From NCBI GenBank assembly GCA_009773205.1, contig WPAE01000038.1:1-35075 (forward strand): 35,075 nucleotides of DNA, written 5' to 3'. Below the pieces are notes generated by a model, which saw nothing but the letters and a program-made list of their open reading frames with translations, was not told where the DNA came from and did no database searches. This document shows, piece after piece, positions 1-35,075 of this stretch (position 1 is the first letter of the stretch; each line of letters opens with the position of its first letter). A program made the translations under genes and the position numbers. This DNA comes from Ignavibacteria bacterium. GTDB lineage: Bacteria > Bacteroidota > Ignavibacteria > Ignavibacteriales > Melioribacteraceae.

Positions 1-67
1 CGCCCGCCGTTTTATGGAGGGCCCGCCCGCCGTTTTATGGAGGGCCCGCCCGCCGTTTTATGGAGGG
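1..67. repeat. Tandem 23-bp GC-rich repeat, three copies
   Basis: Three head-to-tail copies of a 23-base unit (CCCGCCCGCC followed by GTTTTATGGAGGG); the first is cut by the window edge (1-21, then 22-44 and 45-67). The same unit occurs twice, inverted, near 7843-7882 and twice near 8146-8200. It is far more GC-rich than its surroundings. There are no unique spacers between copies, so it is not a CRISPR. More copies may lie upstream of the window. Confidence 0.9.
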
Positions 68-135
68 TTGGGCGGATAAGTCGAAAACAATGCTTTTTAA
101 TAAGGATCATGACTTTTTAGAATAGGCTCATAAAT
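1..135 (+). repeat. Dispersed repeat, left inverted copy
   Basis: The reverse complement of this stretch matches 7769-7882 with only a few substitutions in the aligned part. It covers the 23-bp units and about 68 bases of AT-rich sequence after them, including the matches to TTTTCGACTTATCCGCC and TATGAGCC. Relative to the gene that follows, both copies have the same polarity: this one precedes manB at 211, the other precedes the lipoprotein gene starting at 7753. A shorter, degenerate relative is at 17142-17190. No transposase is associated. Confidence 0.85.
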
Positions 136-210
136 GCAAAAATAAATCCTATGCTCATCAAGTTTTGTTCATTCAAATCGTTATTTTTCGACCTATAAAT
201 AGGAGAAATA

Positions 211-1557
211 ATGGAAAGAATTCCATCTTTTAAGGCATACGATATACGCGGTAAAGTACCGGGCGAGTTAAATGTAGATTTAGCATACAAAGTTGGCAGA
301 GCGGCAGCAAAATTTCTAAATGCTAAATCAATTGTAATTGGAAGAGATGTGAGAAAATCTTCGCCGGAACTTGCACAAGCGTTATCAAACGGATTAAATG
401 ACGCTGGATGCGATGTACTTGATCTCGGGCTTTGCGGAACTGAAATGATTTACTTCGGCACGCCATTTTTAAATGCCGATGGCGGTGTGATGATTACAGC
501 AAGTCATAATCCGCCTGAATACAACGGACTCAAATTTGTTAAACGCGGCTCGGTTCCACTCGGTTATGATTCCGGCTTAAATGTTATTGAACAAATGATT
601 TTAAAAGATGAGCTTGGAGAAACCTCTACCAAAAAAGGAAAAATCTTTCCAAAAGATATTTTGAATGAGTTTATTGAAAATCTCCAAAAGTTTTATGATG
701 CAAAGAAAATTAAGCCATACAAAGTTGTAGTAAATGCAGGTAATGGCTGTATTGGTCCCGCATTGGACGTTTTAGAAAAATATCTCCCAATTGAAATGAT
801 AAAAGTTTTTCACGAACCCGATTCTAATTTTCCGAATGGTGTTCCAAACCCGCTTCTGCCGGAAAACCGCCAGCCTTCTATAGATGCAATCAAAAAATAT
901 AGTGCAAATCTTGGCGTTGCTTGGGATGGCGATTACGACCGCTGTTTTTTCTTTGATGAAATGGGAAATTTTATTGAAGGTTACTACATAGTTGGCATTC
1001 TCGCAAAATCAATTCTAAAAACCAATCCCGGCGAAAAAATTGTTCACGATCCAAGATTAACTTGGAATACAGTAGATGAAGTATCAAAAGCCGGCGGCGA
1101 ACCTGTTGTTTCTAAAAGCGGGCACGCTTTCATAAAACAGAAAATGAGAGAAGTAAACTCGATCTACGGCGGAGAAATGTCTGCTCATCATTATTTCCGA
1201 GATAATTTTTACTCGGATAGCGGCTTAATCCCTTTCTTGTTGATTCTTCAGTTAATGTCCGAAGAAAACAAATCGCTTTCCCAATTAGTAGAAGAAATGG
1301 TTGAAGCATATCCTTGTTCCGGCGAAATCAATTCTACCGTTTCTAATCCACTTGAAAAAATTGAATTAATTAAACAAAAGTACAGTGATGGAAGATTGGA
1401 CGAACTTGATGGCATCAGCATCGAGTTTCCAGAATGGAGATTTAATGTTAGAATGAGCAACACCGAGCCGCTGCTTCGCTTAAATGTTGAAACAAGAAAG
1501 AATAAAAATTTACTTGACGAGAAAACAAAAGAAATATTAGACTTGATTAGAAATTAA
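211..1557 (+). CDS. manB: Phosphomannomutase/phosphoglucomutase
   Basis: Alpha-D-phosphohexomutase (448 aa) that interconverts mannose-6-phosphate and mannose-1-phosphate, feeding GDP-mannose and surface polysaccharide synthesis in the cytoplasm. The phosphoserine loop TASHNPP is at residues 96-102 (Ser98). The Mg2+ loop DGDYDR is at 239-244, with Tyr where many family members have Gly; the enterobacterial CpsG/ManB branch has Phe there. The sugar-binding motif GEMSAHHYF is at 321-329. Length and end-to-end resemblance fit the CpsG/ManB branch. The start has AGGAG six bases upstream (201-205). A small unknown gene follows after 59 bases, and then a terminator, so the two may be cotranscribed. 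Glucose-1-phosphate may also be a substrate; dual specificity cannot be excluded from sequence. Confidence 0.93.
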   Translation: MERIPSFKAYDIRGKVPGELNVDLAYKVGRAAAKFLNAKSIVIGRDVRKSSPELAQALSNGLNDAGCDVLDLGLCGTEMIYFGTPFLNADGGVMITASHNPPEYNGLKFVKRGSVPLGYDSGLNVIEQMILKDELGETSTKKGKIFPKDILNEFIENLQKFYDAKKIKPYKVVVNAGNGCIGPALDVLEKYLPIEMIKVFHEPDSNFPNGVPNPLLPENRQPSIDAIKKYSANLGVAWDGDYDRCFFFDEMGNFIEGYYIVGILAKSILKTNPGEKIVHDPRLTWNTVDEVSKAGGEPVVSKSGHAFIKQKMREVNSIYGGEMSAHHYFRDNFYSDSGLIPFLLILQLMSEENKSLSQLVEEMVEAYPCSGEINSTVSNPLEKIELIKQKYSDGRLDELDGISIEFPEWRFNVRMSNTEPLLRLNVETRKNKNLLDEKTKEILDLIRN

Positions 1558-1616
1558 AACCAATTTATATTTGAGCCGTCAAAAGGCTTGGTAACAAAAA
1601 TCGAGCTGGAGAGAAA

Positions 1617-1835
1617 ATGGCAGACGGACAGGAAAAAACAATAGACGTAGATAAACTGTTAAAGAATAAACTAAAAGCAGTAAGCGTTGGTTCTTTGGAA
1701 AACGCCATTTCAAAAGTAGTTAGTGAAATGGTTGGTGAAGATTACAAATGTACAATTGGTGAAGTTAAATATACTTTATTCAGCGGTGCAGATTTTCACG
1801 TAAAGATTGAATTAAGTTATACTCCAGAAAAGTAA
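1617..1835 (+). CDS. Small hypothetical protein (72 aa)
   Basis: I do not recognise this family. The 72-residue protein starts with a charged, probably helical N-terminal half (DVDKLLKNKLKAV), followed by a segment predicted to be beta-rich that ends in alternating hydrophobic residues (FHVKIELSY). There is no signal peptide, membrane segment or cysteine cluster; a single Cys is at about residue 44. A GGAGAG ribosome-binding site lies a few bases before the ATG. It follows manB in the same direction with a 59-base gap and is followed at once by a strong terminator, so it is probably the last gene of a two-gene unit. It is most likely a small cytoplasmic protein of unknown role. Confidence 0.65.
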   Translation: MADGQEKTIDVDKLLKNKLKAVSVGSLENAISKVVSEMVGEDYKCTIGEVKYTLFSGADFHVKIELSYTPEK

Positions 1836-1840
1836 AGTTT

Positions 1841-1912
1841 GGTGGAGACTTCAAGTTGGGTCATACGTCCCCCCATCGTATGATTTGATTTGTTTCTCCA
1901 CCTTTTTATTTT
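1841..1912. terminator. Nested-stem terminator between convergent genes
   Basis: The outer stem GGTGGAGA (1841-1848) pairs with TCTCCACC (1895-1902) and is followed by a T-rich run (1903-1912). The long loop carries a second perfect stem, TCATACG (1861-1867) with CGTATGA (1877-1883). It ends the manB transcript and overlaps the stop of the opposing aminotransferase gene at 1906. An A/T-rich stretch on the other side may let it work in both directions. Confidence 0.75.
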
Positions 1913-3039
1913 AAAAATTCTTTCAATTCCCGAACTACTATTTCAATTTCTTCTTTAGTGTTATAAAAGTGGGGGGAAAAACGAACGATTCCTTCTCTAA
2001 CAGCACAATAAATTTTCTTTCCTTTGAGATAATCAAAAATTTCTTGCGAGCTTTCATGCTTAAAGCTTACTATTCCAGCACGGTTCTTGTTTACTACGTT
2101 TTTTAAGATTGGTTCGATCCCAATTTCGCTAAGAGTATCAATAAAACACCCGCTGTTTTCAAGAATTCTCAACTCAACATTGTTCATTCCAAACTCCAAA
2201 AAAATATTAAGCGAAGCATCGAACAAGCAAACACCAAGTGCATTTATCGTTCCGTTTTGAAAACTCTCGGCAGAAGATTTAAGCGATAAATTATAATCAA
2301 GCAATTTCCACGTATCGTTAACTGAAGTCCAGCCAACATTTTTTTGAGTTAATCTTCTTTGCAATTCTTCAGTTAAGTAGATGTAGGACAAGCCTTGCGA
2401 ACTCATCAGCCACTTTTGTGTCCCGCCGCAAAGGAAATCTATTTGAGATTTTTTTACATCAACTTCCACAACGCCGGCAGCCTGAATTGCGTCCACACAA
2501 AAAACTATTTCTTTAGATTTACACAATTCGCCAATTGCATCAATATCTGCTCTGTAGCCTGAGAGAAATTGGACAAGGCTGATAGAAACGAGTTTTGTAC
2601 TTGAAGTTATGGCTTTCTGGATATCGTCAATATCAACAATTCCGTTTCTGGATTTTATGATATCTATTTCAACGCCAAGTCTTGTTAAATTGAGGAATGG
2701 ATAAATGTTCGATGGAAACTCAATATCATTAAGAATTACTCTATCGCCTGGTTTCCACTCCATTCCGTTGGCTAAAATGTTAAGCCCGTTGGAAACATTA
2801 TCAACCCATGCAAGCCGATCTGGTTCTGCATTTAATAACTGCCCAAGTTTAGCTTTTGCACTTGCATTTTTTTCTACGAAAAAGGAAAAGTTTTCAATCA
2901 TCAACCCGCTTCGCTGTGCGGAGTATTCTGCTACTCTATCTAATACCGGTTTACTCCACGGTCCAATAGCAGCATGATTAAAGTAAAGTTGATTTGTATC
3001 TATATGGGGAAAAAGAGAACGGATTTGCTCTACTGTCAT
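1906..3039 (-). CDS. Class V aminotransferase (PLP fold type I)
   Basis: PLP-dependent enzyme of 377 aa in the family of cysteine desulfurases and isopenicillin-N-epimerase-like proteins. Visible landmarks are an N-terminal FNHAAIGP substrate loop (20-27), the cofactor-binding Asp-x-x-Gln in DAIQAAG (Asp183, Gln186), and the Schiff-base lysine in GGTQKW (Lys209). The C-terminus has the family's VRFSPHFYNT-type motif. The usual SufS-type Cys loop (RxGxHC) is not evident, so sulfur transfer is doubtful; a transaminase, epimerase or lyase role is equally possible. It stands alone, convergent with manB, with its own start and no partner genes such as sufU. The true substrate cannot be told from sequence. 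Confidence 0.85.
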   Translation of the reverse strand: MTVEQIRSLFPHIDTNQLYFNHAAIGPWSKPVLDRVAEYSAQRSGLMIENFSFFVEKNASAKAKLGQLLNAEPDRLAWVDNVSNGLNILANGMEWKPGDRVILNDIEFPSNIYPFLNLTRLGVEIDIIKSRNGIVDIDDIQKAITSSTKLVSISLVQFLSGYRADIDAIGELCKSKEIVFCVDAIQAAGVVEVDVKKSQIDFLCGGTQKWLMSSQGLSYIYLTEELQRRLTQKNVGWTSVNDTWKLLDYNLSLKSSAESFQNGTINALGVCLFDASLNIFLEFGMNNVELRILENSGCFIDTLSEIGIEPILKNVVNKNRAGIVSFKHESSQEIFDYLKGKKIYCAVREGIVRFSPHFYNTKEEIEIVVRELKEFLK

Positions 3040-3118
3040 AGCTAACCTTTATAATAAATTACATTCAAAAATTAATTAAACTTTTCGATAATGGAGACAG
3101 AACAACAAGATTTTGGTT

Positions 3119-3277
3119 ATGGAAAAAGTATTAGAGTTATCCCGCGCATTTTATGGTGTAATGGTTCCTAGAAAATTCCGCAAGAATTTTATTAAGAAAG
3201 TTGTAGAGTATTTGAACGATAGATATTCGATTGAAACCGCTATTGGACTTGCGATTAAAGAGTTAAACCTTCGGTAA
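3119..3277 (+). CDS. Possible small protein (52 aa), weak
   Basis: An ATG-to-TAA frame of 52 codons with protein-like composition: basic, probably all-helical, containing AFYGVMVPRKFRKNF and ending IGLAIKELNLR. No Shine-Dalgarno sequence is visible and I do not recognise a family. It lies between the aminotransferase start and a GC-rich hairpin (3288-3306) that could end it. It could be a fragment of a larger lost gene, since the neighbouring DUF2442 gene is dead, or chance. Confidence 0.3.
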   Translation: MEKVLELSRAFYGVMVPRKFRKNFIKKVVEYLNDRYSIETAIGLAIKELNLR

Positions 3278-3287
3278 GAAATGGGAC

Positions 3288-3306
3288 GAGGCGCCTCAAG
3301 CGCCTC
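3288..3306 (+). terminator. Hairpin after the 52-aa frame
   Basis: A perfect seven-base stem, GAGGCGC (3288-3294) with GCGCCTC (3300-3306), has loop CTCAA. A T-rich stretch begins about 15 bases later (around 3320-3330), which is further than in a canonical terminator. It could instead be a dispersed palindrome. Confidence 0.4.
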
Positions 3307-3332
3307 ATCATTACGAACTTGTTTTCTTTTAT

Positions 3333-3537
3333 TCAACTTGTTAATAGCAAGCCATTAACAGAAATATCTTCATCATTTTCTTACTAATATATTCTAACGC
3401 CTTGTCAGATAAATCGCCAATTTTTCCTTTGAGCATCAGAAGCTTCACGCAGGCGTGGAAACCATTCTAATGGAACTTCGGCTGCCGTATCTAAGCAAGA
3501 ACTACTCTTGGAAAGTCTGCTGAAAAAGATTATGGCA
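3333..3537 (-). pseudogene. Dead DUF2442 family gene
   Basis: Reading the minus strand from an ATG at 3537, pieces of a DUF2442 protein appear in order: ADFPRVVLA, then after a one-base deletion near 3485 EVPLEWFPRLREA and QRKNWRFI, and finally DEDISVNGLLLTS up to a stop at 3333. The stretch between the last two blocks has exactly the family's usual length but holds three stop codons (TGA at 3405-3407, then TAG and TAA). A fourth stop lies upstream of the frameshift. Each is explainable by single substitutions, for example Gly GGA to TGA and Trp TGG to TAG. Living members are short (about 70-85 aa) and often sit beside DUF4160 genes in modules resembling toxin-antitoxin pairs. No DUF4160 partner is visible here. 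Confidence 0.78.
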
Positions 3538-3766
3538 TCTTTAAAAACCAAAAATGTTTGTCATTCTGAGGAGCGGAGCGAACGATAACCCCCGCCAGAG
3601 GTGGTAAACCAAAAGTGGAATATTTCCCGCTAAAAAGCAGCGGAATATTCAACGTGATTTATCGTAAAGTATGGTTCACTTTTCGAAATCGCACTACAAT
3701 AGAATTGTTGAAGTGAGAGAGATTTAACCACGAAAATCGGGACAGATTTAATTGAACTTTTTAAAA
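3538..3766. other. Repeat-rich intergenic stretch
   Basis: No gene is seen. At about 3560-3588 is a sequence beginning GTCATTCTGAGGAGCG, which from memory resembles a short palindromic element scattered through many Bacteroidota-like genomes. A hairpin follows at 3618-3650: GAATATT with AATATTC, continued by CCGCT with AGCGG, loop AAAAAGC. At 3592-3604 is a smaller CCGCC/GGTGG palindrome. These look like degenerate copies of genome-wide repeats rather than control sites for the flanking genes. Confidence 0.5.
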
Positions 3767-4192
3767 TTAACTTTCAAATCCCCAGAATTTTGTGTTTGGG
3801 TTTTTCTTTTTTACGTCTTCAATAAACTTGCTAAAATCTTTAAACGTATTTAATCCTCTCACTTTTGTCTCTTTGAACGAAAGATAAAGTTCGCGGCGCC
3901 TGTTAATTTCAATATCGGTTAAATCTGCAAAAGTTATTTCTGTAATCTTCCCAAAAATGTCTTTTAATTTAATTTGATTGCCAATTACTTCAATTTCGAT
4001 TGGACGTTTGATATAGATAAAATATCTGTAACCGGCAAAAGCAAAAATTGCAAGGAAATAAATAATGAAAAGCGGAGAATTGAAATGTGAGAATGTAAAG
4101 GATAAGTAGATAAGGACAGCTAAAACAGAAATCGGGGTTCCGTATGCTTGAAATAAACCGCTAAAATTTTGCTTCAGTTTGTAAGATTCCAA
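3767..4192 (-). CDS. Small membrane protein with PH-like domain
   Basis: A protein of about 141 aa with two hydrophobic spans early on (starting near SVLAVLIYLSF and FIIYFLAIFAF), then a cytoplasmic part of roughly 75 residues. That part is rich in alternating strands (IEIEVIGNQIKLKDIFGKI) and resembles a short bacterial PH-like domain; function unknown. The frame is open back to an ATG at 4276, but that part is the terminator hairpin of the preceding gene. A TTG at 4192-4190 with GGAG six bases upstream (4199-4202) is the better start. It lies just downstream of the outer-membrane barrel gene and may be partly cotranscribed by read-through. The family call is an inference from pattern only. 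Confidence 0.7.
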   Translation of the reverse strand: MESYKLKQNFSGLFQAYGTPISVLAVLIYLSFTFSHFNSPLFIIYFLAIFAFAGYRYFIYIKRPIEIEVIGNQIKLKDIFGKITEITFADLTDIEINRRRELYLSFKETKVRGLNTFKDFSKFIEDVKKKNPNTKFWGFES

Positions 4193-4217
4193 TTGTTTCT
4201 CCAAAAGTTTATAAGTA

Positions 4218-4257
4218 AAAATAGATAGAAACCCGCAATCATAAAAAAGTTGCGGGT
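4218..4257 (-). terminator. Terminator of the barrel/lipoprotein pair
   Basis: On the minus strand, stem ACCCGCAA (4257-4250) pairs with TTGCGGGT (4238-4231) around a T-rich loop. It is followed by TTCTATCTATTTTT. It sits 7 bases after the stop of the barrel gene (4264), exactly where a factor-independent terminator is expected, and it decides the start of the next gene. Confidence 0.8.
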
Positions 4258-4263
4258 AATTTT

Positions 4264-5688
4264 TTAAAATCTCCAAATAGAATCTACAGCAAAAGTAATT
4301 CGCCTGGCTTTGTTTGGAGAAACAAGATATTGAAAATCGGGCGTGCCAAAGTTAAGTGCAAATAAACCGAAATCAATTCCTAAGCCAAGCGCCCAATTGA
4401 ATTTATCAAAGCCACCGAAAGAACAGCCGGTTCTTAAAGCAAAAATTCCGAGATCGTACCAATCAATTCCTAAAGCAATGCGCTGCTTTTTGCTGTTGCC
4501 AGGTTCATTGTTAAATCCTTGATGATAATCTACTGCAAGAAGCATTGTGCCGGGAATGCTTTCTAACTTTAATGATGCGCCAATATGAACCGCTGTTGCC
4601 ATCTCTGTTTCGATGGAATTGATAAACTTGCCGCTTTCTTTTCCTGTGATGCGGTTGATCAAAGTATCGCGCTGCGCTTGGTCTGTTAAATCATCTAAAT
4701 AAATTGCTGCGTTGGATGAATACTGCGCTACTTCTTTATCCCATTTGATTTTACCAATATCGGTTATAGAAAAACCAATAGAAAAATTATTGCTGAGCAT
4801 TGTGCTTATTCCAAAATCAAAACCAACGCCTCTACCTGCCGGAGTTGGAAAAGGCGTTGCAGAGAAATTTTCTTCTTTTTTATCATCAACAAAATTGTAC
4901 TTCACTTTGAAATCGGGTGAAAAAGCCGAGTAAGCTAAAAAATCTCCTTTACCTGTAATTACATTCGCATCGCCTGTTTTTAATTCTGTTTTAACCTGCT
5001 CAAGCCCGGCGTAGAAAAATCCACTGATAAAATTAACAGAAGCACCAACTTTGAAACTCTTGAAAATTTTAAGATCGCGTGCGTACGAAACAGAATATTT
5101 TCTCAGCCACGAAGCCTTAAACTCTGTATCGTTAAAATTGTAAACCTTGTTTGGCAGGTTACCGTCAATTCCCAAATCAATTAAGCTTTTGGGAAAGGTC
5201 ATTATGCCGGAAATCCGGTCAGATACAGTAAATGCGAACGCGCCAAAATTTTTTGCAGGCTGAATTGAAATGCTAACAAGTTGAATATGAATGTCTGAAG
5301 TTACAGTTCCTCCTTCAACGAACAAATTTTTTAGTTTAGCTTTGTCTTGTTCTGTTAAAAGTCTTCCAGAAGTTGAACCATCTGCATTTGTAACTTTTGT
5401 TCCGAAGAAATAGTTGTAATCATCAAGGGAGATAAAGTTTGAGCCAATAGCGCCGGAAATATTGGGAAGCGGAATAGGCAGTATTAGTTCAACCTTTTTT
5501 GAAGAATCTTGAAATAGGTTTGCGGGATTTTTCCCAATGGCAAATAAGCCAAATGAAGAAGCTGTGAAAGCTTTTGCCATTCCCATCGTTCGTGCATCGG
5601 AAACTCCATTAGAGCCAACTCCTTGCGCAAAAGCGAAATTAGAAATGGCAATAATTAAGATCGCAGAAACTAAGATAACTTTATTCAT
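4264..5688 (-). CDS. Outer-membrane beta-barrel protein (PorV/DUF5723-like)
   Basis: A 474-aa exported protein with a classical signal peptide (residues 1-22, cut after FAFAQ). The mature start, GVGSNGVSDARTMGMAKAF, has the small-residue-rich opening and the GKNPANLF motif typical of the PorV/FadL-like barrels of Bacteroidota, often annotated DUF5723. The remainder is a succession of amphipathic strands, with several GFDFGIS-type and LGLGIDFG turns near the end. Its start is 10 bases after the stop of the upstream lipoprotein gene with a GGGAAAGG ribosome site, so the two form an operon closed by the terminator at 4218-4257. It may act with its lipoprotein neighbour at the outer membrane. A role as a T9SS accessory protein is possible but not shown. 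Confidence 0.75.
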   Translation of the reverse strand: MNKVILVSAILIIAISNFAFAQGVGSNGVSDARTMGMAKAFTASSFGLFAIGKNPANLFQDSSKKVELILPIPLPNISGAIGSNFISLDDYNYFFGTKVTNADGSTSGRLLTEQDKAKLKNLFVEGGTVTSDIHIQLVSISIQPAKNFGAFAFTVSDRISGIMTFPKSLIDLGIDGNLPNKVYNFNDTEFKASWLRKYSVSYARDLKIFKSFKVGASVNFISGFFYAGLEQVKTELKTGDANVITGKGDFLAYSAFSPDFKVKYNFVDDKKEENFSATPFPTPAGRGVGFDFGISTMLSNNFSIGFSITDIGKIKWDKEVAQYSSNAAIYLDDLTDQAQRDTLINRITGKESGKFINSIETEMATAVHIGASLKLESIPGTMLLAVDYHQGFNNEPGNSKKQRIALGIDWYDLGIFALRTGCSFGGFDKFNWALGLGIDFGLFALNFGTPDFQYLVSPNKARRITFAVDSIWRF

Positions 5689-5698
5689 CGCCTTTCCC

Positions 5699-7753
5699 TT
5701 ATGGATTTATACGGTAGTTAGTTGAGCCGAAAGCGTGAATTAGTAAATCATCTGTAGTTCTAAAACGAACCGGAGCGTTGCCCGGGGCGGTTGTATTTAA
5801 CTTTATTGTTATACGCATATACTTTGCTTTAGCAATTTTATCAATTTCTGCTTTTAGTGCCCTTACAGTTTTAGTTTGCTTATTCTTCGAAGAAACATTT
5901 CCTGCGGCATCTGTAAATGCGCCGCTGAAAGTTAGCACAGAATCCTGATCAGAATATTTTGGCGGAAAGTATGCTAAAAAATTATTGTTGCTATCATAAA
6001 GTTTTCCGGTAAAAGAAATTGAAGCCGGCAGTCCATTTGTTAATACAACACCTGCTTCAAGCGAGTTTACATCGTTAATTTTATCACGATCATCTTTTGA
6101 TAGATCAACCGAAACAGAATCTGTTATTACTGCATTAGAAATTCCTAAATCAAGCGGAAGTTCAAAAATACTTCTGCCGGAAATCTGATCCGTATTCTTC
6201 AAAGTAACTGTTTTGTAATTTGGATTAAGCGTTCCGCCCGTATAAACAATTAGTGAATCTGGGAAGCTGCTAAATTTTTTGAAAAATAAACTTAAGCTGT
6301 CGGGGTTAATTGTGAGAACCGAATCACTTGGACTTATTAAAGTTGTGTTAAGAGTTCTGCTGTTTAACCCAAGAACAGCTTTTTGCCCAATACTATTTTG
6401 CGCTTGAATTTTACCATCAATTCTAAATTCAAACTGTGCGTTTGTTTTAAGACGAAGCTGAACAAGCGGCTTACGCAAATTAATTTCGCCGAACTGAAGT
6501 TTATTTTTCAAGTCTTTCAGGTCTAAAGAAATAGCGCTCCTCTCTGCTGTAACAATCTGCGGTTCTATCTGCCCAGAAAACTCCTTGAGCTGCAGATTGC
6601 TTAAATCAATCGAACCGGAAATTCCATCCGTACTTTTGATTGTTCTAAAATCGTTTGCAGCTTTTGTTTGGAAAGTAATTTTATAGCTTATTTGATTTGT
6701 TGGCACACTAGTTAAGCTTACAACAGAGTAATTACTTAACGAAAAATTGTTAAATAAAGTTACTGTTTGCCTTCTTCCAATAGTACGGATTTCTGTAAAA
6801 GTTTGTCCGTTCGGATTTTTCAAGTTATTAATAGTGAAAGTTAGCGTGGCATCAACATCGAGATTATTAATAACTTTTATATTCAGCGCACCGGATTCGA
6901 TCTTAATATTTGTGAATTTATTAGGCTGAGCTTTATTTGCATCAAGATTAATTGTGTTACTAATAACAATTGGATCTTGAACTGGAATTTTTGCTTGCGC
7001 TTCTACAACACTTAAGTTTAACAGCTTAGCTTTTACAGAAAAAGAATTTTGAGGCAGAGTAATTACATTTCCTCCGCTTCCGCTTGTAGAAACAAAACAC
7101 TCGAGTGTAAGTTGATTTCTAATAAAAACGCCTTTAGCAATAGCAATTGCTTTTATGGTACGCGCATCTTTTGCGGGAATTATAATACTGCTTGGGTAAT
7201 GTGCAATAATTTCTCCACTTGCTGAATTTTTGAGCACAATATTTTTAAGCGTAAGAGAAACCGGCTGAGGAAATTGATTTGTTATAGAAAGATCAATTGT
7301 CCCGCCATCAAGTTTAATTGCTAAGAACTCTCCTAATACATCTGTATTGATAGAAACTGGAACATCGTTTACTGGAGGAACAATTGCTTGAGAAACTGGA
7401 GCTATACCGGAACTGATCCAGCTAAATCCTATGTTGGCAGATACTGAATCTCCTGCAATACTAATTACGCCAATAGTTTCGGATGCCGATTCACTGACTG
7501 CATTAATTTTTAGTTTATCTCTCAACTCAATCTTTTCAATCGTATGCTCTTGAGCAAGATATAGAAGATTGCTTCCGTCTTTGTAGTGTTTTAATTCTGT
7601 ACTCTTCTCGAGCAAATCCATCAACGAATAATTCTTTTTTGCAATAGGAAGATTAAGCGAAACATCCCAGAGCGGCATATTAGGTTCGTTAATATTACAA
7701 CTAAACAAAAAGGCTGAGTAGAGTAATGCTGAAATAAGTTTTGAAAATTTCAT
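5699..7753 (-). CDS. Large beta-rich lipoprotein, function unknown
   Basis: A 684-aa protein with a lipoprotein signal peptide ending in the lipobox LFSC (Cys19), so it is anchored in a membrane, probably the outer one. The mature part has no helix-rich or cysteine-rich region. It is a string of immunoglobulin-like or sandwich-like strand segments rich in Asn, Thr and Ser, with repeated statements such as LDLKDLKNKLQFGEINL and several SVLTINPDSL/SLIVYTGG-type strands. I do not recognise a named domain. The next gene starts 10 bases downstream and encodes an outer-membrane barrel, which suggests a surface complex. A copy of the dispersed repeat lies directly before the start, only about 15 bases from the ATG, so promoter or leader sequence must fall inside or beside the repeat. 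Confidence 0.75.
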   Translation of the reverse strand: MKFSKLISALLYSAFLFSCNINEPNMPLWDVSLNLPIAKKNYSLMDLLEKSTELKHYKDGSNLLYLAQEHTIEKIELRDKLKINAVSESASETIGVISIAGDSVSANIGFSWISSGIAPVSQAIVPPVNDVPVSINTDVLGEFLAIKLDGGTIDLSITNQFPQPVSLTLKNIVLKNSASGEIIAHYPSSIIIPAKDARTIKAIAIAKGVFIRNQLTLECFVSTSGSGGNVITLPQNSFSVKAKLLNLSVVEAQAKIPVQDPIVISNTINLDANKAQPNKFTNIKIESGALNIKVINNLDVDATLTFTINNLKNPNGQTFTEIRTIGRRQTVTLFNNFSLSNYSVVSLTSVPTNQISYKITFQTKAANDFRTIKSTDGISGSIDLSNLQLKEFSGQIEPQIVTAERSAISLDLKDLKNKLQFGEINLRKPLVQLRLKTNAQFEFRIDGKIQAQNSIGQKAVLGLNSRTLNTTLISPSDSVLTINPDSLSLFFKKFSSFPDSLIVYTGGTLNPNYKTVTLKNTDQISGRSIFELPLDLGISNAVITDSVSVDLSKDDRDKINDVNSLEAGVVLTNGLPASISFTGKLYDSNNNFLAYFPPKYSDQDSVLTFSGAFTDAAGNVSSKNKQTKTVRALKAEIDKIAKAKYMRITIKLNTTAPGNAPVRFRTTDDLLIHAFGSTNYRINP

Positions 7754-7768
7754 CAGTTCCTTCTTTTT

Positions 7769-7882
7769 ATTTATGAGCCTACTCTAAAAAGCCATGATCA
7801 TTATTAAAAAATGTTGTTTTCGACTTATCCGCCCAACCCTCCATAAAACGGCGGGCGGGCCCTCCATAAAACGGCGGGCGGG
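7769..7882 (-). repeat. Dispersed repeat, right inverted copy
   Basis: Reverse-complement match of 1-135, with about five substitutions over the AT-rich part and two 23-bp GC-rich units instead of three. It begins just upstream of the lipoprotein gene, in the same relative orientation as the copy upstream of manB. Confidence 0.88.
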
Positions 7883-7944
7883 TTAGATTCGGCTCATTTA
7901 TTCTATCTGAACTTATAAATTATCGAAAAACATCGCAAATTATT
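7830..7944 (+). repeat. Direct repeat, copy A
   Basis: Runs from CGCCCAACCCTCC through two 23-bp units and a 62-base AT-rich arm that starts TTAGATTCGGCTC and ends CAAATTATT. It is repeated at 8140-8262 with one substitution in the AT-rich arm. It shares its GC-rich core with the inverted repeat, so the core appears joined to two different AT-rich arms. Confidence 0.9.
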
Positions 7945-8139
7945 AAACACAAATTCAACCGTGTGTGTCCTGTGTTACAACTTTTGCAAAAAGAATTCTC
8001 ATAGTTACCTTGCAGAGCCAAGCAAGGGCATGCTGCAGCTAAGATGTTCAGTGTATGCTTGCTGGCAAAAAATACTTTAGCCCAAATTTTCCGTTAGTAA
8101 AACCTGCCTGTGGTAGTTTGCCCTTTGAGCCAACAAGCC
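7945..8139. other. Non-coding spacer between direct repeats
   Basis: No gene is visible. It includes a hairpin CCTTGC/GCAAGG at about 8010-8030 and the start of another dispersed element at 8081. Together with the repeats on both sides, the whole of 7754-8431 appears to be made of repeat material. Confidence 0.5.
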
Positions 8140-8143
8140 CGCC
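8081..8143 (+). repeat. Second dispersed repeat family, copy 1
   Basis: CCCAAATTTTCCGTTAG, then a variable part, then TTTGCCCTTTG and CAAGCCCGCC. The same order of blocks occurs at 17256-17304, where the first part forms a clean hairpin. This copy has about 14 extra bases in the middle and has lost the pairing. Confidence 0.75.
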
Positions 8144-8262
8144 CAACCCTCCATAAAACGGCGGGCGGGCGGGCGGGCCCTCCATAAAACGGCGGGCGGG
8201 TTAGATTCGGCTCATTTATTCTATCTGAACTTATAAATTATCGAAAAACATCACAAATTATT
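8140..8262 (+). repeat. Direct repeat, copy B, with GGGC expansion
   Basis: Matches 7830-7944 but carries two extra GGGC units in the first 23-bp repeat. That gives four G-triplets separated by single C bases at 8163-8177, a canonical G-quadruplex pattern. The downstream AT-rich arm is nearly unchanged. Confidence 0.9.
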
Positions 8263-8368
8263 TAAAAAATGAAGCGCCCTCCTAAACAGTTGGGTTTCTA
8301 ATTGATATTCTTTTTGTAAAAATGTTGTAACCCATTACGCAAACATTTGGAAAATGGCTATTAAAAAA

Positions 8369-8386
8369 CGCAAGCCGAAGCTTGCG
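8369..8386. repeat. CGCAAGC palindrome with CGAA loop
   Basis: A perfect seven-base stem CGCAAGC (8369-8375) with GCTTGCG (8380-8386) around a CGAA tetraloop. It lies in the intergenic region before the toxin-antitoxin promoter. It has no T-run and no gene ends here, so it is more likely a small dispersed palindrome than a terminator. Confidence 0.5.
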
Positions 8387-8431
8387 GCTACCATGAAAAT
8401 TTAATATTAACACAACCCATTAAGCTGCTGA

Positions 8432-8462
8432 TTTGTTCTTAAGAAAGAAAGTTCTATTTTTG
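8432..8462 (+). promoter_or_regulatory. Bacteroidota-type promoter of the TA operon
   Basis: A TTG box (8433-8435, inside TTTG) is followed after 19 bases by TATTTTTG (8455-8462), matching the TTG-N19-21-TAnnTTTG pattern known from Bacteroidota. The antitoxin start is 32 bases downstream. The operator at 8463-8485 abuts the -7 box. Confidence 0.75.
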
Positions 8463-8485
8463 CGGTATTACAAAAGGTAATACCG
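8463..8485. promoter_or_regulatory. Palindromic operator before the antitoxin gene
   Basis: A perfect nine-base inverted repeat, CGGTATTAC (8463-8471) and GTAATACCG (8477-8485), with spacer AAAAG. It lies directly after the -7 box and would cover the transcription start. This is where ribbon-helix-helix antitoxins usually bind to repress their own operon. Confidence 0.75.
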
Positions 8486-8493
8486 GAGAAGAA

Positions 8494-8739
8494 ATGGCGG
8501 TTACAACAAAAATAGCAATTTCGATTGATAAAAGAGTTTTGAATAGAATTGATAAATTAGTTGAGAACAGAATTTTTACTAATCGAAGCAGAGCTATACA
8601 GACTGCAATCGAAGAAAAAATATCAAAACTTGATAAATCCAGATTAGCTGTTGAAAGCGCTAAACTTAATAAAGCCGAAGAGCAGCAATTATCGGATGAA
8701 GGTTCACATATTGATTTGACAGAATGTCCAGAATATTAA
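8494..8739 (+). CDS. Ribbon-helix-helix antitoxin (MazE/CopG-like)
   Basis: An 81-aa protein whose N-terminal half, TKIAISIDKRVLNRIDKLVE and FTNRSRAIQTAI, fits a ribbon-helix-helix DNA-binding domain: a short strand for dimer pairing, then two helices. The C-terminal part is charged (SKLDKSRLAVESAKLNKAEEQ) and ends acidic, as expected for the toxin-binding tail. The gene overlaps the MazF-type toxin gene by 16 bases. It is expected to bind the palindrome at 8463-8485 and repress the operon alone or with the toxin. The GGAGAAGAA before the ATG serves as ribosome site. Confidence 0.88.
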   Translation: MAVTTKIAISIDKRVLNRIDKLVENRIFTNRSRAIQTAIEEKISKLDKSRLAVESAKLNKAEEQQLSDEGSHIDLTECPEY

Positions 8740-9062
8740 GAGGAGATATAGTTTGGGCAAATCTTGACCCAACTGTTGGCACTGAACAATCTGGGAAAAG
8801 ACCGGTTTTGATAATAAGCCATAATGTTTTTAATGAGAATTCCGGAACCGTTATAGCCGTTGCTTTAACTAGCAAAGTACAAAAAGCCGGTTTCCCACTA
8901 ACACTCGAAATCAATTCTAAAAACCTTCCTAAAAAATCATGGATAAAAATCAGCCAGATAAGAACACTATCTTTTGATAGAATAGGCGAAAGAATAACTC
9001 ACCTTAAAGAAGAAGAATTAATTAGTGTTATCGAAGGAATTAATGAAATAATTGGTGGTTAA
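8724..9062 (+). CDS. mazF: MazF/PemK-family mRNA interferase toxin
   Basis: A 112-aa toxin that cuts RNA at short specific sequences and slows growth when free of antitoxin. The N-terminal RGDIVWANLDPTVGTEQSGKRPVLIIS is a textbook MazF/PemK start, with the conserved Arg and Gly-Asp before the first strand and the GxEQxGxRP loop. Further on, TVIAVALTSK and KKSWIKISQIRTLSFDRI match the later conserved strands; the Ser-Gln-Ile-Arg part is typical. The length is normal and the gene looks intact. The start overlaps the antitoxin end, which couples their translation. The RNA target sequence cannot be read from the protein. Confidence 0.93.
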   Translation: MSRILRGDIVWANLDPTVGTEQSGKRPVLIISHNVFNENSGTVIAVALTSKVQKAGFPLTLEINSKNLPKKSWIKISQIRTLSFDRIGERITHLKEEELISVIEGINEIIGG

Positions 9063-9213
9063 CGCAGATTTGATCCGCGAAAACCTGTGCTTAGAATAGC
9101 GAAGCATCAGCACAATCCGCATTCATCAGTGATCTATCAAATCATAACTTGACAACATAGGCGCTGCAAACATTTTTTCTCACTTCAAAAAAAGCTTTTC
9201 ACTAATTTGCGCC

Positions 9214-9221
9214 TATCTTTG
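9214..9221 (+). promoter_or_regulatory. -7 box of the peptidase-PPIase gene
   Basis: TATCTTTG matches TAnnTTTG and lies 24 bases before the ATG at 9246. No TTG is at the ideal upstream distance. It lies just after the alternative TTG start at 9207, which makes that start unlikely. Confidence 0.5.
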
Positions 9222-9245
9222 AAACAATTCTTCCAGGATAAAACT

Positions 9246-11639
9246 ATGAAGCGATTCTTTTCTTTCGTTGTTCTTTTGGCTGCACTTCTCACATCTCAAA
9301 TTTTTTCACAAACCGATCCGGTCGTTCAAAAGATTTTAGAAATTGGAAAAATAGATAACCAAACAATGCGTCATTTGGATATTCTATGCAACAGAATTGG
9401 CGGCAGGGTAACAGGCTCGGATGCTTACACTACTGCGGCTAATTGGGTGTTGAGTGAATTTAGAAATTGGGGAATTAAAGCTGAGTTTGATGAGTCTGGC
9501 GAACTTCCTGTTGGATTTAACCGCGGCGCATGGTTTGGTAAAATGATGAAACCAAAAACCATGACTCTTGAGTTTGGAACTCCAGCATATACTTCGGGAA
9601 CAAAAGGAGTTCAGAGAGGACACGTTGTAATTCTTCCAACAACTCTTTCAAAATTTGATTCCCTTAAAGAAAAAATTAAAGGCGCGTGGGTATTAGTTGA
9701 TGGAATAAGTGAAGGCTGGCCGCTTGACCGTGATTCAGTTTCCCTACTAACAAAGACTCTTGTTGCTGCAGGCGCTCTTGGAACAATTCAACTATCTAAG
9801 CTTCCAATTCACTTGTTAGATGCGCGCTACAAAATTTATTGGAATAGTTTGCCAACACTGCCTGATATAAAATTATTAGACACACAATTCAACGAAATAA
9901 AATCTTTGGTTGAAACCGGAGAGGAAGTAATTCTCGAATTCGACATTCGCAATTTCTTTAAGCCGGGACCGATTAAATATCATAATGTAATTGGAATTAT
10001 TCCTGGAACAGAATTTCCGAATGAGTTTGTAGTACTTGGCGCTCATTTAGATTCTTACGATCACGCTACAGGCGCGGTTGACAATGGTTCCGGCGTTACT
10101 ACAATGATGGAAGCAATGAGAATGCTTACACTTTCCGGCGCAAAACCAAAGCGTTCAATTATGGTTCATATCTTCGCAGCCGAAGAAAGAGGTTTGCTCG
10201 GTTCTAAATCTTGGGTAGAGAAAAACAAAAAATTGCTACCTAAAATTTCTGTAATGCTTAACAAAGATTTCGGAACAAATCCAATCGTTGGAATCAGCGT
10301 TCCAAAAGTTATGATGGAGCAAACTAAAACTGTTGTTGAGCCAATCCTGAACGCAGGGTTTAAATACCCTTTTAAGTTGAACGAAACCGGGCAGTTTAGA
10401 AAAGCAGGAAGAGGCGGAACAGATAGTCATTCATTTTTGATGCAAGGAGTTCCTACGCCTCGGTTAAATTCCGCTGGACCGCATCAATACGGAAGGACTT
10501 GGCACACACTATTCGATACTTACAACGAAATTATTACAGATGCGCAAGAAGAATCATCTGTTAAAATTGCATTGCTCGCTTACGGTTTTGCAAACCTTGA
10601 TAAAATTCTTACACGCGAAGGCGCTTTTGTTCCTGATGGAATTTATGCGGACGTAAACACAAACAAAGGAAGAATTACTTTAGCGTTAGATTATGAACAC
10701 GCACCAACGACAGTTTCAAATTTTATTGGATTAGCAGAAGGAACCATTAAAAACGAAGCCGTTCCATTAGGAAAAGCATATTACAATAATGTTGTTTGGC
10801 ATCGTGTTGTTCCAGGACATGTTATTCAAGCCGGCATGCCTGCCGTACAGGAAGGTAAAGAGACCGAAGGACCGGGTTACGAATTCCCAAACGAAATTTA
10901 CACAGGAATTTCACACAACAAAGCCGGAATGCTTGGAATGGCAAATGCCGGCCCGCATACAAATGGAAGCCAGTTTTACATAACACTTGCAGACCGTTCT
11001 TACTTAGATGGTAATTACACTTTATTCGGCTGGGTTACAGAAGGAATGGATGTTGTAAATAAAATTGCTCAAGGCGATACTATTAGAAACATTGCTATAA
11101 CACGAATTGGCGAAAAAGCTAATGCTTTCAAAGTATCAACAGAATCATTTATTAAAATGGTTGATGAAGCAAAGGCAAAAGTAAAATTAGATGAAGTAAG
11201 AAGAATAAAAATAGAGAACCAAATTATTTCTAACGATTATGCAACAGCATTAACAACTTCCAGTGGATTGAAATACATAGTTAAGAAAGAAGGAAACGGA
11301 GAAAAACCCGCAGCCGGAACAGTTATTAAAGCAAATTATAAAGGAAAATTTTTGATTGACGGAACTGAATTTGTAAGCACAAACATCGAAGGAAGAGCAA
11401 ACAATATTGATACAAAAGAAATTTTTGACTATGAAGTTGGCAAAACAAAAATTAATCCCGCAGTTGATGAAATGTTAGCCGAGATGAAGCCTGGCGAAGT
11501 TCGTTTAGTAATTGTTCCATCAAATCTTGCATTTGGAGCTAATGCTTTCTATGGTAAATCTGTTGAAGGAAAGAAACGCTTTGTTATTTCTCCTAACACA
11601 AGTTTGGTTTATGAGATTGAAGTGATAGAAAAGAAATAG
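9246..11639 (+). CDS. M28 metallopeptidase fused to cyclophilin and FKBP
   Basis: An exported 797-aa protein with three enzyme domains in one chain. Residues 1-22 are a signal peptide (cut near QIFSQ). Residues about 23-455 form an M28 peptidase of the carboxypeptidase Q type. Its zinc ligands are His267 (GAHLDS), Asp279 (VDNGSG), Glu313/314 (AAEERGL), Asp341 (NKDFG) and a late His near 420 (WHTLFDT). Residues about 467-625 are a cyclophilin-type prolyl isomerase (FHRV-like WHRVVPG, MANAGPHTNGSQFYI). Residues about 683-796 are an FKBP-type isomerase (GTVIKANYKGKF, FGANAF, ISPNTSLVYEIEV). The ATG at 9246 with AGGA eight bases upstream is preferred over the TTG at 9207. It probably acts in the periplasm or at the surface in peptide breakdown together with protein folding. 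Its 3' end is duplicated at 12820-12952. Confidence 0.92.
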   Translation: MKRFFSFVVLLAALLTSQIFSQTDPVVQKILEIGKIDNQTMRHLDILCNRIGGRVTGSDAYTTAANWVLSEFRNWGIKAEFDESGELPVGFNRGAWFGKMMKPKTMTLEFGTPAYTSGTKGVQRGHVVILPTTLSKFDSLKEKIKGAWVLVDGISEGWPLDRDSVSLLTKTLVAAGALGTIQLSKLPIHLLDARYKIYWNSLPTLPDIKLLDTQFNEIKSLVETGEEVILEFDIRNFFKPGPIKYHNVIGIIPGTEFPNEFVVLGAHLDSYDHATGAVDNGSGVTTMMEAMRMLTLSGAKPKRSIMVHIFAAEERGLLGSKSWVEKNKKLLPKISVMLNKDFGTNPIVGISVPKVMMEQTKTVVEPILNAGFKYPFKLNETGQFRKAGRGGTDSHSFLMQGVPTPRLNSAGPHQYGRTWHTLFDTYNEIITDAQEESSVKIALLAYGFANLDKILTREGAFVPDGIYADVNTNKGRITLALDYEHAPTTVSNFIGLAEGTIKNEAVPLGKAYYNNVVWHRVVPGHVIQAGMPAVQEGKETEGPGYEFPNEIYTGISHNKAGMLGMANAGPHTNGSQFYITLADRSYLDGNYTLFGWVTEGMDVVNKIAQGDTIRNIAITRIGEKANAFKVSTESFIKMVDEAKAKVKLDEVRRIKIENQIISNDYATALTTSSGLKYIVKKEGNGEKPAAGTVIKANYKGKFLIDGTEFVSTNIEGRANNIDTKEIFDYEVGKTKINPAVDEMLAEMKPGEVRLVIVPSNLAFGANAFYGKSVEGKKRFVISPNTSLVYEIEVIEKK

Positions 11640-11688
11640 ACTTTGCTTTCGGCTTTCATAAAACATCTTTTACTGATAGCCGACGGCT
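11556..11688 (+). repeat. Direct repeat, 3' end of the peptidase-PPIase gene (original)
   Basis: The last 84 bases of the reading frame (with its stop) and 49 bases after it match 12820-12952 without gaps, with about ten substitutions concentrated in the non-coding part. The pair encloses the 1.1-kb segment that carries the YhcG-type pseudogene. Confidence 0.95.
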
Positions 11689-11760
11689 AACGACTTATTG
11701 CTTTTCCGAGACACATTTCGGAAATTAACATGAGCAAGAGGATTTTACGGATAACCGAAC

Positions 11761-12790
11761 ATGAGTTTAGAAATTACATCAAATAAAGAATATAAGAAGT
11801 GGCTTGCCGAGCTAAAGACTAAAGTCCGCACTACTCAGTTAAAAGCAGCAGTTAGTGTAAATAAAGAGCTGCTCACACTCTATTGGGAAATGGGCGCAGA
11901 TATTGTTTCAAAACAATCTGAAGCCAAATGGGGCAATAGTTTTCTATTTCAACTTAGTAAAGATTTAAAAGCCGAATTTCCGGAAGTAAAGGGATTTTCT
12001 TTAAGCAATCTTAAATATATCAAGCAATGGTATTTGTTTTACTCTCAATCGGAAATAATAAGCCAACAACCTGTTGCCCAAATTACGAAACAAGTTGTTT
12101 CGCAATTGCCTATGGTATCAATTAGCCAACAGACTGTTGGCTTAATTAGGCAGCAAGCTGTTTCCCTAATTACACAAATCCCTTGGGGGCATAACATTGC
12201 TATCATCGCAAAATGCAAGAACATTGGTGAGGCGCTTTTCTATATTCAAAAAACTATCGAGAATGGATGGAGCCGCAGTATTCTAATTCATCAGATAGAG
12301 AGCGGTTTATTCCAGCGAGAAGGAAGCTCGGTGAACAACTTTGCCATTACACTGCCTTCGCGGACTTGTTGATCATTTAACTCAATTCCTTTTGGAACTT
12401 GGCGCCGGGTTTGCATATCTGGGAAGACAGATACAAATTAATGTGGGAGAGAGGGAATTCTTTCTCGATCTTCTCTTCTACCATACACGGCTTAACTGTT
12501 ATGTTGTGGTGGAACTTAAAACCGGAGATTTTGAACCGGAGTTTGCCGGCAAACTCAATATTTATATTAAAGCGGTTAATGCTCATTTTAGAAAAAAAGG
12601 AGATGAACCGACAATAGGCATTCTGCTCTGCAAGAAAAAGGATAAACTTGTTGCCGAGTACGCTCTTAGTGATATACATAAACCAATTGGTGTTTCCGAA
12701 TATCAGTTAACGCAATCTTTGCTTCATAGTTTAAAACAAAGCCTGCCAAGTATTGAAGAAATTGAAAGAGAATTTGATTCAGAGAGATAA
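11761..12790 (+). pseudogene. Decayed YhcG-type (DUF1016) nuclease gene
   Basis: Two adjacent frames make up a PDDEXK-fold (RecB-like) nuclease of the DUF1016/YhcG family. The first part (11761-12372) has the N-terminal winged-helix domain: EYKKWLAELKTKVRTTQ, LLTLYWEMG, and the family's IPWGHN motif near residue 140. The second (about 12355-12790, shifted frame) has the nuclease core: GFAYLGRQIQI, FFLDLLFYHTRLNCYVVVELK, GDFEPEFAGKL and AEYALSDIHKPIGVSEYQL. At the junction (about 12355) roughly 30-35 residues normally present between the LP(A/S) motif and the QFLLELG helix are missing and the frame is lost. This fits one deletion, not a sequencing slip. The middle also carries an unusual run of short QQ-V-type repeats. 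The whole gene lies inside a segment bounded by direct repeats, which suggests horizontal arrival. Confidence 0.88.
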
Positions 12791-12819
12791 TTAATAACGA
12801 AAATTTTGGTCATCCATCA

Positions 12820-12952
12820 AAATCTGTTGAAGTAAAGAAACGCTTTGTTATTTCTCCTAACACAAGTTTGGTTTATGAGATTGAAGTGATAGAAAAGTAA
12901 TAGACTTTGCTTTCAGCTTTCATAAAACATATTTTACAGATAGCTGATAGCT
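12820..12952 (+). repeat. Direct repeat, second copy of the FKBP gene end
   Basis: Ungapped match to 11556-11688. It still encodes the last residues of the FKBP domain (ISPNTSLVYEIEVIEK) but now ends one codon earlier, and it has no start of its own. It is a non-functional remnant lying 21 bases before the serpin gene. Confidence 0.95.
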
Positions 12953-12973
12953 GGTTAAAAAAAGGAGACATAT

Positions 12974-14197
12974 ATGAAACTACTATCAAATTTAGTTCTA
13001 ACAGTCATCACCTTTACATTTATCTCTTGCGTAGATAAAGTGAGCGATCCAATTGCGGAACCGCCGCGCGAACTAACCGTTATGGAAAAACAACTCGTTG
13101 GTTCATCAGATAATTTTTCGTTCAAACTCTTTAAAAAAGTTTATGAAGCCGAGCCGGGCGAAAATTTGTTTATCTCGCCGTTAAGTGTTTCTATGGCGCT
13201 TGGCATGACAATGAACGGCGCAGACGGCACAACCTATGAAGCGATGAAATCAACTTTATCTTTGAACGCATTTACTAAACAGCAAGCGAATGAAACTTAT
13301 CAATCTCTTATGGGCTTGCTTGGTTCTATTGATCCCAAAGTTATATTGAACATAGCCAACTCAATTTGGTATAACAAAAATTTTTCTTTCCAAACCGATT
13401 TCATAGAAACAAACAAAAAATATTTTAACGCGGTTGTTAATGCTATGAACTTTGGAGATCCGGCAACTATTACAACAATAAATAATTGGGTAAAAAATGC
13501 TACTAAAGATAAAATTGAAAAGATAGTTGAACAGATTTCTCCCGAAACTATAATGTATCTCATCAATGCTATTTACTTTAAGGGAGCTTGGAAGCACCAG
13601 TTTGATAAGACAAAAACATACGATGACTTTTTTACAACGAACGAAGGGAAACAAGTTTCTGTTAAAATGATGCGGCAGGAAAATGATTATTCAACTTACA
13701 CCAATAATTTGTTTACCGCTGTTGATCTCCCTTATTCATCAGGCGCATTTAGTATGATGCTTTTCCTTCCTAACAAGAGTAAAAACTTAAAAGACGCTGC
13801 CGAGTTCTTAACAAAAGAAAACTTCGATTCGATTTCCAAAAACTTTACAATTTCAAAAAAGAATTTGTTTCTGCCGCGCTTTAAGCTGGAATACAAATTA
13901 AAACTAAACGATGCTCTAATTGCACTTGGAATGGGCGACGCCTTCGACCGAGACAAAGCTAACTTTAAGAAACTTTATTCTGGAATTGGCAATGCTTACA
14001 TCAGCGAAGTACTTCACAAAACTTATGTTGATGTAAACGAAGAAGGAACTGAAGCCGCCGCTGTTACTTCAGTTGAAATCGGCGTTACCTCAATAATGGA
14101 TAACAATATAAAGTTTGATAAGCCGTTCTTATTTTTGATACGTGAGAAAAACAGCGGGTCCATTTTGTTTATAGGCACAGTAAACAACCCGTCTTAA
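12974..14197 (+). CDS. Serpin-family lipoprotein (protease inhibitor)
   Basis: A 407-aa serpin with a lipoprotein signal (FISC, Cys19) and a short linker before the serpin fold. Family landmarks are ENLFISPLSVSMALGMTMNGADGTT (63-87), NSIWYNKNF, NAIYFKGAWKHQFD (198-211), LPRFKLEY and the closing FDKPFLFLIRE and GTVNNP. The reactive-centre loop keeps the inhibitory hinge: EEGTEAAAVTS at 356-366 has Gly at P15, Thr at P14 and small residues at P12-P10. Counting as in alpha-1-antitrypsin puts P1-P1' at about Thr372-Ser373. It probably traps proteases at the cell surface, including foreign ones. It follows a secreted peptidase gene; direct inhibition is unlikely because serpins act on serine and cysteine proteases. 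A GGAG ribosome site precedes the ATG. Confidence 0.92.
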   Translation: MKLLSNLVLTVITFTFISCVDKVSDPIAEPPRELTVMEKQLVGSSDNFSFKLFKKVYEAEPGENLFISPLSVSMALGMTMNGADGTTYEAMKSTLSLNAFTKQQANETYQSLMGLLGSIDPKVILNIANSIWYNKNFSFQTDFIETNKKYFNAVVNAMNFGDPATITTINNWVKNATKDKIEKIVEQISPETIMYLINAIYFKGAWKHQFDKTKTYDDFFTTNEGKQVSVKMMRQENDYSTYTNNLFTAVDLPYSSGAFSMMLFLPNKSKNLKDAAEFLTKENFDSISKNFTISKKNLFLPRFKLEYKLKLNDALIALGMGDAFDRDKANFKKLYSGIGNAYISEVLHKTYVDVNEEGTEAAAVTSVEIGVTSIMDNNIKFDKPFLFLIREKNSGSILFIGTVNNPS

Positions 14198-14203
14198 TAT
14201 AAT

Positions 14204-14238
14204 GCTGTTAGCAATTAGCTTACCTAATTGCTAACAGC
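14204..14238. terminator. Strong hairpin between convergent genes
   Basis: A perfect 15-base stem, 14204-14218 with 14224-14238 (GCTGTTAGCAATTAG), has loop CTTAC. It is followed by A-rich rather than T-rich sequence on the plus strand, so it may be a weak terminator or a dispersed palindrome. The stem shares GCTGTTAGC-type words with the sequence near 11680 and 12940. Confidence 0.6.
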
Positions 14239-14267
14239 TAAAGGCTAAGTATCAAACACCTCACAAA

Positions 14268-16569
14268 TTATTTTAGTAACAAAAGTTTTTTGGTTCTAAT
14301 AAAACTGCCGGCTTTTATCTGGTAAAAATATACACCGCTTGCAAACTTACTTGCATTCCAGTCAGCTTCATGATACCCTGCATCCATCTCCATATTTATA
14401 AGCTCAGCTACTTTTTCTCCAAGTAAGCTATAAATGCTAAGGTTTACATTTTCTCTCTCCAGTAATGCAAATTTTATTTTGGTGGTTGGATTAAAAGGGT
14501 TTGGATAGTTTTGGAAAAGATTATATGTAACTGGTAAATCTGTTTTCACATCTTCAACACTAACAGGCTGTTGCGTATATTTTATAGTTGTATAAATTGA
14601 CCAACCATTACCAGTACTTGTACCTGTAACATAAACATTTCCTGAACCATCTACCGATATAGCTCTTGCATAGTCATCAGAATTCCCAGGTCCATTGTAT
14701 CTTTGAACCCATTGCACTAATCCATTTGAATTGTATTTTATTGTTGCGTAATCATAATAAGTGCCTGAACCAGCACTCTCTCCAGTAACATAAACATTTC
14801 CTGAACCGTCTACTGATATTGCTGTTGCCCAGTCCTCAGAATTCCCAGGTCCATTGTATCTTTGAACCCATTGCTCTATTCCATTTGAATTGTATTTTAT
14901 TGTTGCGTAATCATCATCTACCGATATAGCAGTTGCCGCGTCATTAGAATTCCCAGGACCATTGTATCTTTGAACCCATTGCTCTATTCCATTTGAATTG
15001 TATTTTATTGTTGCGTAATCAGAGGAAGTGCCTGAACCAACACTCCGTCCAGTAACATAAATATTTCCTGAACCGTCTACTGTTAGGGCTATTGCCTCGT
15101 CATCAGAATTCCCAGGTCCATTGTATCCTTGACCCCATTGGACTATTCCATTTGAATTGTATTTTATTGTTGCGTAATCAGAGGAAGTGCCTAAAACAGA
15201 ACTCCGTCCTGTAACATAAACATTTCCTGAACCATCTACCGATATAGCTGTTGCGTCGTCAGAAGAATTCCCAGGACCATTGTATCTTTGAACCCATTGC
15301 TCTATTCCATTTGAATTGTATTTTATTGTTGCGTAATCAGAGAAAGTGCCTGAACCAACACTCCGTCCAGTAACATAAACTTGCCTCGTCAAAAGAATTC
15401 CCAGGACCATTGTATCTTTGAACCCATTGCTCTATTCCATTTGAATTGTATTTTATTGTTGCGTAATCCCTAGAAGTGCCTGAACCAACACTCCGTCCAC
15501 TAACATAAACATTTCCTGAACCGTCTACTGTTAGGGCTATTGCCTCGTCATCAGAATTCCCAGGACCATTGTATCTTTGAACCCATTGCTCTATTCCATT
15601 TGAATTGTATTTTATTGTTGCGTAATCATCATCAGTGCCTGAACCATAACTCAATCCAGTAACGTAAACATTTCCTGAACCGTCTACTGTTAGGGCTATT
15701 GCCTCGTCATAAGAATTCCCAGGTCCATTGTATCTTTGAACCCATTGCTCTATTCCATTTGAATTGTATTTTATTGTTGCGTAATCCGAAGAAGTGCCTG
15801 AACCAACACTCAATCCAGTAACATAAACATTTCCTGAACCGTCTACTGTTAGGGCTATTGCCTCGTCATCAGAATTCCCAGATCCATTGTATCTTTGAAC
15901 CCATTGCACTAATCCATTTGAATTGTATTTTATTGTTGCGTAATCATGAGAAGTGCCTGAACCATAACTCCGTCCAGTAACATAAACATTTCCCGAACCA
16001 TCTACCGATATAGCTGTTGCTACATTATCAATATATTGATCACCACCATACCTAGCACTCCAAACTAAATCACCTGATGCGTTATATTTAACAGTATAAT
16101 AATCTGTACCGAATGGCAGCTTAGTGCTATATCCAGTTATGTAGACATTTCCTAAATTGTCAATTGCAATATTGGTTGCTACATCAGAACTTGGAGCAAG
16201 TCCAGAACCATAATGTTTAACCCAAGCAGCATTATTTGACTCAGCAACGTCACCTTTAATGCCTCTCTTGTTTAACTCATTATGTAAATTTATTCCAGTT
16301 TCTTTCTCTGTTCTATCTGACCTTAAATTAAGCCTCTTACTTATTCTTTCTGGAAATGCATCATCTTCGGTTAAAACTATATCGGAGAGAAATTTTCTAC
16401 GTATGTCTTTATCTTCACCGATACGATTATTCTTTTTAAAATGGCTTAAGCCATAGGACTGGTAGTCTCTATCTTGAAAGAGTAATCTACTTCTTTTGTC
16501 AACCCCTTGTGGTAACGCAGTAGATATGAAAACAAATAGAATCATAACAATAGCCAAAAGTGATTTCAT
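14268..16569 (-). pseudogene. Frame-broken SBBP beta-propeller protein with T9SS signal
   Basis: One gene now split in two frames. The first part (16569 to about 15382) has a signal peptide (MKSLLAIVMILFVFISTALPQ) and four near-identical 53-residue SBBP-type repeats after a diverged first one. Each repeat reads DYATIKYNSNG, then VQRYNGPGNS and DGSGNVYVTG. The second (about 15380 to 14268) continues with five more repeats and ends in a T9SS type A sorting domain (NLFQNYPNPFNPTT to the final LLLLK). At 15380-15382 one repeat has lost 29 bases (130 instead of 159), shifting the frame. Another repeat near 14930 lost 51 bases but stays in frame. Restored, it would be a secreted surface protein of about 780 aa. 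It could be a phase-variable gene; assembly error in the repeats is also possible. Confidence 0.85.
14625..16022 (-). repeat. Nine 159-bp near-identical coding repeats
   Basis: Marker words at 14744, 14903, 15011, 15170, 15329, 15459, 15618, 15777 and 15936 are spaced 159 bases apart except for one 108-base and one 130-base interval. The DNA is nearly identical from copy to copy, much more than is needed to conserve the protein. That points to recent duplication or conversion by recombination. Confidence 0.92.
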
Positions 16570-17141
16570 TTGGAACCTCTTATTGTTTTTAATTAAAAAA
16601 TTACAACTAAAATTAGTTTGGAAAACACCTCTATTTTAATCCGCCAGAGGCGGACGAGGGTCAAATTCCCCGCCTCTTGAGGCGAATAAATAAAATTTGT
16701 TTTCAGAAACCTCGCTGCCCCGCCTGCCAAACGAGGAGATTCTTTTCTATGAAATATCTGAATAATTAATCTATTGTACACCTGCTTGCAGCAGGCACGC
16801 AAGCGGACTTGTCGCCCGCCTGATGAGCCGACGGCGTCCGCCTCGTAAAGCCGAAGTCGAGCCGGCGAGGCAGGAAGTGTGGTAATTTCGTTTGTAGTGT
16901 CATGGTTCGACAAACCCTGTCATGAGCTTGCCGAATGATCATCATGACTCTGTAATAATTTTTCAGAAGTCTATATGATATAATTACTACGGAAAGGCAT
17001 ATTTGCGGAAAATTTTTTTAGATTTTTTAAAGTTTTTTTACAAATAGCGGTAAACCGCTGAATTTAGACTATTAAGAAGTTGTTACTTTTGAGGCGTGTG
17101 TGAACTAATGAAGAACATATAGCTTAGGTATACTCCTAAAA
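16570..17141. other. Non-coding region full of short palindromes
   Basis: No believable gene is present. Perfect hairpins occur at 16640-16654 (TCCGCC/GGCGGA), 16671-16684 (CGCCTC/GAGGCG), 16840-16871 (GCCTCG/CGAGGC) and 17046-17059 (AGCGG/CCGCT). At about 16898-16946 is a degenerate GTCATGGTTCGACA-type element, which from memory is common as a scattered repeat in related genomes. GC-rich islands in AT-rich sequence give short open frames that look unlike the real genes here. Confidence 0.6.
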
Positions 17142-17190
17142 ATTATTGAGCCGCTCTAAAAAGCTTCAAATTGAGTTTTCGAGCTTAGAT
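17142..17190 (-). repeat. Degenerate relative of the dispersed repeat arm
   Basis: The order TTATTGAGCC, TCTAAAAAGC, then TTTTCGAGCTTA parallels TTATGAGCC, TCTAAAAAGCC and TTTTCGACTTAT at 7771-7828. About 20 bases between the blocks are lost and the GC-rich core is absent. It is probably an old copy of the same family. Confidence 0.5.
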
Positions 17191-17255
17191 TTGAGAAATA
17201 ATCAAAATATTTTTTCATCATAAATACCTTTTTATATCGGCACATTATTGTTTAA

Positions 17256-17318
17256 CCCAAATTTTCCGTTAGGAAAATTTGCCCTTTGGGCCGACAAGCC
17301 CGCCTGCTACGGGCAGGC
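17256..17318 (+). repeat. Second dispersed repeat family, copy 2
   Basis: CCCAAATTTTCCGTTAGG and following blocks match 8081-8143. Here CAAATTTTCC and GGAAAATTTG form a perfect ten-base stem with loop GTTA. A second hairpin GCCTGC/GCAGGC follows at 17302-17318. Another hairpin, TCCCGCT/AGCGGGA, is at 17383-17403. The rest, to 17508, holds nothing recognisable. Confidence 0.7.
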
Positions 17319-17508
17319 ATTAAGTCATTTAGAGTAAATAGCTTATGTCATGAAACAATGTCTTACTATCGGCCTTCGGCAATCCCGCTTATATTTAGCG
17401 GGACATTTCTTATGAATTTTTTGGGGTTAAAACTTAATCCCGCAATGTTAGAGAAATGATATTGATATTTGGATTCGCAAAAACAATTTGATATGAGTAT
17501 AAATTTTC

Positions 17509-17916
17509 TTACAACAGCCCAACCTTCTTTGCAACGTTTAATAATTTCTCATCAGTGTGTGCATATTCACGAAGTATTTCTTTTATTCTTCTGTTCTCAT
17601 CTTCCAATTCTTGGCTTTTACGAATTACAGGTGAAAGCATTGATCTTCTATCCCAAAGTGTGAATCCAACTAATGAAAGCATTCCCGTAAACAAAATTCC
17701 AAAACCCCATAGCATAAAAGTGTTCAAATTATCAAGTCTTCGATTAATGCTTGATTCAAGGGCTTCAAATCTTTGGTTCATCTGAATGTTTAATGACTTT
17801 AGTCCTTCTTCAACCCTAACTAATCTTTCCCTGTCTTCCAATGTATAATCTAAGTTCTGACTAAAAACTGTATTAATCATCAAAAGGAAAAACAGCACTA
17901 AAAAATAAAATCTCAT
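17509..17916 (-). CDS. Small exported coiled-coil membrane protein
   Basis: A 135-aa protein: signal peptide (MRFYFLVLFFLLMINTVFSQ), a heptad-rich segment (RLVRVEEGLKSLNIQMNQRFEALESSINRRLDNL begins near residue 30), one membrane span (FGILFTGMLSLVGFTLW), then a second charged helix. The end reads AHTDEKLLNVAKKVGLL. The span is followed by WDRR, a pattern I recall from unnamed Bacteroidota proteins; function unknown. The frame is open to an ATG at 17943, but the ATG at 17916 has GAGGA eight bases upstream and starts the signal peptide. It lies 111 bases after the anti-sigma-like gene, in the same direction, and could belong to its system as a membrane partner. Confidence 0.75.
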   Translation of the reverse strand: MRFYFLVLFFLLMINTVFSQNLDYTLEDRERLVRVEEGLKSLNIQMNQRFEALESSINRRLDNLNTFMLWGFGILFTGMLSLVGFTLWDRRSMLSPVIRKSQELEDENRRIKEILREYAHTDEKLLNVAKKVGLL

Positions 17917-17991
17917 TTTCTTGTTCCTCATATTCTCTATCATAAATTACATCAGTTCACACTTCTTTGCAACACTTATAGCAGACAGATA

Positions 17992-18009
17992 TTCTACCAG
18001 CGGGTAGAA
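17992..18009 (-). terminator. Possible terminator of the anti-sigma-like gene
   Basis: Stem TTCTACC (17992-17998) pairs with GGTAGAA (18003-18009), loop AGCG, 18 bases after the stop at 18028. There is no clear T-run on the minus strand, so it may only attenuate read-through into the coiled-coil gene. Confidence 0.4.
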
Positions 18010-18027
18010 CTAATAATTTGGTGGAGT

Positions 18028-19440
18028 TTATTTAAGGAGTCTTACACCTTCGGCAAGTTTTTTTCTGTAATTACTATCGAGCGGTTCTTTAACTTTACCT
18101 TCAGCTAATAACCGGTTATAGTTTGATACGAAATTATGAGCTAAAATTACTCCGCGGATATTCCAATTAAAATCAAAATTATATAGCACAGCGCCTAATT
18201 TTTCGCGTGGTAAACTTGGAGCCTCTTGAGTATAAGCAGTTATTGTACTGTCTTCTTTCGAGACAAGGAATTGTTCAACCATATTAAAATCAGATAAGCT
18301 CGCGGCTTTATTGTAATTAGTTGCTGGAAGGAGAATATATTTTAGTGCAGAATTTTGTTGTAGTTCCTTTTGTATAAAGTTTTCTGTTGAAAAACTAAAT
18401 CCCGAAACGCTATCAGGGTTAAATACTGCTATAAAAGCAGAGCTAAATGCATTGTTAATACCGCCCAGAATAATTTCATCGTATCCATCACCATTAATAT
18501 CAAGCAATTTAAAAGTTATAATACCGCCGGAGTTATAAAATTCTTGTACAATTTTACCAGCATTAAAATCCAATTCAAAGATTTTGGCTGGCGCAAAATT
18601 TGTGCCTGAAACCACAAATAATTTTTTTCCATTCTTGGTTCTAATGGTAAAAAAATTTGAAATAAACCAATCATTATGTTTCCAAGACCGCGTATTTAAT
18701 CTTTTAAATGAACCGCAGCCATGCTTCCACATAAGCTCTCCATAAGGATCGAAACAGTAAAGAGTATCTTTAGCAAATCTTCCTTGTCCAGCGGGATTTC
18801 CTGTTATTAACAATTCATTAATGCCGTCATTATTTAAGTCATCCAATAATAATGTTCTAGTGCCAACTTGTTTTATCTGATCATCGGCTTGAAAGTCGGT
18901 TCTAAAATCGGTCATCCCCGGCACCCCTTTCTTCCACATCAAATCACCCATCTCGTTATAAACAGAGAGTACATTGTCTTTGATGATTGCTAAAGAAGGG
19001 TTAACATGTTTTATTTCTGGTTTCTTGGGTATGAACAAAAGTGTTACAATTAATCCGACAAATGCTAAAGAACCTGTAAAGCGATGTGGATAAATTTTTA
19101 TTAGTTCTACTGCTCTTTTGACTAACGAATCTTTTTTAACCTCAATAATTTCATAGGTTCCATTGTAAACTTTAACGGCCCTGTTTTGTTCGTTTAATAA
19201 TTTTGCCCCTTCGTGTTGAGTATTTGAGTTAATAATTTTACCGGCTAAGATCTCATCTTCCTTTTCATCAGAATTAATATTTGATTCTATGTAGGAGTAA
19301 AACAATTTCACATTATTATATTTTTGCAGACATTCTGTACATTCAGAAAGATGCTTTTGAATAAATTCTCTTTCCTGATCGGAGAACTCAGAGTCTTTGA
19401 GAAGAAAAAGTTCTACTTCAGATTCGTTTATATGTGTCAT
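18028..19440 (-). CDS. Membrane anti-sigma-like protein with FG-GAP-like domain
   Basis: A 470-aa protein with a zinc anti-sigma motif at the start, His30-x3-Cys34-x2-Cys37 (HLSECTEC) in a helical context. A cytoplasmic linker and one membrane span at about 119-138 follow, then a large outer part. The outer part contains two calcium-binding FG-GAP/VCBS-like blades: DLNNDGINELLITG (about 201-214) and DINGDGYDEIILGG (about 314-327). Inside-out this is the plan of an anti-sigma factor with a beta-propeller sensor. The TTG at 19443 is directly followed by ATG (19440) with AGGA upstream; I use the ATG. It lies 57 bases after the 346-aa gene, its probable partner. Biochemical function is inferred; the zinc motif and blades are visible. 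Confidence 0.8.
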   Translation of the reverse strand: MTHINESEVELFLLKDSEFSDQEREFIQKHLSECTECLQKYNNVKLFYSYIESNINSDEKEDEILAGKIINSNTQHEGAKLLNEQNRAVKVYNGTYEIIEVKKDSLVKRAVELIKIYPHRFTGSLAFVGLIVTLLFIPKKPEIKHVNPSLAIIKDNVLSVYNEMGDLMWKKGVPGMTDFRTDFQADDQIKQVGTRTLLLDDLNNDGINELLITGNPAGQGRFAKDTLYCFDPYGELMWKHGCGSFKRLNTRSWKHNDWFISNFFTIRTKNGKKLFVVSGTNFAPAKIFELDFNAGKIVQEFYNSGGIITFKLLDINGDGYDEIILGGINNAFSSAFIAVFNPDSVSGFSFSTENFIQKELQQNSALKYILLPATNYNKAASLSDFNMVEQFLVSKEDSTITAYTQEAPSLPREKLGAVLYNFDFNWNIRGVILAHNFVSNYNRLLAEGKVKEPLDSNYRKKLAEGVRLLK

Positions 19441-19497
19441 CAAAAAAAATCCTTTTGTACTATTATAATTAACACGCTTTTTACATTTTGCAGAAAA

Positions 19498-20538
19498 CTA
19501 TAGTTCTTTAATCATGTAGTCTGCAAATTCGTCTCGAGCAAGTTTTAAAAGGTATTCAATCTTTGTCCGATAGTTTTTAAGGTATAAATCTTGGCTTACA
19601 TCAAAATGATTTCTGAGGTATTCGTAAATGGAGCTGCTAGAAATATTACCCGTACACCAATCATTAATAATATCATTCACAGAAAAGAAGATGGCTTCGG
19701 CTTCTATTTTATTCAGCTTCCCTTTTAGAAAGTAATTGACCATAATTTTTTCTTTTATAAACAATTCTACTTTCTGTTTTAGATTTTGAATTTCATACTC
19801 TTCAAAACAATTGCCATTAATTTTAGAAATAAAAGTATCCTCGCATATTTCAAAATTATATACAAACTCTGAACCAAAATAGTTTTTGAAAAGGATAATA
19901 ATATCAAACAAATAAACGCTTTTTTTATACTCGGTTTGATTTTGGAGATTGTTGTAAATCTGCTCTATGAAATCGGAAGCATTTAATATTCGCTTATTTC
20001 TCTCTCCATTTAATATGAATTGATTAATCGGGAAATCTGGTTTGTTGTTTTCTTCACCATTATTAGTTACTTCAATCTTTAACCCTCTTAAATCTTTGGT
20101 TATACGAAGTTTATTGGATTGATGAACAGAGTCTTTTATATTTCTTAATATTTTTGCCCCAACTGGGTCTGTTTGAGCATACAGTTTTGATATCTGAGCA
20201 TTAGCAATTTTTATGAGGTAGCTTTTATACGCAAGGAAAAGATTTACAGGTTCAATCAATACGACATTATCTTTTAACGAGTTTGCAAATTGATTTATTT
20301 TGTAGAATTTCAATTCCTTGCATCTACTAAATACGTCTGCAATACAATCATATGCTAAGTCAGTGATTGTTATTCCATTTCGGTTAATTAGGTTTATTAC
20401 ATTTGAACGATAGGTAGCGAGGTAGGACTGAATAACTAAACGAGAAATCTTAACTAATTCTGTTAGTTGAGAATGACTTATAGATTCGTCAGCAGCAGCA
20501 TTCAATAATTTATGGATTTTTTTAAGATCTACAATCAT
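19498..20538 (-). CDS. Possible divergent sigma-70-like factor
   Basis: A 346-aa, probably all-helical cytoplasmic protein that I cannot assign with confidence. Residues about 30-80 (LVIQSYLATYRSNVINLI, then ITDLAYDCIADVFSRC) resemble the start of sigma region 2, in which an acidic helix ends in a (D/E)-V-F-x-R type motif. No convincing region 4 is visible; the C-terminal 60 residues (IYEYLRNHFDVSQDLYLKN and following) are helical. There is no signal peptide or membrane span. The main argument is position: the next gene downstream is a zinc-motif membrane protein of anti-sigma type, the usual partner arrangement. The protein is longer than ECF sigma factors (about 200 aa). It could equally be an unrelated regulator. 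Confidence 0.5.
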   Translation of the reverse strand: MIVDLKKIHKLLNAAADESISHSQLTELVKISRLVIQSYLATYRSNVINLINRNGITITDLAYDCIADVFSRCKELKFYKINQFANSLKDNVVLIEPVNLFLAYKSYLIKIANAQISKLYAQTDPVGAKILRNIKDSVHQSNKLRITKDLRGLKIEVTNNGEENNKPDFPINQFILNGERNKRILNASDFIEQIYNNLQNQTEYKKSVYLFDIIILFKNYFGSEFVYNFEICEDTFISKINGNCFEEYEIQNLKQKVELFIKEKIMVNYFLKGKLNKIEAEAIFFSVNDIINDWCTGNISSSSIYEYLRNHFDVSQDLYLKNYRTKIEYLLKLARDEFADYMIKEL

Positions 20539-20887
20539 AATTTATTTTAATTGTACTTAGTTTTATTGCAATCTTACTAAAAATCTTTCTATCATTAAGT
20601 TGTACTCATTTGAAATTCTTACAAACTCAATATAACGAATTACTTTGATGTTAACTTGGGTCGAAAAATCGTTTTAACAACATTCTAATATCCAAATGAA
20701 TTGACAAAACCATTGAAATGTGCGCCACAAAACAAGAATACTTGAGTGTTGATGAGTAGAAATTCTTGAAATGATATCCTACTAAATAGCCCGCCTCCTG
20801 CAATCCTAAATACCACCAAAATATTTTGAAAGATTGACTGGTAGAAAAGTATTCTTTCTTAACCTACTTATTTTACTTCATCGTTGC
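20539..20887. other. Divergent intergenic region
   Basis: About 350 AT-rich bases between the minus-strand sigma-like gene and the plus-strand SpoIID operon. It should hold both promoters; only the plus-strand -7 box at 20888-20895 is clear. I see no gene, tRNA or strong hairpin. Confidence 0.5.
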
Positions 20888-20895
20888 TATATTTG
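20888..20895 (+). promoter_or_regulatory. -7 box of the SpoIID-HflX operon
   Basis: TATATTTG matches TAnnTTTG perfectly, 21 bases before the ATG at 20917. It overlaps the upstream TTG start at 20884, which would therefore not be transcribed. A TTG box at the ideal distance is not seen. Confidence 0.6.
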
Positions 20896-20916
20896 GGTCA
20901 AAATTATAGAAAGAAT

Positions 20917-22248
20917 ATGAAACAGCCAGATGTACGTGTAGGGGTTTTGACAGAAAAGGAAATCCGATTTGATCTTTACGGCGATTTTTTTGTGCGAGGA
21001 CAAGACAAAAAATTCAGCGGCAAATATACAGCAGATCTTTCCGGAAATATGATTGTTCTATATCAAGAGCAAATTGAAATTCTGTCTGCAAAAGAAATTT
21101 CATTTATACCAAGCGATTTAGAAATTGAATCTTTTCTTCTACACGAGGTTGTAATTGGAATTAACTTCCATTGGCAGAAAAAAGAAAATCAACGCTTTAG
21201 AGGAGAGCTTAGTTTAATAATTGAGGAGGACAAAATCACCGCCGTAAACATTCTTCCTCTCGAAGATTATTTAACGAGCGTAATCTCTTCGGAGATGAGT
21301 CCTAATTCTTCGCTCGAACTTATGAAAGCGCACGCAATAGTTTCGCGCGGATGGCTGCTTGCTCAGCTTGCAAAGAAAAAAACTTACACCAACACAATGA
21401 TAGAAAACTCTGCTGGTGATGAAGTGATTAGATGGTACGATAGAGAAGATCATAAAAATTATGATTTCTGCGCTGACGATCACTGTCAGCGTTATCAAGG
21501 CATAACAAAAATTATAAACGATCACGCATCAAAAGCAATTTGTGATACATATGGTTTATTCTTAACATACAACGAAAAAATTTGCGATACGCGCTACTCA
21601 AAAAGCTGCGGCGGAGTTTCGGAAGAGTTTGAATCTTGCTGGGAAGACACACCGCATAAATATCTTTCTCCAATTGTAGATTACAAATTTGAACTCGATG
21701 GTTACGATGTGGATTTAACAAAAGAAACTTCAGCCGAAAAATGGATACAGAGTTCGCCTCACGCTTTTTGCAACACAACAGATAAAAAAATTCTTTCTCA
21801 AGTTCTAGTTGATTTTGATAGAGACACTAACGATTTTTTTCGATGGAAGGTTGAATACACTCAAGAAGAAATTGCAGTATTAATAAACAACAAAAGCGGT
21901 TTCGATTTTGGAGATATTTTCGATCTCATTCCGGTTAAACGAGGCGCTTCATCACGTTTGGTAAAATTAAAAATCATCGGTTCTAAAAAAGCATTAACAA
22001 TTGGCAAAGAATTAGAAATTAGAAAGGTTCTTTCCAAAACGCATCTTTACAGTTCGGCATTTATTGTTCAAAAAGAAAATATTATTAACGGCGTTCCGCA
22101 AAAATTTATTTTACTTGGTGCCGGCTGGGGACACGGGGTTGGGCTTTGCCAGATTGGCGCGGCAGTTATGGGAGAAAAAGGATATACGTTCGATGAAATT
22201 CTAAAACATTACTTCCGCGGCGCAACTATTCAAAAAGGATATGAATGA
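20917..22248 (+). CDS. SpoIID/LytB-domain protein without signal peptide
   Basis: A 443-aa protein with the SpoIID fold, known from sporulation and cell-wall amidase activation, where SpoIID is a lytic transglycosylase on stripped glycan. The conserved core is LPLEDYLTSVISSEMSP (114-130, catalytic Glu at about 126), then AHAIVSR. A cysteine/histidine zinc cluster, CADDHCQ (Cys185, His189, Cys190), follows. Later parts are YSKSCGG (227-233) and WGHGVGLCQIGA (404-415), ending in the HYFRGA motif. No signal peptide or membrane segment is visible, which is odd for a wall enzyme; it may act inside the cell or leave by another route. The chosen ATG is after the promoter. It overlaps the next gene by ATGA and leads a four-gene unit. 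Confidence 0.88.
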   Translation: MKQPDVRVGVLTEKEIRFDLYGDFFVRGQDKKFSGKYTADLSGNMIVLYQEQIEILSAKEISFIPSDLEIESFLLHEVVIGINFHWQKKENQRFRGELSLIIEEDKITAVNILPLEDYLTSVISSEMSPNSSLELMKAHAIVSRGWLLAQLAKKKTYTNTMIENSAGDEVIRWYDREDHKNYDFCADDHCQRYQGITKIINDHASKAICDTYGLFLTYNEKICDTRYSKSCGGVSEEFESCWEDTPHKYLSPIVDYKFELDGYDVDLTKETSAEKWIQSSPHAFCNTTDKKILSQVLVDFDRDTNDFFRWKVEYTQEEIAVLINNKSGFDFGDIFDLIPVKRGASSRLVKLKIIGSKKALTIGKELEIRKVLSKTHLYSSAFIVQKENIINGVPQKFILLGAGWGHGVGLCQIGAAVMGEKGYTFDEILKHYFRGATIQKGYE

Positions 22249-23354
22249 GAGTACTTTTCACTTGCCTTTCACAAAGCTGGGGCGGAATGGAAATGTACGC
22301 TTTAACAACTGTTAAGCAGCTTCTTAAACAGAACATAAAAACCGAGCTTGTTTGTTTTCCCGGTTCACGTCTTTATGAAGAAGCTTTTAAAGAAAATGTT
22401 TCAACACATACTTTTGGGTTCAAATCTTATTTCAATCTAAAAACTATTAGAAATTTTTCATCTTTGATTAAGCAAAACAAATATGATGTAATAGAATGCG
22501 GCGGTTCTAAAGATCTTTGGCTTGTTGTTCCGGCGTTAAAACTTGCCGGTTCAAATGTTCCGGTATTTCTTTCTAAGCAGATGGCTTCATTCATATTCAA
22601 AAAAGATTTTTTACACAGATGGATTTACAGCCGCGTTACAAAAGCATTTGCAATCAGCAGCATGATTGCCAAGAATCTTGAAGAAACTACTCCGCTTACA
22701 AAAGACAAAATCGTTTTACTGCACAACGCTATTGATACAACTAAGTTCGATCCGTCAATAATTGATAGGAATAAAGTACGAAGCGAATTCTCTCTTGTAG
22801 AAAATGAAATACTAATTGGAATGATTGCCAGAATTAGTCCCGGCAAAGGGCACGAAGAATTTCTCGAAGCAGCAGAAATTTTATCAACGAAATTTTTCAA
22901 CATAAAATTTATGATTGTTGGAGAGGCAAGCCGCGGAGAAGAAGCTTACGCGCAAAAAATTAAAACACAAGCTGCCCAAATTAATTTAGGCAGCAAACTA
23001 ATCTTTGCCGGATTTAGAAAAGACACACCGGAAATATTAGCCGCTCTCGATATCTTTATTTTTCCTTCGCACGATGAAGCTTTCGGGATTGCGCTTGCAG
23101 AAGCTTTAAGTATGGGTAAACCTTCTGTCTGCTCTAACTTTGCCGGCGTGCTTGATATTGCTGTAGATAATTTAACTTCCTTTCTATTTGAAAAAGGAAA
23201 CGGAAAAGATTTGGCTTTGAAAACAGAACAGTTAATCGTTTCAAAAGAAACACGAGAGCGGTTTGCAATTGAAGCGAGAAAGCGCGCCGTTGAAATGTTT
23301 GATATGGAAATCTTTACTAACAAATTAATTAATCACTTTAAGCAAAGCAGATGA
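22245..23354 (+). CDS. Family 4 glycosyltransferase
   Basis: A 369-aa GT-B-fold glycosyltransferase that moves a sugar from a nucleotide donor to an acceptor, probably a surface polysaccharide or glycolipid. It opens with a Rossmann strand and a glycine loop (SQSWGGMEMY, 9-18). The second domain has HNAIDTTKF (160-168), ARISPGKGHEEF (195-206; Lys201 likely binds the donor phosphate) and the E-x7-E retaining motif in DEAFGIALAEAL (Glu278, Glu286). There is no membrane span. The start ATG overlaps the stop of the SpoIID gene (ATGA), so translation is coupled. Sugar and acceptor cannot be told from sequence. Together with manB it may serve envelope glycan synthesis, though the two are 20 kb apart. 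Confidence 0.9.
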   Translation: MRVLFTCLSQSWGGMEMYALTTVKQLLKQNIKTELVCFPGSRLYEEAFKENVSTHTFGFKSYFNLKTIRNFSSLIKQNKYDVIECGGSKDLWLVVPALKLAGSNVPVFLSKQMASFIFKKDFLHRWIYSRVTKAFAISSMIAKNLEETTPLTKDKIVLLHNAIDTTKFDPSIIDRNKVRSEFSLVENEILIGMIARISPGKGHEEFLEAAEILSTKFFNIKFMIVGEASRGEEAYAQKIKTQAAQINLGSKLIFAGFRKDTPEILAALDIFIFPSHDEAFGIALAEALSMGKPSVCSNFAGVLDIAVDNLTSFLFEKGNGKDLALKTEQLIVSKETRERFAIEARKRAVEMFDMEIFTNKLINHFKQSR

Positions 23355-25438
23355 CTTTTCTCAATCCAGCTCTGTTGTTGGGTTTGCTCGCTGCTGCGAT
23401 TCCAATCGTACTCCACTTTTTGAATCTGCGAAAACTCAGAACTATTGATTTCAGCACGCTTGCGTTTCTTAAGGAATTGCAGAAGACGAAAATCCGCCGG
23501 ATAAAATTAAAGCAGTGGCTTCTTTTGCTTTTGCGGGTTTTGATAATTGTATTTCTTGTTATGGCATTTGCGAGACCAACTTTAAAAACAATTTTTATTG
23601 GCGAGTCATCAGCCGCAAAAACCACCGCAGTAATTATTCTAGATAATACTTTCAGTATGTCTGTAGTTGGAGAAAAAGGCTCGCGGTTAAACAACTTTAA
23701 GCAGATTGCGAAGAATCTTCTTAACAATTTCCAGCCCGGTGATGAAATTGCATTGCTTACATTTAGCAGCATTAGCCAAGCCGTTCCATCAAGTAACTTA
23801 GCTCAAGTAAAAAAGGAAATTGACGAAACTGAGATTTCCAACATAAGCAGAACAATTAACGAAGCAATGATAAAAGCCGTGCAAATTTTGTTTGCTTCAA
23901 AAAATTTTAACAAAGAGATTTATTTGCTAAGCGACCTACAGAAAAACAGACTCGCAAATTCAGCCTCGGAATTATCTCAAATTGGTAAAAATCTAACGCC
24001 AGATACGCGTTTGTATATTTGGGAAAGTAACGCAAGTGATGTAACTAATCTTGGAATTGAAGAATTAAAACCGAATAATCAAATTTACGAACCAGGAAAA
24101 GAAGTTGGCTTTTCCGCTCTTGTTAAAAATTACTCAAACGTTTCTGTAAATGAGAATGTTGTTTCCTTTTTTGTAAATGGAAAAAGATCGGCACAGAAGA
24201 ATATTTCTCTAGCCGGCGGCGAATTAAAAGAAGTTTCATTCGAAACAACTTTGCAAGATACCGGACTAGTAGAATTTTACGCGGAACTTGAAGATGATGC
24301 AGTACTTTATGACAACAAGCGGTTCTTTAGCATTTTTATTCCAAGTAAATTATCTCTTCTAATTTTGTATGATAAAGCCGAAGATTTAAAATTTGTAAAA
24401 CTTGCATTGGGCATTCCTAACTCTAGAGTTAATTTGAACGAAATGAAATTGGAGCAATTAGCATCAGCTAACCTTAACAAACATGATGTTCTTCTGCTTG
24501 TTGGTTCAGAAAGTTTACGCGAAAAGAAATCGTTATCAGATTATATTTCAGGCGGCGGAAATATAATAGCAATGCCCGGTTCTCAAAGCACACTAACTGG
24601 ATTCCAGAACTTGTGCAAAAGCATGCAAGTATCAGTTCCAAGTTCTGTTGTTGGCAAAGCCGGCTCGCCAGATTCTTTTACTCAATTTTCTAAAACAGAT
24701 TTTCAGCATCCACTTCTAAAAAATATTTTCGAAGAGAAAACCAAATCTCAAATTGAATCGCCGGAAATATTTTATTATTTCAAAAACACAATTAGTTCGA
24801 ATGGAAAGAATATAATTACGCTTGTAGACAACTCTTCGTTTCTTTCGGAACATCAATTAGGCAAGGGAAAAGTTTTGCTTTTCAACTCAGCGCCGGTTTT
24901 AAGCTGGAACACTTTTCCGTTAAAAGCATTTTTTGCACCACTCATTACTAAATCTCTTTTATACTGCTCTGTAAAGTCGGATAATGATTCAACAATAGTC
25001 TGCGGCGAAGAAGCTGTTGCCAATATTTCAAACGCACCAACTCAGCAAGTGGTAGTGAAATCTCCTTCCGGCGTTGATGAATATTTTGACATAGACTCTC
25101 TAACAAATAAAAAATATTTTCAGTATAAAAACACTAATGAAGCCGGCACATACAAAATATTTTCGAACAACACACTGCTTGATTACTTTTCTGTAAATCA
25201 TGATTGGCGCGAATCTGTTTTGGAATATTCAACTGAATCTGAATTTGCTGAATATCTATCAAAGATTGGATACGAAGGAAAGCTCGTTACTCTTTCAAGC
25301 GATAAAGATTATCTAAAAGAAATTTATCAATCCAGATTTGGAACCGAGCTTTGGAAATACTTTTTAATAGTTGTAATGATGCTTGCCATTGCGGAATCTT
25401 TGCTGGCAAGAAGCACTAAGAAAGATTTAACATTATGA
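23351..25438 (+). CDS. BatA-type VWA membrane protein
   Basis: A 695-aa membrane protein. Residues 1-75 are the BatA N-terminal domain with two spans (FLNPALLLGLLAAAIPIVLH, then the second near 53-75) joined by a basic cytoplasmic loop. A von Willebrand A domain follows, with the metal site DNTFS (Asp98, Thr100, Ser102), so Thr replaces the first Ser of the usual DxSxS. The middle is a CARDB-like or amidotransferase-like beta-rich region, and a final span occupies about 665-685. Relatives sit in Bat (aerotolerance) loci and beside MoxR ATPases, neither of which is here. The start overlaps the preceding stop (ATGA) and its stop overlaps the hflX start. It probably scaffolds envelope protein complexes. 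Confidence 0.85.
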   Translation: MTFLNPALLLGLLAAAIPIVLHFLNLRKLRTIDFSTLAFLKELQKTKIRRIKLKQWLLLLLRVLIIVFLVMAFARPTLKTIFIGESSAAKTTAVIILDNTFSMSVVGEKGSRLNNFKQIAKNLLNNFQPGDEIALLTFSSISQAVPSSNLAQVKKEIDETEISNISRTINEAMIKAVQILFASKNFNKEIYLLSDLQKNRLANSASELSQIGKNLTPDTRLYIWESNASDVTNLGIEELKPNNQIYEPGKEVGFSALVKNYSNVSVNENVVSFFVNGKRSAQKNISLAGGELKEVSFETTLQDTGLVEFYAELEDDAVLYDNKRFFSIFIPSKLSLLILYDKAEDLKFVKLALGIPNSRVNLNEMKLEQLASANLNKHDVLLLVGSESLREKKSLSDYISGGGNIIAMPGSQSTLTGFQNLCKSMQVSVPSSVVGKAGSPDSFTQFSKTDFQHPLLKNIFEEKTKSQIESPEIFYYFKNTISSNGKNIITLVDNSSFLSEHQLGKGKVLLFNSAPVLSWNTFPLKAFFAPLITKSLLYCSVKSDNDSTIVCGEEAVANISNAPTQQVVVKSPSGVDEYFDIDSLTNKKYFQYKNTNEAGTYKIFSNNTLLDYFSVNHDWRESVLEYSTESEFAEYLSKIGYEGKLVTLSSDKDYLKEIYQSRFGTELWKYFLIVVMMLAIAESLLARSTKKDLTL

Positions 25439-26703
25439 TTACATTAGCGCCACAGCCCAAAGAAAGAGCAATATTAATTGCACTTGCTTTCGGCGAATAT
25501 AACAAAGAACAAGTCGAAGAACATCTCGATGAATTAGAGCTGCTAACCGACACGGCAGGCGCCGAAACGGTTTTCAAAGTTATGCAAGAACGTTACCGTC
25601 CCGATCCCGCTTATTACATTGGCAAAGGCAAAGCCGAAGAAATCGCTCAGCTTGTAGAGCTTAACAATATTCAGTTAATAATTTTTGATGACGACTTGAA
25701 TGCAACGCAAGTGCGCAATCTCGAAAAACTCTTTGAAAGAAAAGTTTTGGATAGAAGCGGATTGATTTTAGACATTTTTGCTTCGCATGCAAAAACACGC
25801 GAAGCTAAAACGCAAGTTGAGCTTGCACAGCTTCAATATACACTGCCGCGTTTAACGCGAGCATGGACTCATCTTTCTAAGCAATACGGCGGAATTGGAA
25901 CAAAAGGGCCGGGCGAAACACAAATTGAAACTGACCGCAGAATAATACGCTTTCGAATAAGTAAATTAAAAGAGAACCTTAGAAAGATTGAATCTCAGCA
26001 TACAACAAAAAGCGCAAGCAGAAAAGATTTTCTTACTGCTACTTTAGTTGGATACACTAACGCCGGTAAATCAACTTTACTAAATAGATTAACTAACTCT
26101 GAAGTTCTTGTAGAAAACAAACTCTTTGCTACTCTTGATTCAACTACACGCTCTTTTGAACTGAGCAAGGGAAAAACAATTTTGCTTAGCGATACGGTGG
26201 GCTTTATTCGCAAGCTGCCTCATAATCTTGTGGCTTCTTTCAAAACTACACTTAATGTTGTGCGGGATGCCGACATTATAATTCACGTTGTGGATGTAAC
26301 GCATGATTTCTACGAAGATCATATACGTGTTGTAGAAGAAACTTTAGACGAGCTTGATGCAAAGAAGAAAACACAGATTGTGGTTTTTAACAAAGTAGAT
26401 GATTTGAAGAACAGAGAGCGTCTTGATCTTATCAAGAGTAATTTTCCGGACAGCATAATCGTTTCTGCAGAGAGAGGAATTAACATCAACGGCTTAAAAA
26501 GTAGGCTCACAGAAATTTACGAAAAATATTTCGGCGAAGTAGAGATTGAGATTCCAAACAGCGAAACGAGAAAAATTGCAAAGCTGTATGAGTTAGCAGA
26601 CGTTACTTCAATAAAATATTTGGATGATAAAGCAGTAATAAAATTTAGAGCAAGCTCATCAAATCAACAAAAAATTAAGAGGCTTCTTTATGAAACAGAA
26701 TAA
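25435..26703 (+). CDS. hflX: GTPase HflX (ribosome-splitting)
   Basis: A 422-aa translational GTPase that rescues stalled ribosomes by splitting the 70S particle. The N-terminal HflX domain (about 1-180) ends in the diagnostic QYGGIGTKGPGETQIE (150-165). The G domain has G1 GYTNAGKST (206-214), G3 DTVGFI (about 255-260) and G4 NKVD. The C-terminal region follows after residue about 365. The gene is complete and of normal length. It overlaps the BatA-type gene by ATGA, so a housekeeping GTPase ends an envelope operon. The C-terminal coupling is odd but similar mixed operons are known for hflX. Confidence 0.95.
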   Translation: MITLAPQPKERAILIALAFGEYNKEQVEEHLDELELLTDTAGAETVFKVMQERYRPDPAYYIGKGKAEEIAQLVELNNIQLIIFDDDLNATQVRNLEKLFERKVLDRSGLILDIFASHAKTREAKTQVELAQLQYTLPRLTRAWTHLSKQYGGIGTKGPGETQIETDRRIIRFRISKLKENLRKIESQHTTKSASRKDFLTATLVGYTNAGKSTLLNRLTNSEVLVENKLFATLDSTTRSFELSKGKTILLSDTVGFIRKLPHNLVASFKTTLNVVRDADIIIHVVDVTHDFYEDHIRVVEETLDELDAKKKTQIVVFNKVDDLKNRERLDLIKSNFPDSIIVSAERGININGLKSRLTEIYEKYFGEVEIEIPNSETRKIAKLYELADVTSIKYLDDKAVIKFRASSSNQQKIKRLLYETE

Positions 26704-26766
26704 ACATTATTTCTCGCCACGAAGTCTGTCTTAGTGCATTTTGTTTTAAACATTTGGAGTAAAAAA

Positions 26767-28323
26767 ATGAAACTAGTTATTGACGGTAGATCTTTAACAT
26801 TAGACAAGATTGATTTTTTCTTACGCGAAAATCCAATTGTAGAATTATCTGCCCATGCAAAAAAGAAAGTAATTGCTGCAAGAAAGTTAGTTGATGATTG
26901 GGTAGAAAAAGGAGAAACAATTTATGGTGTTACAACCGGCTTTGGCGGATTTTCAAGCGTAAAAATTTCTAAAGAGGATATTGAACAACTCCAAGAAAAT
27001 CTAATTATAAGCCACACAGCAGGAGTTGGAGAAAATTTGCCGCCGTTTATAGTTAAGCTTATGATGCTTCTTCGCGCAAATGCATTAGCAAGTGGTTTCT
27101 CCGGAATTAAACTTGATACGCTTCGGCTTCTTCTTGGTATGATGAACAGCAACATCATTCCGGTTATTCCTTCGCAAGGCTCTGTGGGCGCTAGCGGAGA
27201 TTTAGCCCCACTTGCTCATTTAGTCTTAGCTATGATTGGCAAAAGCGATGTTCAAATAGTAAAAAATGTTTTAGATGAAAAAGCCGCGTTAACCAAACAA
27301 ATTTCATCTGCAAAAGCTCTTAAGCAGTTTGGGTTATCTCCGGTTAAGCTTGCCGCAAAGGAAGGTTTAGCTTTAATTAACGGCACTCAAATGATGACTG
27401 CTTTTGGAGCTTATATTTGTATAGAAGCAAAGAAACTGATAAAACTTGCAGATGTTTCTGGCGCGCTATCTCACGAAGCGCTTCGTTCTACTGATAAAGC
27501 TTACGATTTACGGGTTCACTATTTGCGTCCTTATCCCGGACAAATAGCCACGGCCAAAAACATGCTTGCGCTTTTGAAGAACAGCGAAATTCGTAATTCA
27601 CATTTAACAAACGATCCACGAGTACAAGATTCATACTCAATTCGCTGCATTCCTCAAGTACACGGCGCTTCAAGAGATGCAATAGATTATGTTTGCTCAA
27701 GAATTGAAATAGAACTCAATTCTGTGAATGATAATCCAATAATTTTTCCGGATGATAAAGATTATATCAGCAGCGGAAATTTTCATGGACAGCCGCTGGC
27801 TCTTCCGTTAGATTTTTTGGCAATTGCTCTTTCAGAAATTGCAGATATTGCCGAGCGAAGAATTGACCGGCTTACAAATGGTTCATCCGAAAAACTTCCA
27901 AAGTTTTTAGCAAAAGATGGCGGACTCAATTCCGGGTACATGATAGCTCAATACACTGCCGCCGCACTTGTCTCAGAAAACAAAGTTCTTTCTCACCCGG
28001 CAAGTGTAGATTCAATTCCAACTTCTGCAGGCAAAGAAGATTTGAACTCTATGGGATCTATCTCTGCCAGAAAGTGCCATCAAGTATTGAAAAATGTTCA
28101 AACTGTAATTGCTATTGAGTTGCTGCTTGCCGCTCAAGGTGTGGATTTCTTAAAACCATTAAAGTGTGGAGTTGGAACAAACATAGCTTATAGTACTATA
28201 CGTAAAAAAATTCCTACACTAAAGAATGATAGAATTCTCTACGACGATACAAAACGCATTCTCGGATTAGTTTATAGCGGGAAAATTCTAAATGAAGTTG
28301 AAAGAATTGTAAAACTGATTTAA
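26767..28323 (+). CDS. hutH: Histidine ammonia-lyase-like enzyme
   Basis: A 518-aa member of the MIO ammonia-lyase family, which converts histidine to urocanate and ammonia. The cofactor forms itself from Ala142-Ser143-Gly144 (GSVGASGDLAPLAH), at the same numbers as in Pseudomonas HutH. Tyr53 (YGVTTGFG) and His83 (ISHTAGVG) also align; the Ser-His pair favours histidine over aromatic substrates. A further catalytic Glu lies in TSAGKED. The ATG at 26767 with GGAG seven bases upstream is preferred to the upstream TTG at 26734. No hutU, hutI or hutG is nearby, so the pathway is incomplete here. A tyrosine or phenylalanine ammonia-lyase, or an aminomutase, cannot be excluded. It is 63 bases after hflX. 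Confidence 0.85.
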   Translation: MKLVIDGRSLTLDKIDFFLRENPIVELSAHAKKKVIAARKLVDDWVEKGETIYGVTTGFGGFSSVKISKEDIEQLQENLIISHTAGVGENLPPFIVKLMMLLRANALASGFSGIKLDTLRLLLGMMNSNIIPVIPSQGSVGASGDLAPLAHLVLAMIGKSDVQIVKNVLDEKAALTKQISSAKALKQFGLSPVKLAAKEGLALINGTQMMTAFGAYICIEAKKLIKLADVSGALSHEALRSTDKAYDLRVHYLRPYPGQIATAKNMLALLKNSEIRNSHLTNDPRVQDSYSIRCIPQVHGASRDAIDYVCSRIEIELNSVNDNPIIFPDDKDYISSGNFHGQPLALPLDFLAIALSEIADIAERRIDRLTNGSSEKLPKFLAKDGGLNSGYMIAQYTAAALVSENKVLSHPASVDSIPTSAGKEDLNSMGSISARKCHQVLKNVQTVIAIELLLAAQGVDFLKPLKCGVGTNIAYSTIRKKIPTLKNDRILYDDTKRILGLVYSGKILNEVERIVKLI

Positions 28324-28405
28324 TCATACCAAGATGTTCTGTCTGCGAGTGTAACATCTAAGTTCAAGAACTTTTTACATCACAATAAATGAAAAAATTA
28401 TTCTA

Positions 28406-28413
28406 TAAATTTG
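28406..28413 (+). promoter_or_regulatory. -7 box of the small lipoprotein gene
   Basis: TAAATTTG matches TAnnTTTG, 23 bases before the ATG at 28437. The upstream -33 position has only a T-run. Confidence 0.5.
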
Positions 28414-28436
28414 AGCGGAATTTTTAGGAGAGTGTC

Positions 28437-28775
28437 ATGAAAAAATTAACTTCTTTACTTTTGGTTTTTGTTTTATTAACAACGGCATGTTCAACAGAGC
28501 CCCCAAGCGTTCGTGTTCAAAATTTAAGAACCAACAAAGCTAACGTTCAAATAAAGCTGGCTAATTCAAACACCATTAATATCAACGATGTCAGCGCAGG
28601 CGCAACTTCATCTTATCGGGAAGTTGTTTCAGGAACCGCAATGGCTACTGCTGTTATTCAAAATGAAAAAGATTCTCCATCTATACTTTTTACTGCTAAT
28701 GATGACAAGAATTATACTGTAGTTATACAGACCGGAACAACTCCAACTTTAAAAGTTGATGTAACCGATAAGTAA
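28437..28775 (+). CDS. Small lipoprotein, unknown function
   Basis: A 112-aa lipoprotein with signal peptide and lipobox TTACS (Cys18). The mature 95 residues look like one small beta-sandwich (VQIKLANSNTININDVSAGATS, and later YTVVIQTG) with no recognised family and no further cysteines. It has its own -7 box, a strong ribosome site (AGGAG) and a clear terminator 21 bases after its stop, so it is a single-gene unit, probably well expressed. It stands between hutH and a purine permease gene; no functional link to either is evident. Confidence 0.8.
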   Translation: MKKLTSLLLVFVLLTTACSTEPPSVRVQNLRTNKANVQIKLANSNTININDVSAGATSSYREVVSGTAMATAVIQNEKDSPSILFTANDDKNYTVVIQTGTTPTLKVDVTDK

Positions 28776-28796
28776 ATTGACTGGTTACTTTCTTTT

Positions 28797-28830
28797 AGCC
28801 GTTTCATCAAGAAACGGCTTATTCGTTTTC
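28797..28830 (+). terminator. Terminator of the small lipoprotein gene
   Basis: Stem AGCCGTTTC (28797-28805) with GAAACGGCT (28811-28819), loop ATCAA, followed by TATTCGTTTTC. It is a standard factor-independent terminator. Confidence 0.88.
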
Positions 28831-28915
28831 AGCACGCAATAAAATTTTGATTGAGATTCTAATTTCTAAAGTTTAGTTTGCAAGTATTAATCCTATATAA
28901 GCTAGTTAAGGCGTT

Positions 28916-30235
28916 ATGGAAAAATACTTCGACTTCAAATCTCAAAACACGAATTACAAAACAGAAATTCTTGCTGGCATTACTACTTTCCTTGCCACTA
29001 TGTACATAATTGTTGTAAATCCGGCAATAATTTCGCAATGCGGAATGCCTTTTAATGGAGTTCTTACCGCAACAGTTTTGGTAAGTGCATTCAGTAGTAT
29101 AGCAATGGGCGTTTATGCCAAGAACCCAATTGTAGTTGCGCCGGGCATGGGAATAAATGCATTCTTTACTTATTCGGTTGTTTTGGGAATGGGTGTAAAG
29201 TGGGAAGTTGCACTTGGTACCGTGTTTTGGGCTGGCGTAATTTTTCTTCTGCTCTCCGTCTTTAATATTCGTGTCAAAATTTTGCAGTCTATTCCTCGTC
29301 AGTTACGTTATGCTATTTCTGCCGGCATTGGTTTGTTCATTACTTTTATTGGGTTTGTTAATGCAAAATTTATTGTGGCAGACCCCACAACATTAGTTGG
29401 AATAGCAGGACTCAACGCAGTTACTATAACTTTTCTTGTAGGTCTAATTGTTACTTCGATTTTGGTTATTAAAAGGATTAACGGTGCATTAATTGCAGGA
29501 ATAATATTTACAACACTTTTAGCTATTCCAATTGGAAGATTTTATGGAGATGCTTCAGCAGTAAATTTTGGAACAACAACGTTAGTTACTTGGAATGGTT
29601 TATTCTCATTGCCGGATTTCAGTTTAGTATTCAAGCTCGATATTGTTAACTCACTTCAATTTGCTTTTGTCCCAGTAATTTTTGCTTTCTTGTTTACCGA
29701 TCTGTTCGATTCGCTATCAACATTTATCGGTGTTGCTGAAGCTGCAAATTTAGTTGATGAAAATGGCGAGCCTCTTCGTGTAAAAGAGTCTTTAATTGCA
29801 GATGCCTTTTCTACTACAATTTCTGGTTTATTTGGCACAAGTTCTGGCACGGCTTACATAGAATCTGCCGCCGGTGTTGAGCAGGGAGGAAGAACAGGAT
29901 TTACAGCAATTACTGCTGGATTGTTGTTTCTTCCTTTTATGTTTTTGGCTCCGCTTCTTTCTGTAATTCCATCCATTGCTACAGCTCCTGCTTTGATATT
30001 AGTTGGTGTTTTTATGATGAGACCTGTTATTAAAATTAATTGGCTCAAACTTGATGACGCAATTCCTGCTTTCTTAGGTATGGTTCTTATTCCTTTAACT
30101 TATTCTATTACACACGGTATTATTTGGGGATTTATTTCTTGGACAATAATTAAAATTGCGATTGGCAAAAGAGAGGAAGTAAGCTGGATTTTAGTGTTAA
30201 TTGATATTTTGGCTGTTGCAGCAATATTGCTTTAA
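28916..30235 (+). CDS. AzgA-type purine permease (NCS2)
   Basis: A 439-aa inner-membrane transporter of the AzgA/PbuG branch of the NCS2 family, which imports adenine, guanine or hypoxanthine by proton symport. Around a dozen hydrophobic spans are visible. Family motifs include TKTEILAGITTFLAT-like YKTEILAGITTFLATMYI (residues 14-31), PIVVAPGMGINAFF in the first half, and GTSSGTAYIESAAGVEQGGR in the second, which is diagnostic for the branch. The gene is complete. It stands alone with no purine-metabolism neighbours, and no riboswitch is visible in the 110 bases between the lipoprotein terminator and the start. Substrate choice cannot be read with certainty. Confidence 0.92.
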   Translation: MEKYFDFKSQNTNYKTEILAGITTFLATMYIIVVNPAIISQCGMPFNGVLTATVLVSAFSSIAMGVYAKNPIVVAPGMGINAFFTYSVVLGMGVKWEVALGTVFWAGVIFLLLSVFNIRVKILQSIPRQLRYAISAGIGLFITFIGFVNAKFIVADPTTLVGIAGLNAVTITFLVGLIVTSILVIKRINGALIAGIIFTTLLAIPIGRFYGDASAVNFGTTTLVTWNGLFSLPDFSLVFKLDIVNSLQFAFVPVIFAFLFTDLFDSLSTFIGVAEAANLVDENGEPLRVKESLIADAFSTTISGLFGTSSGTAYIESAAGVEQGGRTGFTAITAGLLFLPFMFLAPLLSVIPSIATAPALILVGVFMMRPVIKINWLKLDDAIPAFLGMVLIPLTYSITHGIIWGFISWTIIKIAIGKREEVSWILVLIDILAVAAILL

Positions 30236-30236
30236 G

Positions 30237-30300
30237 GCATCTATAAAAACATAAACATTCTTTGCCGGTTATGCGGGTTTTTAAAAAATTATAGATATGC
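30237..30300. terminator. Weak bidirectional terminator
   Basis: An imperfect inverted repeat, GCATCTATAA at 30237-30246 with TTATAGATATGC at 30289-30300, encloses a small CCG/CGG hairpin followed by a T-run (CGGGTTTTT). It separates the convergent permease and kinase genes. Confidence 0.45.
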
Positions 30301-30302
30301 AT

Positions 30303-31730
30303 TTAATCAAAACGAACAGATTTAAGTGAAATTATAAATATAGAACCTTTTGGGGAGTTGTCTTCTAAGCTTATTTCGCCGCCAATAGAGTTGATTATAG
30401 ATTTCGCTAAACTGAGTCCGAGACCATAACCTTTTACACCTAAATTTTCAACATCATTAGAGCGGAAAAACTTATCGAAGATTTTACTTTTATCTGCTTC
30501 GGCAATTCCAATTCCAGAATCAATAACTTTAATTTTACAATTATTATTATTGTTTGAAGCTGTTATTGTTACTGGCGAATCCGAAGAATACTTTAGCGCA
30601 TTCTCTATAATATTACTTAAAGCGATTATAAAGTGTTCTACATTTCCTTTAATGTAAATGCTTTCTGCTATAATACTCTTTACACGAGTTTTCTTTGTTG
30701 AAGATTTTAAAATTTCTTCTACCGCCGAGTTCAGATTGAAAACGGAATTGCAGTTTGTTCTAGCGTGTTCATCTCGTGCAAGAATTAAAAGAGATTTGAT
30801 AATTAGTGTCATTCTATCAGACTGCTCTTTAATAATCTTGATCGAATCATTTGAATGTTGATCAAATGCTTGTGATTTGAGAAGCAGTTCCAATTCAGAA
30901 TTAATTACAGTGAGCGGAGTTAATAGCTGATGTGAAGCATTATCCGAAAAGGAAGAAATCTGTTGTATCTGATTCTCTAAACGTGAGAACAAATTATTTA
31001 ATGTTAATTTTAGCTTGCTAAGTTCATCATGCGGATCAGAATCCAAAACAAGTTTTTCTTTAAGATTTGTAGCTGTAATTTTATCTGCCGTTTCAATTAT
31101 AGCATTAAGCGGTTGAAATGTTTTCTTGGAAATTATAACACTAATCACAACAATTATAACTAGTAAAAAAGGCAAAAGAAGTACGTTATAGAAAAAAATA
31201 TTTTTTATAGCTGTATCAATTCTTAGTTTTCTGGCAGAGAGCTGCAAAAAGCCTACAAACACACCATGTTCATTAAACAGTTTTCTATAACCTGTGCGTA
31301 CAACTTCCCGGATTGTTTCTGTATTTTCAAAATATTCAAAAGTATTAAATGTTGGAAATGATAAGCGCACAGGAGCAAACATTTTAATGTTTTCACTTTG
31401 CAAAATAATCTTTCCGTTTTTCGAATAAATTTGTAGAAAAAAAGGATTGTCGTTTAGTTCCACTAAAGCAGATTCTTCAAATTCACTTTGGCGAATGATT
31501 TCTATAGAATTATTCTTAATTCTAAAGGCAGAAGCAATATGTTCAATTTCGTGGCTAATTTTTGCATCGAGTACCGCAGTAAGCTGGAAGGTAATAACGA
31601 AATAAAGAATCACATTAAAGATTAGTAAAAAAGCAATAAACGCCGATGCTATCATAAAAGCATTGCGTTTAACCGTTTTGGAAAGATTAATGTTTAAGCA
31701 CTTCATCAGCAAAGAAAATATAACCTTCAC
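30303..31730 (-). CDS. Sensor histidine kinase
   Basis: A 475-aa membrane kinase that autophosphorylates and passes phosphate to the response regulator encoded just upstream. Domains in order: span 1 at about 27-49, a periplasmic part of about 130 residues, span 2 at about 179-201, a HAMP linker (203-258), and a HisKA domain with phospho-acceptor His267 (NASHQLLTPLT). The ATPase domain has the N box (NIIENALKYS), G1 (DSGIGIAEAD), F box (FDKFF) and G2 (GYGLGLSLAKS). The GTG start at 31730 has AGGA nine bases upstream but overlaps the regulator by 44 bases; an ATG at 31706 overlaps less and lacks a ribosome site. The stimulus is unknown. Organisation resembles QseC/CusS-type sensors. Confidence 0.93.
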   Translation of the reverse strand: MKVIFSLLMKCLNINLSKTVKRNAFMIASAFIAFLLIFNVILYFVITFQLTAVLDAKISHEIEHIASAFRIKNNSIEIIRQSEFEESALVELNDNPFFLQIYSKNGKIILQSENIKMFAPVRLSFPTFNTFEYFENTETIREVVRTGYRKLFNEHGVFVGFLQLSARKLRIDTAIKNIFFYNVLLLPFLLVIIVVISVIISKKTFQPLNAIIETADKITATNLKEKLVLDSDPHDELSKLKLTLNNLFSRLENQIQQISSFSDNASHQLLTPLTVINSELELLLKSQAFDQHSNDSIKIIKEQSDRMTLIIKSLLILARDEHARTNCNSVFNLNSAVEEILKSSTKKTRVKSIIAESIYIKGNVEHFIIALSNIIENALKYSSDSPVTITASNNNNNCKIKVIDSGIGIAEADKSKIFDKFFRSNDVENLGVKGYGLGLSLAKSIINSIGGEISLEDNSPKGSIFIISLKSVRFD

Positions 31731-32370
31731 CGTAAATTGTCCTTATATAGCTTTTATGTGTTTTACTTTCAAGTTTACGCCTCAAGTTTTTAATAGTAAC
31801 TTCAACAATGTTTGAAAGAGGCGAGCATTTGGTTCCCCAAGCCTGCTGGCAAATTTGATCTTTGCTAACAATTGAATTTTTGTTTTTCAAAAAGAATTTC
31901 AAAAGGTCATATTCTTTCTGGCTCAGCTTAATAATTTCGTTCGGCTTAACAAGAGTATGATCTACTAGATTTAGAGTGCAATTGTTAAAACCAAGTTCTG
32001 TAGTTGTAGAATGAAATCTTCTAACAACAGCATTTACTCTTGCTAAAAGCTCATCGAATGAAAAAGGCTTTGTAATATAATCATCTGCTCCTGCATTAAG
32101 AGCCTCAACTTTGTTGGAAATATCGCTTAATGCAGTTAAAAGAATAATTGGAGCTTTAATCTCGCGCTCTCGCAAAATCTTACATACTTCTAATCCAGAA
32201 AGTTTTGGCATTCGCCAATCAAGTATAATTACATCGAAAACGATCTTTTCTACAGCAGCTAATGCAGCTTCACCGTTAGGCACTGCCATCGGATGAAATC
32301 CAATTTCTAAAAACCTTTTCTTCAGTGTACCGGCAATTTGTTTTTCATCCTCGGCAATTAATATTTCCAA
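31687..32370 (-). CDS. OmpR-family response regulator
   Basis: A 227-aa transcription regulator partnered with the overlapping kinase gene. Receiver domain 1-120: acidic pair EDE (7-9), phospho-acceptor Asp51 (IILDWRMP), Thr79 and Lys101 (ITKPF). The winged-helix DNA-binding domain follows (about 130-225; SQKEYDLLKFFL, VEVTIKNLRRKL and IRTIYGEGYIF are typical). It starts with TTG at 32370, with GAGGA eight bases upstream; no ATG is in range. It is divergent from the cytochrome gene at 32527 across a 156-base region, so the cytochrome gene is a natural candidate target. Confidence 0.95.
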   Translation of the reverse strand: MEILIAEDEKQIAGTLKKRFLEIGFHPMAVPNGEAALAAVEKIVFDVIILDWRMPKLSGLEVCKILREREIKAPIILLTALSDISNKVEALNAGADDYITKPFSFDELLARVNAVVRRFHSTTTELGFNNCTLNLVDHTLVKPNEIIKLSQKEYDLLKFFLKNKNSIVSKDQICQQAWGTKCSPLSNIVEVTIKNLRRKLESKTHKSYIRTIYGEGYIFFADEVLKH

Positions 32371-32427
32371 ATATATTTCCTCACAATTTTTAATTAAAAT
32401 AGCAAAAATGAACTTCTCTTTACAATT

Positions 32428-32458
32428 ATGAAATTTTTTTCATCATATTTAATTTCAT
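32428..32458. promoter_or_regulatory. Possible operator between regulator and cytochrome genes
   Basis: ATGAAA and TTTCAT form a six-base palindrome around TTTT (32428-32443), and a further TTTCAT follows at 32453-32458, so two copies lie 15 bases apart. OmpR-type regulators bind direct repeats, usually about 10-11 bases apart, so this is only suggestive. Confidence 0.3.
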
Positions 32459-32498
32459 TCGGATTTACTTGTCTGATATTTTTATTTAGCAAAAAGAA

Positions 32499-32506
32499 TA
32501 ACTTTG
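32499..32506 (+). promoter_or_regulatory. Likely -7 box of the cytochrome gene
   Basis: TAACTTTG matches TAnnTTTG. It precedes the start at 32527 by 20 bases, and the strong AGGAGG ribosome site by about a dozen. No good -33 TTG is at 19-21 bases; the nearest is 27 bases away. Confidence 0.45.
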
Positions 32507-32526
32507 TCCTAAAATAAGGAGGAAAA

Positions 32527-34020
32527 ATGAAAAAAAATGTACTTCTTTTAGTAACCATTCTATTGTTGGGTTATAGTGGTGCAGTAGCTCAAGAATATGC
32601 AGGTAGTGAATCTTGTAAAAATTGCCACGCAACTGCTTATAATAATTGGAAACAATCCGGGCACCCTTACAAAATTCAAAAATTAGATGGAACAAAAGGA
32701 CCATCGTATCCGGTTCTTTCAGTACCAAAAGTAATTGGCTCGCAAATTAACTACACATTAAAAACCGGAATACCAAATCCGCCCGCAGGATTAAACTGGA
32801 GTGATATAGGATTTGTGTTAGGCGGATACCATTCAAATGCCCGCTTTTTAGATAAAGAGGGTTATTTAATTTGGGGAGATAACAGACAGTATAACCTTAC
32901 CACGAATAAATGGGTAACTTATGTGCAATCGGCACCAGGTAAAACAAGCTACACATTTTCTTGTTACACGTGCCATACAACTGGTCCAAGCAGAACTAAA
33001 ACTGCGGCTTTCCAAGCTTTCCCAGGAATTGAGGGTAGTTGGGCAGAAACTGGTATTGGTTGTGAAGGCTGCCATGGTCCTTCTCAAAATCACGTTTCAA
33101 ATATTACAATAATGCCAAGCAAAAATGTTGATTGCAGCCGCTGCCATGCAAGAGATCGAAACTCCGGGACAACCACTTTCACTTGGGACAAAAGAGTTGA
33201 ATGGCAGGCAAGAACTGTAAGCGGAGTGAGCACCGGATTTATCCGCCACCGCGAACAAGGTGATATGATGCTTGCTTCTAAACATGCAAAAATTGGTTTT
33301 ACTTGTGCTACTTGTCATGATTCGCATAAAGGAGTTTATTTTGACATTGGTGGTATAAAGGCAACCGCAAAATGTGAAAGCTGCCATACAAATAAGGCAA
33401 TTAAAGGGCATGATGTAGCAAAAACAAAAGCAACATGCAACGATTGCCACATGCCAAATGCGGCAAGAAATGGCGATCAATTAGCTCCTTATGTTTCCGA
33501 TCAAAGCGCACACTTTTGGAAAATAATAACTGACCCAATTACAATGTTTGATAATTTAGAAAATATTTCTAACACTGCTACTCCGCCAGCAACTTTTAGA
33601 TTTATCAAACAAGATGCTAATGGAATATCTGGAACTACCTTAGAATACTCATGCTTACAATGCCATACAACAAAAGATGTTGCTTGGGCTGCAAAACATG
33701 CTAAAGGAATTCACACAAATGGAATTACCAACATAGAACCTGCTAACGAAATTCCTTCGGCTTATACTTTAAGCCAGAATTATCCTAATCCATTTAATCC
33801 TACAACTACAATTAAATTTGCCTTGCCTAAAACATCTAATGTAACACTTAGTGTTTACAGTGTTTCTGGCGAGTTTGTAACAACTTTGGTGGATAAAGAA
33901 ATGAGTAGTGGATGGCACGAGGTAAATTTTGATGCAACAGGAATTGCAAGTGGAGTTTATATTTATAAAATACAAGCAGATCAATTTGGATTCTCTCGCA
34001 AAATGCTATTGATGAAATAA
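32527..34020 (+). CDS. Eight-haem c-type cytochrome with T9SS sorting domain
   Basis: A 497-aa secreted protein with a signal peptide (residues 1-22, ending GAVAQ). Eight CxxCH haem-binding motifs lie at residues 30, 146, 179, 203, 260, 283, 304 and 376 (first Cys of each). Several extra histidines (for example SGHPY, HFWK, SKHAKIG, AKHAKG) could be distal ligands. The spacing and CHGP and SKHA motifs resemble the cytochrome c554/NrfB-like multihaem group. Residues about 412-497 are a T9SS type A sorting domain (SQNYPNPFNPTT to LLMK), so the haem protein should be carried to the outside of the cell and anchored. It may pass electrons to minerals or other outer acceptors. An excellent AGGAGG precedes the ATG; a terminator follows. 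Confidence 0.93.
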   Translation: MKKNVLLLVTILLLGYSGAVAQEYAGSESCKNCHATAYNNWKQSGHPYKIQKLDGTKGPSYPVLSVPKVIGSQINYTLKTGIPNPPAGLNWSDIGFVLGGYHSNARFLDKEGYLIWGDNRQYNLTTNKWVTYVQSAPGKTSYTFSCYTCHTTGPSRTKTAAFQAFPGIEGSWAETGIGCEGCHGPSQNHVSNITIMPSKNVDCSRCHARDRNSGTTTFTWDKRVEWQARTVSGVSTGFIRHREQGDMMLASKHAKIGFTCATCHDSHKGVYFDIGGIKATAKCESCHTNKAIKGHDVAKTKATCNDCHMPNAARNGDQLAPYVSDQSAHFWKIITDPITMFDNLENISNTATPPATFRFIKQDANGISGTTLEYSCLQCHTTKDVAWAAKHAKGIHTNGITNIEPANEIPSAYTLSQNYPNPFNPTTTIKFALPKTSNVTLSVYSVSGEFVTTLVDKEMSSGWHEVNFDATGIASGVYIYKIQADQFGFSRKMLLMK

Positions 34021-34061
34021 CGATACTTTTCAGTAGTACAATTTCTGAAAAACGATAAGAT

Positions 34062-34118
34062 CCCGGCTTTGTTTTGTAGAATTGCAAACTACAGGCAACA
34101 GAGCCGGGTTTTTAATTA
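34062..34118. terminator. Terminator between cytochrome and methyltransferase genes
   Basis: Outer stem CCCGGCT (34062-34068) with AGCCGGG (34102-34108) and an inner TTGTAG/CTACAG stem (34074-34079 with 34089-34094, one G-T pair), followed by TTTTTAATTAG. It overlaps the end of the opposing gene at 34112 and probably serves both. Confidence 0.82.
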
Positions 34119-34861
34119 GTTAATTCCGATAATATTATAGCAGAGGCATTTGCAACATTTAGGGATTCTGCTTTACCTCTTTTGGGAATTGTAACCTTTG
34201 TATCACAAAGGCTTAATAGTTCTTCGGAAGGACCGTGTGTCTCATTGGCAAGAACAAGAACCGTTTTCTTACTGTGCTTGTATGAATAAATATCTTCGCC
34301 GCTAAGATCAGCAACACAAATTTTATATTCTTGTTTTACAAATTCATTAAGTTGATTATAAAAATCTTTAGACTCTACTACGTTAATGTGAAAAACAGAA
34401 CCAGCAGATGCTCTAATCACTTTTGGGCTAAAAACTTCTGCACAATTCTCGCTTAAAATTACAGTTTCAACACCAAACCAATCGCTGTTCCTAATTATTG
34501 AACCAAGATTTCCAGGATCATTAATGTTTTCCAAAGCAACTATAAGATTACCTTTAATCTCTTTATGGTTATTATCGTTATAAAAAACAGCAGCTACTTG
34601 TTGCGGAGATTTTGTATCTGCAAAACGCTCAATATCATCTCTGCGCACTTCTACAATTTTAGTAACTCTTTCTCGAAGCGAATCAACAAAATCCTCCTCT
34701 TCACTATTTAGGTATGATGAATAAAAAACCGCCTCACAATAGTAACCGGAGTTAATAGCTTCATTAATTAACTTAATTCCTTCAACCAAAAACTTGGATT
34801 CTTCAACGCGGCATTTTTTTTGAGATAAAGAAGCGTAGTATTTAATTTCTGCCTTAGTCAT
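34112..34861 (-). CDS. SpoU/TrmH-family rRNA methyltransferase
   Basis: A 249-aa SPOUT-fold enzyme that uses S-adenosylmethionine to 2'-O-methylate RNA, probably 23S rRNA. The N-terminal RNA-binding domain has CRVEESKFLVEGIKLINEAI. The catalytic knot domain has motif 1 ENINDPGNLGSIIRNSDWFG (with the conserved Asn and Arg), motif 2 LANETHGPSEELL (Glu), and motif 3 IPKRGKAESLNVANASAI (Ser, Asn). The frame is open to an ATG at 34903, but a TATATTTG -7 box lies at 34888-34881, downstream of it, so the ATG at 34861 is the better start. The enzyme resembles the YsgA/RlmB branch; the exact target nucleotide is unknown. Confidence 0.9.
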   Translation of the reverse strand: MTKAEIKYYASLSQKKCRVEESKFLVEGIKLINEAINSGYYCEAVFYSSYLNSEEEDFVDSLRERVTKIVEVRRDDIERFADTKSPQQVAAVFYNDNNHKEIKGNLIVALENINDPGNLGSIIRNSDWFGVETVILSENCAEVFSPKVIRASAGSVFHINVVESKDFYNQLNEFVKQEYKICVADLSGEDIYSYKHSKKTVLVLANETHGPSEELLSLCDTKVTIPKRGKAESLNVANASAIILSELTN

Positions 34862-34880
34862 AAACTCACATACAGTTGAG

Positions 34881-34888
34881 CAAATATA
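34881..34888 (-). promoter_or_regulatory. -7 box of the methyltransferase gene
   Basis: On the minus strand TATATTTG (34888 to 34881) matches TAnnTTTG. It is 19 bases before the ATG at 34861 and decides against the earlier ATG at 34903. Confidence 0.55.
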
Positions 34889-34918
34889 TTTTTTTCTTTC
34901 CATAAAGGCTAAGAATTA

Positions 34919-34950
34919 TTGCGCTTTATGCAGATTTTATATTAGATTTG
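34919..34950 (+). promoter_or_regulatory. Bacteroidota-type promoter of tRNA-Thr
   Basis: TTG (34919-34921), 21 bases, TAGATTTG (34943-34950). Transcription should begin near 34957, leaving a leader of about 24 bases before the mature tRNA end at 34981. It is divergent from the methyltransferase promoter. Confidence 0.75.
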
Positions 34951-34980
34951 CCCCACAAATTTTGAAAGACAGCGCAAAAT

Positions 34981-35053
34981 GCTGGCGTAGCTCAACTGGT
35001 AGAGCAGCTGACTTGTAATCAGCAGGTTGCGGGTTCGAGTCCCATCGCCAGCT
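34981..35053 (+). tRNA. tRNA-Thr (anticodon UGU)
   Basis: A 73-base cloverleaf. Acceptor stem GCTGGCG (34981-34987) pairs with CGCCAGC (35046-35052). The D arm has AGCTC and GAGC. The anticodon stem is GCTGA/TCAGC with loop CTTGTAA, anticodon TGT at 35014-35016, reading ACA and other threonine codons. The T arm carries GGTTCGAGTCC. The CCA end is not encoded. There is no sign of an integrated element on its right within the window, which ends 22 bases later. Confidence 0.97.
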
Positions 35054-35075
35054 CTCGAAAAGCCTCAAAACACTT

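Follow-up and report, generated by a model that had tools for sequence, protein, structure and literature searches.

A peptidase, a cyclophilin and an FKBP domain in one reading frame

The DNA analyzed here, referred to as the window, is a stretch of 35,075 nucleotides from an Ignavibacteria bacterium of the family Melioribacteraceae. Its forward strand carries an open frame at 9246–11639 (ATG at 9246, stop codon at 11637–11639) that encodes 797 amino acids as a single chain, of which 19 distinct versions were compared. Pfam assigns three domains to this chain: Peptidase_M28 at residues 247–434 (PF04389; E = 1.2e-33, 116.9 bits against a Pfam cut-off of 21.3), a cyclophilin at residues 467–618 (PF00160; E = 2.7e-39, 135.4 bits against 21.7) and FKBP_C at residues 686–794 (PF00254; E = 2.1e-16, 60.5 bits against 21.1). 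The architecture named in the original prediction is a near certainty. Pfam found no further protease domain and no TPR in the chain.

Residues 1–21 (9246–9308) form a probable Sec signal peptide without a lipobox cysteine; it was assigned by eye, and relatives begin alike. The claimed export of the protein is probable. The peptidase region follows at residues 22–463 (9309–10634), and the cyclophilin domain occupies 10644–11099. A linker at residues 632–664 (11139–11237) then leads to the derived FKBP domain at 11301–11627, which is also supported by alignments. An AlphaFold2 model of the full chain (22 sequences, mean pLDDT 80.7, pTM 0.70) predicts this linker as one long helix of 33 residues that joins the cyclophilin to the FKBP. 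Parts of the metal-site loop (271–277) and the inserted FKBP 80s loop (765–782) have a pLDDT below 50. Structure comparison with VIA-align was limited to the peptidase region (query, residues 22–463 of the model) and gave the M28 peptidase 3iib as the best match to residues 23–463 (Z = 30.5), followed by transferrin receptors, glutamate carboxypeptidases and aminopeptidases lying close together at Z = 23–25. The same genome has two other frames that encode cyclophilins, one of 212 and one of 168 residues.

Upstream of the gene lies a MazF/PemK-type toxin gene (8724–9062, + strand; PF02452); in the related locus L005, this position holds another gene, MFS transporter-like by eye. Downstream, a DUF1016/YhcG nuclease is encoded at 11761–12790 (+ strand) in two overlapping frames (PF17761 and PF06250), which correspond to one 376-aa frame in L005. 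A serpin gene follows at 12974–14197 (+ strand; PF00079, E = 7.1e-114); by eye, its start resembles that of a lipoprotein. On the opposite strand, 14268–16569 holds two overlapping frames with SBBP beta-propeller repeats, one of them ending in a Por secretion tail; together they may represent a single secreted repeat protein disrupted by a frameshift. We considered a conserved operon and rejected it as a general rule; recurrent neighbor clusters reach at most 8 of 14 loci. The commonest neighbor (up to 8 of 14 loci) is a large protein encoded upstream on the opposite strand. A serpin lies downstream in 5 of the 14 loci and also follows the gene in the named loci L040 and L042; three of the 14 loci have less than 1.3 kb of downstream sequence. 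Five of the 20 genomes with the three-domain protein, a part or a variant have one serpin each, on the same contig within ~1.7 kb downstream in G000, G001, G003 and G017 and on another contig in G076; among the 58 relatives searched, seven have a serpin.

Distribution of the three-domain protein

We collected 19 distinct three-domain proteins (hereafter triples), counting each protein once: 13 from the family of the window, its own included, five from named metagenome-assembled genomes (L037–L040 and L042), and one from genome G1349. The other 18 are 53–81% identical to the window's. Internal stops are absent from 18 of the 19 (L066 and L068 among these are cut by contig ends and L042 has a masked stretch), while in the remaining one, L069 from genome G256, a TAG interrupts the frame near residue 75. 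Nineteen distinct copies rule out a chance open frame and an assembly artefact, the latter an objection that had been raised with the original prediction. A viral origin was likewise rejected, as a scan of the viral_contigs collection gave no relative.

Both fused and split forms, for which the original prediction had suggested a search, occur. Among 58 relatives (own genome included), five carry the full triple (G000, G001, G005, G013 and G017), G002 and G003 have C-terminal parts at contig starts, G008 has an M28-cyclophilin protein without FKBP, G018 and G027 have M28 only, and G053 has cyclophilin-FKBP only; no triple or part of one was found in the other 47. A scan of the class (391 genomes) gave 17 genomes with matches at E ≤ 1e-45, comprising 13 triples (of which two are truncated at contig ends and the one from G256 has the in-frame TAG), one M28-cyclophilin, two cyclophilin-FKBP proteins without M28 (G053 and G076) and one M28 only. 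These counts, like those for the phylum, the order and the further phyla given below, cover matches below the E threshold of the respective scan.

A scan of the genome_contigs collection matched 28 loci. Those numbered L034–L046 are triples, with titles naming Stygiobacter, Melioribacter, Ignavibacteria(les)/Ignavibacteriae, Melioribacteraceae or Bacteroidetes, and most loci titled Aminicenantes, Acidobacteria, Vicinamibacterales or Gemmatimonadetes encode an M28 peptidase joined to a decayed cyclophilin. In the order of G701 (a genome titled Bacteroidales bacterium Prado049), 38 of 247 genomes match at E ≤ 1e-60. The full triple occurs only in G1349, and G701 itself has two halves at two contig ends. 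Matches in 34 of these genomes are confined to the M28 part, and 12 such loci, read to their ends, contain no cyclophilin; the remaining two have cyclophilin-FKBP proteins, and one of them (G1432) also has a solo M28 elsewhere. No triple was found outside the window's family among 395 genomes of the phylum, which makes the G1349 copy a rarity.

Active-site residues of the three domains

We take the co-catalytic metal ligands of M28 peptidases to be His, Asp, Glu, Asp and His, accompanied by a catalytic Glu. In the window protein the ligands are His267, Asp279, Glu314, Asp341 and His420, and the metal site aligns with that of 3iib. The five ligands, together with Glu313 and Asp269, are found in all 19 distinct triples, in agreement with the claim that every expected zinc ligand is present. 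Of 41 M28-bearing rows, two of which are identical, 39 have all seven positions (His, Asp, Asp, Glu, Glu, Asp, His), and the two incomplete rows are cut by contig ends before the last position. Judged by these residues, the window peptidase has an intact metal site and looks like a working enzyme.

For the cyclophilin, we assume the catalytic residues to be Arg55 and Gln111 and the proline pocket to consist of F60, M61, F113 and L122 plus Trp121 (CypA numbering). Arg55, Ala101, Asn102, Gln111 and Leu122 are present in 19/19 triples and Gln63 in 18/18 readable ones; the catalytic pair corresponds to Arg520 and Gln576 of the window protein. The pocket has changed: F60H, M61V, F113Y, W121Y and H126Y each occur in all 19 triples. 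The window protein accordingly has H525, V526, Y578 and Y586 (19/19), with L122 kept, and the canonical proline pocket is absent. The F60H exchange in this pocket may mean weak isomerase activity. F60 and F113 are kept in all 16 solo cyclophilins compared. The combination F60H/M61V/W121Y/H126Y is also found in two-domain cyclophilin-FKBP proteins from the phyla of G697 (5 of 8) and G699 (4 of 4), where position 113 is Tyr or Cys, and is absent from the 12 two-domain proteins of family f41 and the 16 solo cyclophilins compared. The residue table behind this comparison with two-domain and solo cyclophilins includes 16 triples, among them the duplicate L045 = L064, and leaves out the incomplete pseudocyclophilins L056 and L058; the corresponding FKBP comparison with two-domain proteins covers 15 of those 16 triples, the duplicate included.

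The FKBP domain is altered at the active-site positions Asp37 and Trp59 (FKBP12 numbering). No triple has Asp at the former (0/19) and none of the 18 readable ones has Trp at the latter. Tyr26 and Phe36 are present in 19/19, the Tyr82 position is Tyr or Phe in 18/18 readable triples, and alignments show the 80s loop to be lengthened by an insertion of ~9 residues. The earlier statement that both isomerases keep their core motifs, whose failure on alignment had been named as a possible refutation, thus holds for the cyclophilin pair and fails for the FKBP pocket; as a whole, the observation stands for the architecture and the M28 ligands. According to passages of PMC5034536, the D23A variant of Thermus thermophilus SlyD, which affects the Asp37 equivalent, retains 78% activity, and FKBP activity would therefore be possible despite the loss of Asp37 alone.

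Relatives with a decayed cyclophilin

The M28-pseudocyclophilin proteins occur in the phylum of G697 (Aminicenantes), which we take to be Acidobacteriota in GTDB, and in that of G699 (titled Gemmatimonadetes). Pfam still calls a cyclophilin in four of five tested, and the columns of Asn102 and Gln111 are gaps in all 17 complete rows. Arg occupies the Arg55 column in 3 of the 17, where the columns fall in a poorly alignable loop. The chain ends soon after the pseudocyclophilin, without an FKBP, in 17/17 complete rows. A model of one pseudocyclophilin (9 sequences, pLDDT 75.5, pTM 0.73; the five models range from 46.9 to 75.5, the best two or three being confident) yielded 181 PDB matches at E ≤ 0.001. 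Among the top matches listed, the single-protein rows are cyclophilins and the others large complexes, with TM-scores of ~0.5 and an rmsd mostly of 5–9 Å. The model thus suggests that the decayed domain keeps a cyclophilin-like fold, the structural match being modest in quality. The retention of such a domain on the peptidase favors binding over isomerization in these Acidobacteriota and Gemmatimonadota relatives.

Some of their genomes also encode a separate two-domain cyclophilin-FKBP protein. Among 297 genomes of the G697 phylum, seven have an M28-pseudocyclophilin, seven a two-domain protein and three both (Fisher p = 2.7e-4); among 200 of the G699 phylum, the numbers are three, four and three (Fisher p = 3.0e-6). 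The two proteins thus occur together more often than expected by chance in both phyla, with p-values that ignore shared ancestry. A separate protein of this type is hence present in 6 of 10 M28-pseudocyclophilin genomes (3/7 and 3/3, respectively), and in all six the two genes lie on different contigs. In the other four of the seven such genomes from the G697 phylum, none was found at E ≤ 1e-50.

On a midpoint-rooted cyclophilin tree of 16 triples (one duplicate) and 6 of the 16 solo cyclophilins, with L056 and L058 left out, the branch leading to the pseudocyclophilins is very long, at 1.5 changes per column. A similar R.G..A..F tail follows the cyclophilin in triples, two-domain proteins and pseudocyclophilins, and occurs in none of the 16 solo cyclophilins. 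Descent of the pseudocyclophilins from a cyclophilin of the dual-family type is suggested by this similar tail, its sole basis.

A probable single fusion and a probable loss

In a tree of the M28 columns, 24 rows from the fused group and 10 solo M28 rows fall on opposite sides of one branch (SH-aLRT 100). The former comprise 12 triples, the M28-cyclophilin of G008, 9 M28-pseudocyclophilins and 2 contig-end fragments, one with an end unknown; the tree is unrooted, came from a quick search, and samples 12 of 19 triples, 9 of 19 M28-pseudocyclophilins and 10 of 15 fetched solo M28s. This topology fits the descent of the cyclophilin-joined peptidases from a single old fusion, with the root not fixed. 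A grouping of the M28 domains of the G1349 triple and L055 with the solo peptidases was not rejected (AU p = 0.516), and the G1349 triple may stem from a fusion other than that of the Melioribacteraceae.

A second tree, of the cyclophilin-FKBP part (15 of 19 triples and 8 of 18 fetched f41 two-domain proteins), unites the triples, the proteins of G053, G076 and G1432 and the two-domain proteins of the G697 and G699 phyla in one clade (100/98), and the f41 proteins fall outside it. Within this clade, the G053 protein (L013, 1498–2604) groups with three triples (100/98), and its signal peptide, along with the residues preceding it, is almost identical to that of the L066 triple. From this position and N-terminus, the G053 protein is probably a triple whose M28 part was deleted in frame; its contig is short, and a chimera or assembly error is possible.

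A putative peptide-handling module on a probably exported peptidase

At the level of sequence, a single conserved chain combines an intact peptidase metal site and cyclophilin pair with an altered FKBP pocket. Our preferred reading, to which we assign a probability of roughly 0.42, is that of a secreted M28 zinc exopeptidase that acquired, through what looks to be a single old fusion, a dual-family immunophilin as a peptide-handling module. Outside the cytoplasm, the immunophilin domains would take hold of peptides that are unfolded or contain proline, and the cyclophilin, which retains Arg55 and Gln111 in this lineage, would speed the cis-to-trans change at X-Pro bonds and so let the tethered exopeptidase keep trimming. 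The FKBP, with its altered pocket, would mainly act as a second binding hand. Export, the exopeptidase nature, peptide capture, the cooperation of the domains and the substrate are what we infer here, and the unblocking of proline bonds by the cyclophilin, one of the two functions in the original prediction, is possible. What speaks most for binding by the C-terminal half is that relatives of this peptidase have kept their cyclophilin in decayed form.

In a broader account, which we consider less likely than not, the cyclophilin (with FKBP) would have been recruited once as a peptide-presenting module, serving in one branch as a working isomerase that helps the peptidase past X-Pro bonds and as a binding-only pseudo-isomerase in Acidobacteriota and Gemmatimonadota, where a separate gene would supply the catalytic dual immunophilin. 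If true, a peptidase-isomerase machine would occur in fused and split forms.

Cooperation is opposed by the patchy occurrence of the triple (13 of 391 class genomes) and by modules that stand separately in relatives: cyclophilin-FKBP in G053 and G076, M28-cyclophilin in G008, and M28 alone in G018, G027 and 34 of 247 genomes of the G701 order. The same stand-alone parts would suit the view that peptide scavenging and protein folding merely share an export signal, the fusion being harmless or steadying expression. We hold this to be unlikely, given that the M28 tree is compatible with a single old fusion, found in several phyla and kept even without the Gln111 region. Still less probable, in our estimate, is a tail that acts, once the chain is exported, as an intramolecular chaperone or stabilizer of the M28 domain, or that anchors this domain to a surface or partner. 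The decayed cyclophilin, which has stayed in position with a cyclophilin-like fold, would suit such a structural role, yet M28 relatives without a tail exist and the catalytic pair is kept in 19/19 triples. Periplasmic quality control, in which folding is tried first and failures are digested, had also been proposed and is improbable: folding-type and protease domains do share a chain with a probable signal peptide, but the enzymes nearest to the peptidase among solved structures are aminopeptidases and glutamate carboxypeptidases, which trim the ends of small peptides rather than degrade misfolded proteins, and Pfam gives the chain no other protease domain. Of the original interpretation, the architecture holds as real and conserved; the idea of a folding attempt prior to digestion has become less likely.

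Research usually treats prolyl isomerases and peptidases as distinct enzymes, and here they form a natural single chain. The triple, together with its sister group in which the isomerase is decayed yet retained, would help to discriminate whether cyclophilins serve proteases by isomerizing proline bonds or by holding peptides.

Comparison with known systems

The peptidase region resembles 3iib, an M28 enzyme from Shewanella amazonensis, in its fold over residues 23–463 (22% identity, rmsd 7.3 Å over 395 residues) and, by alignment, in its metal site. The 3iib chain has 442–444 residues against 797 in the window protein, and is thus too short for a cyclophilin or FKBP tail. The M28-pseudocyclophilin proteins have M28 domains 38–42% identical to the window's in long tblastn/blastp matches, an identical joint after the last M28 helix and a similar R.G..A..F tail. 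They differ in the lost Gln111 region, the missing FKBP and, in most, a Gly/Pro-rich loop.

The C-terminal half has a known counterpart in the bacterial cyclophilin-FKBP chimeras termed CFBP, or dual-family immunophilins (Barik; PMC5852385, PMC6316441), which passages of these papers report mainly from Flavobacteria and Spirochetes, with some from Proteobacteria. These passages do not name the phyla of G697 and G699, and in the main texts of both papers the words peptidase, protease, Melioribacter and Ignavibacter do not occur. Among the matches listed for open-licence PMC articles, no paper describes an M28-cyclophilin fusion or an immunophilin attached to a peptidase, which agrees, within that scope, with the claim of an undescribed architecture. 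Eight further loci (L104–L107, L112 and L117–L119) encode dual-family immunophilins from the G697 and G699 phyla, that is Aminicenantes/Acidobacteria and Gemmatimonadetes by the titles of L047 and L052; these are probably exported, some of them with what looks by eye like a lipoprotein signal.

Like CFBP, the C-terminal half of the window protein has a cyclophilin, a TPR-free linker and an FKBP in the same order, and it aligns over the full length with two-domain proteins. CFBP are stand-alone two-domain proteins with a linker described as intrinsically disordered in PMC5852385, whereas the window protein starts with 463 residues of signal peptide and peptidase; its linker (632–664) is predicted by AlphaFold2 to be helical (block pLDDT 76–87). 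Its cyclophilin also carries F60H/M61V/F113Y/W121Y/H126Y and its FKBP lacks Asp37 and Trp59 at their positions, in contrast to the two-domain proteins of f41 (probably Flavobacteriaceae) from the same phylum (n = 12), with F60 in 12/12, Asp37 in 12/12 and Trp59 in 11/12. Genomes of Ignavibacteria, Acidobacteriota and Gemmatimonadota add probably exported dual-family immunophilins with a remodeled active site to this class. The cyclophilin-FKBP half is already known, as CFBP, and what appears to be new, among the articles listed, is its attachment to a peptidase.
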